Assembly: GCA_028282925.1 (NCBI GenBank)
Contig: JANQGV010000312.1
Coordinates: 1-62,362, forward strand
DNA: 62,362 bases
Direction of reading: 5' to 3'
Origin: Thermodesulfobacteriota bacterium
GTDB lineage: Bacteria > Desulfobacterota > WTBG01 > CAIYCZ01 > CAIRTM01
Every line of letters begins with the position of its first letter. Position 1 is the first letter of the stretch. The position numbers and the translations under genes are program-made. The notes under the pieces were generated by a model. It was not told the DNA's origin and did no database searches. It saw only the letters and a list, made by a program, of their open reading frames with translations. Shown piece after piece: positions 1 through 62,362 of the stretch.

Positions 1-5
1 CCCCT

Positions 6-1316
6 TTGTTTCAAACGCGGCTGGAGCAGATAGTGAGCCGAGAACACGCGCTATTCAGACTGTCCAAGCAGATAGACTGGAGAGTATTTGAACAGGAGTC
101 CGGATCGTTGTATGTGGAGAATGTGGGTCGCCCCGACAAGTCGATCCGCTTGCTGGTCGGGCTTCACTACCTGAAGTACACCTACAACGAAAGCGATGAG
201 AGCGTGGTGGAACGTTTTTTGGAAAATCCCTATTGGCAGTATTTTTGCGGGTTTGAGTACTTTCAGCATGAGCTGCCGATAGATCCCAGTTCGCTCACCC
301 GCTGGCGCAAGCGAGTGGGTGCCGGAGGGATGGAGAAGCTGTTGGCCGAAACGGTAGAAACAGCCAAACGGGGAAAATTGATTACACGGCGTGATGCCCA
401 GCGGGTCAATGTAGATACGACGGTGCAGGAGAAAGCGATAGCGTTTCCAACCGATGCGCGTCTGTACTACAAGATGCTGAGAGTTTTGGTGCGGGTAGCC
501 AAACAGCGCAGTATAGAGCTACGACAGACCTATGAGCATGTTGGCAAGAAAGCACTTGCCAGGCAGGGCTGGTACCGGCATGCGCGCCAGATGAAGCGGG
601 CGCAGCGGGAGACAAAGAAGCTTAAAACGTATTTGGGCCGCCTCAGCCGCGACATTCACCGCAAAGTCACAGAACCCGATGAGACACTACAACAACAGCT
701 TGAACTGGCTGAGCGCCTGCTGAAGCAGCAGCGACATGACAAAGGCAAGCTCTACAGCATCCACGCACCGGAGGTGGAATGTATCGCAAAAGGCAAAGCC
801 CATAAGCAGTATGAGTTTGGTTGCAAAGCATCAATGGTCAGCACGTCAAGGAGCAACTGGATTATAGGAATCAAAGCCATACATCATGGGAACCCCTACG
901 ATGGTCACACGCTGGGAGCGGCGCTTAGACAGACCAAAGAGATCTTGGGCTGGCAGCCGAAGAATGTCTACTGTGACAGAGGTTATAAAGGCACTGCCGG
1001 CAGCATTGAGGATACACAGGTTCATGTTGTTGGACGCAGAAAGAAAAGTCTCAGCCGGTCCATATGGAGGTGGTACAGAAGGCGATCTGCCAGTGAACCT
1101 ATGTTTGGACATCTGAAGGCAGAGAACAGGATGGACCGGAACCTGTTGCATGGCAAAGATGGTGACCGCATTAATGCAATACTTGCCGGGTGTGGGTACA
1201 ATATGAGAAAACTGCTCAGAGCTTTCTTTTTGTTCATTTACAAAGGGCTCTTTGGGGAGCGAAAAAAGCAAAACCGATTTTGCCTGACTGCCGAATCGGT
1301 TTTGCTTGCAGCTTGA
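6..1316 (+). mobile_element. IS5-family transposase, 5' end cut by window edge
   Basis: DDE transposase of the IS5 group that catalyses cut-and-paste movement of its insertion sequence. Seen: an N-terminal block ending in HELPIDPSSLTRWRKRVG that is typical of the family, the first catalytic Asp in VNVDTT, the second in YCDRGYKG, and the catalytic Glu region MFGHLKAENRMDRN near the C-terminus. The frame is open to the window edge, and the first residue used here (TTG at position 6) is probably internal, with a short N-terminal piece missing. The left inverted repeat lies outside the window; the right end should lie just after the stop codon but cannot be fixed from one end. The coding frame looks intact, so the element may be active. 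Confidence 0.9.
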
Positions 1317-1376
1317 AATCGAATTTTTCAGTAACGACTAAGTAAAATGTTTTGAACTGATTTTTGTGAACGGGTA

Positions 1377-2108
1377 TCATAAGGAGAGAAGATTTTGAAA
1401 ATAGCCATAGGCGGGTTTGCCGTACGATTCAAGTAGAATCTGTCCCGCAGTTACAGCTTCGCTGAATCCCTGTCTTAAATAGAGCCATATTCCTGCATAC
1501 TCATTTACCAGGAACCCCAGTATGCCGGTCAGGATAATAATATTTCCGGCAGTGCAGAACAGGAGCGAAAAAACAAGGCCGGTCTCACGGATATCGGGCT
1601 GGTGCGGCCTAAATTGCAGGGCAACGGAAACAATGTGCGCACCGGTAAAGAAGCCGAGGAGAATATAGTAGTAGTCAAGGAAGGCGGTGTTGAGGAGGGG
1701 TGCAACCAGAACCAGGACAAAAGAAACGAGCGGAAAAAAATACGGCGCCAGGGTTATTACGAAGTTTCCGCCATACATGTCCACCAGCCCGCCTTCGTCT
1801 GAGGCCATGAGGCGTTTGGGTTTTTTGAAAAAGAGCAGGCCCATGACAAGATGGGTCAACTCATGGATAAAAACCTGGTAAAAGGTAAGGAAGCGTGACG
1901 CAAGGGGCCACAGCAAACAGCCGACGGTGAAACCGTAACCCGCATAACGACAGGATGAATGGAGCAGAAGGGTTTGTTCCGTCTCACGGAACAGCAGCAT
2001 CCCGTAGGCGAAAATTCCAAAGGGAGCGGCTATCCAGCAGAGTGCTTTAAACATTTTCCAGGGAACAGGTACGGGCGGCGGTGATTTTCGTCGTTTTTGT
2101 TTTTTCAT
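1377..2108 (-). CDS. M50B-like membrane metallopeptidase
   Basis: Predicted integral-membrane zinc peptidase of 243 residues. A zinc-binding HELTH motif at residues 82-86 sits in a hydrophobic segment (FIHELTHLVMG), the arrangement found in M50/site-2-protease-like families. About five or six hydrophobic segments are visible and the N-terminus is basic (KKQKRRK). A later DMYGGN segment could supply further active-site contacts, but a clear NPDG-type M50 motif is not seen, so it fits the M50B-like group better than classical RseP. Its start overlaps the stop of the upstream acuI-like gene by 4 bp, so the two are probably co-translated. Substrate unknown. Confidence 0.7.
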   Translation of the reverse strand: MKKQKRRKSPPPVPVPWKMFKALCWIAAPFGIFAYGMLLFRETEQTLLLHSSCRYAGYGFTVGCLLWPLASRFLTFYQVFIHELTHLVMGLLFFKKPKRLMASDEGGLVDMYGGNFVITLAPYFFPLVSFVLVLVAPLLNTAFLDYYYILLGFFTGAHIVSVALQFRPHQPDIRETGLVFSLLFCTAGNIIILTGILGFLVNEYAGIWLYLRQGFSEAVTAGQILLESYGKPAYGYFQNLLSL

Positions 2109-3109
2109 ACATTCTGCATGTTGACAATAGTCCTCCCCTTCAGCTTACCCTGCAGGATGAGGTCGATATGGTTACTCAGATCGGCAAGAGGTATTTCCGT
2201 TGCCAGTTGATCAATCTTTTCCAGTTTCCATTCTTGAGAGAGTTTTTCCCAAAGGTGCAGCCGTATGCCGTGGGGGCAGTTGGCCGAATCGATACCCAGC
2301 AGGCTGATGCCCCTCAGGATAAACGGATATACCGTGGTGTGCAGATCTCCGGAAGAAACATTGCCGCAGGTGGTTACGGCTCCACGATACCCGGTAGACT
2401 TGATGACGGTAGAAAGGGTATTGCCGCCGACCGTGTCGACAACACCGGCCCAGCGGCCTCTTAGAAGCGCTCTGTCAGAGGTATCACTGGTTTCTTCCCG
2501 GGATATAACCTCAGCAGCGCCAAGCCCCGTGAGAAAGCTTTTTTGATCCGCCTTGCCGGTTGCGGCAATCACCTGAAAGCCGCTTTTGGCAAGCAGGGAA
2601 ACTGCAATACTGCCCACACCGCCGGTTGCACCGGTTACCAGTACGGTTCCCTGTTCGGGAGTAATGCCGTAATCGATTAAGCGAAGCACCGATTGGGCTG
2701 CGGTAAAGCCAGCGGTGCCGTAGATCATGCTCTGGCGCAGGGTAAGGCCTTTCGGCAACCGAATGACCCATTCAGGCGGAACGCGAATGTACTGCCCAAA
2801 TCCGCCGTGGGTGTTCATGCCCAGGTCGTAGCCGGTCACAATAACATCATCACCGGGAGTGAGTCCGCTGTTGCTGCTTTCAATAACCGTGCCGGCAGCA
2901 TCGATGCCGGGAGTGTGTGGATAGCTTCTGGTAACGCCGCGGTTGCCGGTTGCCGACAGGGCATCCTTATAATTAAGCGATGAGTATTTAACCTGTATTA
3001 AAACTTCATTTTCGGGAAGCCGGCTGGTATCGCACTCTTCAATGCGCCGGGTAAAGGTGTTTTTTTCGGCCTCGTAAACAACCAGTGCTTTAAATGGGCG
3101 CGGCGGCAT
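2105..3109 (-). CDS. acuI: AcuI/YhdH-type acrylyl-CoA reductase family oxidoreductase
   Basis: NADPH-dependent medium-chain dehydrogenase/reductase of the YhdH/AcuI branch, 334 residues, the usual length. Known members reduce acryloyl-CoA to propionyl-CoA and protect against reactive acrylates. Seen: the N-terminal SSLNYKDAL block, PHTPGIDAAG, GGFGQYIRVP, the Rossmann motif VTGATGGVGS near residues 158-167, and a C-terminal GRTIVNM. Structural zinc cysteines are absent, as expected for this branch. It overlaps the downstream membrane peptidase gene by 4 bp and follows the hydrolase gene by 28 bp, suggesting one minus-strand transcript. The exact substrate in this organism is inferred only from family. 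Confidence 0.85.
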   Translation of the reverse strand: MPPRPFKALVVYEAEKNTFTRRIEECDTSRLPENEVLIQVKYSSLNYKDALSATGNRGVTRSYPHTPGIDAAGTVIESSNSGLTPGDDVIVTGYDLGMNTHGGFGQYIRVPPEWVIRLPKGLTLRQSMIYGTAGFTAAQSVLRLIDYGITPEQGTVLVTGATGGVGSIAVSLLAKSGFQVIAATGKADQKSFLTGLGAAEVISREETSDTSDRALLRGRWAGVVDTVGGNTLSTVIKSTGYRGAVTTCGNVSSGDLHTTVYPFILRGISLLGIDSANCPHGIRLHLWEKLSQEWKLEKIDQLATEIPLADLSNHIDLILQGKLKGRTIVNMQNV

Positions 3110-3137
3110 TGTGGTGTCCCCCTTTGAAGAAATCCTG

Positions 3138-3818
3138 TTATACTTTCTTTTTCAGCCAGGAAACAGCCTGTTGCAGAATATGCTGATATGCCTGTTCCTT
3201 GTTGAGGGGCGAAGATTTCAGGACGTTAAAAGAATGATCACCCCCCTCGATTATTTCCAGTTCGCAGGCAGACTTCTTTATTTTTTTTAAAACCTTTTTC
3301 AGGCTGGGTACATCGCACAGGGTGTCACGGGTTCCGGCGAAAAACAGCATGGGTACATCAATTCCGTACAGGTGAGCGTCCCGAAGCTTTTCTTTTTTGC
3401 CCGGCGGGTGCAGGGGATACCCCAGGAACATGAGCCGGTCTGCCGGCAGCTCTTCGTCACCGACCATCTGCGAGGCAATGCGCCCGCCCATCGATTTTCC
3501 GGCTGCAACTATTCTTTTCGGAGCAACATCGGGATGGCTTTTAAAAAAGCGAAACACCGCCAGCCAGGTTTTTGTCAGGACTTTCGGACTGTCGGGGGCT
3601 TTCCGGCCTTTTTCCTTGTAGAGAAAATTGAAGCGTAGAACCGGGAAACCGGCTTCGGCAAGGCCTTTGGCCATGAAGACCAGCAAGGGGGTTTCCATGT
3701 CATTGCCGGCACCGTGGGCGATGATGATGCCGGTACCCTTTTTTTTGTCGGGCAGGTGCAGGCAGCCGGAAACTTTTTCGGTATCGGATACCGGAATTTT
3801 TAGACGCCGGGTTTTCAT
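3138..3818 (-). CDS. Alpha/beta hydrolase, KANL3/Tex30-like
   Basis: Predicted cytoplasmic alpha/beta-hydrolase of 226 residues. Seen: an oxyanion-hole strand IIIAHGAGNDM near residue 33, the nucleophile elbow GKSMGG near residue 108, an acid residue in AGTRDTL and the catalytic His in GGDHSF. This triad order and the short lid match the KANL3/Tex30-like (dienelactone-hydrolase-related) family. Substrates are not known for bacterial members. It lies 28 bp upstream of the acuI-like gene on the same strand and is probably the first gene of that small operon. Confidence 0.75.
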   Translation of the reverse strand: MKTRRLKIPVSDTEKVSGCLHLPDKKKGTGIIIAHGAGNDMETPLLVFMAKGLAEAGFPVLRFNFLYKEKGRKAPDSPKVLTKTWLAVFRFFKSHPDVAPKRIVAAGKSMGGRIASQMVGDEELPADRLMFLGYPLHPPGKKEKLRDAHLYGIDVPMLFFAGTRDTLCDVPSLKKVLKKIKKSACELEIIEGGDHSFNVLKSSPLNKEQAYQHILQQAVSWLKKKV

Positions 3819-3930
3819 CAGCAGGCCTCCAGATGATGAGTTCTCTCAATGCAGGATGTAGCGTTTTAATCGAATTGTCTGCATATTACAGCATTTTTAT
3901 ATAGGGTATTCAACCCCCTTTTTCGTTAAA

Positions 3931-3963
3931 AAAGCCTCCTGCTTTTAAAAAACAGGAGGCTTT
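3931..3963 (-). terminator. Rho-independent terminator of fba
   Basis: An 11-bp perfect stem (AAAGCCTCCTG paired with CAGGAGGCTTT) followed on the minus strand by a run of T residues. It lies about 30 bp after the fba stop, separating it from the hydrolase gene. Confidence 0.9.
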
Positions 3964-3990
3964 GTCCGTACACTATTTTGAAGAAACTGC

Positions 3991-5274
3991 TTAGTCGTCG
4001 AAATCTCCGGCAGGGCCTTTGTCGCTGTCAAGCGATTTTGCCTTTTCGGCAATCTTTTCCGAGGTCCATTCGGCCGGGTCTTCCATGCGGTCTGCTTTCG
4101 GTCCGAGATCGTATGAGCCGGCTTTCAAGATGGCTTCGATGGCAAGCGGTGCGGTATCGCCGGCGTTGAATACGTTCACCAGCATGTTATGCACGAAGTC
4201 GGCTACGCCCTGTGCCATACGGTCGCGGACTTCGCTGGACTGGCCGACAATTTTATTTTCAAACGGGAGGTTCAATTTTTTGTAATCGCCTTTTTTCAGG
4301 CCCTTGCCGTTGGCGTAATCCACCATCTCGGCCCAGAGTTCTTCGGTAACACCGGTCTCGGTAACTTTATTGAAATTACCGTCGGTGTCCAGAATGGCGT
4401 TGCCGTAATCGTTGACTTTCAGGCCCCAGGAAATCATTTGCAGGGCGGTAGCCACGTTGGCTTTGGTTGTGTTGGTGTTGGCGGCAATTTCGCGCAGCCG
4501 ATCCGAGCTGTTGCCGGAGGTGCCGTGCTGGGCGCCGGAAACCCGGTATTTTTCAATGGCTTTGTGTACGGCCGTTGTCAGCTCTACCTGGATACCGGCA
4601 TCACTGGCTTCGATACCGTGGGTGGTGCCGTTGTTCAAGGCGATCCAGTCGGGGGAAATATCATGAGCATTCAGGCCCTGGATAAGAAAAAGGGCTTCGT
4701 CCGGAGTCGAAAGCCCCTGCGTTCCTTTAATCTCGCCGACTTCGGTTTCCAGACTGGCCCATTTTGGTATGTATTGGTTGATCTCAAGGTTGGCAAGCAG
4801 GTTTTGATCATCAGGCAGGTGAGATGCATCAATGGCGATTGATGTGATGCCGGCATCGAACATGCTGGGAATTTCAACTTTGGCCTTTTCTATATCCTTG
4901 TCGCCTTTAAGCGCATAATGGTCGGCATGGATTGCAACCGGTATGGTAATGCCGAGTTCGTTACAGATGCCGTCAACATGGCTGGCCATGTTCCAGAAAT
5001 TTACAGCGCAGTACGCGTTGGCACCGCCTTCGGACTTTGCTATTTCAATAATAATGGCGGCATTGGCCTTCTGGGCGGCAATGAGAGCACCGCGGATAAC
5101 GGCACTGTTGCGGCCATTGGCCGCTATGGTCATGGCCTGACCTTTGGCGATCATGGCTCTGTCGATTGCTTTGCCACTGACGATTAATGCTTTAGAGTTA
5201 GGAAACAGTTTTACGATATTGGGGGGTCTTCCAATTTCGAGCGCCTTTTCGAAATCCTGCGTATGCTGAGCCAT
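3991..5274 (-). CDS. fba: Class II fructose-1,6-bisphosphate aldolase, long form
   Basis: Zinc-dependent aldolase of glycolysis and gluconeogenesis, splitting or forming fructose 1,6-bisphosphate. At 427 residues it is the longer class II form rather than the roughly 300-350-residue form. Seen: the zinc-ligand strand AIHADHYALK, ETEVGEIKG, ALNNGTTHG and the phosphate-binding SGAQHGTSGN, all in the expected order. The C-terminus is acidic (DKGPAGDFDD). A GGAGGA ribosome-binding site lies just upstream of the ATG. The gene is probably monocistronic, with 110 bp to obg and a strong terminator after the stop. Confidence 0.92.
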   Translation of the reverse strand: MAQHTQDFEKALEIGRPPNIVKLFPNSKALIVSGKAIDRAMIAKGQAMTIAANGRNSAVIRGALIAAQKANAAIIIEIAKSEGGANAYCAVNFWNMASHVDGICNELGITIPVAIHADHYALKGDKDIEKAKVEIPSMFDAGITSIAIDASHLPDDQNLLANLEINQYIPKWASLETEVGEIKGTQGLSTPDEALFLIQGLNAHDISPDWIALNNGTTHGIEASDAGIQVELTTAVHKAIEKYRVSGAQHGTSGNSSDRLREIAANTNTTKANVATALQMISWGLKVNDYGNAILDTDGNFNKVTETGVTEELWAEMVDYANGKGLKKGDYKKLNLPFENKIVGQSSEVRDRMAQGVADFVHNMLVNVFNAGDTAPLAIEAILKAGSYDLGPKADRMEDPAEWTSEKIAEKAKSLDSDKGPAGDFDD

Positions 5275-5384
5275 AATATATCCTCCTTATAAATATATTT
5301 ATCCCCTGCCCGCCCTTTACGGACTTTTTATCGAGAGAAAGAGTCCTTAAACTCTAGGGATGCTTTAATGGACTACAGGTTAAA

Positions 5385-6395
5385 TTAAGATTGTAGATCA
5401 TCGTGAAGGGTTTTGTCAAGTGCGGTTATGAGTTGATCAATGCCTTCCCGTGTGGCTGTAGATATCTGAAAAAACTTTTCTTTCAGGTTGTCCGGTATGT
5501 GGTTTGAAAACTCGTCGCGGCATGTTGCGTCGGGGTCGAGATCGGTTTTATTAGCCGCTATTAAAAAGGGCTTTTCGGGGAGGCCGTGCCCGAAGCTTTC
5601 TATTTCGCGGTGGAGTATTTCAAAGGCATTTTCGGGAGGGGTGTCGGCATAGGGTGATATGTCGATGACAAACAGGAGAGTCTTTGTGCGCTCGACATGT
5701 TTTAAGAACTGGATACCAAGTCCCTTGCCCTCGGAGGCGCCTTCGATGATGCCGGGTATGTCGGCCATCACCATGGTGCGAAATTCGGACAACTCAATAA
5801 CGCCGACCACCGGGTTGAGGGTGGTAAAGGGGTAGCCGGCAATTTTGGGCGTCGCATGAGATACGACGCTGATCAGGGAGGACTTGCCGGCATTGGGAAG
5901 CCCCACCAGACCGATATCGGCCATAACCTTCAACTCAAGCTCGGCCTTGAATTCGACGCCGGGCAGTCCCGGCTGGGCGTAGCGCGGGGCCTGTTTGGTT
6001 GGGGTTGCGAAATGCTGGTTGCCTTTGCCGCCCTTGCCTCCCCGGGCCACCGTAACCGATGTGCCCGGCTCGATAATTTCGCACAAAATCTCACCGGTTT
6101 CAGTGTTGCGCAGAATGGTTCCGCAGGGCACTTTTACCACCATGTCTTTGCCTTTTTTTCCCGAACGGTTGCTGCCCATTCCCGGCTGTCCGTTTTTGGC
6201 AAACAGGCGCGGAGTATACCGATAGCGGACAAGGCTGTTCATGCCCAATTCGCCGATAAGGATTACATCGCCGCCATTGCCGCCGTCGCCACCATCCGGC
6301 CCGCCGTTGGGTTTGAATTTTTCGCGGTGAAAGGAGACGCAGCCCTGCCCGCCATTGCCGGACTTAATAACTACCGATGCGTAATCAACAAACAT
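5385..6395 (-). CDS. obg: Obg/CgtA GTPase
   Basis: Essential ribosome-associated GTPase of 336 residues acting in 50S assembly and stress control. The glycine-rich Obg domain occupies about residues 1-158 (GGDGGNGGD repeats). The GTPase domain follows with G1 GLPNAGKSSL, a G2/switch TTLNPVVG, G3 DIPG and G4 NKTD. The C-terminal OCT extension found in some Gram-positive homologues is missing, as is usual in proteobacteria. Its start overlaps the stop of the upstream small hypothetical gene by 11 bp, implying translational coupling. Confidence 0.95.
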   Translation of the reverse strand: MFVDYASVVIKSGNGGQGCVSFHREKFKPNGGPDGGDGGNGGDVILIGELGMNSLVRYRYTPRLFAKNGQPGMGSNRSGKKGKDMVVKVPCGTILRNTETGEILCEIIEPGTSVTVARGGKGGKGNQHFATPTKQAPRYAQPGLPGVEFKAELELKVMADIGLVGLPNAGKSSLISVVSHATPKIAGYPFTTLNPVVGVIELSEFRTMVMADIPGIIEGASEGKGLGIQFLKHVERTKTLLFVIDISPYADTPPENAFEILHREIESFGHGLPEKPFLIAANKTDLDPDATCRDEFSNHIPDNLKEKFFQISTATREGIDQLITALDKTLHDDLQS

Positions 6396-6789
6396 GATGC
6401 TTATCCACGATATTGAGTTGTTCTTCCAGCATTTCTATAATCAATTCTTTATATTCATCCTGCATGGTCAACTCCGGCGGCACAGGACACAGCCTGAAAT
6501 TTTCAAAAGGTACCCAGCGTCCCTGGTTGTGCTCGGAAAAGAGGTTCACTACTTTTTCGTTCCAATCCGATTGCACACCGAACCAGAGGGGGTTCTGGGC
6601 TCGGGTCCACAGATCGTAGCGTACGCCGAGGTAGAGAATATCAACCAGGTCGGCGGTCTTGAAAACGAGGGAAAGCTCGCCCTGCCTGCTCTGCTTGTTA
6701 ATGGTAAACCGGTCCTGGAATTTTTGTTGGACTGCTTCAATTAAATCAAAAAGCCGGGAGATTTCCTTGGGGGTGTCTTTTGTAAACAT
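6385..6789 (-). CDS. Hypothetical protein coupled to obg
   Basis: Not recognised. A 134-residue soluble, acidic protein with an amphipathic start (SRLFDLIEAVQQKF), a central ILYLGVRYDLWTRAQNPLWFGVQ stretch rich in aromatics, and a C-terminal helix ending in VDKHHVC. An AAAAGG ribosome-binding site lies five bases before the ATG. It overlaps obg by 11 bp and follows a small membrane-protein gene by 10 bp, so the three genes form one transcript. No catalytic motif is evident. Confidence 0.65.
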   Translation of the reverse strand: MFTKDTPKEISRLFDLIEAVQQKFQDRFTINKQSRQGELSLVFKTADLVDILYLGVRYDLWTRAQNPLWFGVQSDWNEKVVNLFSEHNQGRWVPFENFRLCPVPPELTMQDEYKELIIEMLEEQLNIVDKHHVC

Positions 6790-6799
6790 TCAAACCTTT

Positions 6800-7165
6800 T
6801 TACAGCGAGTAAATTCCATACAGCAACACGGCAAGGTCTGCACACCATGCAATTGCAATTATCGTTATCATTCTTAAAAACAGGCGCTGTTTTTCCATGA
6901 GCCGTACAAAGAAAGCAACGAGAAACAACACCCAGACCAGTACACCCAGGGCAATGCCGGAAACAATTATACCGCTGCCGCCGATGTTGATGGCAAGAGA
7001 CTTAAATCCACTGCAGGGAATAACCGTGGCAAAAAAGTCCAGCACAACACCGCATACCATGATCCAGAGTGCAGTCAATCGGTTGTGTTTCTTCAGGCCC
7101 AGAAATACGCCGGTTAAAAACAAACCATATGCAAAAAAGTATATACTGTTCGTGAACAATTGCAT
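6800..7165 (-). CDS. Small integral membrane protein, hypothetical
   Basis: A 121-residue protein made almost entirely of four hydrophobic segments (about residues 5-25, 30-50, 60-85 and 95-118) with short basic loops such as GLKKHNRL and RLMEKQRLF. No known family is recognised. It opens the minus-strand group that continues into the 134-residue gene and obg, and its promoter must share the 7166-7346 gap with the divergently transcribed transglycosylase gene. Confidence 0.6.
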   Translation of the reverse strand: MQLFTNSIYFFAYGLFLTGVFLGLKKHNRLTALWIMVCGVVLDFFATVIPCSGFKSLAINIGGSGIIVSGIALGVLVWVLFLVAFFVRLMEKQRLFLRMITIIAIAWCADLAVLLYGIYSL

Positions 7166-7346
7166 AACAAATAATAGCTAATTATATAAATTATCGCTTA
7201 TGTTATTGCGCAAACAGTTCGATGTCAAAGTAAATATGTTTTAACTGTTTACAATCGTGCTGTATCGTGTAAAATATCCACTCATTTACCGTCGGATACT
7301 ACGTATTTAATATTACAAGTCAACCACGAATGGATACTATATATTG

Positions 7347-9002
7347 ATGAAATCATATTACAGAGTACTAGCTGTTGTTGGTCTTATGGCCGTTATCGGA
7401 TGCACCTACAGTATGCCCCCCCGCAACACCGCTTCAAGCAGCGGAAACACATCCTGGCAGGCTGCTTCAAACCCGGTTCAAGACGACATTAACCATATGG
7501 AGTTGAACGGAGATTCAGCTGGAACTGCTGTAAACGACCAGAGCCCGGATCAGCGGCTGCTGGACTCCGCCCTTGAATTTTATCAAACATCTAATGAGTT
7601 CTGGCAGCAGGGCGATCTTGAAAATGCGATCGATGCCCTGGACAAATCCTACTCGCTTATTCTTGAGATCAGTGAAAAAGCGGACCAGACTGTTTTACAG
7701 CAGAAGGAGGATGTGCGCATCACCATTGCCAAGCGCATCATGGAGGTGTATGCGTCGCGCTTTCACGTGGTCAACGGGCACTCCAACGCTATTCCCCTGG
7801 TTATGAACGCTCACGTTGAAAAGGCTTTGAAATCGTTCAAGGGCCGCGAGCGGCGTTTTTTCCTGGAATCCTATAAGCGCTCGGGTAAATACCGGGATGA
7901 AATTGTGAAAGCGCTGAAAGAAGAAGGGCTGCCGGAAGAGCTTTGCTGGCTGCCCCTGATTGAAAGCGGTTTTAAGGTGCGGGCAATGTCCAAGGCCCGT
8001 GCGCTGGGGATGTGGCAGTTCATCGCCTCAACCGGCCACAAGTTCGGCCTGGAGCGCAATGCATGGGTGGACGAGCGCATGGACCCGCAAAAATCGACCC
8101 GGGCGGCCATTGCCTACTTAAAAGAACTGCACGGTATATTCGGCGACTGGACAACGGCCCTGGCCGCGTATAATTGCGGAGAGGGAAATGTGTTGCGGGC
8201 TATTCGCAAACAGCGTATGAGCTATCTGGACAACTTCTGGGATCTGTATACGCGGCTGCCCTATGAGACCGCTTCCTATGTGCCGCGGTTTCTGGCCGTG
8301 CTGCACATTATCAACGACCCCCAGGCGCATGGCTTTGATTTACCTGAGGCCTATGATCCGTCAGTTTTTGAAACCGTTACCATCGACAAGCAGCTCCACC
8401 TCAGAACAATTGCCAAAAATATCGGACTGCCGTATTCGGAACTAAAAGGGCTTAATCCGGAACTGCGCAAACACGTAACACCCAAGGAGCCCTATTCCCT
8501 GAAAGTACCCACTGGTAAAGCGGAAATTCTGCTGGCCAAGGTCGATGGTATCCCTATGTATGTTCCACCGGTGCCTCCCTATATCGTTCACCGGGTCCGC
8601 AACGGTGAATCACTGTCTGTTATCGCCGAAAAATACCGGACCTCTGTTCGGGCCATTATGGCGATGAACAACCTGAGAAAAAGCAGCTTTATCAGGGCTG
8701 GCTGGAAACTGAAAGTCCCAACCGGCAAGCGGAAATCCTACCGCAGTTCGCGACCGCCGGTTCAGGCCGCCAAGGTGAAGGGCAATTTGCTTGAGTATAC
8801 GGTTCAAAAGGGCGACTCGCTGTGGGAGATTGCCAACCGGTACAACACAACGGTCCGGGCAATCCGTTCACTGAACCAGCTCAGGTCTACAACGCTGACC
8901 ATCGGCCAGGTGCTTTTGATCCCTCAAAAAAAAACAGCATTTTTGGCTCCATCCAAACAAAGCAATACCGGGTCCGCCAAGGAGACTCCCCCTACCTCAT
9001 AG
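7347..9002 (+). CDS. mltD: MltD-like lipoprotein lytic transglycosylase, C-terminus shifted
   Basis: Membrane-bound murein lytic transglycosylase cleaving the MurNAc-GlcNAc bond. The ATG at 7347 is preferred to the TTG one codon earlier. A lipoprotein signal ends in a lipobox AVIGC (Cys 19). The SLT domain spans about residues 190-320 with the catalytic Glu in LPLIESGF (residue 206), followed by GMWQF and AAYNCGEGNV. Two LysM peptidoglycan-binding repeats follow, beginning IVHRVRNGESL and EYTVQKGDSL. After an A9 tract at 8926-8934 the annotated frame runs only 22 residues to a stop, while a third intact LysM repeat continues in the -1 frame to 9106. The gene is therefore frameshifted, phase-variable, recoded or mis-sequenced at this point. 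Confidence 0.9.
   Translation: MKSYYRVLAVVGLMAVIGCTYSMPPRNTASSSGNTSWQAASNPVQDDINHMELNGDSAGTAVNDQSPDQRLLDSALEFYQTSNEFWQQGDLENAIDALDKSYSLILEISEKADQTVLQQKEDVRITIAKRIMEVYASRFHVVNGHSNAIPLVMNAHVEKALKSFKGRERRFFLESYKRSGKYRDEIVKALKEEGLPEELCWLPLIESGFKVRAMSKARALGMWQFIASTGHKFGLERNAWVDERMDPQKSTRAAIAYLKELHGIFGDWTTALAAYNCGEGNVLRAIRKQRMSYLDNFWDLYTRLPYETASYVPRFLAVLHIINDPQAHGFDLPEAYDPSVFETVTIDKQLHLRTIAKNIGLPYSELKGLNPELRKHVTPKEPYSLKVPTGKAEILLAKVDGIPMYVPPVPPYIVHRVRNGESLSVIAEKYRTSVRAIMAMNNLRKSSFIRAGWKLKVPTGKRKSYRSSRPPVQAAKVKGNLLEYTVQKGDSLWEIANRYNTTVRAIRSLNQLRSTTLTIGQVLLIPQKKTAFLAPSKQSNTGSAKETPPTS
8926..8934 (+). other. A9 slippery tract inside mltD
   Basis: Nine consecutive A residues in the context CAA AAA AAA AC. 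The heptamer A AAA AAA fits the -1 slippage rule (dnaX-type). Moving back one base joins the transglycosylase frame to the downstream LysM frame exactly, giving a predicted 586-residue product with three LysM repeats. Confidence 0.8.
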
Positions 9003-9106
9003 CCAAGCGGCATAATATGAGCCTTGCCGACTTTCTGCGTCTGAACAACCTTTCTCCGCGCAGTACCATTTTCCCGGGACAGGATGTGCTGGTTAAAATG
9101 GATTGA
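8933..9106 (+). other. Third LysM domain of mltD in the -1 frame
   Basis: Reading from the A9 tract in the -1 frame gives NSIFGSIQTK and then a complete LysM repeat with QYRVRQGDS, a LIAKRHNMS helix, LRLNNL and a terminal GQDVLVKMD before the stop at 9106. It has no plausible start or ribosome-binding site of its own and is best read as the displaced C-terminus of the upstream gene. Confidence 0.8.
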
Positions 9107-9219
9107 CAATCCCCATAATTATAACTATTTGAATTTATTAAAATTTTTACGTTTCCCCTGCCTGACCGTTTCTTAAAAGCAAAAAAACTACTTGAAAAAT
9201 GCATATATATATCCTAAAT

Positions 9220-9242
9220 ATTGAGTAGTTTCTCTACTCAAT
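9220..9242. promoter_or_regulatory. Perfect palindrome, likely operator
   Basis: A 9-bp perfect inverted repeat (ATTGAGTAG and CTACTCAAT) separated by 5 bases. It ends two bases before one in-frame ATG and 14 bases before another ATG of the HTH regulator gene. Size and placement fit an autoregulatory operator. A related half site (ACTACTTGA) lies at about 9188-9196. Confidence 0.6.
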
Positions 9243-9256
9243 ATATGGTTGTTCCT

Positions 9257-9805
9257 ATGAATCTTTTTGATGGCATTATATCCTCGAAAACACGGATCAA
9301 GCTCTTAACCAAGTTCTTTTTTAATCCGGAGACCAGGTCCTACCTGCGTGAACTTGCCAAGGAGTTTAATGTATCAACCAACTCGGTGCGCGAGGAACTC
9401 AACCAGCTTACAAAAACTGAACTCTTAACCGCAGAAAAAAACGGCCGCCAGGTTTTTTATACAGCCAATAGGGAGCACCCCCTTTTCCCGGAACTTAAAA
9501 CAATGGTGGCCAAGGCGCTCGGGATCGACCAGGTTATCGACAGTATTATTAACAGACTGGGCGATTTAGAGCTTGCCTATCTCATAGATGATTATGCCGA
9601 AGGCAAAGACTCGGGTATCATTGACCTGGTGCTGGTGGGGAATATCGACCAGTATCACCTCAATGACCTCAGCCGGAAGACCGAGCGGTATGTAAAGAGA
9701 AAAATCCGCTCCCTGTGCCTGAGCCGTGAAGAGTATAAAAAATTTGAGCCTGAGTTGAAAAAACGGCCGCATGTGCTCATCTGGGAAAACAATACGAGCG
9801 CATAG
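9257..9805 (+). CDS. HTH regulator at head of the polysaccharide locus
   Basis: A 182-residue protein with an N-terminal winged-helix domain of ArsR/MarR type (about residues 5-85; ETRSYLRELAKEFNVSTNSVREELNQL) and a C-terminal domain containing IDLVLVGNID, which resembles a minimal nucleotidyltransferase-like fold. Proteins of this architecture often precede surface-polysaccharide clusters, and this one sits 118 bp before the exporter genes. The reading frame extends upstream to a TTG at 9221, but that would place the palindrome at 9220-9242 inside the coding sequence, so ATG 9257 (or ATG 9245) is preferred. Probable role: autoregulated control of the following genes; the ligand is unknown. 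Confidence 0.75.
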   Translation: MNLFDGIISSKTRIKLLTKFFFNPETRSYLRELAKEFNVSTNSVREELNQLTKTELLTAEKNGRQVFYTANREHPLFPELKTMVAKALGIDQVIDSIINRLGDLELAYLIDDYAEGKDSGIIDLVLVGNIDQYHLNDLSRKTERYVKRKIRSLCLSREEYKKFEPELKKRPHVLIWENNTSA

Positions 9806-9923
9806 GGACCAACAATTTATTAAGCAAGATCCTTTATAGGTTACGGTTTTTGGTGTCTGTAACCGACGGGGCGGAGCTGTAAGAACGGACAAAAAGTTAA
9901 ATAAACATCAGGAAACAATTGTG

Positions 9924-10781
9924 ATGAAAGAAACAGAGGAAATTAGAGTTTATAAACCAGGTCAGGGTCGGGGGTGGGGCTTTCGAGTGTGGAAAGCAAT
10001 GTTTCTTGAAATTTTTGAAAGCTTTGAACTGACGTGGAGGCTTTTTCTGAGGAGTTTTAAGGCAAAGTACCGGCAAACAGTTTTGGGATTTTTATGGGCA
10101 CTTATAATGCCGTTGCTTGCTGTTGGAACATTTGTCTTCCTCAACAAATCAGGCATATTAAACATTGGTGAGGTTGATATCCCCTATCCGGCCTACGCCC
10201 TTCTTGGCCTGACTGTCTGGCAGATTTTTGCCGGAGGCATCCGAACCTGCAGCAATGCAATTGTTGCCGGTGGCGGTATGGTTGTAAAAATAAACTTCCC
10301 GAAAGAAACTCTTGTGCTGTCAGCCATGGGTGAAGCGCAGATTGAAACCCTGGTTCGTTTCGCACTGACTCTGGTTGTTTTTATACTGTACGGGGTTGTG
10401 CCGGAATGGACAGTGGTGCTGTTTCCTTTTGCGCTTCTTCCAATAGTATTATTTACCCTCGGACTTGGATTAATGCTCTCTCTTCTTAATGCGGTTGTGC
10501 GTGATGTAGCAAATGTTGTTTCGCTGGCTTCCACGTTCTTGCTTTTTATAACACCCGTACTATACCCGGAACCGAAAGCAGGTTTTTTTAAGCAGTTTAG
10601 CGCTTTTAATCCTCTGGCATCTCTTGTTGCTGGTCCTCGTGACCTCATAGTGAAGGGCTATTTAACGCAGCCGGGCCTTTTTATGTTCTATAGCGCTCTG
10701 TCTTTTCTTCTGTTTATTATTGCGTGGCGATTGTTTCATCTTGCAGAGATACGTATTGCAGAAAGGGTGGGTGCGAGATGA
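9924..10781 (+). CDS. wzm: Polysaccharide ABC exporter, permease subunit
   Basis: Inner-membrane permease of the ABC-2/Wzm family that moves a lipid-linked polysaccharide across the cytoplasmic membrane. The 285-residue protein has a cytoplasmic N-terminal stretch, the family hallmark KYRQTVLGFLWALIMPLL at about residue 50, and six hydrophobic segments. ATG 9924 is preferred over the overlapping GTG three bases earlier; AGGA lies 10 bases upstream. Its stop overlaps the start of the ATPase gene (ATGA), which indicates a coupled two-subunit transporter. Confidence 0.9.
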   Translation: MKETEEIRVYKPGQGRGWGFRVWKAMFLEIFESFELTWRLFLRSFKAKYRQTVLGFLWALIMPLLAVGTFVFLNKSGILNIGEVDIPYPAYALLGLTVWQIFAGGIRTCSNAIVAGGGMVVKINFPKETLVLSAMGEAQIETLVRFALTLVVFILYGVVPEWTVVLFPFALLPIVLFTLGLGLMLSLLNAVVRDVANVVSLASTFLLFITPVLYPEPKAGFFKQFSAFNPLASLVAGPRDLIVKGYLTQPGLFMFYSALSFLLFIIAWRLFHLAEIRIAERVGAR

Positions 10782-11983
10782 GCGGAGATCTACTGATAAA
10801 AGCAGAAGGAGTCTCAAAGAAATTTTGTTCGAGGCTTAAAACGTCCATGAAGTATGGTGTTTTTGACATAGCTAAAGATTTTGTCGGATTACCGTCTCGA
10901 AGCGATACCTTGCGGCAAAATGAGTTCTGGAGTGTGGATGATGTAAGCTTTGAAGTCAGACGAGGGGAGTGTCTCGGCCTTATCGGGCCCAATGGTGCGG
11001 GCAAAAGTACCCTCTTAAAAATGCTCAATGGCATCATTATGCCCGACAAGGGAAGTGTTGAGATTCAGGGGCGTGTGGGTGCTTTGATTGAAGTGGGGGC
11101 GGGGTTTCATCCCCTGTTGACCGGACGTGAAAATATTTATATCAACGGCGCTATTATGGGACTCCGCAAAAAAGAGATTGATCAAAAGTTTGATTCAATA
11201 GTCGAATTTGCCGAACTTGGAGACTTTATTAATACGCCTGTCAGCTATTACAGCTCCGGTATGTATGTGCGACTGGGGTTTGCCGTTGCCGCACACCTGG
11301 AGCCGGATGTATTACTGATTGATGAAGTGCTGGCGGTGGGCGACATGGGCTTTAGGGCAAAATGTTATACAAAAATTTCGGAGTTGATGAATTCTTGCGC
11401 AGTTGTTTTTGTTTCGCACTTTATGCCCCATGTCGCGAAGTTATGTGACAAAGTTGTAGTACTGAACCATGGCAAATTAGTTTCCAATGGTTTGGCGATG
11501 TCTGGAATTGAGGCATTCAATGATTTGTTTCATGATCATAAAATGGTTATATCGGGGACACGAGAAGCCGAAATTAGTAATTTGGTGCTGCTAAACAAAA
11601 ACGGTACACCCACAGAAAGGTTTTTTTATAATGAATTATTTGAGTTGCAGTTTGATATTACTGTGTCTGAAAATTATGATGAATTCAAAATTTCTTTAAC
11701 ATTCATGAATCAAGATACAAATTTGATTGCCCAGAGCCATTCAGAGTACAATGATCAGGTCTTTAAAAACAATGGAAAAAAACACCGGATAACAGTTAAA
11801 ATTGATCGTTTGATTTTGAACCCAGGTAAGTACTATATGAATATTATTGTTTTTGATAAAACAAACACAAAACATTTGGTATGGCACTATGCGGCAAAGA
11901 AGTTTAAAGTGAGTGGTGGTTTTCAAGGAGGAGCCCCGGTTCAATTTGTTTCGGATTGGGATCATAGTATTGATGGGAAATAA
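10778..11983 (+). CDS. wzt: Polysaccharide ABC exporter, ATPase with Wzt-type C-terminal domain
   Basis: ATPase partner of the Wzm permease, 401 residues from the ATG at 10778. Walker A is GPNGAGKST (about residues 70-78). The signature region is YYSSGMYVRLGFA, and Walker B is VLLIDEVLAVGD. The long C-terminal part (about residues 270-401) is a beta-rich extension as in Wzt proteins that bind a modified glycan end before export. That predicts a capped polysaccharide, consistent with the nearby methyltransferase, pyruvyltransferase and sulfotransferase genes. A frame extension upstream to 10724 would lie entirely inside wzm and is rejected. Confidence 0.92.
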   Translation: MSGDLLIKAEGVSKKFCSRLKTSMKYGVFDIAKDFVGLPSRSDTLRQNEFWSVDDVSFEVRRGECLGLIGPNGAGKSTLLKMLNGIIMPDKGSVEIQGRVGALIEVGAGFHPLLTGRENIYINGAIMGLRKKEIDQKFDSIVEFAELGDFINTPVSYYSSGMYVRLGFAVAAHLEPDVLLIDEVLAVGDMGFRAKCYTKISELMNSCAVVFVSHFMPHVAKLCDKVVVLNHGKLVSNGLAMSGIEAFNDLFHDHKMVISGTREAEISNLVLLNKNGTPTERFFYNELFELQFDITVSENYDEFKISLTFMNQDTNLIAQSHSEYNDQVFKNNGKKHRITVKIDRLILNPGKYYMNIIVFDKTNTKHLVWHYAAKKFKVSGGFQGGAPVQFVSDWDHSIDGK

Positions 11984-12884
11984 CAGTACTATTGTATGCG
12001 CGTTTTGTAAAAGCGTCTGTTATTCTGTTTACAGGATGAAAACCTACGACGTTTACCAATGCGGCAGCTGCGGTACGGGACGGGTGTGGCCCATGCCTGA
12101 CATGACTTCGTTGGAAGATTTTTATAAGGGGTTCCTGTTTTCAGCGGATATTAAAAACTTAAACCAGGTATTTAAGAGTTCCAGGCTCCTGTATCCCTTA
12201 ATCGGCCTGGAAACGAAAAGAAATTTGAAAATGTTAGATGTCGGTGGTGGCGGAGGATTTTATTCGAAAACGTTTGAAGAGTTGGGCTATGGCTGCAGCA
12301 CCTATATGGATCTTGACAGTGATGCCTGCCGATTCGCCGAACAACTGGGCCTTGAAAACATTATAAACGGTGATGCATCACAAGCTGATTATGGGGGTGA
12401 AAAATTTGATTTTATAATGTGCAGGCATCTTGTTGAGCACTTAATTGATCCCGTTTCCTTTATCAATTCCATGTTAGAACTATTGAGTTCAGGCGGTATT
12501 TTTTTATTAATATGTCCGAATGGAAATTCACTAGAATACATAGCTTATCCCTACCTGAACCTCAAAAAAAGGGTAAGAACAATATGTCGTTCAAATAATT
12601 TATCAAAAATAGCAGTTTGGTATAAAATGGTTTCAGGGCAAATGCTGCACGGTATTGATCCCCCGAGACATCTTTGGGCAATAACCCCGCTGGCTTTTGA
12701 AAACATCCTGGATAAAAATAAATACAGTGTCACCATAAAAACATATCCATTGTCCAGCGTGGCTTTTTCGCCATATTATTCACCATCGTCCCTGTTTAAA
12801 AAAATTTGTACTTTCCTGGGTAACACCATAACCTCTAAAGTACAGGGTGGCACACATCTTGTAGCTGTTATAAGACAAAAGTGA
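11973..12884 (+). CDS. SAM-dependent methyltransferase with N-terminal zinc-ribbon-like motif
   Basis: Class I methyltransferase of 303 residues. An N-terminal CAFC...CGSC pair (about residues 10-35) looks like a zinc ribbon, the SAM-binding motif is MLDVGGGGGFYSK near residue 72, and a CRHLVEHL motif marks the post-binding region. A hydrophobic or amphipathic stretch near the C-terminus could touch the membrane. The ATG at 11973 overlaps the end of wzt, and the stop overlaps the GTG of the next gene (GTGA). Likely role: methylation of a sugar or chain end of the exported glycan; the exact acceptor cannot be read from sequence. Confidence 0.8.
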   Translation: MGNNSTIVCAFCKSVCYSVYRMKTYDVYQCGSCGTGRVWPMPDMTSLEDFYKGFLFSADIKNLNQVFKSSRLLYPLIGLETKRNLKMLDVGGGGGFYSKTFEELGYGCSTYMDLDSDACRFAEQLGLENIINGDASQADYGGEKFDFIMCRHLVEHLIDPVSFINSMLELLSSGGIFLLICPNGNSLEYIAYPYLNLKKRVRTICRSNNLSKIAVWYKMVSGQMLHGIDPPRHLWAITPLAFENILDKNKYSVTIKTYPLSSVAFSPYYSPSSLFKKICTFLGNTITSKVQGGTHLVAVIRQK

Positions 12885-15589
12885 AAGCGCGGGTTGATCA
12901 ACTCAATAGAATAATTAGAGACAATCTTTGCATTGGCTGTGGCTGTTGCGCGACAATGTGCCCTGAACAGGCCATAGAAATGCAATGGGCAAGGTCTGGG
13001 GTTTGGATTCCATCAATTCGGGAGAAGTCCTGTACTGACTGCGGCATGTGTTACACCGTCTGCCCGCAGTCTCCGAAAGCACTGGCAGAGTGTGCAACTC
13101 GTGCAAACAGGCATGGAAGGCACTTTGGCCTGCAAAAAGAGAACTCTTTTTATATAAGCTATGATTCAGACGCCGGGCAGCGCATTAAAAGTGCATCAGG
13201 CGGCACATTTACCGTTCTGCTACAGCATCTGTTGGAAACAAAACGAGTTGACGGGATTATAACTTCCTTTCCGCTAAGCGTGCCGTTTGGTAAGCCACAT
13301 TTTGAGATTCGGGTTGCAAACTCTATGAAGGAACTGGGCAATGCCCGAAGTTCCCACTACCATCCTCTTTGCTATTATCAGGCTATTACGAAAGTACTTC
13401 AAGAAGACGGGACATTTGCACTCATAGGCCTTCCGTGTGTTATAAGGGGTGTAAAGCAATTGCCTTCCCGTGTTCGGGAAAAAATTTCTTATATGCTGGC
13501 TCCGGTATGCAGCCATAATGTTACAGCGCAGTTTACGGACTGCATGGCAAAGCAGGAGGGAATTGCTGCCGATGAAGCATTTTTGGTAAATCTTCGCGAT
13601 AAGCACGGTGGAATTCCGGATGCTAATAACTTCAACAATGTATTTGAATCTTCTACTAAGACGATCAGGCGCAATCGTTTTAGAACTTCATTTACAGATC
13701 TATGGCGCAATTATTTTTTTGCCTGTGAGGGCTGTCTGTATTGTCCTGATTTTTATGGTGCTGATGCTGACCTCTCTATTAAAGATGCCTGGGGTCGCTT
13801 GAGTAAAGATCCGCTCGGCATATCACTTGTTGTTTGCAGAAACAAGGAACTGGGCATTGCTTTAGAAGAATTAAAACAGAACGGACGCATCTATCTTGAG
13901 ACAACTAATGCAGAGGAAATATACAACTCACAGCAGGTAACAGCGGTATTCAAGCATGAGCATGTGCGAGACCGGATGGTCTGGAAAAGCAGCTTACGTG
14001 AAGAACTTGTAAAAACAGAATATCCAATCAAGGCCTCAAGACGCTGGTGGCGCAGGCAGTCCTGGGAATATTTAAGGTTAAAAGCGACTTTGCAATTATC
14101 AAAACACCTTTTTGCGCGTAATGGCCACACGTCGATAACAGCTATGGTGTTTTTAATGAAAGTGTTTAGGTCGGTCGGTAAAATCAAGAAATATCTTTTC
14201 GGAAGTATCATGAAAGGTATATCCATAATAAACAGAACTATAAAATATTTGCTTAAAACAATTGCTTATTTCACCGGCATCAAAAAAAGAAGGCGTGTTT
14301 GCGGCAACATTCAATTACGGGTGCTCATTGCGGGTGGATACGGATACGGTAATATTGGTGATGAGGCACAACTTGCCGCAAACATTCAGCACTGGAAAAA
14401 AGCTGTGCCCACAAGTCGAATCACAGTGCTTACGCCCAATATAGAGTATACCTGCAATACACATCCGGGGGTTCAAGTTGAGCTTGCACCGCGCAGAGCG
14501 CTTTTTGGCTGGAGAGGAAGGCAGTATTGTGGATCACAGAAAACCTTCAAGCGCTTGTATTTTCCTCTGGCTGCGCTGCTTTTTTTTAATACATGTCTAA
14601 TTCGGGCCGGTCTTCCGGTCTTTGGACTTTCTGCGAGGCAGGCTCGCATGCTTGAGGCGCTAAACAGCTCTGATGTTCTTTTTCTTTCGGGTGGAGGCTA
14701 TCTCACCGGAATGACTCTTACAAGGCTCTGGGATAATATGCTGCTGATCAACCTTGCCCATGCGTTAGGTGTTCCGGTTATTTTGTCCGGTCAGACAATA
14801 GGTGTATTTAGAGATCGCGTTAGCACTTTTCTGGCAAAATGGGGGCTTAAAAAAGCAGAACTCATTTATCTAAGAGATCACGAGGGGTCTGTAGAGGCGC
14901 TAAAATCAATTAAAATCAATTTTGAAAAGTTTAAGAGCACTTTTGATGATGCTCTTTTTTTTGAACCGGCTAAGCGCGATTTGGTTCTACAGCGTTTAAG
15001 GCAATTTAATATAGGTATTAACCAGCCGTATGTTGCGGTGAATGTACACAACTGGGGGCAGTCGAAAGAAGCGTCAAAAATCATTATGCAGCAGGTTGCC
15101 TCAGCTCTTGATCACATTCAGTCAGAACTCGACATTCAGATAGTTTTTGTTCCGATGGTAAAAACGGATGAAGTTTCGATTCAGGCTGTAGCAGGGCTTA
15201 TGCATAGTCCATCCTTTTTTCCTCAGCATAATTATGATCCTTCGCTGGCCGTTGGTCTGATTTGCAATGCGTCTTTGTGCTTAACCATGAAGCACCACCC
15301 CATAATTTTTGCCATGGGCGGGGGAGTGCCTGCTGTTTCGATGACTTTTGATGATTACTATTATCACAAAAATTTTGGCGCTCATAAGATATTTGGGCAG
15401 GAAAAATGGATTGTTTCTTGTGAACCCGAAAAGCTTTGTGACAATATTTTTATAAAAGTGCGGGATATGTTTTTTCGACGAGATGAGATATCCCAAGATA
15501 TTAAAAATAAAATCGAAACCCTGAGACCTGAAGCCGGCGAGGTTATTTATCGCTGGTTCGATTCGGAAAAGCAGCAGATTATTAATTGA
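12881..15589 (+). CDS. FrhB-like iron-sulfur flavoprotein fused to polysaccharide pyruvyltransferase
   Basis: A 902-residue two-part protein. Part one has two 4Fe-4S motifs (Cys 17/20/23/27 and Cys 51/54/57/61) followed to about residue 370 by a coenzyme F420 hydrogenase beta-subunit-like domain (SASGGTFTVLLQ, GLPCVIRG). Such domains also occur in glycan clusters without any F420 link. A basic, amphipathic linker spans about 380-475. Part two, from about residue 485 (GGYGYGNIGDEAQL), is a polysaccharide pyruvyltransferase that would transfer pyruvate from phosphoenolpyruvate to a sugar. The GTG start overlaps the previous stop by 4 bp. The two parts are usually separate neighbouring genes, so the fusion suggests they act on the same intermediate. 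Confidence 0.85.
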   Translation: MKARVDQLNRIIRDNLCIGCGCCATMCPEQAIEMQWARSGVWIPSIREKSCTDCGMCYTVCPQSPKALAECATRANRHGRHFGLQKENSFYISYDSDAGQRIKSASGGTFTVLLQHLLETKRVDGIITSFPLSVPFGKPHFEIRVANSMKELGNARSSHYHPLCYYQAITKVLQEDGTFALIGLPCVIRGVKQLPSRVREKISYMLAPVCSHNVTAQFTDCMAKQEGIAADEAFLVNLRDKHGGIPDANNFNNVFESSTKTIRRNRFRTSFTDLWRNYFFACEGCLYCPDFYGADADLSIKDAWGRLSKDPLGISLVVCRNKELGIALEELKQNGRIYLETTNAEEIYNSQQVTAVFKHEHVRDRMVWKSSLREELVKTEYPIKASRRWWRRQSWEYLRLKATLQLSKHLFARNGHTSITAMVFLMKVFRSVGKIKKYLFGSIMKGISIINRTIKYLLKTIAYFTGIKKRRRVCGNIQLRVLIAGGYGYGNIGDEAQLAANIQHWKKAVPTSRITVLTPNIEYTCNTHPGVQVELAPRRALFGWRGRQYCGSQKTFKRLYFPLAALLFFNTCLIRAGLPVFGLSARQARMLEALNSSDVLFLSGGGYLTGMTLTRLWDNMLLINLAHALGVPVILSGQTIGVFRDRVSTFLAKWGLKKAELIYLRDHEGSVEALKSIKINFEKFKSTFDDALFFEPAKRDLVLQRLRQFNIGINQPYVAVNVHNWGQSKEASKIIMQQVASALDHIQSELDIQIVFVPMVKTDEVSIQAVAGLMHSPSFFPQHNYDPSLAVGLICNASLCLTMKHHPIIFAMGGGVPAVSMTFDDYYYHKNFGAHKIFGQEKWIVSCEPEKLCDNIFIKVRDMFFRRDEISQDIKNKIETLRPEAGEVIYRWFDSEKQQIIN

Positions 15590-15739
15590 CCACCTGTAAA
15601 TTTGCTATGAAATATTTTGTATATATTTTTTTTCGGGATAGTGCTTTTGTGAATATTCCCTAAATGAGTATTGGATGGCAGCCCTGTATAAAAGGTCGAA
15701 AAACCTAACACATGTGTAGCGCTAAAGGGAGGTCTTTAT

Positions 15740-17128
15740 TTGAAAAACACGTTAATAGTTTTAAACTGTGCAAAGCTTGGACCTAATGAAGTTAAGCTTT
15801 GGAATTCTTTTTATAAAGCAAACAAAGATGCATATAAAATTCTTTTTTATACAACAAACGAGAGTCCTGATCTGGAACTTCCGATAGTCATTCGAGTTGC
15901 CTATGCTAAATTCTTATTTCCGGTTTCTGAAACAGAATTGTCTCCTGCCACCTCCCGCATCATACATGAAATTGCTGAATATGATAAATTTTGGACACAC
16001 GTCGTGCCTGAACTTTCCTTTAAAAAAGCATATGGCTGGTATGCATTTTGGTTATTGGTTTTTTCAATATATAAACCAATTGGTGTATATGTATGGAATG
16101 GCTTTCGCGTTCCTGATGCCGCGCTGCTATCAATTGCTGATTTGTTTGGTGTACAAAAAAACATTTTGGAAAGAGGGCCCTTTGCAAATACCTTTGCATG
16201 TGACTCGGAAGGATTTAATTACAATTCATCATTCATTAAAAAATATTCCCATATTCCCACTAAAAGTAACAAGACAAATATTGAAGAATTTGCAAAATTA
16301 TATTTTCGAAAAAACATAAGCAACTGGGAGCAACCGAATTCTGCGGAAGGAAAAAATGCCTTTTATAAAAAATATAATATACCCGAGGATAAGTTGTTGC
16401 TTTTTTTTCCTTCTCAAGTTGAAGTGGACATAAACTCTAAGCTGTTTTCGCCAAATTATAAAAGTGTATTCGATGCTTATGAAGCCCTTGTTGCCGCCTT
16501 AGCTAAACATGCATCAAAGGTTTTTTTGTTGGTAAAGAAGCATCCAAAGCAAGAAGATGAGACCCCCTTTCTATCATTGCCGCTCCCGTCGGGAAGGTGG
16601 GTTGATGATGCCCATATATTTGATTGTATTCAATATGCAGATGCGATTGTGTCAATTAACTCATCATGTGCTGTTGAGGCTGCGCTTTTGGGTAAACCTA
16701 TTCTTCTTTTAGGCAATTCTATCCTTGAAACGCATTCCGAAGTTATAAAAGCTAATAGCGCCGGTGAAATAGGCAAAAAACTTGAAGAATTGTTTTCAAG
16801 GGTTGAAGGCAAAAGCAATAAAAAAGATGATTTATATTTAAGCAAGCTTTTATTTGGTTATTTGTATTCGCCATTGCCAGAATATCAATCACTCGGTCTA
16901 AAGCCGATTAGTATGGTACCTGTTCCATCTGCGGCAGTATCACAAAACCCAGAAATGACCAGTCTGCAAGTTAATAACACTTTAAATGATATTCTAAATA
17001 ATATTGTGGTTCCTGTCCAAGAAGTATCCCAAAAATCAGCCTTTAATCAATGGCTGTTATATACAATAAGTATTCCCTACAGGTTATTGCGTTATATTTA
17101 TCGATATATTGGACGAGGAAAAAGCTAA
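15740..17128 (+). CDS. Capsule-type glycosyltransferase (KpsC/KpsS-like)
   Basis: A 462-residue protein with a C-terminal half resembling capsule-synthesis transferases: LLLFFPSQVEVD, LLVKKHPKQED, then DCIQYADAIVSINSSCAVEAALLGKPILLL, the nucleotide-binding region common to KpsC/KpsS-type and GT-B enzymes. The N-terminal half contains AYGWYAFWLLVFSIYKP, possibly a membrane-contact segment. A hydrophobic and basic tail ends the protein. The TTG start has a strong GGGAGG site eight bases upstream. It sits 150 bp after the pyruvyltransferase fusion, in a region clearly richer in A+T than the flanks. Sugar specificity is not predictable. Confidence 0.65.
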   Translation: MKNTLIVLNCAKLGPNEVKLWNSFYKANKDAYKILFYTTNESPDLELPIVIRVAYAKFLFPVSETELSPATSRIIHEIAEYDKFWTHVVPELSFKKAYGWYAFWLLVFSIYKPIGVYVWNGFRVPDAALLSIADLFGVQKNILERGPFANTFACDSEGFNYNSSFIKKYSHIPTKSNKTNIEEFAKLYFRKNISNWEQPNSAEGKNAFYKKYNIPEDKLLLFFPSQVEVDINSKLFSPNYKSVFDAYEALVAALAKHASKVFLLVKKHPKQEDETPFLSLPLPSGRWVDDAHIFDCIQYADAIVSINSSCAVEAALLGKPILLLGNSILETHSEVIKANSAGEIGKKLEELFSRVEGKSNKKDDLYLSKLLFGYLYSPLPEYQSLGLKPISMVPVPSAAVSQNPEMTSLQVNNTLNDILNNIVVPVQEVSQKSAFNQWLLYTISIPYRLLRYIYRYIGRGKS

Positions 17129-17269
17129 GATAATAACCGGATTAATGACGCGGGTTTTTTCTAATTGATTTCGAATGGCCGTTGCCGTTGCTGGAAGCCT
17201 GTACGGACGAGAGTACAAGTTAAACTGCACATGTTCGGTTAAAACAATAAAGTTTCATTTTATGTATAA

Positions 17270-18706
17270 ATGAAAACCGCAATTATAAATACCGATGATA
17301 TATCCGGTGGGGCGGCTAAAGCTGCTTATCGCCTCCACAAGTCATTGCGTGAAGCAGATCAGGAGTCGTATGTTGTTTCTGTAAATAAGGTCTCCGACGA
17401 TAATAATGTACTAGCTGTTGCAGGTATGCATGATTTGCAATATGCGAAGTCCATTAGTTTAATTCAGAATGAGCTTATTGATAAAAACAGAACCGATTTG
17501 TCTGATACGCGTTTTTCGTTGCCCTATCCTGGGGTTGATCTTTCGGAGCATGAGATTATTAGGGAGGCAGACGTTATTAACCTTCATTGGGTGACACAGT
17601 TTCAGTCTACAGAAACGATCTCGAAACTACTAAGCCTTAATAAGCCTGTTATATGGACACTTCATGATATGTGTCCGTTCACGGGGGGCTGCCATTACAC
17701 TGCAGGATGTGAGAACTATACGGCCGATTGTTATGATTGCCCCCAACTTGAAAACAACAAGTATCAGATTCCGTACCATGTTCTTAAAAACAAGATTACT
17801 CACTTCAAAAATTCTATAACTGTTGTATGCCTAAATACCTGGATGGCACGCTGTGCCAGACAAAGCACCCTGTTCAAAGACAGCAGGATAGAAATAATGC
17901 CGAACTCTATAGAGACGGATATTTACAAACCGTTTCCAAAAGAAAAAGCGAAAAAAACCCTGAATGTGAGCAGCGATACCTGCGTGCTGCTTTTTGGAGC
18001 TGCAACTGCTCGAGTGAAAAGAAAGGGTTTTTCTCAATTACTGTGTTCACTTGAAATATGCATGCAAGATGAAAAATTTAATCAGCTCGTTCAAGAAGAA
18101 AAAATAAAAATAATTATATTTGGAAAGACCGGTAGCGAATTAGAAAAATTTTCCATTCCCCTATTTTCAGCCGGCGAGATACATGACGACAACAAAATTG
18201 CTGAACTATACTCTGCCGCCGACCTTTTTATATTGCCTTCACTTGAGGACAATTTGCCGAATACAATGCTGGAATCCATGGCGTGCGGCACCCCGGTTGT
18301 TGCTTTTTCGGTTGGTGGAATTCCCGATGTAATAATCGACAATGAAAATGGTATGCTCGCAGAGCCTGAAAACGCTAAGGCCCTGGCAGGAAAAATACTT
18401 GCCCTGGTTTTTGATAAGACTAAAAGAAAAGAAATGGGTGAGCAATGCAGAAAGACTATTGAAGACCAATATGTTTCTGGAAAACAGTCAAGCAATTATA
18501 ACCGTCTTTTTGATCAACTTCTGAAAAACAGTAAAGCATCCTCACCGAAAACTGAATCAAACAAAAATAACACTTGCGAAGAAATAGACCCATATTTTTT
18601 AAAAATATCGAAACATGTGGCGATAAAAAAGAGAATAACATGGTTGTCATTATTGCCTATAAGAATATTTTCGATACTATTACGGTTGTTAAAAGCCATT
18701 AAATAA
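17270..18706 (+). CDS. Family 4 glycosyltransferase (WcaC-like)
   Basis: GT-B fold transferase of 478 residues. The N-terminus carries the typical TDDISGGAAKAAYRLHKSL donor/acceptor loop, then VINLHWVTQF and WTLHDMCPFTGGCHYTAGC, a Cys-rich segment found in WcaC-like proteins. The C-terminal GT4 region has AADLFILPSLEDNLPNTMLESMACGTPVVAFSVGG with the catalytic E-x7-E. A basic, hydrophobic tail may hold the enzyme at the membrane. A 141-bp gap separates it from the preceding gene, and eight bases separate it from the next. Confidence 0.85.
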   Translation: MKTAIINTDDISGGAAKAAYRLHKSLREADQESYVVSVNKVSDDNNVLAVAGMHDLQYAKSISLIQNELIDKNRTDLSDTRFSLPYPGVDLSEHEIIREADVINLHWVTQFQSTETISKLLSLNKPVIWTLHDMCPFTGGCHYTAGCENYTADCYDCPQLENNKYQIPYHVLKNKITHFKNSITVVCLNTWMARCARQSTLFKDSRIEIMPNSIETDIYKPFPKEKAKKTLNVSSDTCVLLFGAATARVKRKGFSQLLCSLEICMQDEKFNQLVQEEKIKIIIFGKTGSELEKFSIPLFSAGEIHDDNKIAELYSAADLFILPSLEDNLPNTMLESMACGTPVVAFSVGGIPDVIIDNENGMLAEPENAKALAGKILALVFDKTKRKEMGEQCRKTIEDQYVSGKQSSNYNRLFDQLLKNSKASSPKTESNKNNTCEEIDPYFLKISKHVAIKKRITWLSLLPIRIFSILLRLLKAIK

Positions 18707-18713
18707 AATTATA

Positions 18714-19583
18714 ATGCTCAAAATTGCTCATATTATAAATCCGGTAAGAGTAAATTCTTCTTCAGATCTTTACGTCGCTCAACCTATTACATTTGCAACA
18801 ATGAAGAAAGCTCAAGAATGTGCACAGGCTGATCCGGCGGTTCAATTGTACGCAGCTTTTTTTCCTGAAGACGAGGATTATATACCTGATTACTTTGTAA
18901 AAACAGAAGCATTAAACAGATCGATTCTTGATATTAAAGCATTTAAAAGAAAAAGAAAAATACCTTTAATAAAAGATATTATTGACAGGTTGTACAAATC
19001 TTCAGATGCTGATTATTATATCTATACAAACGTCGATATTGCTCTACAACCCTACTTTTACAAAACGGTATCTTCAATTATTGAAGAAGGTTATGATGCT
19101 TTTAGTATCAATAGACGTACCATTAGGATGAAGGGTGAAACTGTCCCGCTTGCCACCCTTTATGCAGAGGCGGGGAGCAAACATCCCGGACATGATTGCT
19201 TTATATTCAGCAAAAAAATATATCCTCATTTTGGTTTAGGAACAGCGTGTATCGGAGCAGATTGGATTGGCAAAGTCATTTTGACAAATTTAATTTGCCA
19301 CTCAACCAAATTTAAAGTTTTCGAAGACCTTCATCTTACATTTCATCTTGGTGATGAAAGGAACTGGAGAAATCCAGCGTACTCAGGTTATGATGAGCAT
19401 AACCGAGAGCAACTTCATAATATCCTCAAAAAGTATAAAAACTTAAATCTTTTAAACAACAAACCTTTGGTTGATTCTTTTTGGGAAAAAGTAGTTCGAA
19501 CTGAAAAACCCAAAAGAAATTGGGGATTGCGATTCATCAATGCTTTAACCCGCGCGATAAAAGATTCTTCTAAAACCAGCTGA
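18714..19583 (+). CDS. Unassigned GT-A-like protein of the polysaccharide locus
   Basis: Not firmly recognised. The 289-residue protein contains DADYYIYTNVDIALQPYFY (about residues 98-117), which looks like the DXD metal/nucleotide-binding strand of a GT-A glycosyltransferase, followed by HPGHDCFIFSK and GADWIGKVILTN. No signal peptide is present. Its position, eight bases after a GT4 gene and 22 bases before a sulfotransferase gene, supports a role in glycan assembly. It could equally be a non-catalytic member of that fold. Confidence 0.55.
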   Translation: MLKIAHIINPVRVNSSSDLYVAQPITFATMKKAQECAQADPAVQLYAAFFPEDEDYIPDYFVKTEALNRSILDIKAFKRKRKIPLIKDIIDRLYKSSDADYYIYTNVDIALQPYFYKTVSSIIEEGYDAFSINRRTIRMKGETVPLATLYAEAGSKHPGHDCFIFSKKIYPHFGLGTACIGADWIGKVILTNLICHSTKFKVFEDLHLTFHLGDERNWRNPAYSGYDEHNREQLHNILKKYKNLNLLNNKPLVDSFWEKVVRTEKPKRNWGLRFINALTRAIKDSSKTS

Positions 19584-19605
19584 GATCCAAATTTAATATA
19601 AGGCA

Positions 19606-20460
19606 ATGTCAAAAAATGTTTCCAACGAAATAATGGGGCGGATTTTTATAGTTGGATGTGCCAGGTCTGGAACAACATTACTACAGAGGCTTTTATCTGC
19701 GCACCCCCTTGTTCAGTCCTTTCCGGAGTCCCACTTTTTTTCCAGCATTCAAACCACCGGATGGAAAGGGATGCTCGGTATTGCTAACAGGGATACATCT
19801 AAACGATTTAAAGAGTTCCTGGTAGAATGTCAACAAGAAGACCTGATCAGGCAGATTCCGCACAAATCTCTTTGGGCAAGAGCCCATATAAAAAATTTTA
19901 CCGCAACTCTGGATGAAATAACTCGACGAAACAATTGCAAATTGTGGCTCGAAAAAACACCCTTACATTTACATTATATCAATTTGATACAAAAACACCT
20001 TCCCGGCGCAAAGTTCATACACATAATCAGAAGAGGAGAAGATGTAGTTGCTTCAATGTATGAAGTTACACAAAAGTATCCTGATAAATGGGGAGGGCCA
20101 AGAAGTGTGGGCATGTGTATCGATCGTTGGAATAACGATATAGCGATAACTCAAAATTATCTGAAGAATAAAGATCATTTTATTGTCAGTTACGAAAAAC
20201 TGGTAGAAAGCCCCAAGGCAACCTTACAGGGAGCCTGTAATTTTTTATCGATACACTACTGTGATACTATGCTCAATCAAAGAGCGGACACCAACAATAT
20301 AGTTTTAGGATATGAAGAGTGGAAGAACGGTGTTAATGAAAAAATCAATCAACGCTCGGGGAAAAAATTCAATAAAAATTTTACAACAGAGCAACAGAGC
20401 TACATAAAAGAAAGGTTAAACAGCGAGCAGTTAGACGCCATAATTGCTTCCATTGTTTAA
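19606..20460 (+). CDS. PAPS-dependent sulfotransferase
   Basis: A 284-residue cytosolic sulfotransferase, predicted to move sulfate from PAPS to a hydroxyl on a sugar or lipid-linked precursor. The 5'-phosphosulfate loop is GCARSGTTLLQ (about residues 16-26), and the 3'-phosphate-binding region is HIIRRGEDVVASMYE (about residue 140). The conserved ESHFF segment follows the first loop. It implies the exported glycan is sulfated, in line with the sulfatase-fold gene at 26.8 kb. Confidence 0.8.
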   Translation: MSKNVSNEIMGRIFIVGCARSGTTLLQRLLSAHPLVQSFPESHFFSSIQTTGWKGMLGIANRDTSKRFKEFLVECQQEDLIRQIPHKSLWARAHIKNFTATLDEITRRNNCKLWLEKTPLHLHYINLIQKHLPGAKFIHIIRRGEDVVASMYEVTQKYPDKWGGPRSVGMCIDRWNNDIAITQNYLKNKDHFIVSYEKLVESPKATLQGACNFLSIHYCDTMLNQRADTNNIVLGYEEWKNGVNEKINQRSGKKFNKNFTTEQQSYIKERLNSEQLDAIIASIV

Positions 20461-20490
20461 GCGACAATATACAGCACTTTAAAACCCGGT

Positions 20491-21543
20491 GTGTCCTACT
20501 TGAAAATTCTATTTTGTCCCAAAGATTCAGGAAACCCGTATCAATCGCTTCTATCCAGAGAACTTCAGTCTCTTGGAGTTGATGTTGTCTATTACCATAA
20601 GCTGCCTGAAAACAGGTGGTTGATGAAAAACCGTCATACTGTACAGGTTCTTCATCTGCACTGGCCGCATACCTCATACTACCGGGGGCGAAGTCTTGTA
20701 TTGCGGATTATAAGCTTATTGTGGTTTGCCCAAAGGCTCTTCCTTGCCCGGTTTTTGGGATATAAACTAGTATGGACAGTGCACAATATCGTTCCCCATG
20801 AAACAAGCTGTCCAGTTGTAGATTTTGCGGCGAGGCTTTTTCTCTCCTTTCTTGCGCATGATGTAATTGCGCACTGCGGATATGCAAAAACAAAAATCAA
20901 AGAAAAGTTCGGCCGAAAAAAAGATGTTCATGTTATACCCCATGGAAATTATTTAAACGTATATCCTCCCAAACCGTCAAAAAACGAGGCAAGAAAAACG
21001 TTAAGTATAGCGCAGGAGAGCTTTGTATATCTTTTTTTTGGAAATATTCGTCCGTATAAAGGAGTAGAACAATTAATCAGTGCCTTCAGGCAACTGGATG
21101 ATGAAAAGACGGTTTTAATCTTGGCAGGTAGATGCCTTACAATAGAGGAAAGCGAAGTTGTCAAACTAATAAAAGATACGGAACGCATCAGGCTGTTCAC
21201 CGGTTTTGTACCACCAGAAAAATTACCGGTTTATTTTGCGGCCGCCGATTGTGTTGTAGCGCCTTTTACCAACGTGCTGACTTCAGGTTCGGTCATTTTA
21301 GGTCTTTCGTTCGGGCAACCAATTGTTGCACCTGCACTCGGCTGTCTGCCGGAATTATTAACCGCTAAAACGGGGGAACTATATGATCCGGCAGAAAAAA
21401 ACAGCCTGTTGAATGCACTCCAGAAAATTTTAAATAATAAAAAAATTAATGACACTGCTGAAATGTCGTTTCACGTTGCAAAAGGGCTTGGCTGGCCTGC
21501 CATTGCAAAAAAAACCCAACGCGTTTATTTTCGCAGTTTTTAA
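20491..21543 (+). CDS. Family 4 glycosyltransferase
   Basis: GT-B enzyme of 350 residues. Seen: an N-terminal KILFCPKDSGNPYQSLL, LHLHWPH, WTVHNIVPHE, then the second Rossmann half with FFGNIRPYKGVEQLI and the donor-binding end AADCVVAPFTNVLTSGSVILGLSFGQPIVAP. The E-x7-E motif is replaced by a TSGSVILG pattern, which is seen in a subset of GT4 enzymes. The start is GTG 20491, with TTG 20500 as an alternative. Acceptor unknown. Confidence 0.8.
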   Translation: MSYLKILFCPKDSGNPYQSLLSRELQSLGVDVVYYHKLPENRWLMKNRHTVQVLHLHWPHTSYYRGRSLVLRIISLLWFAQRLFLARFLGYKLVWTVHNIVPHETSCPVVDFAARLFLSFLAHDVIAHCGYAKTKIKEKFGRKKDVHVIPHGNYLNVYPPKPSKNEARKTLSIAQESFVYLFFGNIRPYKGVEQLISAFRQLDDEKTVLILAGRCLTIEESEVVKLIKDTERIRLFTGFVPPEKLPVYFAAADCVVAPFTNVLTSGSVILGLSFGQPIVAPALGCLPELLTAKTGELYDPAEKNSLLNALQKILNNKKINDTAEMSFHVAKGLGWPAIAKKTQRVYFRSF

Positions 21544-21579
21544 AATAATAATTATAAAATAGCTGAAGCATATATACGA

Positions 21580-22488
21580 ATGCCCGTCGTAAGTATTATT
21601 TTACCTACATTTAACAGAGCACACACTTTGCACCGTGCCATACAAAGTGTTTTTGATCAAACGTTTAAAGATTTTGAAATAATCGTTATTGATGACGCAT
21701 CCCGTGACAACACGGTAGATATAGTTAAAAATTTTGATGATGAAAGACTTGTCTATAAGAAACTTGAAAAAAACATTGGAGCCGCTGCCGCAAGAAATAT
21801 CGGAATCAATATTGCCAAAGGAAGGTACATCGGTTTTCAGGACAGTGATGATGAGTGGTTTCCGGAAAAGTTGATTCGGCAGGTATCTTTTTTTGAAAAG
21901 GCAGGTTCACATATCGGGGTTGTTTATACCTCCATATGGAGGGTGCAGCAAGACGGAAAAAAATATCACGTGCCTGAAGAAAGAAACAAGGGCTATAAAA
22001 AAGGGGAAGACATTCAGGGGGAGCTATTATCTGAAAATTTGGTTGCCCTTCCGGCGGCATTGGTAAGAAAGCAATGCTTTGAAGAGGCCGGCATGTTCGA
22101 TGAAAGCCTTCCGTGCTGGCAGGATTGGGAGCTATGGATTCGAATTTCAGAAAAGTTCGACTTCCACTATATTGATGAGCCGCTGCTAAATGCATATTAT
22201 TCAATCGACAGCATCAGTGTTAATTACAAAAAAGTGATAACAGCCTGGGATTTAATGAGCTGTCGACATCATGAGAAATTCATAAATCACAAAAAAAAAC
22301 TTGCTCAAAAAAAACTGTATATTGCGAATCTTAACGCAGTTGTCGGGGAAATGTATCATTGCAGAAAAAATTTATTGCAAGCCTTTGTTGCAAATCCCTT
22401 TAACCTTCGTAGCGTTATTTTTATTTTCTTATCTTTGTTTGGAAACAGAGTGTATAAGATGGTTGTTTCCAGGCTATATAACCTTTAA
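21580..22488 (+). CDS. Family 2 glycosyltransferase
   Basis: GT-A inverting transferase of 302 residues: VSIILPTFNRAHTLHRAIQSV at the N-terminus, IIVIDDASRDNT, the metal-binding FQDSDDEWFPEKL, and the catalytic-base region CWQDWELWIRISEKF. A C-terminal hydrophobic stretch (FNLRSVIFIFLSLFG) may bind the membrane. It lies 36 bp after the GT4 gene and two bases before the next GT2 gene, so it is co-transcribed with both. Confidence 0.85.
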   Translation: MPVVSIILPTFNRAHTLHRAIQSVFDQTFKDFEIIVIDDASRDNTVDIVKNFDDERLVYKKLEKNIGAAAARNIGINIAKGRYIGFQDSDDEWFPEKLIRQVSFFEKAGSHIGVVYTSIWRVQQDGKKYHVPEERNKGYKKGEDIQGELLSENLVALPAALVRKQCFEEAGMFDESLPCWQDWELWIRISEKFDFHYIDEPLLNAYYSIDSISVNYKKVITAWDLMSCRHHEKFINHKKKLAQKKLYIANLNAVVGEMYHCRKNLLQAFVANPFNLRSVIFIFLSLFGNRVYKMVVSRLYNL

Positions 22489-22490
22489 CC

Positions 22491-23510
22491 ATGAAAAACG
22501 AACCTGCAATTGCCATAATAGTTTTAAACTGGAACGGGTTTCAAGATACTTGTGAATGTCTTAATGCGCTTAACAAAACAAACTACAATAACTATAAAAT
22601 AGTTCTGGTGGATAACGGTTCAGAAGAAAATGAAGGTGCAAGACTTAAGGAGCTGTTTCCTCACGTGCATCTAATCAGCAACAAAACAAACAGAGGTTTT
22701 GCAGGCGGCAACAACGATGGAATCAGGTGGGCCTTAAATAATGGTTTTGAATATATTGTAAACCTGAATAATGACTGCATCGTTGAGAAAAGTTGGCTTA
22801 AAAAACTTTGGGAAGGAATAAAAAGCGTTAATGCTGATTTTGGTTCATCCAGGATTATGTATTATCCCGAAACACAGTTGATTTGTTCTGACGGAGATGG
22901 ACTTTTGCCGGATGGGGAGGGAATAATATTAAATCATCAGAAGTCATTTGCAGGCTCAAATCAACCCACACCTATTTTCAGCGCCTGTGGTGCCGCATCA
23001 ATCTATTCAGCAGAATGCCTTGAAGCGACTAAAGTGGCCGAAAACCAATTTTTTGATGAATTGTATTTTGCCTATTTTGAAGATATTGACCTGGGAAATA
23101 GGCTAAGTGCCCGTGCCTGCAAAGGGGTTTGTGTTCATGATGCTGTGGTGTACCATAAAGGAGGGCAAACAGCCGGGGGACGCTCATATCTTAAGATATT
23201 TAACCTCGAAAAGAATCGGATCCTTAACGAGATTTTAAACTATCCATTGTGGCTTATACCGTTTGGGGAGATGTATTATTTTTTAAAAACCTTATGTCAA
23301 ATCACAAAAAAAATAGGCGGGAGATTCCGGGGTAAAAAAGCTGAAAGCCAAGAAGCAGAAAAAAAATTTAGTGCCATATCGGTCTTTTGGGCTTCCCGCA
23401 AATGGATAATAGCAAACTTTTTTACTATATGGAACAATCGGCGTTGCAGAAAGGCCAGGGGTTTAATCAACGGTAAAATCTATAAGCATTTTCATTGGAA
23501 ATTTTTTTGA
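22491..23510 (+). CDS. Family 2 glycosyltransferase, rhamnosyltransferase-like
   Basis: GT-A transferase of 339 residues with the dTDP-rhamnosyltransferase-like pattern AIIVLNWNGFQDTCECLNAL, VDNGSEENEG, NRGFAGGNNDG, NLNNDC and FDELYFAYFEDIDLGNRL. The last matches the ED-D catalytic region of this subgroup. A basic C-terminal tail follows. Its 3' end overlaps by 19 bp with the oppositely oriented GT2 gene, so the two converge without any terminator between them. Confidence 0.85.
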   Translation: MKNEPAIAIIVLNWNGFQDTCECLNALNKTNYNNYKIVLVDNGSEENEGARLKELFPHVHLISNKTNRGFAGGNNDGIRWALNNGFEYIVNLNNDCIVEKSWLKKLWEGIKSVNADFGSSRIMYYPETQLICSDGDGLLPDGEGIILNHQKSFAGSNQPTPIFSACGAASIYSAECLEATKVAENQFFDELYFAYFEDIDLGNRLSARACKGVCVHDAVVYHKGGQTAGGRSYLKIFNLEKNRILNEILNYPLWLIPFGEMYYFLKTLCQITKKIGGRFRGKKAESQEAEKKFSAISVFWASRKWIIANFFTIWNNRRCRKARGLINGKIYKHFHWKFF

Positions 23511-24355
23511 TACCCAAATAATCCAGCAACATAACCCCGAAGAGCGTTGAGATTTCTAAAGCGGGCGGTCCGGATTAAGGCCCTTAGCCCCAGAAAGAAA
23601 AGCCTTAAGATTAATGCAAACAATTGTCCGGAGAAGGATTTGAATAGTTTTCTAGCAAGCAGCAAATGTGAGCGGTTAATGTGATACTCATAAAACAGTG
23701 AATTGTGGACCGCCGACAGACTGGTTTTGTGATACATTTTTGCCTTTGCGACGACACCCAGAGAGAAGCCCTCTCTGGCTGCACGATGACAGAAATCAAC
23801 ATCTTCACCATACATAAAAAAAGTTTCGTCAAAAAGGCCAACTCTTTCAAAAACCCGGCGAGTCACCAAAAGACAGCAGCCGGTAAGATACAACATGTTG
23901 CCCGGCAAAAGGGGTAAGGGACGTTGCGTTGTCAGGCCAGCCCACGTATTATACCAGGTGCCCTGCGACCAAATACTATCCATTTCCGGATATCTATAAA
24001 TGATCGGCGCAGCAATATCCAGGGAGGCGGTCTTTAAGCCAGTCAGCATCTTTTGTATGATATCTTCGGGCGGCAGGGTATCGTTATTAAGTAAAAGAAA
24101 TGCGTCGTAGCCGTCAGGCAGCAGACGTTTTAACGCATAGTTAACGCCCCCGGCAAACCCGAGGTTCCTGGTGCTTGGCAGGATGTCAACAACTCGATTT
24201 TTTTTAAATGCATTATTAAGCTGCTGGAGTTCTTCTTTACTGCCTGAGTTTTCCACAATAATAATTTTTTCTATAACCGTATTCATTAAACGGTTTACAC
24301 AGTCGATTGTTTCCTGATGTCCAAAATGGTTCAACAAGACAGCGCAGATTTTCAT
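23492..24355 (-). CDS. Family 2 glycosyltransferase, reverse orientation
   Basis: GT-A enzyme of 287 residues with the same subgroup motifs as the upstream gene: AVLLNHFGHQETIDCVNRL, IVENSGSKEEL, NLGFAGGVNYAL, LLLNNDTLPP and FDETFFMYGEDVDFCHRA. It is the only gene of the glycan locus on the minus strand and has its start region next to that of the GT4 gene at 24417, giving a short 61-bp divergent gap. The single inverted gene suggests local rearrangement or later insertion. Confidence 0.85.
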   Translation of the reverse strand: MKICAVLLNHFGHQETIDCVNRLMNTVIEKIIIVENSGSKEELQQLNNAFKKNRVVDILPSTRNLGFAGGVNYALKRLLPDGYDAFLLLNNDTLPPEDIIQKMLTGLKTASLDIAAPIIYRYPEMDSIWSQGTWYNTWAGLTTQRPLPLLPGNMLYLTGCCLLVTRRVFERVGLFDETFFMYGEDVDFCHRAAREGFSLGVVAKAKMYHKTSLSAVHNSLFYEYHINRSHLLLARKLFKSFSGQLFALILRLFFLGLRALIRTARFRNLNALRGYVAGLFGYQKNFQ

Positions 24356-24416
24356 AGGGCTTTTTTATCGCAATTCTGATAATAGTTTTTTTATTATATT
24401 ATTACCCAAACAACAT

Positions 24417-25526
24417 ATGTTAAATATCTTAATATTAACAAAGCGTCAATATACAAACAAAGACCTGGTTGACGACAGGTTCGGAAGACTTTGGGAATTG
24501 CCGCACGAGTTGGGGTCTAAAAGTCATCAAATCCAGGGGTTATGCCTGAGCTACAGAAAAAGGTCTGAGGGGTTCATTTATGCTTCAGGGACCGTGACCT
24601 GGGAGAGCATAAATGCAGGCCCTTTAAAATTACCGGGTCTCTACAGTTTTTTCAAAAGAGCCCGAGAATGTGCACGAACTGCTGATGTCATCTGGGCATG
24701 CTCGGATTCTATCTATGGAATTATAGGCTATTATTTATCACGAAGGTATAACATTCCCCTTGTTTTTGATTTGTTTGATAATTTTGAATATTTTCTGCTT
24801 GCCCGGTTACCGGTAATTAAGCAGGCGTATCGACACGTAGTCCGAAAATGTGCGGCAGTTACATGTGTCAGTAATCCGCTTGCCGATCGGGTTCGGGAAT
24901 ATAGACGACATAAAAATATATTTGTTGTTGAAAATGCAGTATCCAGTACTGTTTTCAAGTCGCTGAACAAAAAATTCTGCCGGAGTGCGCTAAACCTTCC
25001 ACATGGAGGACGTCTCATCGGCACGGCAGGTCATTTGGCACAAAACAGGGGAATTAAACATTTATTTGAAGCTTTTGACCGGCTTAAACACATACACCCT
25101 GATATTCACCTTGTGCTGGCAGGACCATCTTCGGTTTCTATCCCTCATGACGAAAGGATTCATTACCTGGGAGTCCTGCCGATGGAGAAGATACCAGTTG
25201 TATATAATGCACTTGATATCGCAGTTATCTGCAATAGCGACAATGCTTTCGGGCGTTACTGCTTTCCTCAGAAAGCTCGAGAGATCATGGCCTGCGATAC
25301 CCCAATGATAGCAGCCGGTGTAGGCAGCATGCAGGAACTGTTCAGAGATCGCCCGGATTGGCTCTATGCGCCTGATAACTCTTCCAGTCTGGCGGAAGCT
25401 ATTGAACGGCGACTTAACGACAAGCGCACAGAATATGGACCCGTAGCCCAGTGGAAAGATATTGCTAATAAGCTTGAAGAAGTATTTCATATTGTTTGCA
25501 CTGGTACACATCACTATTCGGGATAA
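24417..25526 (+). CDS. Family 4 glycosyltransferase
   Basis: GT-B enzyme of 369 residues. Seen: ADVIWACSDSIYGIIGYYLSR and LVFDLFDNFEYF in the acceptor half, SNPLADRVREYR, then GTAGHLAQNRGIKHLFEAF and a C-terminal FPQKAREIMACDTPMIAAGVGSM, where E and the FPQK loop mark the donor site. It precedes the GT9 gene by four bases. Specific sugar unknown. Confidence 0.8.
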   Translation: MLNILILTKRQYTNKDLVDDRFGRLWELPHELGSKSHQIQGLCLSYRKRSEGFIYASGTVTWESINAGPLKLPGLYSFFKRARECARTADVIWACSDSIYGIIGYYLSRRYNIPLVFDLFDNFEYFLLARLPVIKQAYRHVVRKCAAVTCVSNPLADRVREYRRHKNIFVVENAVSSTVFKSLNKKFCRSALNLPHGGRLIGTAGHLAQNRGIKHLFEAFDRLKHIHPDIHLVLAGPSSVSIPHDERIHYLGVLPMEKIPVVYNALDIAVICNSDNAFGRYCFPQKAREIMACDTPMIAAGVGSMQELFRDRPDWLYAPDNSSSLAEAIERRLNDKRTEYGPVAQWKDIANKLEEVFHIVCTGTHHYSG

Positions 25527-25530
25527 ATAA

Positions 25531-26634
25531 ATGCGCCTCAAAAAGTCAATTATAATCATTCCCATTGTAGCCGGCATCGGCAATGCCCTGATGGCGGTTC
25601 CAATGGTGCGCCGCCTAAAGTCCATTTTGCCGGAAAGCAGTATTATCGTTCTTGCAAACAACGAAGCAATGGCTGAAATTTTTCGCCGATGTAATGAAGT
25701 TGAGGACGTTATTATTATGCAAAAAGGGGTTGTCGGAAAAATAAAGACCGTTCTGAAGATGCGGGGATTAAAAGCTGATATATTTCTAACACCCTTTCCC
25801 TCAAACCGCTGGCAGTATTCGTTGCTGGCCAGCTGCTCCGGGGCAAAAAGAAAAATTATGCATAGTTATCCCAAGGGTAGGTTTCGGGCTTTCAGCTTTT
25901 TGCCGTCAGAGCGTTTTCCGGCCCAGCGGGGGCTGCATGATGTTGAACAGAATATGCTGCTATTGACAAAGCTGGGGATTGAGAAAAGCAATGCATTCGA
26001 AAAGGTTGAACCGCCTTCGTTTACAGTCTGCGATCAAGACCGTAAGCAGGCGCAAGCTCTCCTTGAAAAGGCAGGTTTTATTGAAGGGCAGAATCCGATA
26101 ATTGTTCATGCGGGAAGCGCGCAAACGAATCTTGCTGAAGCCAAACGCTGGCCAGCCGAAAAATACGGTGAGCTTATTCAACAGCTTGAAAATGAGTTCG
26201 GCCGAAGAATTGTATTGGTGGAAGGGCCTGATGAAATCGGTGTCGGTCAAAGTATTTTTAAGCATATTTGTTCTGCAAAACCGTTCATCATTCACCTTCG
26301 CGGCAGCTTGGGGTATGCTGCAGCGCTTTTTGAAATGGCCGATTTGTATGTCGGGTCAGATTCTGGCCTTGCCCACCTTGCCGCTGCAGTAGGAACCCCT
26401 GCGGTAACTCTTTTCGGCCCTGCTGATCCGGAACGTGTGTGTCCGTTTGGGCAGCGGGGCCTGGTCGTGCAAGCAGAAGGGAAAAAATGTGCGCCATGTA
26501 ACAGATATCCTTGGGAAACCCCGTATCCACAAATCAAATGCAGAGAAAACACCTATTGTATACATGAAATATCCCTTCAGGCCGTGATGGAAAAAGTTCA
26601 TATGGTGGCAGAACAAAACGGTGAGAAAACTTGA
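25531..26634 (+). CDS. Family 9 glycosyltransferase (heptosyltransferase-like)
   Basis: GT9 family protein of 367 residues, related to ADP-heptose:LPS heptosyltransferases. Seen: the N-terminal VAGIGNALMAVPMVRRLKSILP, GSAQTNLAEAKRWPAEKYGELI, and the donor-binding end LYVGSDSGLAHLAAAVGTPAVTLFGPADPERVCPFG. A small Cys-containing segment (CAPCNRYPW...CREN) near the C-terminus is common in this family. It suggests heptose or a related sugar in the LPS core or glycan anchor. It is the last transferase gene before a 139-bp gap. Confidence 0.85.
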   Translation: MRLKKSIIIIPIVAGIGNALMAVPMVRRLKSILPESSIIVLANNEAMAEIFRRCNEVEDVIIMQKGVVGKIKTVLKMRGLKADIFLTPFPSNRWQYSLLASCSGAKRKIMHSYPKGRFRAFSFLPSERFPAQRGLHDVEQNMLLLTKLGIEKSNAFEKVEPPSFTVCDQDRKQAQALLEKAGFIEGQNPIIVHAGSAQTNLAEAKRWPAEKYGELIQQLENEFGRRIVLVEGPDEIGVGQSIFKHICSAKPFIIHLRGSLGYAAALFEMADLYVGSDSGLAHLAAAVGTPAVTLFGPADPERVCPFGQRGLVVQAEGKKCAPCNRYPWETPYPQIKCRENTYCIHEISLQAVMEKVHMVAEQNGEKT

Positions 26635-26773
26635 ACTGTATAGGGATTTGAAAACTGACGGTATTTTGCACAAGATAGATCTGTGCACCTTGACACGCAC
26701 ATCCCTGTGTGCAATAGTGCTACCTTTCCAGGGGCATTAACAATAAAATATTTTTACCTCAAAGAATTTAACT

Positions 26774-28252
26774 ATGAATAATAAAAGAAAAATTTTGTTT
26801 GCAAGAACAGCTAATACTGTTTTGATGTTCAGCATGTGTATGGTCCTTCTGTTGTCCCTGCACATTCTTTTGCCTGCCAAGGTGCTTGCCAAGAAGCCAA
26901 AAAGCAGGCCTAATGTTCTTTTGGTGACAATTGATACACTGAGGGCAGACCATCTCGGGTGTTACGGTTATGGCCGGGACACCACTCCGGCCATCGACCG
27001 ATTGGCAGCCGGGGGAACGCTCTTTAAAAGAGCTATTTCGAATATTTCCTGGACCACACCGTCGCACTATTGTTTTCTTACCGGAACGTATGTGTCTCGT
27101 CACGGTTCGCGTGATAATCTAAGGCGCATGAAAACAACTCATGGTAAAACACCGACCATGATATCGGAAGTGTTTCATTCGCACGGCTATGATACCGCGG
27201 CTTTTGTCAGCGGATATCCCATGCTGCGGCGCTCCGGCCTTGCCGCCGGTTTTAAAACATATGACGATACAATGGAGGACAAGCTTTTCAGTAAAACATG
27301 GAAGGTTGAGCGCCGGGCGCCTCTTACCGCTAAAGCATTCAAAAAGTGGTGGGACGCCCGAAACGGTTCAGGTGGTCCATGGTTCGCATGGATACATCTG
27401 TATGATCCGCACGGACCTTATACCCCCTACCCTGAATATAAAAATATGTTTGTTGATGACGGGCTTGAGCCGATGGATTTTTTGCTGGATTCTCCACGCA
27501 ACAAACCAAAGCCGCCAGATTGGACAAAACTCCCCGGCAAACGTCAGGACCGGCAATATTATATCAGCCAGTATGATGCAGAGATCCGCATGGCCGATGA
27601 TGCTGTAAAAAAAGTGGTGGAATGTATTGACAAGAGCGGCCAGAAGGATTCCACACTTATTGTGGTCTCCGCAGACCATGGCGAGTTTCTTGGGGAACAC
27701 GGAATATGGTATGCACATAATGACACATACAGCCAGACACTTTTTATCCCTCTGGTGTTCAGCGGGCCCGGTGTGCCGTCTGGCACGGAGGTTGAGGAAT
27801 TTGCTGAAAGCATTGATGTTGCACCTACGCTGCTGGCCCTGGCCGGATTACCGATTCCGGACAGCATGATGGGGCGGAACCTTTTTAAACCGGGCGGCGC
27901 GCCGGGTGATAATAAACATGATATGGTTTTGAGTGAAACCCCCTGGGAGTCACGGTATACCGTGCTTAACAGCACCTTGCAGTGGAAAAAAGACCAAAAA
28001 GGAACCACGCTTCATGACTATACATCAGACCCGTATGCACGAGAAGGGCTGGAAAAACCCAGCCAGGCAAAGCGTTTGAAAGCGTTTGCCGACAAACGAA
28101 TTCTCCAGGCCAAAGGCCCCTGGCATGCTCCTTCAGGAAAAAAGCAGTCCGTTGGATCAGGAAGCAAAACAACCGGCACTCCCCAAGAGCCGGTCCCTGT
28201 GCTCAGCGAAAAGGACAGGGAAGCCCTTAAAGCTCTCGGTTATATTGAGTAG
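26774..28252 (+). CDS. Sulfatase-fold exported hydrolase or transferase with Thr nucleophile position
   Basis: A 492-residue alkaline-phosphatase-superfamily protein with an N-terminal signal or anchor (hydrophobic residues 15-39, likely cleaved after VLA). Metal ligands are visible in LLVTIDTLRADH (Asp 54) and SADHGEFLGEHG. At the place of the formylglycine motif C/S-x-P-x-R it reads T94-T-P-S-H, so Thr replaces Cys or Ser and His replaces Arg. Formylglycine maturation is therefore unlikely, and a Thr nucleophile as in phosphoethanolamine or phosphoglycerol transferases is possible. Location next to glycan genes suggests periplasmic editing of a glycan or lipid. The C-terminal LKALGYIE is common in this subgroup. 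Confidence 0.8.
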   Translation: MNNKRKILFARTANTVLMFSMCMVLLLSLHILLPAKVLAKKPKSRPNVLLVTIDTLRADHLGCYGYGRDTTPAIDRLAAGGTLFKRAISNISWTTPSHYCFLTGTYVSRHGSRDNLRRMKTTHGKTPTMISEVFHSHGYDTAAFVSGYPMLRRSGLAAGFKTYDDTMEDKLFSKTWKVERRAPLTAKAFKKWWDARNGSGGPWFAWIHLYDPHGPYTPYPEYKNMFVDDGLEPMDFLLDSPRNKPKPPDWTKLPGKRQDRQYYISQYDAEIRMADDAVKKVVECIDKSGQKDSTLIVVSADHGEFLGEHGIWYAHNDTYSQTLFIPLVFSGPGVPSGTEVEEFAESIDVAPTLLALAGLPIPDSMMGRNLFKPGGAPGDNKHDMVLSETPWESRYTVLNSTLQWKKDQKGTTLHDYTSDPYAREGLEKPSQAKRLKAFADKRILQAKGPWHAPSGKKQSVGSGSKTTGTPQEPVPVLSEKDREALKALGYIE

Positions 28253-28286
28253 CAGGCGGGTTTGACAGGGATTTTTAAACACCCCT

Positions 28287-28697
28287 TTATTTTACACTGC
28301 TGAAACGTCTGAAATAGTCCTCCACGATTTCGCGACAGTTAAAAGCACATTCGACGGTTTTTAACATTTCCCGCGAGAAAAACTGCGCCCCCTGCCCTTC
28401 CCGAACGTCCAGGTTCTCAATCAGCAAGTCCTGATCCATTTTCCGGAACATGTATATCTCATATCCATCATAGGAATAAACGCAGTAACAATCAGGCTCC
28501 TCGACAATATAGTCAAGCTCTTCCCTGATCTCGCGGATAATTGCCTGTTCAGGCGACTCCCCTTCTTCGATTTGTCCCCCAAAGGTACCCCAACAGTTTG
28601 GGAATGGTATGGCCGGGTTGTTGTCTCGAAGTTGCAACAGCACAAGGCCTTCTTCGTTTTCCAGTAAAAGGCCGCACTGAGGTCTTTCTTTTTTCAT
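28287..28697 (-). CDS. Nudix hydrolase
   Basis: A 136-residue Nudix-fold pyrophosphohydrolase. The Nudix box is complete: GGQIEEGESPEQAIIREIREELD, with the metal-binding REIREEL helix. An N-terminal strand LLLENEEGLVLLQLRDN and WGTFGG precede the box. Substrate class cannot be told from sequence; nucleotide-sugar or oxidised-nucleotide hydrolysis are both possible. It is a single gene on the minus strand between the sulfatase-fold gene and the large secreted protein. Confidence 0.9.
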   Translation of the reverse strand: MKKERPQCGLLLENEEGLVLLQLRDNNPAIPFPNCWGTFGGQIEEGESPEQAIIREIREELDYIVEEPDCYCVYSYDGYEIYMFRKMDQDLLIENLDVREGQGAQFFSREMLKTVECAFNCREIVEDYFRRFSSVK

Positions 28698-28784
28698 GCA
28701 AGAACCAATGATAGTTTTACGTCTTTACGGGTTTTCAGTGTAAACAAAAGCAGCATTTTTGTCAAAACCGAGTGCTATGTGCAT

Positions 28785-28820
28785 AAAAAAAGCAGGGCCG
28801 AATATAAGCCCTGCTTTTTT
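28785..28820 (-). terminator. Rho-independent terminator of the large secreted protein gene
   Basis: AAAAAAGCAGGGC and GCCCTGCTTTTTT form a 13-bp stem around a 10-base loop, with A and T flanks on both sides. It lies 23 bases after the stop of the 1289-residue gene on the minus strand. Confidence 0.92.
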
Positions 28821-28842
28821 GTTTTTATTTGATGCGTCGTTG

Positions 28843-31800
28843 TTAACGGGACATGCCCAGCAGTCCGGTGCCGGCGCTTTCAGGTCCGTGTTCCGTTGTG
28901 TTGCCATTCACGTCTACATCAACAAGTTTGTAGAAATATTTGCTGCCGGTGGCGACATCCCGGTCGACATAATGGTATGTAGCACCGGAGGTGGGGGAGC
29001 CCTTGGCCGCAATCAGGTTGGCGTTGATTTGTTCGTATTCGCCGTCTGCAGAGTCGGCGCGGTACAGATTAAAACCGACATTGTCGATTTCTGCTGCGGT
29101 TGTCCAGGTCAGGATAACGCGACCCAGGCGGCCGGTGGCTACAAAATTTTCAAGCTCGATAAGGGTGGGCTCACAGTTGCAGCTTTTGCATTCTTCACCG
29201 GCGGCACAGTCGGCATTGTCTTCACACTGCTCACCGAGTCCCGGCTGTACAATGTCGTCGCCGCAGTAGCCGACATATTCACACTGGCAGGAGCTGTCGC
29301 TACACTCATAGCCCGGGCCGTATAATGCCTCGCAGTCGCCGGCGGTTCCGTCGCACTCTTCCGAGCCTTCGATGATGTTGTTGCCGCAAACTTCAGGAGC
29401 CACGCCTGAATCATACTCGAAAACAAAGATGGAGCTTGAATCCAATGCCCCGCCTTTATCGACGCTGGTGTCGTACAGAGAAGCTATAACATCCAGGTCG
29501 CCGTCGTCATCGATATCGTTCAGCACGGCATCGCCGGGCATGCTGGCGGTCTCTTCATACAGCGTGGCCCGTTTGAAGTTGAGTTGAGAGGCTGAGAACC
29601 CTTGGGATTCATAGTAGTAAAGTACGCCTCGACCATCACCGGCTACTACCATCTCGGGGAATCCATCGCCGTTTGCATCGGCCAGGTGGAACTGCCCCGG
29701 AGATCCCTGGCCATAGGGACCGCCTGCGCGATTAACGGCAAAGTCGTCGGCTGCTACGGCTGCCGCATCATAGGGATCAAGAAACGGGTCTCCCTGGTCG
29801 ATTGTCACGGCTGTCCAATTGCTGGTGACTTTCGGATCCGCAGGAATTTCATAGTAGTATACGCCGGATGACCATATCCTTGACTGATATGTTCCATCCG
29901 GTTTGTAGGCCTGATGGTTGTGGTTGGTCATAACGATTTCGTCGGCCCCATCATTGTCAATATCAACCGCCATGGCATCAAATCCTTTACCCAGTGGATT
30001 TTCAGAAGTATACCAGTTGTCGATGGTATAGCGGTTCCATTTGTTGAAAACAGAGGCGCCTGTTCCCGGATTTTCAAACCAGGCAAGGGTATCGCCGTTG
30101 ATGTCGTCACCCAGCGGCTTGCCTTTAACAACCAGGCCTCCGGAAGTTTGAATGAAAAACTGCGGCGCTATGACATCCATGTCTCCGTCGCCGTCTATAT
30201 CGGCAATATTGAACAGGAATCCGCCGCCTTCACCTATTTCATAGGGGCCGGAAAACCCGCCGGGATAGGTAACCATGTCGGTTTCCTGTTTCCACCATTC
30301 AACCCAGCGATACTGGTTGGTTGTGGTTTGCCAGTACTCCATGTTTACCTTTGCGGTAATCAGGTCTTCCAGGCCGTCGCCGTCAAGATCAACAAAGCAG
30401 GCGCGGTGATACGAGCTTTCACCAACAGGGTTGCTTGTGTCTCCCTCGTAGATGATTCTTTTTATCCAGTTGGACGGGAGCGTTATGTCGCCGCCCTGAT
30501 TTTCAAGATAGTACATACCGGCGGGAAACCCGGTTGCCCAGCCGGCAATGAAATTATCCATTATCAGGAGGTCTTTCAGTCCGTCACCGTTCATGTCGCG
30601 TATTTCAGCCTCATTTGCAAAAGCGAAGGTGTCGTTGATAATGGACTGGGTCCAGGTAGTCAGGTCAGCGCCGTCCCAGGTAAAGATGCCGACGGTACTG
30701 TCGTCTAGCACTATGGATCCATTCAGGCCGACGCCTGAGGTGCAGATAATTTCCTTAACACCGTCGTCATCAAGGTCACCGATGGTCAGGAAGGACGCTC
30801 CAAGAAAGCCCGGAACATCCGGCAGAACCGGGAGCGGGGTCGTTATACCGGTAACGGTGTGACGAGTGAAATTACTTGCAATTGTTTGATCCGGAGTGGT
30901 TACGGCGATGGCTTTTGCCAGCCGGTACACCTTGCCGCCGCCAAGGCCGGCGGGAGTTGAACTGGCTCCCTTGCTGCCGGCGAGGTAGAGCTGGCCGTTA
31001 AAGACCGTAAAAGCCTCAAACATAACCGTGTCGGTGTCGCCAAGGCCGTTGCCGGTTACCATGGTCCAGGTCTGGGCATCGCTGGATTTCCAAATGGGCG
31101 CTCCGGTAAGCGCATCCTGTGTTGCGCCGTAATTCGGGTATTCCGGAATGAAAGCGCAAACAACACCGGCAAAAAGATAGTCGCCGAACTTGAAAAGGTT
31201 TGGTGCTATGTTTTTATAAATCGGCACGGGGTTGACCACAGGTTCGGTCATAACACCGTCGAACCCAGCCGGCAGTGCGCCGTCTTCTCCAACAGTGAAG
31301 ACCCAGCTGCCGTCATTTTTAATGTCCCAGGTGTCGTCCCCTGCCGGTTTCTGGCTGTACAGTATGCGGAGACCACCCAGGGAATTAATACCGGCAACCA
31401 GTTTGTCTTTGAAAGAGATTATATTCCAGGGCATAAAATTTCCGGCCATCATGTCGCCGACACCATTAAAACCGTTTTCATTGGTGCCGGTATCATTGGC
31501 GTCAACGGCGGGGTCGACAATCAGTTCCCAGCCCGTATCGGTCAACCGCGCCATGCGGGAACCCTGCCCCAGGCTGCCGGAGGTGCCGGTGCCGCCGGCA
31601 TATAATATGTTTTCTCCGGAAATTTCGGAAAACGCCAGATTGGTAATGCTGCTGGAAACCGGCTTTTGAGAGTTTGGGTAGCCTGAGGCTGACGGGTGAA
31701 AGTTGCCGAAGCTGTTTGCAGGCTGGGTTACGGTCCAGTCGTCGCCGTTGCTGGTGTACCAAACCTGGGCGCCGTATTCATAATTCAGGCCGGTGCTGAC

Positions 31801-32712
31801 ATAAAGGGTGTGGTCATTGACGATCATGTCGGTAACGGTTTTGTTCCAGAACTCACCAAAACCGCTTTCATCCCAACCCATACCGATTTCATAGCTGTCA
31901 CCGGTCAGAACATCGCCGGTGCTGTATGAATAAACCGGATACGGGTTCCCGTATGACTGTCCGGCACAGATGGTGTATTCGCTGCCGACATCGCCTGCTT
32001 TTTCATTTTGCTGCACGATCAGGGTGTCTGCCGTGTTGCCGACAATGTTGAATTTTCGGTTTACACCGTCGCCGGAAGTGATCTGCAGGATACCGCCCGC
32101 CCATTCATCGACTGTCCAGCTTTTAGAACTATCGGTAATGGAGGCGGTGGTGTCGCCGTCGGCATCGGCACAGCCGGAGATACCGGTAATTGAACCGGAC
32201 TCATCCGTATCCCGTTTGTCCGATATAACGGCTTCCCAGGTGGTACCGTCATAGCGCCAGATTTCGCAGCCGGTTGATTTAAGCACCGAGCCCTGAAGTC
32301 CGGAGGAAAAGGCGAAGTACAGTTTGCCTTTGTAAACAATCATCCTGGCCCAGACATTGTTGATCCAGGTGTTGTTATAAATACCGTTGGTAACCCCTCC
32401 CGGAAACAGCACCTGCTCCCAGGTAGTGCCGTCTGTACGCCATACTTCAGCGCCTTCGGTTTCATTGCGGGTCATTGCATACAGACGCCCTTTATATTCA
32501 TGCATCGCCACGATTGAAAAGTTGTTGATGCTGCCGAAGCCCGGCGTGTTGATTCGTTCCCACGCGGAACCGTCATCGGCAGTAATGCTTTCCAGATTGG
32601 CAGGTACATGATACTGGATGGCAAAAGCGGACACGTACGCGAGGAGACACAGGACTGCGGAAAGAGCCAAACCTACTACTGCTTTTTTTGTTACCGAATG
32701 CATCATCGACAA
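28843..32712 (-). CDS. Large secreted double-propeller protein with Cys repeats and C-terminal Fn3-like domain
   Basis: A 1289-residue exported protein with a signal peptide (residues 1-31, ending VSAFA). The N-terminal half (about 45-620) has repeats of the form EVWRTDGTTWEQV and EIWRYDGTTWEAV, suggesting a beta-propeller. The middle (about 640-1110) has seven FG-GAP/VCBS-type calcium loops such as DLDDDGVKEI, DMNGDGLKDL, DLDGDGLEDL and DIDGDGDMDV. A Cys-rich segment (CGNNIIEGSEECDG, CGDDIVQPGLGEQC) resembles Myxococcus disulfide repeats. The last roughly 95 residues are an Fn3-like domain shared with the leucine-rich protein at 55.7 kb. Probable surface or extracellular adhesin or binding protein; no catalytic motif seen. 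Confidence 0.8.
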   Translation of the reverse strand: MSMMHSVTKKAVVGLALSAVLCLLAYVSAFAIQYHVPANLESITADDGSAWERINTPGFGSINNFSIVAMHEYKGRLYAMTRNETEGAEVWRTDGTTWEQVLFPGGVTNGIYNNTWINNVWARMIVYKGKLYFAFSSGLQGSVLKSTGCEIWRYDGTTWEAVISDKRDTDESGSITGISGCADADGDTTASITDSSKSWTVDEWAGGILQITSGDGVNRKFNIVGNTADTLIVQQNEKAGDVGSEYTICAGQSYGNPYPVYSYSTGDVLTGDSYEIGMGWDESGFGEFWNKTVTDMIVNDHTLYVSTGLNYEYGAQVWYTSNGDDWTVTQPANSFGNFHPSASGYPNSQKPVSSSITNLAFSEISGENILYAGGTGTSGSLGQGSRMARLTDTGWELIVDPAVDANDTGTNENGFNGVGDMMAGNFMPWNIISFKDKLVAGINSLGGLRILYSQKPAGDDTWDIKNDGSWVFTVGEDGALPAGFDGVMTEPVVNPVPIYKNIAPNLFKFGDYLFAGVVCAFIPEYPNYGATQDALTGAPIWKSSDAQTWTMVTGNGLGDTDTVMFEAFTVFNGQLYLAGSKGASSTPAGLGGGKVYRLAKAIAVTTPDQTIASNFTRHTVTGITTPLPVLPDVPGFLGASFLTIGDLDDDGVKEIICTSGVGLNGSIVLDDSTVGIFTWDGADLTTWTQSIINDTFAFANEAEIRDMNGDGLKDLLIMDNFIAGWATGFPAGMYYLENQGGDITLPSNWIKRIIYEGDTSNPVGESSYHRACFVDLDGDGLEDLITAKVNMEYWQTTTNQYRWVEWWKQETDMVTYPGGFSGPYEIGEGGGFLFNIADIDGDGDMDVIAPQFFIQTSGGLVVKGKPLGDDINGDTLAWFENPGTGASVFNKWNRYTIDNWYTSENPLGKGFDAMAVDIDNDGADEIVMTNHNHQAYKPDGTYQSRIWSSGVYYYEIPADPKVTSNWTAVTIDQGDPFLDPYDAAAVAADDFAVNRAGGPYGQGSPGQFHLADANGDGFPEMVVAGDGRGVLYYYESQGFSASQLNFKRATLYEETASMPGDAVLNDIDDDGDLDVIASLYDTSVDKGGALDSSSIFVFEYDSGVAPEVCGNNIIEGSEECDGTAGDCEALYGPGYECSDSSCQCEYVGYCGDDIVQPGLGEQCEDNADCAAGEECKSCNCEPTLIELENFVATGRLGRVILTWTTAAEIDNVGFNLYRADSADGEYEQINANLIAAKGSPTSGATYHYVDRDVATGSKYFYKLVDVDVNGNTTEHGPESAGTGLLGMSR

Positions 32713-33395
32713 AACCCTCCCTTTTTAAGTTTACTCCAAAAGAAAAAGCCGACTTTTTTGATAAGCACTTGACTATCTCTTATCAATGGAGCCGACTTAT
32801 AAAAAATTCGCTTTACCTGCAGCGAATTTTACAAACAAATAAATAGATGCCGGATTAAAGCGTTTTATTGCTAATGATTTTATATGAAACATAAACATGT
32901 ACAAAGAATACATATCAATACATAGCAAATATTATTTTCTGTTTTTCTTGATTTATAGCTATATTAATGGATAAAACCTGTTCCCGCAAGGAAATAGTTT
33001 ACAAATTTAACTAATAATTAAATAGGGCATTCCCCTATTTGATTTGCTCTTCTCGAAGTCATTGCTTTTTATTTTGTTGTAATTTATTTAAAATTGTTTA
33101 TTTTGTGGTAAATTTGTTGTGTATAAACTTCCCATGCGGTTTTTGATACTAAAAAGATTTCTATACATGATTCTAAAAAAACAGATTAGGCAAGGATACT
33201 CATTATTTACGTACGTATCACTAGGAACTTATCTGAGCGATTAAGCCCTGCTGTGAATGTTGAGACAGAAAAAACCGGGAATATAATGGAGTATTAATGT
33301 CAGTGTTTTTGACTGTTTAGCGTATCTTTGTTATAAGAGAAAAGCTTTGTATATGGTGCGGCTTAAGAGATGATTCTTATTCCGGCAAACTGAGT
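32713..33395. other. 683-bp A+T-rich non-coding gap
   Basis: No convincing gene. It holds the divergent promoter regions of the secreted protein and the histidine kinase. A direct repeat of GCCGACTT (32749-32756 and 32791-32798) brackets an inverted GATAAG/CTTATC pair. A 10-bp inverted repeat (AAAATTCGCT, AGCGAATTTT) lies at 32803-32830. The remainder is A+T-rich without a recognisable RNA or repeat. Confidence 0.7.
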
Positions 33396-35270
33396 ATGGT
33401 TAATGGAACCAAAATAAAGGACCCGTCCAAGAGTTTTGTCGACAAAAACTGGCAAAACGAGATACCCGGCAATATCCGGCGCCTTGTGCTGGCGGTCACC
33501 TTCGCTGCCTATATGCTGCTGTTTGTTTTACTCTATAATATATATGGAAAGGGGCTGGCCGCCCTTGCCATTCTGCCGGTAAGTGCCGTGGGGTGGTTTT
33601 ACGGAGTGCGGGGAGGTGTTATTGCCGGAGTTTTGAGCCTGCCGTTTAATCTCATGCTTATGAATGTTTTCGGCGCCTACGCCCTTCAGGCCTATATCAA
33701 ACAGGGTGGGGCAATTGCCGGTACCCTGGCCCTGATGTTCATCGGCGGAGCCGTAGGGCGAATGGCTGAACTCAGCTCCCGGGTCAAGCAGGAACTTGGA
33801 GAGCGCAAGGCGGCTGAGGACGATGCCCTGGCAACAAAGGAGTTTCTGGAAAATGTTCTGGCCAGCTCCCTGGACTGTATCGCCGTTACCGACGAAAATG
33901 GGTATATTACACGGGTCAACCTGGCCTTTCTGGATATGCTGGGCTATACCGAGGAAGAGGTTATCGGTAAAGGCATGTACTATTTCTTTCTGAGTGGTGT
34001 GGGTACCTACGAATCCACCACCGGGAAGAAGGTGACAATCAGCGATGATTTTTTTGTAAAATCATCGGATATAATCGATAGCCTGCTTGATGGAGGAAAA
34101 GTCTCAAACTGGGAGAGCTATTATCTTAACAAAGAGTCTCAAATAATCCCGGTTGAGCAGAATGTCGTCATCCTGAAAGATGCCGATGGTAAGCGGGTCG
34201 GCTCGGTGGGTATCATCCGGGACATTACCGAACGGAAAAAGGTCGAGGAGGCTTTGCACGAAACAAGCCAGACCCTGCTGTCGCTGATAAAGGCTTCACC
34301 TCTTGCCATTGTCGTATTTGAGCCGGACTATACAACCTCCATCTGGAACCCGGCAGCCGAGCATATTTTAGGCTGGGAAGAACGGGAAGTGCTGGGGCGG
34401 GGTCTGCCGTTTGTTGAAAAGAGCGGTGGTGCAGAATATCGCCGGATACTGAGCAGAGTTTTGGCCGGGGAGACCGTGACCGACCAGGAAATGCGCCTCC
34501 AGAGAAAAGACGGTACCCTGATAGATGTTTCTTTTTCTTCGGCCCCGCTGTGCGATGAGGATGGTGCCGTAGCGGCTGTTATGGCCATTATTTCAGATAT
34601 TACCGAACCCAAGCGGCTGCAGCATGAGATCCTGGCGGTGAGCGGCAGGGAACAGCGCCGGATAGGTCAGGACCTCCATGACGGCCTTGGCCAGGTGCTC
34701 ACCGGCGTTGCCTTTATGGGCCGCGCCCTGGGCCAGAAACTGAAAGCCAAGGGCCTTTCCGAGGCGGAGGCGGCGGCTGAAATTACACGCCTTGTCAATG
34801 AAGCCATTGCCCATACGCGCAGCCTTGCCCGGGGGCTGTATCCGGTTACTCTCGAATCGGACGGCCTTATGGCGGCCCTGGAAGAACTGGCGGTCAGCAC
34901 TGAAAACTTGTTTAACATTTCGTGTGATTTTACGTATAATAAGCCGTTACTGCTGGACGACAGCAGTATGGCGGTACATCTGTATCGCATTGCCCAGGAA
35001 GCGGTGAACAATGCTGTGCGGCATGGTGAAGCGCAGCATATTCTTATCAGTCTGGATACGAACGAGGATATGCATGTAGTGCGGGTAAAGGACGATGGGT
35101 TGGGTATAGAAGCAACCAGCCACCAGGGAAAAGGAATGGGAATAAACCTGATGAACTATCGTGCCGGAATAATCGGCGCGGTTCTTGATGTATCCGGACC
35201 TGCCGGGGAGGGCACAACCATGACCTGTTCGTTTCATCTTGATAATCATAGTGCAGAAAGGGGGCAGTAA
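33396..35270 (+). CDS. NarL-type membrane sensor histidine kinase with two PAS domains
   Basis: A 624-residue sensor kinase. Residues 28-122 carry about three or four hydrophobic segments with hardly any periplasmic loop. Then come a PAS domain (about 147-280, ending VGIIRDITERKK), a second PAS (about 290-405, ending AIISDITEPKR), and a HisKA_3 dimerisation domain with phospho-accepting His 428 in RRIGQDLHDGLGQVLTG. The HATPase domain has RIAQEAVNNAVRHG and VKDDGLGIEATSHQGKGMGI. The response-regulator gene starts four bases after its stop. The signal is unknown; the PAS domains suggest a cytosolic redox or small-molecule cue. Confidence 0.92.
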   Translation: MVNGTKIKDPSKSFVDKNWQNEIPGNIRRLVLAVTFAAYMLLFVLLYNIYGKGLAALAILPVSAVGWFYGVRGGVIAGVLSLPFNLMLMNVFGAYALQAYIKQGGAIAGTLALMFIGGAVGRMAELSSRVKQELGERKAAEDDALATKEFLENVLASSLDCIAVTDENGYITRVNLAFLDMLGYTEEEVIGKGMYYFFLSGVGTYESTTGKKVTISDDFFVKSSDIIDSLLDGGKVSNWESYYLNKESQIIPVEQNVVILKDADGKRVGSVGIIRDITERKKVEEALHETSQTLLSLIKASPLAIVVFEPDYTTSIWNPAAEHILGWEEREVLGRGLPFVEKSGGAEYRRILSRVLAGETVTDQEMRLQRKDGTLIDVSFSSAPLCDEDGAVAAVMAIISDITEPKRLQHEILAVSGREQRRIGQDLHDGLGQVLTGVAFMGRALGQKLKAKGLSEAEAAAEITRLVNEAIAHTRSLARGLYPVTLESDGLMAALEELAVSTENLFNISCDFTYNKPLLLDDSSMAVHLYRIAQEAVNNAVRHGEAQHILISLDTNEDMHVVRVKDDGLGIEATSHQGKGMGINLMNYRAGIIGAVLDVSGPAGEGTTMTCSFHLDNHSAERGQ

Positions 35271-35273
35271 CAC

Positions 35274-35942
35274 ATGACAGACGAAAAAAGCATAATCAGA
35301 GTTCTCATTGTTGATGATCACCCCATTATCCGTCATGGGCTCAACCAGTTAATCAGCCAGGAGGAAGATATTGAGGTTTGCGGTGAAGCGGAGGACGGGC
35401 CGCAGGCCCTTGCGGCGGTTGAAGAATTACAGCCGGATATCGTGCTGCTTGATATTACACTTAAGACCACCAACGGCCTGGATATCATCGGCGAAATTCG
35501 CCAGCGTATGGCCGATGTGCCGATTTTGATGCTTACCATGCATGATGAAGCGCGCTACGCCGAGCGGTCGTTGCGGTCCGGAGCCCAGGGGTATGTTATG
35601 AAACAGGACCCACCGGAGCAGGTGGTTCAGGCCATCCGCACCGTTCTGGGCGGAGAGATCTACCTGAGCAACAGCATGACCTCGAAGATGCTGAAAAAGT
35701 TTGCCACCGGCCCGACAACGCAGGAGCTGTCCCCGGCCGACCAGCTCAGCAGCCGCGAACTGGAAATATTCAAGCTTATCGGAGAAGGCAAAGGCACCCG
35801 GGAAGTGGCCGATCTTTTACAGGTCAGCATTAAAACAGTGGACGCTCACCGGGCCAACATTAAAAGGAAGCTTGAGCTGAAGAGCGGAACCGAACTGGTG
35901 CAGAAGGCTATTAAATGGACCCTTTCCCGGGAGGCCATATAA
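35274..35942 (+). CDS. NarL/FixJ-type response regulator
   Basis: A 222-residue DNA-binding regulator partnered with the adjacent kinase. The receiver domain (residues 8-125) has acidic residues Asp 14/15, phospho-acceptor Asp 60 in VLLDITLK, and Lys in VMKQDPP. A LuxR-type HTH occupies about residues 150-215 (SSRELEIFKLIGEGKGTREVADLLQVSIKTVDAHRANIKRKL). Target genes are not evident from the sequence; the convergent Mop accessory cluster ends only 62 bp downstream. Confidence 0.93.
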   Translation: MTDEKSIIRVLIVDDHPIIRHGLNQLISQEEDIEVCGEAEDGPQALAAVEELQPDIVLLDITLKTTNGLDIIGEIRQRMADVPILMLTMHDEARYAERSLRSGAQGYVMKQDPPEQVVQAIRTVLGGEIYLSNSMTSKMLKKFATGPTTQELSPADQLSSRELEIFKLIGEGKGTREVADLLQVSIKTVDAHRANIKRKLELKSGTELVQKAIKWTLSREAI

Positions 35943-36004
35943 TACTTTCAGCGAACGGATCGGCCAAGGTCCGTCCGTAATTTTATAAGGCTGAATTCTC
36001 CTTG

Positions 36005-37315
36005 TCATTCAACACGTATTTTTCGTTTTACCGTGCCGTCGGTAAACCAGTTGTGTGTGCTGACGGTGATGTCACCTACGGTCACGTCATTGTTTTTAAT
36101 CCCGTCACGTATGGCCGGTATGCTTTTAAGCGATCGGCAAATATCATCACGAAATCTATTCGGTACTGCTTCAGGTGTGAAGATCGATAGAGAAAGAATT
36201 GTTGTTCCGTTTTGTTGTTTCAGCCGGGCCTGGTAATTAAGGCACTCGGGCACCTGAAACAGGGCTTCATCAAGGTCTGCTATGTAGAGCTGTCGTTTGG
36301 GTCCTAGAGCGACCCGGTCCTGTATTCTTCCACGCACCCGGTCCAACCGCGGCAAAAAAGTGCCGCACGGGCACGGCGTGTTCAAAAAGCGGGCCATATC
36401 GCCGGTGCGATAGCGGATAAGCGGCATGCCTTTGCGGGTCAAGGTTGTAAATACGACTTCGCCGTACTCTCCCGGCGAAACAGGGCACCCCGTTTCTGGA
36501 TCGATGACTTCAAAAAACAGGTCCGCTTCACGCAAATGGCCGCCCTGGCGGGCCTCGCAATCAACGCTTCCTCCCAGTCCCATTTCGGTCATGCCGTAGT
36601 GGTTATAGACGTTGCAGTTCCAGGTTGATTCCAGGGCAGAACAGATTGCACGAGGTACATAGTCGGTGGATAGCAAAACGCTTTTAATATTGTCAGCAAC
36701 TACGGGGTCAGGGTGTTTTTGGCAGCGGGCCAGCCATAGTACCTGGGTCGGTATTCCGACAAGGCAGGTAACAGCTTCTTTTTTTATGACCGCAAGGGTT
36801 TTTTCAGCATCATGTACCGGGCCATGCTTTACGGCACGGACGCCGCCCCGTTGCAATGCTCGACACAACAGGTCGCCGACACTGTCAGGTCGTTCTCCCG
36901 GCAGGAGAATCAACACCTTGTCTTCCGAGCCGGTGAAGGTGGACATGCCGACGAGGAAAAAATCCATGGTTTGTTCCAGGTCTTCTGAGGTGAAATAGAG
37001 CCTTTTGGGCGGGCCTGATGTGCCGGAACTGGTAAGCGTTACTACGCGCTCTATCTCATTCTGCGACACACAGAGAAACGAGAGGGGGTTTTTAGAAATA
37101 TGCCCGGCATCGGTGAAAGGAAAGCGGGTAAACTCATCAAAGCTGTTAATGTTCAACGGCATAGCTTCTAGATGCTTGCGATAGAACGGGCTGTGACGGC
37201 GGACATAGTGGAGCGTATCTCGAATTTTTTGGAGTTGGAACCGGCGGAGATTCTCCAGCGCCGGTTGAAAGCCTAAGCCATTTACTATCCAGGGTTCGAG
37301 GGGAGTACGTTTCAC
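36005..37315 (-). CDS. AMP-dependent CoA-ligase-like protein of the Mop accessory cluster
   Basis: Adenylate-forming enzyme of 436 residues related to phenylacetate-CoA ligases. Seen: YYRRHSPFYRKHL-type N-terminus (YVRRHSPFYRKHLEAM), the P-loop TLTSSGTSGPPK, NHYGMTEMGLGG, and RYRTGDMARF with CPCG following. A longer frame reaches 37381, but the GTG at 37315 has a GGAGG site nine bases upstream and overlaps the radical SAM stop as GTGA, so it is preferred. From memory it matches the DVU_1553-family AMP-dependent CoA ligases found beside Mop-type oxidoreductases. Substrate unknown; an aromatic or small carboxylic acid is plausible. Confidence 0.85.
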   Translation of the reverse strand: MKRTPLEPWIVNGLGFQPALENLRRFQLQKIRDTLHYVRRHSPFYRKHLEAMPLNINSFDEFTRFPFTDAGHISKNPLSFLCVSQNEIERVVTLTSSGTSGPPKRLYFTSEDLEQTMDFFLVGMSTFTGSEDKVLILLPGERPDSVGDLLCRALQRGGVRAVKHGPVHDAEKTLAVIKKEAVTCLVGIPTQVLWLARCQKHPDPVVADNIKSVLLSTDYVPRAICSALESTWNCNVYNHYGMTEMGLGGSVDCEARQGGHLREADLFFEVIDPETGCPVSPGEYGEVVFTTLTRKGMPLIRYRTGDMARFLNTPCPCGTFLPRLDRVRGRIQDRVALGPKRQLYIADLDEALFQVPECLNYQARLKQQNGTTILSLSIFTPEAVPNRFRDDICRSLKSIPAIRDGIKNNDVTVGDITVSTHNWFTDGTVKRKIRVE

Positions 37316-38712
37316 GCTTTTAACGCCTCCCTGCTGCGATATAATGAGGCGCCCGAACGGGCGGTAACATTGTAAGCACAAAAAGGAACAAGGCGGTCAT
37401 CCCGGCTCATGGTAAACAGATGACAGTAGCGCAATCGGTCGAGATCAAGTGTCCAGGCATCTTGAAACGCCATGCCGGAAATCGTGAAAGAATGTGTTTG
37501 GGCACGTTCAAGCACCATGTCCCAATCTCCGAGACTACACCCTTCTCGGGATTTCCGGATAGAGCCGTTTGTACAGTCCTGTTCAGGGTACGACCATGTC
37601 CGGGCAACAAACCTTCGTGCTTTATCTGCTCCGCCGGTACGATAGGGTACAGTTGTGCAACAGTTCAGACCATCTGCCGAACGGCTAAGCGCGTGCAGGG
37701 TGTTGTCGGGAAGTACGATAAAAGACCCGTTAAAAGAGCACAGTGGGTGCTCTGATGAAGGCGGCTTCAGGTTTTGTGCTTTTACCAGGCCGTCGGTCTG
37801 CTCAACAATGGCCGTCATAACCTCAGGCAGGGTGAAGCGGCTGCTGTCGGTAGGGGAGCCGTGGTATCTGCCGAAGTAGCTGATCGGCTGGAAATGGACG
37901 CCACGCACGGCGGGACTGTGTGCAATGCCGAACCTGATGATATCGCCGATAAGATGAGTGTTGATGCCCGGCACAAGGGTCGCAACAAGCACAATACCGA
38001 TATATTGTCTGGCGCATTGCTCAATTGCCTGCTGTTTTATCGAGAGGAGACGTTTGCCGCGCAGTCTGGTAAATACGGTGTCGTCGGTACCGTCGAACTG
38101 AAGATAGACGGTAGAAAGCCCTGCTTTTTTCAAGCGTCCCAGGAAAACAGCATCTTGTGACAGGCGGATACCGTTTGTGTTTATCTGGAAAAAAGTAAAG
38201 CCCATTGATCGACCCAGGGCGATTATCTCAGGTAAATCGTCACGTAAGGAGGGTTCGCCACCGGAAAGCTGGATATTAAATGGTCCGTTTGTATTAAGAA
38301 GCACCTGATACCAGCGCCTGATTGTTGCAAGGTCCGGATCTGGAAGGCTTGGGCCGCCTGACCCGGCAAAACAGATGCTGCATCCAAGGTCGCAACGCTC
38401 TGTTACTTCAAGCAGAACACAACAGGGTTTGTTGCGGTGCCGAAGGCAGGGGCCGCAGTCAAACGGGCAACCGGCCTGAGAAGGGGGGTGAGATTTTTCA
38501 TGGCAAGAGGACCTTTTGGCCTGTGCCCACGCAGGATACCTGCTTTGTTCACGCCAGCAGACAGTGGAAAAACGTCCGTGCTCAGGACAGTGCTTTTCAA
38601 AAAAAACAGAATCACCGCGATGTACCCTGCTCGCAGGAATACGCGTCAGGCATTCAGGGCAGAGACTCTCTGTTTCGTTCAGCACGTACGGGTTGCGGTT
38701 GTCACGGTGCAT
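37312..38712 (-). CDS. Radical SAM protein of the Mop accessory cluster
   Basis: Radical SAM enzyme of about 466 residues. Before the core there is a Cys-rich N-terminus (LCPECLTRIPA, HCPEHG, CPFDCGPCLRH). The SAM cluster motif is CDLGCSICFA (C-x3-C-x2-C), followed by QLSGGEPSLRDDLPEI. The C-terminal part has CSFNGSF, LNCCTT and VPFCAYNVT, possible auxiliary cluster ligands. The layout recalls the MoaA/tetraether-synthase-like radical SAM group. The frame is open to a TTG at 38739; ATG 38712 is a reasonable start, overlapping the upstream gene by 11 bp. No in-frame stop suggesting selenocysteine was found. It corresponds in position to DVU_1554. Reaction unknown. Confidence 0.82.
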   Translation of the reverse strand: MHRDNRNPYVLNETESLCPECLTRIPASRVHRGDSVFFEKHCPEHGRFSTVCWREQSRYPAWAQAKRSSCHEKSHPPSQAGCPFDCGPCLRHRNKPCCVLLEVTERCDLGCSICFAGSGGPSLPDPDLATIRRWYQVLLNTNGPFNIQLSGGEPSLRDDLPEIIALGRSMGFTFFQINTNGIRLSQDAVFLGRLKKAGLSTVYLQFDGTDDTVFTRLRGKRLLSIKQQAIEQCARQYIGIVLVATLVPGINTHLIGDIIRFGIAHSPAVRGVHFQPISYFGRYHGSPTDSSRFTLPEVMTAIVEQTDGLVKAQNLKPPSSEHPLCSFNGSFIVLPDNTLHALSRSADGLNCCTTVPYRTGGADKARRFVARTWSYPEQDCTNGSIRKSREGCSLGDWDMVLERAQTHSFTISGMAFQDAWTLDLDRLRYCHLFTMSRDDRLVPFCAYNVTARSGASLYRSREALKA

Positions 38713-39142
38713 AGTCGAGGGGGTCATAATTGTGTTCAATCAGCAGGTCCAGGGCCTTGTTGAAGGTGGTGATCATGATATCCTTGCAGGCGGTTTTATC
38801 GGGGCAGCCGTTCATAATCGCGCTGCAAGTGGTGCCGCCGTAGCGGTCACCGATTTCGTGGTTGAACCAGGCAACAAGATCGGTCAGCATGGTGGCATAT
38901 CCCGGCTTGTTGATTTCGGTATCAGCGCCTTTTCCGGCATAATAGGAGATAAGACAAATGCCGCCGGTCAGAACCCCGCAGACATTACCGCTGAAACCGA
39001 TACCGTGGCAGAGGCCTGACATTGTCCGTACTAAATCAGGGTTGGACCGCCCCTGCATATCAAGGGCCAGCATAAGCATGATTTGGCTGCAACAGTATCC
39101 TTTACCGTTCAACTCAAGCAGCTTAAAAGTCATGTCATCCAT
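38702..39142 (-). CDS. C-GCAxxG-C-C family protein
   Basis: A 146-residue protein of the putative redox-active C-GCAxxG-C-C family. Seen: GYCCSQIML near the N-terminus, GLCHGIGFSGNVCGVLTGG in the middle (the family's central motif, with GVLTGG for GCAxxG), and later Cys residues in TTCSAIMNGCPDKTACKD. The ATG at 39142 has a GGAG site upstream and overlaps the methyltransferase stop as TGATG. Members accompany metal or redox enzymes, but no biochemical role is established. Position corresponds to DVU_1555. Confidence 0.85.
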   Translation of the reverse strand: MDDMTFKLLELNGKGYCCSQIMLMLALDMQGRSNPDLVRTMSGLCHGIGFSGNVCGVLTGGICLISYYAGKGADTEINKPGYATMLTDLVAWFNHEIGDRYGGTTCSAIMNGCPDKTACKDIMITTFNKALDLLIEHNYDPLDYAP

Positions 39143-39846
39143 CAGCAAGGCTCCTTTTGTGCAATTGCAAGATAATAGCCCGTATGACAGTGCTCAGCTT
39201 TGCTTGACGAGCAGGCCGGGAGAAAGGCTTCCTGAAGCACGCCGCATGTTTCATTGTCAGCAGTAAGCATGATACGGGCGGTAAACTCCTTCAGGCTTTT
39301 TGTGTGGTCCTGAAGCGTCTTTATGCAAAATCCGACCGATGCGATCTCTAGCCCGATTTTTTCAATGGCTTCAGAGCGGGAGGCGGGGTGCGTATGGTTG
39401 AATAAACGGTATGAAAACGTATCGGATATAATTATATACCCGTCCGGAAGAAGTACGCGGTTGAATTCCTGCAGGGTTTTTTTCGAATCGGGCGTAAGAG
39501 AAAGGACGCATTCACAGATAATGCCCTCACAACAGGCGTCAGGCACGGGGAGCAGGTGGGCCGATGCCTGTGCAACAGGAAGGGGAGGGTGTTGCCTGCG
39601 ACAATCGACGAGCAGGCGTCCGGATATATCAATCCCATACGCCTTTAGTTTACGTTTTTTTCTCAGGTGTCGGACGGTAGTTCCATGCCCGCAGCCGATA
39701 TCGAGTATGCGGGCTCGGCTTGAAAAAGTGCAATACGAAAGAGCTTCCTCGGTGAGCGCCAAGCCACCGGGGCGTATCAGCCCATTATCAAAGGTTTGGA
39801 AAAAAGGCTGCTCATATGGTGTGTATTTACATGCTGTGTTCTGCAT
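39142..39846 (-). CDS. SAM-dependent methyltransferase of the Mop accessory cluster
   Basis: Class I methyltransferase of 234 residues: N-terminal FDNGLIRPGGLALTEEAL, SAM-binding ARILDIGCGHGTTVRHL, GIDISGRLL, and ICECVLSLTPD. The C-terminus carries Cys pairs (CGVLQ, ACSSSKAEHC) that may bind a metal. Start and stop each overlap neighbouring genes by one base (TAATG and TGATG), so translation is coupled through the cluster. Position corresponds to the DVU_1556 methyltransferase family. The acceptor is not known. Confidence 0.83.
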   Translation of the reverse strand: MQNTACKYTPYEQPFFQTFDNGLIRPGGLALTEEALSYCTFSSRARILDIGCGHGTTVRHLRKKRKLKAYGIDISGRLLVDCRRQHPPLPVAQASAHLLPVPDACCEGIICECVLSLTPDSKKTLQEFNRVLLPDGYIIISDTFSYRLFNHTHPASRSEAIEKIGLEIASVGFCIKTLQDHTKSLKEFTARIMLTADNETCGVLQEAFLPACSSSKAEHCHTGYYLAIAQKEPC

Positions 39847-40046
39847 TATTTGTCTTCAAGTATTTTTTCGGCTTCAGCCATTCTGCCGGTTGCAAGTTCT
39901 TCAGGTATGAGTACCAGCCCGCATGTGGTGCACTGAAACAGTTCAACCGGAAAAGCACTGCCTAGATATGCAATGTCGACTTTGGCTGTTTGGAGGGGAC
40001 GGCGGCAGTTATGGCACATCCAGCCAGAATCATTCTTGTTGGTCAT
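39846..40046 (-). CDS. Small CxxC redox/zinc protein (DVU_1557-like)
   Basis: A 66-residue protein with two CxxC pairs: CHNC near residue 10 and CTTC near residue 40, followed by GLVLIPEEL. The spacing fits a zinc ribbon or small rubredoxin-like redox protein. The ATG at 40046 has GAGGAG just upstream; a longer frame to 40124 lies within the preceding gene and is rejected. The stop overlaps the methyltransferase start as TAATG. Its conserved place in this cluster suggests a specific partner role. Confidence 0.75.
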   Translation of the reverse strand: MTNKNDSGWMCHNCRRPLQTAKVDIAYLGSAFPVELFQCTTCGLVLIPEELATGRMAEAEKILEDK

Positions 40047-42378
40047 GGTTCTCCTCAACAATTTCCATGCGGTGGCTGTAGGCGTTGTAAATGACGTACT
40101 CCGCATTCCGGCAGGCATACTCAACCCAGCAGGTTATGCGTTTCAGCTTGCGGTAAGCAAGAAAACGGCCTGTATCGGGGTTTGTGAATTTACGCCCTGT
40201 TTTTTCAGCATATTCAATCACGTCGCGTATATCCTGATCCAGGATGTATCGCTGATCCAGAATTTCCTGTGTTTCAGGAGTGATGGAAAGCCGTATGTTT
40301 ATTGTAGACTTCGGATCTGCTGCGTTTTCTCCCCAAAGGTTTATAAGCAGCCTGGTTTTAAGCTGCCGCCTGTTTTTTTGCCGCAGTGAGCTGCCGGGCG
40401 CACGGCGAGAAGCCCTTGAGTCTCTGTCTTCCTCAAACAGGAGATCAAGCATATGCAAAGCCCGCTTGCCCCGGGAAGCAAAAAAGTCCCGGCACACTGA
40501 ACAATACGTTACATACTCTTCCGGGGCCTGTTTAATGCGGTTGTCAATAACAGTGGTCGACAGGCCGGGATCAACAAACCACATCAAGCCTCCGTAGCCG
40601 CAGCATTCAGTTTTCTCACGGTTCAAAGGCAGCTCTTGCACAGTATACCCCAGATCGGTGACAATGGACCTGACATTTTCGTGCAGGGCGCTGTCGTGAC
40701 GGGTTGCGCAGGAATCGTGTAGAGCTACAGTAGAGGAGGCAGATTTTTTCTGGGCCAGTTGGATACTATCCGAGGCAAGCACTTCCCAGAGCGAAATAGT
40801 TTTCACATCGGGAAAATGGCTCGAAAGCATACGTTGACAACTGGGACAGGCAACAATCAACGGGGGGCGGCCAAGCTCGCTATAGCGCCGGTTAAAATCA
40901 TCACGTGCATTGCTCAACAGATCGTCACGTCCGGCCCAGTCGGCGGGGGCGCCACAACAGCGCAGCATAAGCCCGGTGTTTTCTGAAAAGGTGGTTCGCA
41001 ACAGGGCGTATGTTTTTTCAACGTGTTCGGGTGCGGAAGCGCTGAGCTGACAACCCGGGAAAAAGATGTAGTCGCTTTTATTGGTGCCGGGAGCGTGCCG
41101 GCTGAGCTCGCATTGTGCGCCGTTGCTGAAGTGCATGTCCTGAAGTGGAAAATCATGGGCGGAAGGGGGCATGCGGTTTTGATCAACCATTGTCCGCCGG
41201 GCCGTAGAGCAGACCTCTTCCATGTTAAGGCGGTTGGGGCAGACTTCGGCGCAGAGTCCGCACAGGCTGCACGAGTTAATGAGTTTGTTTGACTTGCGGG
41301 CACCCATCACAATCGACAGGTTGTTGTATATTTCCCGTACATACTTTTTGGGATAGCTGCCGTGTTGTTTCAGGTAGCTGCACACTTTTACGCACTCAAG
41401 GCACTGACACTGCAAACAGTGCTGTGCTTCTTGTAAAGCTTCTTCCCGGGAATATCCTGCTGCGGGATCATCAACGGTAACCAAGGTGCAAGGAGCCACC
41501 TGCTCGAGATTAGTGTAGAGCCGGGAGGTATAGACCCCCTCCTGAGAGCGGGAGGCGGTCAGGGAAGCACCTTGCAGATAGCGGTCTAAAGATGTGGCGG
41601 CATGCCTGCCATCGGCCACGGAATGGATGGGGGGATAGGGTCTATAGCCATACAGCAGGCTGCCGCCAGCAAAAATTCCAGGGGTACTGGTCATGTAGGT
41701 GCAAATTTCTTCTGCAGGATGCATGTTGCCGGTTAAAAGGTTCGGGAAATCAGATTCACTTCCGGTACCGGTGCCGATATACACCGCATCGCAGGAGCCA
41801 AGCAGGCTTTTCAGTCCGGATCGAGCCGTAACCTTTTCATTCAAACGAACCGTAATATTCAATTCGGAAAGAATCGAGAGCTCACGGTCAATGATATCCG
41901 GGGGCAAAACCTCCGGAGTGAAGGCTCTTAATTTCCCCCCAAGGACAGTGTTTTTTTCAAAGAGGGTAACTTCATAGCCCTTTTTTGCCAAATCAACTGC
42001 CGTGGTCAGGCCGCTGAGCCCACTCCCGATAACAGAAACTTTTTTGTTGCGGCGCGGCCTATGCCCGGCTTTCATCCTGTTGTCACCAAAGTCGGCACAG
42101 GCCCGTTCAAGGGCGGCAATCGACAAGGCGCCCCCTGATGCGGAGCGGTTACAGGCGGATCGGCAGGACTGATCGCAGATTCTGCCGATAATCCCTGGGA
42201 AAGGGATTTTTTTTAGCAAGCATTTCAACGCCGCTGAAAAGTCGCCTTCCGCAATGAGGGCATTGAGGGAGCGCACATCCACATGGACAGGGCAGCCGGC
42301 ACTGCACGGCGGAGCACACTCCTGTATGCATGTATCTTCGAGCTCTTTAAGTGTGTGTTGATCCATAATAAAAACCAC
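40030..42378 (-). CDS. GltD-like flavoprotein fused to HdrD-like CCG domains
   Basis: A 782-residue fusion. The N-terminus has GltD/NfnB-type iron-sulfur Cys residues (CAPPCSAGCPVHVDV, CDQSCRSACNR), then a flavin-binding region from VIGSGLSGLTTAVDL (about 116-130) with a shortened nucleotide domain. A 4Fe-4S motif CSLCGLCAEVCP follows near 375, then two CCG-type regions as in HdrB/HdrD (FFPGCQL...CCGAPADW and HDSCATRHD...ECCGYGGLMWF). A C-terminal domain from about 690 is unassigned. GTG 42378 has GGGGA seven bases upstream; ATG 42366 is possible. It lies 18 bp after mop, so it may transfer electrons between Mop and NAD(P)H or thiol/disulfide carriers. Confidence 0.82.
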   Translation of the reverse strand: MVFIMDQHTLKELEDTCIQECAPPCSAGCPVHVDVRSLNALIAEGDFSAALKCLLKKIPFPGIIGRICDQSCRSACNRSASGGALSIAALERACADFGDNRMKAGHRPRRNKKVSVIGSGLSGLTTAVDLAKKGYEVTLFEKNTVLGGKLRAFTPEVLPPDIIDRELSILSELNITVRLNEKVTARSGLKSLLGSCDAVYIGTGTGSESDFPNLLTGNMHPAEEICTYMTSTPGIFAGGSLLYGYRPYPPIHSVADGRHAATSLDRYLQGASLTASRSQEGVYTSRLYTNLEQVAPCTLVTVDDPAAGYSREEALQEAQHCLQCQCLECVKVCSYLKQHGSYPKKYVREIYNNLSIVMGARKSNKLINSCSLCGLCAEVCPNRLNMEEVCSTARRTMVDQNRMPPSAHDFPLQDMHFSNGAQCELSRHAPGTNKSDYIFFPGCQLSASAPEHVEKTYALLRTTFSENTGLMLRCCGAPADWAGRDDLLSNARDDFNRRYSELGRPPLIVACPSCQRMLSSHFPDVKTISLWEVLASDSIQLAQKKSASSTVALHDSCATRHDSALHENVRSIVTDLGYTVQELPLNREKTECCGYGGLMWFVDPGLSTTVIDNRIKQAPEEYVTYCSVCRDFFASRGKRALHMLDLLFEEDRDSRASRRAPGSSLRQKNRRQLKTRLLINLWGENAADPKSTINIRLSITPETQEILDQRYILDQDIRDVIEYAEKTGRKFTNPDTGRFLAYRKLKRITCWVEYACRNAEYVIYNAYSHRMEIVEENHDQQE

Positions 42379-42396
42379 AAAAGCGTCCCCGCTTTT

Positions 42397-45123
42397 TTAC
42401 GCGCAGGCTTTCAACTCCGCCAGAATTTTCTCAGGCAGGGCCGGAAGCTGTCTTACTCTGATGCCGCTTGCCCGGGCTATGGCATTGATAATGGCCGCAT
42501 GGGGAGACGTCAGCGGCAACTCGCCGACGCCTGCCGCACCGAAGGGTCCATGTTCGCGGGGGCTGTCAACATATATAATCTCAAGCGCATCGGGGATATC
42601 GTTTGTATAGGGCAGTCCGCAGGACATCATGCCGGTATGCTTTTGCAGGTCTTCAAAGTCTTCTGTCAGGGCCAGGCCGATACCCTGGGCTACGCCGCCG
42701 TATATCTGTCCGTCAACGGCAAGCTGGTTGTTGATTTTGCCGATATCGGCCACAACGGTCATTTTATCGACAACGGTTTTGCCGTTTGTCGTGTCAACAG
42801 CCACCTCGGCCATGAAAACGCCGTACATATAGACGGCAAAGGGGTTACCCTGGGCTTTCTCGTTGCAGTCGGTGTTCATGGAAGTGGACCACTTGCCGAT
42901 GTGGCGCAGGGGGATGTTTTCAGCAACCATTTCATCATAGGTGCGGAACGAGCCGTCTGCCTTTTTCATGGCCGCGATCAGGTTTTCGCATCCTTTTTTA
43001 ATTGCATTTCCGGTTACGACCTGTTGACGGCTACCCCCGGAAGGCCCGCTGTTGGGCGTGAGGGCGGTGTCGCTCAAAACAAGCTTAATGGCTTCGGGTT
43101 GAATGCCAAGGGGGAGCAGGGCCTCGTGGGCCGTTCCCAGAACGCCTATGTCGGCCCCCTGGCCGTGATCTTCCCAGGAGCAGCCAACGGTAACACCGTT
43201 CTTTGTGAGTTCGACCCAGGCTTCGGATGAATCGATGCCGTCGAGCCCGCAACCGTAGATGCCGATTGAAACACCCACGCCTTTTTTAACCGTAGCAGAT
43301 GATTCTTCCTGCGTCCGCTTGAGGGCGTCCTTGTAAAGAGGCCGTAGCGTATCGATCATTTCAGGCAATGAGTACACCTCGGGGGTTTGTCCTGTGGGCG
43401 TTGTATCTCCGGGGCGGTAGGCGTTTATATAGCGCAGCTCAAGGGGGTCGATTCCGGTTTTGTCGGCGAGCTCGTCCATCAGGCTTTCAGAAGCAAAGAA
43501 GCTCTGGGGAGATCCGTAGGCCCGGAAAGCCGATCCCCAGGCATGGTTGGTGCATACGGTCCGCCCGGTGCCCCTGATGTTCGGGATGCCGTATCCGGCG
43601 CCGATGAACTGGGCGCCGCGCAGGGTCAGCAGGTCGCCGAACTCGGAATAGGGACCGTGGTCGACGGTCCAGTCGCTTTCCATGGCAATGATCTTGCCGT
43701 CTTTATCGGCGCCGTATTTCAGGTTGATGAAAAAAGGAGAGCGCTTGCCGGTATAGGTTATATGCTGATGGTAATTATACTTCAGAAAAACGGGCCGGCC
43801 GGTTGCCATGCAGGCAACACCAAGCAGGGCTTCCATGGTGGGGCTGAACTTGTAACCGAAAGTGCCGCCTGAGGGGTTTTGCACAATGCGCAGCTTTTCG
43901 GGTTCAATGCCGAGTCCCGGCGCAATCATGGCATGATGCAGGTGAATACCGATGCTTTTGGAGTGGATGGTAAGCCGGTCCTTCTCGTCGTAATAGGCAA
44001 ACCCTACGTCGGGTTCAATGGTGAGGTGCGGCTGGCGCTGAACGTAAAAATTGTCTTCAACCACATGCTCGGCAGAATCCATCAGCGCCTTTGTATCGTC
44101 GCCTTTCTCGATCTTTTGTTCGAAATAGACATTGGGCGTGCCGGGGTGGATTTCAATGGCATCGTCGGCCATGGCTTCGGGCGCGCTCATGTAAGCCGGT
44201 AACTGCTCCAGGTCGGCGCGCACCTGTGCGGCCGCCTCGCGGGCATGCTTTTCCGTATCGGCGCAGACAATGGCAATGGCATCCCCATACTGAAATACCT
44301 TGGTGTCGCACAGAATCGGGCGGTCCCACCCGTCACCCTTGTTGGTGGGGAACGTAATCAGGCCGGTTATGCGGTTTTTTCCTTTAACGTCTTTGTGCGT
44401 GATCACCTTGTAGACGCCGGGCATGTTTTCGGCGGCCGAGGTGTCGATGGAAAGGATGTTCGCATGAGAGACGGTTGCCTGCACCAGGGCCAGATACAGC
44501 GTTTCGTCGGGAAGTTTTTTCTCAAAATCGGCACCATAGTCAAGGGTTCCGGTTACTTTGGCAACTGCAGACGGCCTGGGGTATTTGCTGCCCCAGATGC
44601 GGCCGTCTTCCGGCATTTTAAAAGCCAGGTCTTCCTGTTTCATTTCTCCACGTAAAACGCCGGCAGCGTCCATTACCGCGTCGACAAGCTGTTTGTAGCC
44701 AGTGCAGCGGCAGGCATTGCGGTGTTTCTGAAACCAGTCTCGCACTTCCTGGCGCGAGGGAGACTGGTTTTGGTCAAGCAGGGCTTTGGCAGAAACAATG
44801 AAGCCGGGAGTGCAGAAGCCGCACTGGGCGCCGCCGTGCACGATCCAGGCGAGCTGCAGGGGATGCAGATTGTCGGGAGTACCGATGCCTTCAATGGTGG
44901 TAATGCCGGCACCGTCGGGGATGCTTTTCATTTTTTTTACACATGAACGCACCACGGCTCCGTTCATGATTACCGAACATGAGCCGCACTGGGCTTCTCC
45001 GCAACCCACTTTTGTGCCGGTGAGCCCCAGTTGGTTGCGGATGACATCTGCTAGGGATGTTTCGTGGTCGGCAATGATATCCATTTTAATGCCATTGATA
45101 TGCAAGGTTTTTTTCAGTTTCAT
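42397..45123 (-). CDS. mop: Mop-type molybdenum aldehyde oxidoreductase
   Basis: Molybdenum hydroxylase of 908 residues, matching in length and single-chain layout the Desulfovibrio gigas aldehyde oxidoreductase. Two 2Fe-2S domains are at the N-terminus (GCGEAQCGSCSV and QCGFCTPGF...HRNACRCTGYKQ). The molybdopterin domain follows with AFRAYGSPQSFFASE, GGSRQQVVTGNA and the catalytic-Glu region GVGELPLTSPHAA near the C-terminus. No FAD domain is present, so an outside electron acceptor is needed; the neighbouring flavin/CCG fusion is a candidate. It oxidises aldehydes or hydroxylates a heterocycle. It heads the minus-strand cluster and is preceded by duplicated structured elements. Confidence 0.93.
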   Translation of the reverse strand: MKLKKTLHINGIKMDIIADHETSLADVIRNQLGLTGTKVGCGEAQCGSCSVIMNGAVVRSCVKKMKSIPDGAGITTIEGIGTPDNLHPLQLAWIVHGGAQCGFCTPGFIVSAKALLDQNQSPSRQEVRDWFQKHRNACRCTGYKQLVDAVMDAAGVLRGEMKQEDLAFKMPEDGRIWGSKYPRPSAVAKVTGTLDYGADFEKKLPDETLYLALVQATVSHANILSIDTSAAENMPGVYKVITHKDVKGKNRITGLITFPTNKGDGWDRPILCDTKVFQYGDAIAIVCADTEKHAREAAAQVRADLEQLPAYMSAPEAMADDAIEIHPGTPNVYFEQKIEKGDDTKALMDSAEHVVEDNFYVQRQPHLTIEPDVGFAYYDEKDRLTIHSKSIGIHLHHAMIAPGLGIEPEKLRIVQNPSGGTFGYKFSPTMEALLGVACMATGRPVFLKYNYHQHITYTGKRSPFFINLKYGADKDGKIIAMESDWTVDHGPYSEFGDLLTLRGAQFIGAGYGIPNIRGTGRTVCTNHAWGSAFRAYGSPQSFFASESLMDELADKTGIDPLELRYINAYRPGDTTPTGQTPEVYSLPEMIDTLRPLYKDALKRTQEESSATVKKGVGVSIGIYGCGLDGIDSSEAWVELTKNGVTVGCSWEDHGQGADIGVLGTAHEALLPLGIQPEAIKLVLSDTALTPNSGPSGGSRQQVVTGNAIKKGCENLIAAMKKADGSFRTYDEMVAENIPLRHIGKWSTSMNTDCNEKAQGNPFAVYMYGVFMAEVAVDTTNGKTVVDKMTVVADIGKINNQLAVDGQIYGGVAQGIGLALTEDFEDLQKHTGMMSCGLPYTNDIPDALEIIYVDSPREHGPFGAAGVGELPLTSPHAAIINAIARASGIRVRQLPALPEKILAELKACA

Positions 45124-45160
45124 AGTAACGCTCCCTTATGTGTTTAATAATTACTCACCG

Positions 45161-45287
45161 GGAGACTGACGGAGAACGCCCATCTACGGTGTTGCGCTCA
45201 CCCTTCGTCACTGCGACGTACAGACATGTACGCCTCATTCCCAAGGGTTTCGCGCGCCTTGTATCTGAACATTCTCCAGCAGTCTCC
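45161..45287. repeat. Fold-back intergenic repeat, copy 1
   Basis: The ends pair as GGAGACTG-AC-GGAGAA with TTCTCC-AG-CAGTCTCC. The interior holds CGTACAGACATGTACGCCTC and a later GGGTTTCG segment. A related sequence (CGTACAGATGAGTACGCCTC, then GGCTTTCG) occurs at the right edge of the window. The pattern suggests a dispersed non-coding element. Confidence 0.65.
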
Positions 45288-45313
45288 TTTTATTTATTTC
45301 GGCAGATTTTTAG

Positions 45314-45500
45314 CGGAAATGGTGAGGAGCGCGCGTGGATATACCGATGATGCAGAACTCTGGCTATGCAGACATGCCGGTTCTGCAGAGTGGCGTGCTT
45401 TGTCCCCTTGCCAAATCCGGGAGGCGGTAGCCTTTCGGCATCCACCCTATCGGCTGCAGCTCCATGACGGTTGTTTTAGGAGGGGCAGCTCGGGGTTTTA
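45314..45500 (-). repeat. Structured element upstream of mop, copy A
   Basis: Near-identical to copy B in its central part. On the minus strand, toward mop, it has a GCC-GAAA-GGC tetraloop hairpin inside a longer GGTGG/CCGCC stem, then CTCCCGGATTTGGCAAGGGGACAAAGC written as separate conserved blocks, and a GCAGAAC/GTTCTGC hairpin. The strong stems and conserved loops suggest either an RNA regulator of mop or a mobile palindromic element. Confidence 0.6.
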
Positions 45501-45596
45501 GTGTCGGTTTTGCTCAGGCCCTACAAAGTCTTTTTCATTTACAGTCTCCCGTTACGATTGTTTCCCAGCAGACCATTGGTTGTGACGTTGTTTATT

Positions 45597-45787
45597 CGGA
45601 AAAGGTGAGGAGAAAAGCAGGTAAAAGGTACCGGTGATGCAGAACGCTTACAATGCAGCCATGCAGGTTCTGCAAAGAGGTGTGCTTTGTCCCCTTGCCA
45701 AATCCGGGAGGCGGTAGCCTTTCGGCATCCACCCTATCGGCTGCAACTCCATGACGGTTGTTTTAGGAGGAGCAGCTCGGGGTTTTA
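45597..45787 (-). repeat. Structured element upstream of mop, copy B
   Basis: Second copy, 283 bp from copy A in the same orientation. Differences cluster in hairpin arms: the GCAGAAC/GTTCTGC outer stem is kept while its interior changes from CCGGCATGTC to CCTGCATGGC. The GAAA tetraloop hairpin and the block around CCGCCTCCCGG are unchanged. Confidence 0.6.
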
Positions 45788-46010
45788 TTATTAGATATTA
45801 TTTTTGTATGTTTTACCAAAAAAGTCAATTAGAAACAAAGTGCTGCCGAAAATCATGAGCCAAACAGAAAATGTCACCCGGTTTGGGGGTATTTCGTAGT
45901 TATAATAACCAGTTATGTAGAAATTATTTGACCCAATTATTTTTTTATGTTAATTAAATTTATCTGTATCAAGGAAGTCATTTAGCACATATATTTACAT
46001 ATAAAAAGGT

Positions 46011-46112
46011 GTTCCGAGCTCCTTTACGGAGCCGATAAGGCTGAACCCGGTTCAGCCCGCCGTGTTTGCGAAGGAAGCCTAATGGGTAGGTGTACGCCCA
46101 TTAGGCTTTTTT
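46011..46112 (+). promoter_or_regulatory. Structured leader with terminator hairpin, candidate Moco/tungsten-cofactor riboswitch
   Basis: Three hairpins are seen before the AOR gene: GCTCC/GGAGC (46018-46032), GGCTGAAC/GTTCAGCC (46039-46057) and an 11-bp AGCCTAATGGG/CCCATTAGGCT stem (46076-46107) followed by a T run. The last is a terminator 85 bases before the start codon, so the leader can attenuate. Short blocks GCGAAGGAAG and AGGTGTAC recall the molybdenum-cofactor riboswitch of E. coli moaA, and placement before a tungstopterin enzyme fits. The riboswitch class is a suggestion; the attenuator is directly visible. Confidence 0.6.
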
Positions 46113-46197
46113 GTTTGTACAGACTTTTTTCAAGGCAGTACGGTAGTTACGAAGAATTTGGTTGTAATAAATTTGTCATAAATGGAGGTGCAGAGGT

Positions 46198-48021
46198 ATG
46201 AATTCGTGGCCAGGCAAACTAATACGGGTTAACCTAACCGAAGGTTCCTGCAAGGTTGAAGAGATTGATCCCAAGCTCGCGCGCGATTATATCGGCGGCA
46301 GGGGCCTTGGTACCAAAATGTTCTGCGATGAAGTAGATCCCAATGTTGACCCGCTCAGCCCGGAAAACAAGCTTATTTTCCTGGCTGGCCCACTCACCGG
46401 AACCGGCGCTCCGGCAAGCGCCCGCTATATGGTAATTACAAAATCGCCCCTGACCGGCACGATTGCCTCTTCAAATTCAGGCGGCTATTTCCCGGCCGAG
46501 CTCAGGTTTGCCGGCTATAACGGCATTATTTTTGAAGGCAAGTCCAAAGAGCCGGTGGCCCTGTGGATTAATGACGACAGCATTGAGCTTAAACCCGCAA
46601 AAGACCTCTGGGGAAAACCTACCCATATAACCGAAGAGCTTATCCGGGAAAAGATTGATGACCCGTGGCTGGCGGAAGAGACCCGCATTGCCTGTATCGG
46701 CCCGGCCGGGGAGAAGCTGTCGCGGATCGCCTGTATCGTGAATGATAAGCACCGTGCTGCCGGACGCTCGGGTGTCGGCGCGGTTATGGGTGCGAAAAAG
46801 CTGAAAGCGGTTGTGGTTAAGGGATCCAAGGGTATCCAGACCGCCGATTTTGATGGATTCAAAAAAGCGGTGCGGGGTTGCATGGACAAGCTGAAAAACG
46901 GCCCGGTTACCTCCGAGGGGCTTCCCACCTACGGAACCTCGATCCTGGTAAACATCATCAATGAGTGCGGCATCCTGCCGACCAACAATTTTCAGCAGGG
47001 CATGTTCGACAAAGCTTCGGAAATCAGCGGTGAAAGCATCGCCGAGAATATACTAACCCGAAATAAAGGCTGTTTTGCCTGTTCCATTGCCTGTGCCCGT
47101 ATGACCAAAATCGACGACCCCAAGTTTGCCGGTCAGGGCGAGGGACCTGAGTATGAAACCGTTGAACTCATGGGTGCCGACTGCGGTATCGACGATCTGG
47201 CTCCCATTACCAAGGCCAACTACCTGTGTAACGAATTGGGTATGGACACGATTTCGGCAGCCTGTACCGTTGCAACTGCAATGGAGCTGTACGAAAAAGG
47301 CTATATCCCTAAAGAAGAAGCGGGCATGGACCTGAGTTTCGGAAACGGTGAGGCCCTGGTGCAACTGATTGAGGAAATGGGCTGGCGCAAAGGCCTGGGC
47401 AAAATCGCTACAGATGGGTCCTATCATCTTGCCGAGCATTACGGACATCCGGAGTTGTTCATGGGTGTGAAAAAACAGGAAATTCCGGCCTATGACCCCC
47501 GCGGGGTCCAGGGCATGGGTCTTACCTATGCTACTTCCAACCGGGGTGCCTGCCATGTGCGCGGGTATACCATTGCCAATGAAGTTCTGGGAGTGCATGA
47601 AAAGCTCGACCCGCTGGTAACCGAAGGCAAGGCCGCAACCGTTAAAGTGTTCCAGGACCTTACGGCCCTGGTCGATTCCTCGGGCCTGTGCCTGTTTGTG
47701 ACCCTGACTCCGGGCTGGGGCTTTGAAGAGATGAAGGCCCTGATCAAGGGTGCAACCGGTTTTGACTATACGGTAAAGGAAGTGAAAGACTGCTCCGAGC
47801 GTATCTGGAACCTGGAGCGGGTGTTCAATATGAAAGCCGGGCTTACCAAAGAGGACGACACCCTGCCCAAGCGGTTGCTTGAGGAGCCCCTGACCCAGGG
47901 TGGTCCCAAAGGCCAGGTGTGCCGTCTGGAAGAAATGCTGCCCGAATATTATGAACTGCGTGGCTGGGACGAAAACGGTGTTCCCTCGGACAAAAAGCTC
48001 AAGAAGCTGGGGATAGCATAA
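46198..48021 (+). CDS. Tungsten-dependent aldehyde:ferredoxin oxidoreductase family (AOR/BamB-like)
   Basis: A 607-residue catalytic subunit of the AOR family, which holds a tungsten bis-pyranopterin and one 4Fe-4S cluster. Cluster ligands are Cys 292, 295 and 299 (CFACSIAC) and Cys 498; the pterin motif DSSGLC is at 493-498. The N-terminal GGRGLGTKM and ARYMVITKSPLTGTIASSNSGGYFP match the pterin-binding core. Known relatives interconvert aldehydes and acids, or, as BamB, reduce benzoyl-CoA. A GGAGG site lies upstream of the ATG. As the first gene of an operon with Hdr and Flx subunits, it probably works as the substrate end of a large electron-transfer complex. Confidence 0.92.
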   Translation: MNSWPGKLIRVNLTEGSCKVEEIDPKLARDYIGGRGLGTKMFCDEVDPNVDPLSPENKLIFLAGPLTGTGAPASARYMVITKSPLTGTIASSNSGGYFPAELRFAGYNGIIFEGKSKEPVALWINDDSIELKPAKDLWGKPTHITEELIREKIDDPWLAEETRIACIGPAGEKLSRIACIVNDKHRAAGRSGVGAVMGAKKLKAVVVKGSKGIQTADFDGFKKAVRGCMDKLKNGPVTSEGLPTYGTSILVNIINECGILPTNNFQQGMFDKASEISGESIAENILTRNKGCFACSIACARMTKIDDPKFAGQGEGPEYETVELMGADCGIDDLAPITKANYLCNELGMDTISAACTVATAMELYEKGYIPKEEAGMDLSFGNGEALVQLIEEMGWRKGLGKIATDGSYHLAEHYGHPELFMGVKKQEIPAYDPRGVQGMGLTYATSNRGACHVRGYTIANEVLGVHEKLDPLVTEGKAATVKVFQDLTALVDSSGLCLFVTLTPGWGFEEMKALIKGATGFDYTVKEVKDCSERIWNLERVFNMKAGLTKEDDTLPKRLLEEPLTQGGPKGQVCRLEEMLPEYYELRGWDENGVPSDKKLKKLGIA

Positions 48022-48039
48022 GGCCTACAGGAAGCAGAT

Positions 48040-48294
48040 ATGGAAATTGAATTAAAACTTTTCATGAGATTCAAGGACTATCTGCCGGAAGGCGGCCAGA
48101 AAGGCAAGGCTAAAATGACCCTGCCCAGCGGCACAACCTTCGAAAAGCTGCTCCATACCATCGGTATGCCGGTGCCTGAAGACAAGATTATCGTTATAAA
48201 CGGCATTTCCCATAAGCAGGGCGCCGCGGCAAATGGTATTGAATTGAAAGACGGCGATACGGTAGCAATTTTTCCCCCGATTGCCGGAGGATGA
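48040..48294 (+). CDS. MoaD/ThiS-like sulfur-carrier protein
   Basis: An 84-residue ubiquitin-fold protein ending in the diagnostic Gly-Gly (PPIAGG), whose C-terminus is converted to thiocarboxylate in molybdopterin synthesis. A VKLFMRFKDY-like first strand (ELKLFMRFKDYL) and a DGDTVAIFPP end are typical of MoaD. It lies 18 bp after the AOR gene. MoaD-like proteins beside AOR genes are common and probably serve tungstopterin synthesis for that enzyme. Confidence 0.88.
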   Translation: MEIELKLFMRFKDYLPEGGQKGKAKMTLPSGTTFEKLLHTIGMPVPEDKIIVINGISHKQGAAANGIELKDGDTVAIFPPIAGG

Positions 48295-48340
48295 TACATA
48301 AAATATTAGTATTACAGCAAAACCCAGAAAAGGGGACGAT

Positions 48341-48760
48341 ATGAAGAAGATTTTGGTAGATTATACAAAATGTACCGGATGCAGGCAGTGTGAAACGGCC
48401 TGTTCGGCAGCTCATTATGACGGTGAGGTAAATCCCCTGAAATCCAGAATCAGGATTTTTATCGACGAACCAACCGTGACCTTTCACCCCGTTATCTCCG
48501 GACCCTTTACCAATGCCGAATGTACATCCAAGAATGTGATCAATATCGGCGGTCAGGAGTTTGACGAGTGTACGGTCTGCCGGGCCTCATGTCCGGGACG
48601 GCCCTGGTTTTTCGAGCCCGACACCAATATCGCCCTGAAGTGCGATTTCTGCGGTGATCCGCCTGATCCGCAGTGTGTGGCAATTTGTGCGCACGGCGCC
48701 CTGCAACTGGTTGACGACCTGGGCGTTCACCGTGCGGCAAAAAAGAAAAAAGCAGGCTAG
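48341..48760 (+). CDS. AOR-associated polyferredoxin (BamC-like)
   Basis: A 139-residue iron-sulfur protein with about three or four 4Fe-4S sites. Seen: CTGCRQCETACSAAH at the N-terminus, a central C-x2-C-x3-C in CTVCRASCPG, and CDFCGDPPDPQCVAICAHGAL. The fold resembles ferredoxin subunits of molybdopterin/tungstopterin oxidoreductases and BamC. It likely carries electrons between the AOR subunit and the Hdr-type subunits encoded next. Start ATG 48341 with an AGGGGA site upstream. Confidence 0.87.
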   Translation: MKKILVDYTKCTGCRQCETACSAAHYDGEVNPLKSRIRIFIDEPTVTFHPVISGPFTNAECTSKNVINIGGQEFDECTVCRASCPGRPWFFEPDTNIALKCDFCGDPPDPQCVAICAHGALQLVDDLGVHRAAKKKKAG

Positions 48761-48821
48761 TCCTTGCCGGATATGATAACGGCACGAGACGTAATTTAAC
48801 TACATAAACAAGAGGTTATCG

Positions 48822-49991
48822 GTGGAAGAAGCATACGAACGTTGTGTATACCTTGAGAGGCTGGGCCTGTTCGGCTGTATCCAGTGCGGTAAATGTACGG
48901 CCGGATGCCCGCTTAATTATGTTACCACTCAGGATGAGCCGTTTAATATCCGCAAGCTCGTCTATGATGTGATTAATGCCCAGGGTGAAGAGCTCGCCAG
49001 CGAAAAGCATTACCTGTGGCAGTGCACAACCTGTTCAACCTGTTCGCTGCGCTGCCCCAAGGAGGTGGAGCCCAAGGATGTGGTGATGAACCTGCGCAGC
49101 ATCCTGGTTGAGGACGGCACCCTGCCTCCGGCAATCAGGGATGTGCTCAAAAGCATTTCCATTAATTACAATCCCTGGAGCCTGGGCAAGGAAAAACGGG
49201 CCGAATGGTTTCAGGACCTTGAGTTGAAAGACGCCGGCGAGGCCGAACTGCTGCTGTATGTGGGCTGTACTCCCGCCTTCGACAACCGGCTGCAAAAGGT
49301 TGCCCGGGCCATGGTTGCCTGCCTGCAGAAGGCCAAAATCGATTTCGGTATATTCGGAGTGGAGGAGATCTGCTGCGGAAACGAGATCAAGCGCATGGGC
49401 GATATCTGGAGCTTCGACGCCCTGCGCGAAGCCAACACCGAGATGTTCAACGGCTACGACAATATTAAAGAAGTCGTATCCATTTCTCCCCACTGCTTTA
49501 ACACCTTCAGCAATGAATACCCGGGACTGAATCCCAAGATAACCCATTATACGGAATTTTTCTCAAAGCTGATCGATGAAGGCCGCATGCCCAAGGGCAA
49601 AAGCTTCTCAAAAAAGGTCGTATACCACGACCCCTGTTTTCTGGGTAAGCAGAACGCGATCTATGAAGAGCCGCGCAACATTTTGAGCAACATCCGCGGT
49701 CTGAAGCTGATGGAGTTCGACCGCAACCGCGAGAGCAGCCTGTGCTGCGAAGGCGGCGGCGGACGCATGTGGATTGAGATTGAAGACGCTCCGGACCGGC
49801 TGGCCAATATCCGTGTACGGGACGCTGTGGAAATGGGAGCCGAGGTGATTGCAGTAGCGTGTCCGTTCTGCCTGCTGACCCTTGAGGACGCGGTCAAGGC
49901 CAATGACCTTGAAGAAAAACTTCAGGTTATGGATATTACGGAGATTCTTGCCCAAACATTAATCGAGAAGAAAGCAGCTAAGGAATCATGA
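48822..49991 (+). CDS. HdrCB-like heterodisulfide reductase fusion (BamD/HdrD-like)
   Basis: A 389-residue protein combining HdrC and HdrB features. Two 4Fe-4S motifs lie at the N-terminus (Cys 19/22/25/29, and CTTCSTCSLRCP near residue 67). Two complete CCG domains follow (VGCTPAFDN...CCGNEIKRMG...SPHC and HDPCFLGKQ...CCEGGGGRMW...CPFC), the ligands for noncubane 4Fe-4S clusters. GTG start with AGAGG upstream. It overlaps hdrA as ATGA. In the complex it would receive electrons from HdrA and deliver them to, or take them from, the ferredoxin and AOR subunits rather than reduce CoM-S-S-CoB. Confidence 0.88.
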   Translation: MEEAYERCVYLERLGLFGCIQCGKCTAGCPLNYVTTQDEPFNIRKLVYDVINAQGEELASEKHYLWQCTTCSTCSLRCPKEVEPKDVVMNLRSILVEDGTLPPAIRDVLKSISINYNPWSLGKEKRAEWFQDLELKDAGEAELLLYVGCTPAFDNRLQKVARAMVACLQKAKIDFGIFGVEEICCGNEIKRMGDIWSFDALREANTEMFNGYDNIKEVVSISPHCFNTFSNEYPGLNPKITHYTEFFSKLIDEGRMPKGKSFSKKVVYHDPCFLGKQNAIYEEPRNILSNIRGLKLMEFDRNRESSLCCEGGGGRMWIEIEDAPDRLANIRVRDAVEMGAEVIAVACPFCLLTLEDAVKANDLEEKLQVMDITEILAQTLIEKKAAKES

Positions 49992-51961
49992 GTGCAAAAA
50001 AAATAGGTGTCTATGTTTGCCATTGCGGTGTCAACATCGCCCAGACCGTGGGTATCGACGAACTGCTGGCCTTTGCCGAGACCCTTCCCGGCGTCAAGAT
50101 TGCCAAGAACTACATGTATATGTGCTCTGAGCCGGGGCAGGAACTGATCCGAAAAGACATTAAAGAAAAGGGCCTGAACCGTATTGTGGTTGCGGCCTGC
50201 TCGCCGCGCATGCATGAGCTTACGTTCCGTAACGCTCTTGAAAGCGCGGGCCTGAACCCCTACTGCCTTGAAATAGCCAATATCCGTGAGCATTGCTCCT
50301 GGGTCCACAAGGATGCCGAGCAGGCCACGGTTAAAGCCAAGGCCCTGCTGGCAGCCGCCGTTGCAAAGGCCGCCCTGCTGGAGCCGCTGAAAGAAAATTT
50401 TGTCGACGTGACCCCCACTGCAATGGTTGTGGGCGGCGGTATCGCCGGTATTCAGACTGCTCTTGATATTGCCGACAACGGGTTTAAGGTGTATCTGGTG
50501 GAGAAAGACCCCTCAATCGGCGGTCATATGATGCAGCTCGACAAAACTTTTCCCACCCTCGACTGCTCGGCCTGTATCCTGACCCCGAAAATGGCCGACA
50601 TCAAGAACCACCCCAATATCGAGCTCATGGCCTATAGCGAAGTTACAGACGTGCAGGGGTTTGTGGGTAATTTCAAGGTGACGGTGAACCGCAAGCCGCG
50701 CTACATCGACGAGAATATCTGTAATGCCTGCGGAAGCTGTGCCAGCTACTGTGCCATTGCCATCAAAGACAAGTTCAACGAAGGCCTGTCAAAGCTGCAG
50801 GCCCTGCATATACCCTTTCCCCAGGCGATCCCGGCCGCATTTATTGTAGACAAGAACCACTGCCGCTATTTTACGGAAAACACCTGCCGTCAGTGCGAGC
50901 AGGTATGTAAAGAACTGAACGCCATCAACCTCGACCAGCAGGAAGAACAGGTAACCCTTGACGTGGGCACCATCGTGGTGGCCACCGGCTTTGATACTTT
51001 TGATCCGAAAGAAAAGCCGGAACTGGGCTACACCCGCTACGATAATGTGATTACCGGCATGGAGTTCGAGCGCATTGTATCGGCCTCGGGGCCCAACCAG
51101 GGCGATATCCTCATTAACGGCAAGAAGCCCAAAGAGGTGGTGTTTATCCAGTGTGTCGGCTCCCGCGACAAGAGCGTGGGGAACGAGTATTGCTCGCGGG
51201 TGTGCTGCATGTATACCGCCAAGCATGCCCACTTGGTTAAAGAAAAAATGCCCGACGCCAAAATAACGATTTTTTATATCGACGTCCGGGCTTTCGGCAA
51301 GGGTTATGAAGAATTCTACGACCGCGTTAAGGGCGAAGGCGTTTACTACCGGCGCGGTAATGTGTCTGAAGTATACCGCAAGGGCGACAAACTGATATGC
51401 CGGGCTGAGGATACCCTGGAAGGCAAACCCATGGAAGTGCCGGCCGACCTGGTGGTGCTGGCGGTGGGTATGAAACCCAACCAGGGATCAAAGAATCTGG
51501 GCAAGCTGCTGAAACTGTCCAACTCCGCCGACGGCTTTTTCCTGGAAGCCCATCCCAAGCTGCGGCCGGTCAATTCAGGCAGCGACGGCGTATTTCTGGC
51601 AGGCTGCTGCCAGGGGCCCAAGGATATCCCCGATACGGTTGCCCAGGCCAGCGGCTCAGCGGCCCAGGCGTTGATGCCGCTCACCCAGGGTAAGGTTAAG
51701 ACCGAAACCATGGTTTCCAAGGTCCGGGCCGAGGCCTGCCGCGGCTGCGGCTATTGCGTTGAGGCCTGCCCCTATGATGCCATAGCCCTGGAAGAGCAGG
51801 TTGTGAACCGCAAGCCTAAAACGGTAGCGGCGGTTAATGAAGTATTATGTAAAAGCTGCGGCGCCTGTGTTGCCGTATGCTATTCCGGAGCAATTCAGCA
51901 GAGCGGCTTTACCGATGAGCAGCTGCTTGCTGTTATAAATTCAATCGGCGAGAGTTATTAA
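49988..51961 (+). CDS. hdrA: HdrA-like flavoprotein, putative bifurcating subunit
   Basis: A 657-residue HdrA. Seen: the N-terminal CHCGVNI (Cys 11/13), the FAD motif VVGGGIAGIQTALD (about 148-160), FPTLDCSACILTPKM with Cys 193/196 where some homologues have selenocysteine, an internal 4Fe-4S motif CNACGSCASYC, and two C-terminal 4Fe-4S motifs (CRGCGYCVEACP, CKSCGACVAVC). In methanogens and in Flx-Hdr complexes the HdrA flavin splits electron pairs between a high- and a low-potential acceptor, typically ferredoxin. The overlap with the HdrCB gene and the following MvhD-like gene strongly support one complex. Confidence 0.92.
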   Translation: MSAKKIGVYVCHCGVNIAQTVGIDELLAFAETLPGVKIAKNYMYMCSEPGQELIRKDIKEKGLNRIVVAACSPRMHELTFRNALESAGLNPYCLEIANIREHCSWVHKDAEQATVKAKALLAAAVAKAALLEPLKENFVDVTPTAMVVGGGIAGIQTALDIADNGFKVYLVEKDPSIGGHMMQLDKTFPTLDCSACILTPKMADIKNHPNIELMAYSEVTDVQGFVGNFKVTVNRKPRYIDENICNACGSCASYCAIAIKDKFNEGLSKLQALHIPFPQAIPAAFIVDKNHCRYFTENTCRQCEQVCKELNAINLDQQEEQVTLDVGTIVVATGFDTFDPKEKPELGYTRYDNVITGMEFERIVSASGPNQGDILINGKKPKEVVFIQCVGSRDKSVGNEYCSRVCCMYTAKHAHLVKEKMPDAKITIFYIDVRAFGKGYEEFYDRVKGEGVYYRRGNVSEVYRKGDKLICRAEDTLEGKPMEVPADLVVLAVGMKPNQGSKNLGKLLKLSNSADGFFLEAHPKLRPVNSGSDGVFLAGCCQGPKDIPDTVAQASGSAAQALMPLTQGKVKTETMVSKVRAEACRGCGYCVEACPYDAIALEEQVVNRKPKTVAAVNEVLCKSCGACVAVCYSGAIQQSGFTDEQLLAVINSIGESY

Positions 51962-51983
51962 CAAGGTTATACGAGGAACAAGC

Positions 51984-52418
51984 ATGGAATTTGAACCCAA
52001 GATTGTTTCATTTGTGTGCAACTGGTGTACGTATGCAGGGGCCGACCTTGCAGGCACCAGCAGGTTTACCTATCCGGCAAATGTCCGGTTGGTGCGCGTT
52101 ATGTGTTCCAGCCGCATCAACCCAGCCTTTATCGTTAATGCCCTGCTGCAGGGTGCCGACGGCGTGCTGGTATCAGGGTGTCATCCGGGAGAATGCCACT
52201 ATGTGAGCGGTAATTATATGGCCCGGCGGCGGCTGGTGCTGTTGCGGCGTTTTCTGGAACACCTGGGCATTCATCCGGACCGGTTCAGGATGAGCTGGGT
52301 TTCCGCTTCGGAAGGTGCCAAATGGGCGGAAGTGGTTAAGGAAGTAACCAATGATATTAAGGCTTTAGGCCCAAATGAAATAAAGAGAGAACAGGTATGC
52401 ATGCAACAGAGTCTCTAA
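51984..52418 (+). CDS. MvhD/FlxD-like 2Fe-2S electron-transfer subunit (BamF-like)
   Basis: A 144-residue MvhD-family protein, the adapter that passes electrons from a hydrogenase or Flx module to HdrA. Conserved Cys residues are in FVCNWCTYAGADLAG (Cys 12/15), VMCSSR (about 41) and GCHPGECHY (about 66 and 71). No selenocysteine is seen, unlike reports for some BamF. It starts 23 bp after hdrA and its end overlaps the next gene by 22 bp. Confidence 0.88.
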   Translation: MEFEPKIVSFVCNWCTYAGADLAGTSRFTYPANVRLVRVMCSSRINPAFIVNALLQGADGVLVSGCHPGECHYVSGNYMARRRLVLLRRFLEHLGIHPDRFRMSWVSASEGAKWAEVVKEVTNDIKALGPNEIKREQVCMQQSL

Positions 52419-53374
52419 GAAAAATTGCCAAAGATGTATTGTCGCGGGATGATGTGGCCTGCCTTGTCGGTTATGAAAAAGGCAGCTATGGATTTCGGGT
52501 AGCCCCGTGTGTGCTCACCTCACCGGATGAGGTCGACCGGCTGATATTCTCGCCGCTGTGCGTACACAATCTTGTAAACTATCTCACCCTTGAAAACATC
52601 GGCCCGCTGGGTAAGAAGGACATATCGGACGGCAAGATCGCCGTAGTGGTCAAGGGCTGCGACAGCCGTGCCGTTGCCATGGTGGCGGCCGAGAACGGCA
52701 TCGACCGCGACAAGCTGGTGGTGATCGGCGTTCATTCACCCGGCGTGGTTGATATAGCGAAGCTTGAAAAACGGTTTCCCGATGTAGTTGATCCGGCAGA
52801 AGTCAGCCTGCAGAACGGCAAGGTGCTTGTATCAGTAAACGGCAAGGCCGACGAAGTTCCCGCAGACGAGCTTTTAAGCGACAAGTGCAAAAGCTGCAAG
52901 GATTCAACCCCGGTTATTTACGACGAAATAGCGGGCGAAAAACGCGTCGGCGAGGAAGACACCTTTGCGGATGTAGCCGAAGAGGAAGGCAAGTCTCTGG
53001 AGGAAAAAGGGGCCAAATGGCAGCAGGAGCTTTCAAAGTGTATCCGCTGCTATGCCTGCCGCAATGTATGCCCGCTGTGTTACTGCAGCGACTGTGTGCT
53101 TGACCGGTTGCGCCCCCAGTTTATCCGCCGTTCGGTCGAGTTCAGCGAAAATCTGCACTTTCATATAACCAGAGCCTTTCATCTTGCCGGCCGCTGCATC
53201 GGCTGCGGCGAGTGCGCGCGGGTGTGTCCTCAGTCAATACCCCTGATGGACCTGAACCGTAAATTGGCAAAAGATGTTAAGGACCTTTTCGACTATGAGG
53301 CCGGGACCGACCCGGAAGCCAAACCGTTGTTTGCAACCTTTAAGCCCGAAGATCCTGACGAAGGAATCTTATAA
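52397..53374 (+). CDS. Flx-like iron-sulfur subunit (FlxC/FdhB-like)
   Basis: A 325-residue protein with an N-terminal region resembling F420-hydrogenase/formate-dehydrogenase beta subunits (VVVKGCDSRAVAMVA), a short Cys motif CKSCKDS, and two 4Fe-4S sites in CIRCYACRNVCPLCYCSDC and CIGCGECARVCP. It overlaps the MvhD-like gene and is followed after nine bases by the next subunit gene. It probably links the NAD(P)H-oxidising flavoprotein to MvhD/HdrA. Assignment as FlxC rather than FlxB is by order and length only. Confidence 0.8.
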   Translation: MHATESLRKIAKDVLSRDDVACLVGYEKGSYGFRVAPCVLTSPDEVDRLIFSPLCVHNLVNYLTLENIGPLGKKDISDGKIAVVVKGCDSRAVAMVAAENGIDRDKLVVIGVHSPGVVDIAKLEKRFPDVVDPAEVSLQNGKVLVSVNGKADEVPADELLSDKCKSCKDSTPVIYDEIAGEKRVGEEDTFADVAEEEGKSLEEKGAKWQQELSKCIRCYACRNVCPLCYCSDCVLDRLRPQFIRRSVEFSENLHFHITRAFHLAGRCIGCGECARVCPQSIPLMDLNRKLAKDVKDLFDYEAGTDPEAKPLFATFKPEDPDEGIL

Positions 53375-53383
53375 GAAAGAGCT

Positions 53384-54409
53384 ATGGATACATTGATTTT
53401 AGAAAAGGCACAATTAAAAAAGTTTTTAAAGTCTTTGAAGGATGCCCAGCTTATCGCACCCGTGGTAGACAACGGAAGCACCGTATTTCAGGTGGTTGAC
53501 GACATGGACAAGGCTGAGCTTGATCTTGACGACTATACGGCCACCATTAAAAAGGCGGTCTTTCCCCAGACGGAAACCATGTTTACGTTTGAACAGGGAG
53601 AAGGTAGCCTCAGCATAAGAGAGCCGGGCGCAATCAGCCGCAGGGTGATTTTCGGTATCAGGCCCTGTGATGCCAAGAGCTACGTTGTTCTTGATCCCCT
53701 GTTTCAAAAAGACTTTGACGACCCCTACTACAGTGCCAGGCGGGAGGCTAATGTCCTGATCGGGCATGCCTGTGCCGAGCCAACCAACCGGTGCTTTTGC
53801 CCGTCTGTGGGCGGCAGCCCAACCGGCACCGAAGGGTTGGACCTGCTTTTTACCGATATCGGAGACAGCTATTTTGTTGAGGTTTTTTCCGACAAAGGCA
53901 AAGAGATCGCACAGTCGGCCAAAAGTGTTTTGAAAAAAGCCGGCGCCGATCAGTCTGCCCAGAAAGAGAAGGCTGCTGAAGAAGCCCAGGGTAAAATACG
54001 GCGCTCGGTAGACCTGAAAATGATGCATGAAGCTCTGCCTAAAAGCTTTTCAGACGATTTCTGGCAAACAATGGGTAATAAGTGTATCGGGTGCGGCATC
54101 TGCACCTACAACTGCCCGACCTGCCACTGCTTCGATATTCAGGACGAGGGCGTGCCGCGTAGCGGCAGGCGCGTACGGGTATGGGATGCCTGTATGTACC
54201 CTGAATTTACGGTGCATGCCTCGGGTGAGAACCCGCGCAAAAACCGCGGCGACCGCATCCGTAACCGGATGCTGCACAAGTTCAGCTACTATCCGCAGAA
54301 CCTCGGCCATATCGGCTGCGTGGGATGCGGCAGGTGTATAGAGATGTGTCCTGTTAATGAAGATTTAATCGAAATTCTCACAAGGGTAAGGGAAGTTATC
54401 AATGAGTAA
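53384..54409 (+). CDS. Flx-like iron-sulfur subunit (FlxB; hydrogenase/sulfite-reductase A-like)
   Basis: A 341-residue subunit of the HydB/AsrA-like type. The N-terminal region has GIRPCDAKSYVVLDPLF and VLIGHACAEPTNRCFC. Two 4Fe-4S motifs follow (CIGCGICTYNCPTCHC and CVGCGRCIEMCPVN). It overlaps the flavoprotein gene by 8 bp. Such subunits sit between an NAD(P)H-binding flavoprotein and downstream clusters in sulfhydrogenase, anaerobic sulfite reductase and FlxABCD. Confidence 0.83.
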   Translation: MDTLILEKAQLKKFLKSLKDAQLIAPVVDNGSTVFQVVDDMDKAELDLDDYTATIKKAVFPQTETMFTFEQGEGSLSIREPGAISRRVIFGIRPCDAKSYVVLDPLFQKDFDDPYYSARREANVLIGHACAEPTNRCFCPSVGGSPTGTEGLDLLFTDIGDSYFVEVFSDKGKEIAQSAKSVLKKAGADQSAQKEKAAEEAQGKIRRSVDLKMMHEALPKSFSDDFWQTMGNKCIGCGICTYNCPTCHCFDIQDEGVPRSGRRVRVWDACMYPEFTVHASGENPRKNRGDRIRNRMLHKFSYYPQNLGHIGCVGCGRCIEMCPVNEDLIEILTRVREVINE

Positions 54410-55241
54410 TCCGTATATTCCTTACGAAGCCAAGATAAAGGATGTCCGCCAGGAAACAGACGGGGATCGTCCCATCAGAACGTTTACCGTGACATTCAAG
54501 GATAAAAAGGATCAAAAAGCGTTCAAGCATCTGCCGGGACAGTGTGCCATGGTGGGTCTGCCGGGCGTGGGCGAGAGCATGATCTCGATCTGCTCCTCTC
54601 CGACCCAGAGCGGCTATCTGCAGTTCAGCATCATGCGTATGGGTAAAGTAACCACCGCGCTGCACGAGCTTGAAAAGGGCGATGCCCTGACGATCCGGGG
54701 CCCTTACGGCGGCTCGACCTTTCCGGTTGACGAGTGGAAAGGGAAAAAGATCCTGACCATCGGCGGCGGTATCGGGCAGGCGCCCCTGCGCCCCATTATC
54801 AATTACGTGCTCGATAAAAAGAAAGACTATGCCGGGCTGGATATTATCTACGGAGCCCGCACCCCAGATGACCTGGTGTTTCTGGAAGAGTTGCAGGGCC
54901 TGAAAAAAGATAAAAAGGCCAAGGTACACCTGACGGTGGACAATGAGGCCGAAGGCTGGAAAGGCAACGTCGGCTTTGTGCCCCAGTACCTGCTGGACCT
55001 GAAACCCTCACCCAAGAACACCATTGCCATTACCTGCGGCCCGCCCATCATGATCAAGTTTGTGCTTGAGAACCTGGTGAAGCTGGGTTTCAAGGACGAT
55101 CAGATTTTCACCACCCTGGAAAACCGCATGAAGTGCGGTATCGGCAAGTGCGGCAAATGTAATGTTGGCAAGGTGTATGTCTGCAAAGACGGGCCTGTTT
55201 TCTCCTATGCCCAGTTCAAGGAACTGCCGCCGGATATGTAA
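54402..55241 (+). CDS. Flx-like FAD/NAD(P)-binding subunit (FlxA)
   Basis: A 279-residue ferredoxin-NADP-reductase-type flavoprotein that would oxidise or reduce NAD(P)H. Seen: FAD-binding LPGQCAMVGLPG and SICSSPTQ, the NAD-binding loop IGGGIGQAPLRPII, and GPPIMIKFVLENL. A C-terminal 2Fe-2S motif CGIGKCGKCNVGKVYVC ends the protein, as in HydG/AsrB-type proteins and NfnA. It is the last gene of the operon and is followed 34 bp later by a terminator. Confidence 0.87.
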   Translation: MSNPYIPYEAKIKDVRQETDGDRPIRTFTVTFKDKKDQKAFKHLPGQCAMVGLPGVGESMISICSSPTQSGYLQFSIMRMGKVTTALHELEKGDALTIRGPYGGSTFPVDEWKGKKILTIGGGIGQAPLRPIINYVLDKKKDYAGLDIIYGARTPDDLVFLEELQGLKKDKKAKVHLTVDNEAEGWKGNVGFVPQYLLDLKPSPKNTIAITCGPPIMIKFVLENLVKLGFKDDQIFTTLENRMKCGIGKCGKCNVGKVYVCKDGPVFSYAQFKELPPDM

Positions 55242-55275
55242 AAGACAGTTTTACGTCAAATGATGTATATACTAG

Positions 55276-55307
55276 AAGCCACCTCAATAGTGAGGCGGCT
55301 TTTTTTG
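55276..55307 (+). terminator. Terminator of the AOR-Hdr-Flx operon
   Basis: AAGCCACCTCA and TGAGGCGGCTT pair across a 4-base loop with one mismatch, followed by a run of seven T residues. It closes the nine-gene operon. Confidence 0.88.
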
Positions 55308-55540
55308 TTTGTTAAAGGGGTGATATAGGTAAAAGCAACCATTTTGACTATAAAATGATTTTTTAGAAACTTTTCACTACCGCGGATAAAAATTATAAAG
55401 TATTTTTTTACTATAGAAGTGCATTTTTCTCACAGAGGGGCAGCCACCATGATAAGTTGTATCAATTCCGGTCGATACAGAAGATCTAAAACAATAACAT
55501 CACTCTAGAGCATTTCACACAATATTGTAGCCGGGTAGGA

Positions 55541-55555
55541 GCGGCCTTCGGCCGC
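55541..55555. repeat. REP-like G+C-rich palindrome
   Basis: GCGGC-CTTCG-GCCGC hairpin preceded by GGGTAGGA, a form typical of bacterial REP elements. It stands out against A+T-rich surroundings. Confidence 0.5.
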
Positions 55556-55746
55556 AATACAGGCCGTAAAACCTACAGAGTTCATTAATCGTACCTAAAC
55601 TTTTACCAGGCGGGCCTGATATTGAGGCTATAGAATTTTGTGAATTGCTCTAATTAATAGTAATGAAACGGAAACCAGGCGAATAGTGTTTGATAGTTGA
55701 CACTATTGGTCAAAAGACTAAACCATAATGGGAGAGGGGTGTAAGT

Positions 55747-57129
55747 ATGAAAAAGACTGTAGGCGCGTTCATGAAAACAGGTAGAAAAACTTCAACAGTA
55801 TTCATTTCTTCACTTTTAACAATAGTATTAACAATAGGTTTTATTAATCAGTCAGTCGCCTGGGATGGAGATTATACTATACAGGACAGTGGCGATATTG
55901 CGGCACTGGCCGGCCATACAGAAGTAACGGGAACCTTGACGGTCGGTTTTCTTTCTAATCCCGGGGCTTCGTATACAACATTTACAAGTCTTGCAGGTCT
56001 TGAAAGCCTTACCAGTGTTGGTGGGGATTTGATTATACACTACAATGCAGGGCTGACAAATCTAACCGGGCTTGATAACCTTAGCAGTGTAGGTGGATCC
56101 GTCAGCATGCGGGATAATACAAGCCTGGTCAATATGATAGGTCTTGAAAGCTTAACGAGTATAAACGGCGATTTGACAATTATGAATCATTCAGCTCTTA
56201 CAAACCTCGACGGGCTGAATAATATTACAAATATCACTGGAAATGCAGAAATATCATACTGCGTTGCGAACAGTCTGTACGGTCTTCATAACGTTTCCAG
56301 CATTGGCGGTTATTTTAGAATTCAAACATGCCAGAGACTGACAAATTTAAACGGCCTCGAGGGTTTAAACATTGTAGGAGGGGATTTATTGTTATCTGAG
56401 AATACCGCTATGATCAATTTCAATGGATTGAACAATTTAAGCAGCGTTGGTGGTAATGTTAAAATTTTTTATACTTCAAGGCTTACCAGCCTAAGCGGTC
56501 TTGAGGGATTAACCAGTATTGCAGGTGCGTTGCGAATTAGTGATAATAATGGCTTGTTAAATGTAAACGGACTTGAAGCTCTTACCAGCATCGGTGGAGA
56601 TTTGAGCATTTTAGATAACATTGTCATAACGGATCTTTGTGCATTATACAATGTTGTGTTGGATGGCGCTAATTTAAAGGTATATTATAACTCTGACTTA
56701 TCAATGGAAACTGCAAACGCACTGGAAACACAACTTAGAAATAACGGCTTTACCGGAACTTCTAATATTCATGACAATGATGGCACTGGGCTGGTTAGCT
56801 GTGAAACGTTAATTGCCCTTTCTTCACTTGAAGCGATTCCGGCAAACGGGGCAGTAGCTTTACAATGGAGCACAGAATCAGAAATTGAAAACGCCGGGTT
56901 CAACATATACCGATCCCTTAACGGTGAAGAGTATGAGCAAATAAATAATGGACTTATTCCTGCGGAAGGATCACCCACCGAAGGTACGACATATGAATTA
57001 ATGGATACGGGTGTGCAGAACAGAAAGACATACCATTACAAGCTGGAGGATGTTGACCTGAATGGTACTACCACCATGCATGGGCCGGTATCTGCCACGC
57101 CGAGACTGATTTATGGTATTATTCAATAA
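55747..57129 (+). CDS. Secreted leucine-rich-repeat protein with C-terminal Fn3-like domain
   Basis: A 460-residue exported protein. A signal peptide spans about residues 1-38 (basic start, hydrophobic core, SVAW). About ten repeats of 22-25 residues follow with the pattern L-x-GL-E-x-LTSVGGDL-x-I-x-x-N, resembling receptor L-domain or leucine-rich folds. The last roughly 95 residues (LQWSTESEIENAGFNIYR, YHYKLEDVDLNG, HGPVSA) form the same Fn3-like domain that ends the 1289-residue protein at 28.8 kb. GAGAGGGG lies upstream of the ATG. It is probably a surface-exposed binding protein; no enzyme motif seen. Confidence 0.8.
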   Translation: MKKTVGAFMKTGRKTSTVFISSLLTIVLTIGFINQSVAWDGDYTIQDSGDIAALAGHTEVTGTLTVGFLSNPGASYTTFTSLAGLESLTSVGGDLIIHYNAGLTNLTGLDNLSSVGGSVSMRDNTSLVNMIGLESLTSINGDLTIMNHSALTNLDGLNNITNITGNAEISYCVANSLYGLHNVSSIGGYFRIQTCQRLTNLNGLEGLNIVGGDLLLSENTAMINFNGLNNLSSVGGNVKIFYTSRLTSLSGLEGLTSIAGALRISDNNGLLNVNGLEALTSIGGDLSILDNIVITDLCALYNVVLDGANLKVYYNSDLSMETANALETQLRNNGFTGTSNIHDNDGTGLVSCETLIALSSLEAIPANGAVALQWSTESEIENAGFNIYRSLNGEEYEQINNGLIPAEGSPTEGTTYELMDTGVQNRKTYHYKLEDVDLNGTTTMHGPVSATPRLIYGIIQ

Positions 57130-57152
57130 AATCAGAAACCAGATCAGCATGG

Positions 57153-57182
57153 AAAAGCCACCTGTATGATCAGGTGGCTTTT
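57153..57182. terminator. Bidirectional terminator
   Basis: AAAAGCCACCTG and CAGGTGGCTTTT form a perfect 12-bp stem around a 6-base loop with A and T flanks on both sides. It serves the leucine-rich gene (+) and the REC-SBP-CheW gene (-). Confidence 0.92.
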
Positions 57183-57207
57183 GTTTTGAAAGAGATAATA
57201 ATCCGAA

Positions 57208-59154
57208 CTACGATGCGGCCTGAACCAGCGGAGCCACAACGTCCTGGGTGCTGATGATTTTGTCGATATCCAGCAGCATTTTTACGCTGCCATTGACCTT
57301 TGCCATGGCAAGCAGGTGGCTGGTATCGATCCCGAAGCCGAAAGAGGGTGTTTCCTCAATGTCGGAGGCGGTTATGTCCATAACCTCGGAGACGGCATCC
57401 ACCACAACGCCGACCTGTTTGATTGTTTCTCCCACGTCGAGCTGCAGGATAATGATACAGGTCCGCTCGTGGTATTCCTGCTGGTCCATATCAAATTTCA
57501 ATCTAAGGTCTATGATGGGGATTACGTTGCCGCGCAGATCGATTACGCCTTTGTAATAGTCGGGGGTTTTGGGCACGGTGCGTATCTCGCGCATGCCGAC
57601 TATTTCCTTGATCTTCAGAATGTCGATGCCGTATTCCTGTTCGCACAGGGTAAAGGTGATATATTTTCCTTCCTTGTTGAGAAGTGATTTTGCCTTGTCT
57701 TCGACCCCCTTATGCAGGATGCCGAGGATTTCGGTCGCCGAGTCACGCAGTTTCGATGCTTTGCGTTCCGTAATGCTTTCCTTGCAGGCCGCCTGGGCGA
57801 ATTCGGTGGTGACAAACTTTTCCAGGTCGATCAGCTTGCCGAAGCCCATTTGCTCAGACATGTAGCGCTGCATGCGGTCGAGGTCTTCTATAACAGGATA
57901 CAGGTCGCTGGTCTTAATGCCCTGGGCTTCCCGGAGCACGTTTTTCAGCAGCGGCACTTTCAGGCCAAGTGCCTTGTTGGGGTCAAGAAAGTTTACGGCA
58001 ACTTCGGCGGCGGAATCGGGTTTCTGGGATATGACCGACCCGGCCTGGGCCAGCATTTCGGTAAATTCGTACACAGCATCGCGGTGCTGCTCGATAAAGC
58101 TGTCACGCATTGCCAGGATACAGCAGGGATGGTTTTCCCAAAGCTCACCCGACAAAAACTGCAGATCGGCGGCGCCGGCGGCAATGGCTTTTGTTCCCAG
58201 GGGTTCGGCAACCATGTATCCGCAGGCGGCGGGGTTGGTTGCCAGGAACTCGGGCATTTTTATGGGCGGCACTACTTCAAAAGTTATATCATGGTGGCCT
58301 TCCATGCCGGCATCAAGACCGATCTGTTTAAAGAACATATGGGCCAGCATATGGTGCACCGACATTTTATGGGGGATATAGAATGTTTTACCCCTGAAAA
58401 AATTTTCATATGGATCCTCATACAGACCGTGTTTGCCGCGCACGAAAATACTGCCGTTTTTATGGGCGAACATGACCAGCTTTATGGGGGCACCATAGGC
58501 AAACAGGTCCATGGCGATGGGGGCAAGCACAAAGGCGGCGTCGATGCGGCCTTTTTCAAGGTCCTGCTGCACCGGGTTCCAGCCCGGCATGCATCTGGTT
58601 TCGAGTTCGAAATATTTGGGCTGGAGTTCACCCCGCTGAATCATGTTTTGCATCATACCCAGCAGCAGGTGGTCGGTGATCTGAATATGTGCTATGCGCA
58701 GCACGACTTTGCCGGAGGCCCCGATTTGGGGGGAAAGCTCTTCCTCGGGTATTTCCTCTTCCTCTTCGATCAGCCCCAGGGCTTCGTCTATTTTTTTTTG
58801 CAGCTCTTCGGCATTAAAAGGTTTTGCGATGAAGCTGCTGACCCCGGCACCGGAGGCTTTTTCGGCCTGCTCACGGTCACCCTGGCCGGTGGCCATAAGA
58901 AACGGTATATTCTTGCATTTTTCATCGGCGCGCACCCACAGCAGCAGCTCATAGCCGTCTTTTTCGGGCATATTCCAGTCGCTGATAATAAGGTCGATAT
59001 CGCCTTGTTCCTGCAGTTTTTCTATGGCATCATTGCCGTTTTCGGCAGAGACGATATTTTTATAACCCAGGGAGGAAATAACGCTTATTTCCATTTTTTG
59101 CATGAGGGGTGAATCTTCAACAAGAAGTATCTTGGTTTTTTCCGGGGTTGACAT
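57208..59154 (-). CDS. Receiver / NrtA-like substrate-binding / CheW fusion protein
   Basis: A 648-residue protein without a signal peptide, so cytoplasmic. Residues 8-125 are a receiver domain (acidic Glu 13/Asp 14, phospho-acceptor Asp 59 in IISDWNMP, Lys 111 in IAKPF). After an acidic linker, residues about 149-400 match NrtA/CmpA-type solute-binding domains (LRIAHIQITDHLLLGMM, GRIDAAFVLAPIAMDLFAYG, GYMVAEPLG). A helical part follows, then a CheW domain from about 500 (ITFTLCEQEYGIDILKIKEIV, GVIDLRGNVIPIIDLRLKF). CheW links receptors and CheA, so this may be a soluble scaffold that ties a ligand signal and phosphorylation to a chemosensory array. No chemotaxis genes are adjacent. Confidence 0.85.
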   Translation of the reverse strand: MSTPEKTKILLVEDSPLMQKMEISVISSLGYKNIVSAENGNDAIEKLQEQGDIDLIISDWNMPEKDGYELLLWVRADEKCKNIPFLMATGQGDREQAEKASGAGVSSFIAKPFNAEELQKKIDEALGLIEEEEEIPEEELSPQIGASGKVVLRIAHIQITDHLLLGMMQNMIQRGELQPKYFELETRCMPGWNPVQQDLEKGRIDAAFVLAPIAMDLFAYGAPIKLVMFAHKNGSIFVRGKHGLYEDPYENFFRGKTFYIPHKMSVHHMLAHMFFKQIGLDAGMEGHHDITFEVVPPIKMPEFLATNPAACGYMVAEPLGTKAIAAGAADLQFLSGELWENHPCCILAMRDSFIEQHRDAVYEFTEMLAQAGSVISQKPDSAAEVAVNFLDPNKALGLKVPLLKNVLREAQGIKTSDLYPVIEDLDRMQRYMSEQMGFGKLIDLEKFVTTEFAQAACKESITERKASKLRDSATEILGILHKGVEDKAKSLLNKEGKYITFTLCEQEYGIDILKIKEIVGMREIRTVPKTPDYYKGVIDLRGNVIPIIDLRLKFDMDQQEYHERTCIIILQLDVGETIKQVGVVVDAVSEVMDITASDIEETPSFGFGIDTSHLLAMAKVNGSVKMLLDIDKIISTQDVVAPLVQAAS

Positions 59155-59469
59155 TCGATATCCTCCAGCAAGGTCTGGAATGTATTACGGGTCGCAGCAG
59201 ATTTTTTTATCTTCTATAGTTGTAATGATAAAAAAGCGATTTGTCCAGAATGTGATTACACTTTATTCTCTTAAATCTATAGCATACATTTATAATATAT
59301 TCTGCATATAATAAAAGAATTAACTACATTTTATTCTTGAGCCCGATTGTTATGGTGCGTGTTAAGCCGACCAACGGTAAATCCTGCGGCCTGTATGGCC
59401 TGCTACCGCTATCAAAATAGCATTATAAAGCGATACGTACTTATACTTATTTTATAAAACAAAAAACCC
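59155..59469. other. 315-bp non-coding gap upstream of the REC-SBP-CheW gene
   Basis: A+T-rich promoter region of the minus-strand fusion gene. A TATCCTCC just beyond its start is the ribosome-binding site. A GGCC-TGTAT-GGCC short palindrome at about 59388-59400 is the only other structure seen. Confidence 0.6.
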
Positions 59470-59766
59470 CTACTTGTTAAGACTTTTTTTCTGCTTTGTG
59501 CATATCCATGCTATGCATAAAATACATCCGAATGAGAGAAAAAATGCCATCCAGAATAATAGTAATGATTTAATAGCAATTTCCGGTTTGTTAAGGAGCG
59601 TGCCGATAATGACTTTCAGGGTGATTATTTTGCTTTTGAGGCCGATTGTTTTCAGGCCCAGGCGTTCAAGGTATGTTTGATGGTATATGTAGAGAGCTTG
59701 AGACACAGTCCCGATCAGAAGGGACAAACTTAAAGAGTAAAGAATTGACCGCTTATTTTTAAACAT
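59470..59766 (-). CDS. Small two-helix membrane protein, hypothetical
   Basis: A 98-residue protein with two strongly hydrophobic segments (about residues 8-30 and 66-88) separated by a basic, soluble stretch, and a Lys-rich C-terminus (KQKKSLNK). Not recognised. There is no clear ribosome-binding site, and the region is A+T-rich, so this is a tentative gene. It lies alone between the fusion gene and nfnB next to an inverted repeat. Confidence 0.4.
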   Translation of the reverse strand: MFKNKRSILYSLSLSLLIGTVSQALYIYHQTYLERLGLKTIGLKSKIITLKVIIGTLLNKPEIAIKSLLLFWMAFFLSFGCILCIAWICTKQKKSLNK

Positions 59767-59781
59767 GGCTGTAAAGGGAAA

Positions 59782-59856
59782 GACTGTCGGAAAAGGGACA
59801 TCTGTTGCGTTCTAAAGTATCTTACGCGTTATGTATTCGACCTTTTTCCAACAGTC
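59782..59856. repeat. Imperfect 75-bp inverted repeat
   Basis: GACTGT-CGG-AAAAGG at the left pairs with CCTTTTT-CCA-ACAGTC at the right across a loop of about 43 bases. It lies between the small membrane gene and the 3' end of nfnB. A long hairpin or a miniature mobile element are both possible. Confidence 0.5.
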
Positions 59857-59888
59857 CTTCGTTACAAAGATATTTCAACGGATGTCCT

Positions 59889-61295
59889 CTACCAGCCCAG
59901 GGTCAGGTACGAATGCATGGAATCGGCAGCTTTGCGCCCGGCACCCATGGCAAGAATAACGGTTGCGGACCCGGTAACAATATCGCCCCCGGCCCATACG
60001 CCCTTGAGGCTCGTTTTCCCGGTTTCGGGGTCAGCATCAATATAGCCCCATTTATTGAGCTTCAGGCCTTCGGTGGAGTGGGTCAACAGGGGATTTGCTC
60101 CCGATCCAACGGCCACAATCACCAGGTCGCACTCAAGGCGGAACTCCGATCCTTCAATGGGGATCGGCCGGCGCCTTCCAGAGGCATCCGGCTCGCCAAG
60201 CTCCATTTTCAGACATTCCATACCGCACACCCGTCCGCTGTCGTTGCCGATAAATCGGGTAGGGTTGGTAAGAAGGAAAAACTCAATTCCTTCCTCTTCG
60301 GCATGGTGTATTTCGGCTGTTCGGGCCGGCATTTCCTGGCGTGAGCGGCGGTAAACGATCTGAACAGACTCCGCACCAAGCCGCATGGCGGTGCGGGCGG
60401 AATCCATGGCAACGTTGCCGGCGCCAAGTACCGCTACCCGTTTGCCCCGGGGGATAGGTGTGTCGTAATCGGGAAACCGGTAGGCCTTCATGAGATTTGC
60501 GCGGGTCAGATATTCATTGGCCGACAATATGCCGATAAGGTTTTCGCCGGGAAGGTTCATGAATGTCGGCAGCCCGGCCCCAACACCAAGAAAAATTGCA
60601 TTGTAGTTTTCAGCAAAGAGCTCATCAAGGGTTACGGTTCGGCCGACCACCGTATTGCATAGAAGATTGACTCCCTGCCGTTCGAGCAGGGCCACTTCGG
60701 CAAAAACAATTTCCTTGGGCAGCCTGAACTCGGGAATGCCATAGACCAGAACCCCGCCCGGTTTATGAAATGCTTCATAAACCGTCACTTCATGGCCTTT
60801 GGCAATCAGGTCGCCGGCAACGGTCAGACCGGCAGGCCCCGACCCGACCACGGCCACCCGCTTTCCTGTTGAGGGAGCCGGGGAAGGGATTTCAGCCGCA
60901 CCGTGGGAGCGGGCATAGTCAGCGGCAAAACGCTCCAGGTTGCCGATAGCAACGGGCTCACCCTTTTTTGCGAGGATGCATTTGCCTTCGCACTGAATTT
61001 CCTGGGGGCATACCCGTCCGCAGACGGCGGGAAGGCTGTTCTTTTCCCAAACGCTTGTTATGGCTTCAATGTATTTTCCTTCTTTTATAAGGCCGATAAA
61101 CGCGGGGATGTCGATTTCAACCGGGCATCCTTCTGCGCAGGCCGGCGATTTGCACTGCAGGCATCGGGCTGCTTCTTCCATGGCCATTTCAGGGGTGTAG
61201 CCCAGGGGAACTTCGTCAAAATTTCTTCTACGCTTTTCAGCGGCCTGTTCAGGCATGGGTATACGGGTCTTTTTCCCTTTTGCTTTTTCAGTCAT
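59889..61295 (-). CDS. nfnB: NfnB: large subunit of NADH-dependent ferredoxin:NADP oxidoreductase
   Basis: A 468-residue GltD-family flavoprotein. An N-terminal Cys motif (CLQCKSPACAEGCPVEIDIP, and CGRVCPQEIQCEGKC) binds 4Fe-4S clusters. The FAD motif VVGSGPAGLTVAGDL and the NADPH motif VLGAGNVAMDSARTAMRLG follow. GltD-family proteins also act with glutamate synthase, but the adjacent NfnA-type gene 52 bp upstream fixes the assignment. NfnAB reduces NADP with NADH and reduced ferredoxin by flavin-based bifurcation and confurcation. AGGAT(T) lies upstream of the ATG. Confidence 0.9.
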   Translation of the reverse strand: MTEKAKGKKTRIPMPEQAAEKRRRNFDEVPLGYTPEMAMEEAARCLQCKSPACAEGCPVEIDIPAFIGLIKEGKYIEAITSVWEKNSLPAVCGRVCPQEIQCEGKCILAKKGEPVAIGNLERFAADYARSHGAAEIPSPAPSTGKRVAVVGSGPAGLTVAGDLIAKGHEVTVYEAFHKPGGVLVYGIPEFRLPKEIVFAEVALLERQGVNLLCNTVVGRTVTLDELFAENYNAIFLGVGAGLPTFMNLPGENLIGILSANEYLTRANLMKAYRFPDYDTPIPRGKRVAVLGAGNVAMDSARTAMRLGAESVQIVYRRSRQEMPARTAEIHHAEEEGIEFFLLTNPTRFIGNDSGRVCGMECLKMELGEPDASGRRRPIPIEGSEFRLECDLVIVAVGSGANPLLTHSTEGLKLNKWGYIDADPETGKTSLKGVWAGGDIVTGSATVILAMGAGRKAADSMHSYLTLGW

Positions 61296-61347
61296 AGAAT
61301 CCTCCGTTTTTTATGCTTCGTGACAGGGCAATAGCGACGGGATACGG

Positions 61348-62181
61348 TTATGATCCCAGTTTGCAGGCATGTTTTTCAGAGCTCTGTTCTTCATCGGTGC
61401 GATAGGCCTGCAGGCGCTGCATAAGTTGATCGAAATCGACCTTATGACCGTCAAACTCAGGGCCGTCAACGCAGGCAAACTTGTTCTGCCCGTCAACGGA
61501 AACCCGGCAGCAGCCGCACATGCCGGTGCCGTCGATCATGATGGGATTCAAGCTGACAAGGGTCTTAACGCCATGGGGCCGGGTAATGTCACAAACGAAC
61601 TTCATCATGGGTACCGGGCCGATCCCCACGACCAGCCCTACCTGCTCTTTTTCGAGGATGTCCCGCAGGATATCGGTGACAAAGCCCTTGTGGCCGTATG
61701 AGCCGTCGTCGGTGCAGACATGCAGTTCATCCGATACGGTGTTCATGCGGTCCTCCAGGATCAGGAGATCCTTGGTTCGGGCGCCGATTATGCTGATGAC
61801 ACGGTTTTCCTTTCGGTGCAGTCCGCGGGTTATGGGATGCAGTACGGCAACTCCTGTTCCGCCGCCCACACACACCACGGTGCCGACTTTTTCGAGATGT
61901 GTCGGCTGGCCCAGCGGGCCAATGACATCCAGGTATCCGTCACCCTCTTGCAGCTCCTTGAAGAGGGCTGTGGAGCGGCCGACAACCATGTAAATGACCG
62001 TGATGGTTCCCTGATCGGGGTGTGTGTCTGCCACTGTCAAGGGAATCCGCTCACCGGTCTCATTTGCCTTCAGGATCACAAATTGACCGGGCTTTGCTTT
62101 GCGGGCAATAAGCGGGGCTTCGATTTCATTAAGCACCACGGTACCTTTAGACATTTCTTCGCGCTTAATAATTTGAAACAT
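61348..62181 (-). CDS. nfnA: NfnA: small subunit of NADH-dependent ferredoxin:NADP oxidoreductase
   Basis: A 277-residue ferredoxin-NADP-reductase-like subunit that binds FAD, NAD(H) and one 2Fe-2S cluster. Seen: KPGQFVILKANETGERIPLTV (FAD), VCVGGGTGVAVLHPI (NAD), GPVPMMKFVCD, and a C-terminal cluster motif GTGMCGCCRVSVDG...FACVDGPEFDGH. It is the first gene of the pair, with the nfnB start 52 bp after its stop. A related flavoprotein (FlxA at 54.4 kb) belongs to the separate Hdr complex. Confidence 0.92.
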   Translation of the reverse strand: MFQIIKREEMSKGTVVLNEIEAPLIARKAKPGQFVILKANETGERIPLTVADTHPDQGTITVIYMVVGRSTALFKELQEGDGYLDVIGPLGQPTHLEKVGTVVCVGGGTGVAVLHPITRGLHRKENRVISIIGARTKDLLILEDRMNTVSDELHVCTDDGSYGHKGFVTDILRDILEKEQVGLVVGIGPVPMMKFVCDITRPHGVKTLVSLNPIMIDGTGMCGCCRVSVDGQNKFACVDGPEFDGHKVDFDQLMQRLQAYRTDEEQSSEKHACKLGS

Positions 62182-62261
62182 GTGATTGCTCCTCGATGAA
62201 TGTTATGTCCCCGTTATCCCGCCTAGTCTCAAAACAAGCGAAGAATTCTGCTGCGGCTTCT

Positions 62262-62362
62262 GAAATGCCCGAATCTACAGGCTGTACTCCCTGCAGCCTC
62301 ATCAACGTACAGATGAGTACGCCTCTTCGGCTTTCGGTCCGTGCAGCCTGAATCTCCGGGCA
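62262..62362. repeat. Intergenic repeat, copy 2, cut by window edge
   Basis: The sequence shares AATCTACAGG, CGTACAGATGAGTACGCCTC, TTTCGG and a CCTGAATCTCCGG block, in the same order, with the fold-back repeat at 45161-45287. It continues past the right edge, so its end is not seen. Confidence 0.5.

Follow-up and report, generated by a model that had tools for sequence, protein, structure and literature searches.

A soluble protein with receiver, solute-binding and CheW domains as a putative accessory chemosensory coupling protein in a Thermodesulfobacteriota bacterium

The analyzed window comprises the 62,362 nucleotides of contig JANQGV010000312.1 (assembly GCA_028282925.1) from a Thermodesulfobacteriota bacterium. 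An open reading frame on its minus strand, running from 59154 to 57208 with an ATG start and no internal stops, encodes a protein of 648 aa. A Pfam scan reveals a receiver, then a solute-binding protein (SBP) domain, then a CheW domain, all three matches being far above the curated cut-offs. The original prediction, which named no strand, had placed these three domains in one protein and is confirmed on this point. The gene and its parts are listed in Table 1. No che genes flank the gene in the window, where it stands alone. Genes for HdrA-like, iron-sulfur and FAD-NAD electron-transfer proteins lie on either side (49988-55241, plus strand; 59889-62181, minus strand). A convergent gene (55747-57129, plus strand) encodes a predicted exported protein of 460 aa, whose repeats match the Receptor L domain (PF01030, 8e-15); this family takes its name from animal growth-factor receptors. 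Pattern scans for promoters, terminators and sigma-54 sites returned no more than chance.

Table 1. Features of the gene encoding the receiver-SBP-CheW protein.
Feature	Position in window	Strand	Evidence
Receiver-SBP-CheW gene, 648 aa	57208..59154	-	ORF, Pfam scan, same-order homologues
Ribosome-binding site GGAGG, 7 nt upstream of ATG	59162..59166	-	Read from sequence
CheY-like receiver, residues 9-122	58789..59130	-	Pfam, CheY fold match, conserved residues
D59 codon, predicted phosphorylation site	58978..58980	-	Translation; conserved across 51-member alignment
SBP domain (NMT1_2 / NitT-TauT), residues ~146-460, both lobes complete	57775..58719	-	Pfam, AlphaFold, 3un6
C344-C345 of WxxHPCC motif	58120..58125	-	Alignments
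Variable linker, residues ~461-497	57664..57774	-	Low pLDDT, poorly conserved
CheW domain, residues 498-636	57247..57663	-	Pfam, E. coli CheW alignment, fold match 8c5v

The same architecture is found in independent genomes with 46-62% identity, which rules out an assembly chimera, a frameshift or chance as the origin of the gene. By inspection, neither a signal peptide nor a transmembrane segment was seen and the SBP domain directly follows the receiver, in agreement with the soluble cytoplasmic protein proposed originally. The full-length AlphaFold model has a pLDDT of 81.9. Its least confident part is the linker (pLDDT below 50 at model residues 483-490), and both the linker position and the packing of the domains are of low confidence.

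The receiver (Response_reg, residues 9-122, 1e-23) matches CheY in the full-length model with a TM of target of 0.92. The phosphoacceptor D59 is conserved in the full-length relatives together with E13, D14, T89 and K111, so that the receiver is intact, as had been predicted. The CheW domain (PF01584, residues 498-636, 4e-34, 117.6 bits) matches the CheW of E. coli core signalling units (8c5v) with a TM of target of 0.84. Its residues E517 and R541 are invariant in the relatives and align with E38 and R62 of E. coli CheW, presumably the conserved salt bridge reported for that protein. The Pfam and fold matches of this C-terminal CheW fit a chemosensory array. Unlike methyl-accepting chemoreceptors, the protein lacks the MCPsignal hairpin domain (PF00015), for which the Pfam scan gave no match.

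The central region was assigned to NMT1_2 (PF13379) on residues 148-386 with 4e-26 and 92.7 bits against a cut-off of 24.7. Modelled alone in AlphaFold from 30 sequences, the SBP domain reaches a pLDDT of 92.7 and a pTM of 0.90, and its best PDB match is 3un6 of S. aureus (TM 0.79/0.88), with the CmpC regulatory domain, NrtA and TauA ranking next. The middle of the protein is therefore a true SBP fold. 3UN6, the closest solved structure, differs from our protein in being the binding component of an ABC import system and not a signalling protein.

In 51 aligned receiver-SBP proteins, H156, T160, D161, H162, W192, H231, P261, H262, S265, H267, M300, E317, W339, H342, C344 and C345 are invariant or nearly so, and the pocket ranks among the best-conserved parts of the protein. 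C345 of the HPCC motif aligns with K269 in the HPxK motif of NrtA, which we take to be the nitrate-coordinating lysine, and is a Cys in all 51 relatives. The alignment shows that H231, H262, S265, H267, M300, E317 and both Cys residues are shared with 3un6. The pocket thus appears to resemble that of the zinc-bound S. aureus 3UN6 rather than that of nitrate-binding NrtA, and the NrtA/CmpA-like character predicted for this domain applies to the fold but does not extend to the pocket. Sensing of nitrate or bicarbonate as the default was dropped, as the lysine at K269 is a Cys in every member; judged from these residues, the ligand is probably neither. Because a 3UN6-type pocket contains several His, a Met and a Cys pair, a metal, or some other compound bound by HPCC-type NitT/TauT transporters, is weakly suggested as a candidate. 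HPCC-type NitT/TauT transporters are encoded beside the receiver-SBP gene in relatives, and contig C60 of the same genome carries an exported HPCC-type binding protein with its permease and ATPase. 3UN6 is metal-binding, and related NitT/TauT transporters were suggested as metal ion importers for Ni-CODH (PMC6344411).

The same domain order is present in more than 30 other genes, and the three Pfam domains are found in 18 of 18 aligned full-length proteins. Of 57 sampled relatives, four carry full-length homologues with 51-62% identity. Scanning 84,980 species genomes by peptide patterns, which makes all counts lower bounds, yielded 14 further full-length genes (L033-L046, the reading frame of L044 being disrupted) in Desulfobacterales, Desulfobulbaceae, Desulfuromonadaceae and Melioribacteraceae, and about 35 more genes matching only residues 1 to ~460. 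In the phylum sample, the SBP domain was found at E <1e-60 in 20 of 395 genomes and 13 of 245 genera; all but one of the 20 (G092, cut by a contig end) possess a copy in open frame of 645-734 codons. The gene is absent from the nearest sampled relatives of the same family and order, and its distribution is consequently patchy.

Phylogenetic analysis places the receiver-SBP core in one clade against transporter and cytoplasmic SBPs (support 98/97). The C-terminal partner of this core is CheW, a CheA core with two CheW, or nothing, and a tandem form exists as well. The CheA fusion (L049:7983-11195, 1071 aa) joins receiver-SBP to a CheA dimerisation/kinase core and two CheW domains, reaches the 3' end of its locus, and belongs to the same MAG as the full-length receiver-SBP-CheW gene of L033. 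The tandem protein (L051:7247-10864, 1205 aa) is arranged as receiver-SBP-receiver-SBP-CheW. Stand-alone receiver-SBP proteins of the Desulfobacter and Desulfobacula type have ~457 aa. A further gene (L048:7989-9815) encodes receiver-SBP and then a long EEVVQEEVAQ repeat; because the contig ends within this gene, its lack of CheW does not indicate a distinct form. The CheW domains of 15 of the 18 full-length members make up one clade (96/94), and a single fusion event may lie behind the CheW-bearing members.

The focal genome encodes 16 CheW domains, 35 MCP-signal matches (~30 genes) and five CheA proteins. In genome G205 (copy L119 6604-8739) the homologue is part of a che operon with the order cheW-mcp-mcp-mcp-[gene]-mcp-cheR-cheB-cheA-cheY-cheD-HDOD. 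In L125, L034 and L048 the homologue is immediately preceded by an mcp gene, the receiver-SBP gene of L048 following cheW and a CZB-type MCP gene; in L035, cheA and a receiver gene are upstream, and L057 displays cheW-cheA-cheD-HDOD-cheB-cheD-[receiver-SBP]. CheA (H-kinase_dim) is present in 20 of 20 gene-positive genomes of the phylum sample versus 140 of 198 in the background, a difference that is suggestive only, since shared ancestry weakens the test.

A conserved Desulfobacter-type operon with receiver-SBP was found in L054:4127-10969 and about 25 similar loci (L052-L081). It encodes an SBP without signal peptide, an ATPase, a Tat-exported SBP, a permease, receiver-SBP and an acidic ORF of ~181-287 aa without Pfam match; an Hpt protein and an NFACT-R-like protein are often present, and cheD is divergent upstream in many. 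By inspection, the focal SBP has no export signal, in contrast to exported transport SBPs such as the Tat-SBP of L054. A second HPCC-motif SBP of ~306-330 aa without signal peptide adjoins the receiver-SBP-CheW gene on the same strand in L085 (8.3-9.2 kb, genome G051) and L121 (genome G390). DUF169-like genes (PF02596 in L035) lie at most two genes from the receiver-SBP-CheW gene in L035, L037 and L041. A plasmid search returned one weak ABC binding protein and nothing else.

Several known systems share features with this protein. In CheWS of Treponema denticola, CheW is joined to a CheR-like sensor that binds SAM within the array, showing that a soluble sensor attached to CheW can function there alongside classical CheW (PMC10653840). 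Our protein is likewise a soluble CheW protein with a predicted cytoplasmic small-molecule sensor and coexists with classical CheW; however, its sensor is an SBP fold and not a CheR-like SAM-binding domain, and in CheWS the sensor is C-terminal and a receiver is absent. The soluble CheW-linked sensor proposed originally thus has a characterized precedent in CheWS (PMC10653840). CheV resembles our protein in being soluble, in having one CheW and one intact phosphorylatable receiver, and in occurring in organisms with many receptors (PMC12691637). Its phospho-mimic binds only some receptors, and it has been proposed as a phosphate sink (PMC12691637). Unlike our protein, CheV has an N-terminal CheW followed by a C-terminal receiver, with nothing between and no ligand-binding domain, so that the order is reversed. 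NasS of Paracoccus and relatives is a cytoplasmic NrtA-like sensor with all nitrate residues kept (PMC3795266). It shares the NrtA-type fold without signal peptide, but acts on NasT, possesses neither receiver nor CheW, and has nitrate residues that are not kept in our protein. The regulatory domain of CmpC and NrtC (PDB 9uai, 8wm7) has the same fold and lies on the cytoplasmic side of the membrane, although it is part of an ABC-transporter ATPase and has another pocket.

We favor, with moderate confidence, the interpretation that the protein serves chemosensory arrays as an accessory coupling protein and is gated by a ligand in the cytosol. That it looks like an additional coupling protein follows from the homologue whose che operon also holds four MCP genes and an ordinary cheW. 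In this model, CheW would insert into the CheA/CheW rings of the array next to ordinary CheW, and the SBP domain would close around a small cytoplasmic ligand and open again. The SBP state would be passed via the short linker to CheW and would alter CheA activity or array composition; in reporting cytosolic ligand occupancy to CheA, the protein would be similar to CheWS. CheA would phosphorylate the CheY-like receiver, which may tune or reset this output in the manner of CheV.

The same two signalling parts in CheV, itself proposed as a phosphate sink (PMC12691637), would also be compatible with a CheV-type phosphate sink or adaptation protein whose SBP is a passive spacer or dead relic, and fusions of unused domains do occur. 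We consider this quite unlikely, as a relic would decay, whereas the fold is complete and the pocket is among the most conserved parts of the 51 relatives. A soluble receptor that replaces an MCP and activates CheA alone is very improbable, although input and array-binding domains are combined in one protein and, in the L049 relative, this input module is attached directly to a CheA core. The receptor signalling hairpin is absent, ~30 MCP genes and five CheA are encoded in the same genome, and homologues adjoin MCP genes and ordinary cheW, in one case four MCPs; the replacement of a transmembrane receptor in the original prediction is not supported by these data.

The stand-alone receiver-SBP genes in NitT/TauT ABC-transporter operons, often with an Hpt protein, could instead point to a NasS-like metabolic sensor chiefly regulating a transporter or its expression, with CheW merely tethering it to the array or to a non-motility (ACF) pathway. 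NasS and the CmpC/NrtC regulatory domain are indeed cytoplasmic regulators of the SBP fold. Yet the CheW fusions and several che-operon positions would then be unnecessary, and the conserved neighbours that we inspected include no ANTAR protein or other partner binding RNA or DNA, which makes this explanation unlikely. The stand-alone receiver-SBP form does without CheW, so the core may act through a different partner.

A broader and more tentative proposal, which we regard as possible but doubtful, is that receiver-SBP originated from a metal-type NitT/TauT binding protein and serves as a cytoplasmic input cassette that can be reused, plugging into arrays at the CheW or CheA level and bypassing chemoreceptors. 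If so, occupancy by a cytosolic transport-type ligand, gated by phosphorylation, would enter the array without chemoreceptors, and the same binding fold would tune both taxis and import of one compound. Under the favored coupling-protein interpretation, the array would probably read a substance inside the cell through this protein.

No description of a receiver-SBP-CheW protein, NMT1 plus CheW architectures included, and no characterized protein of the same order were found in the literature searched, as the original prediction had supposed, and a survey of CheA architectures does not mention NMT1, SBP or solute-binding. The CheWS paper counted 30 undescribed CheW architectures in Pfam and proposed chemotactic sensing via a domain fused to CheW as perhaps widespread (PMC10653840). 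Receiver-NMT1_2-CheW is possibly among those 30 architectures (PMC10653840). The receiver-SBP-CheW family is a testable case of such sensing, in which the binding fold is well understood and receiver and CheW each occur once, and would help to explain the purpose of a receiver within a coupling protein. Ligands can be screened on the input domain produced in isolation, and the stand-alone form is carried by the cultured relatives Desulfobacter latus, D. vibrioformis and Desulfospira joergensenii.
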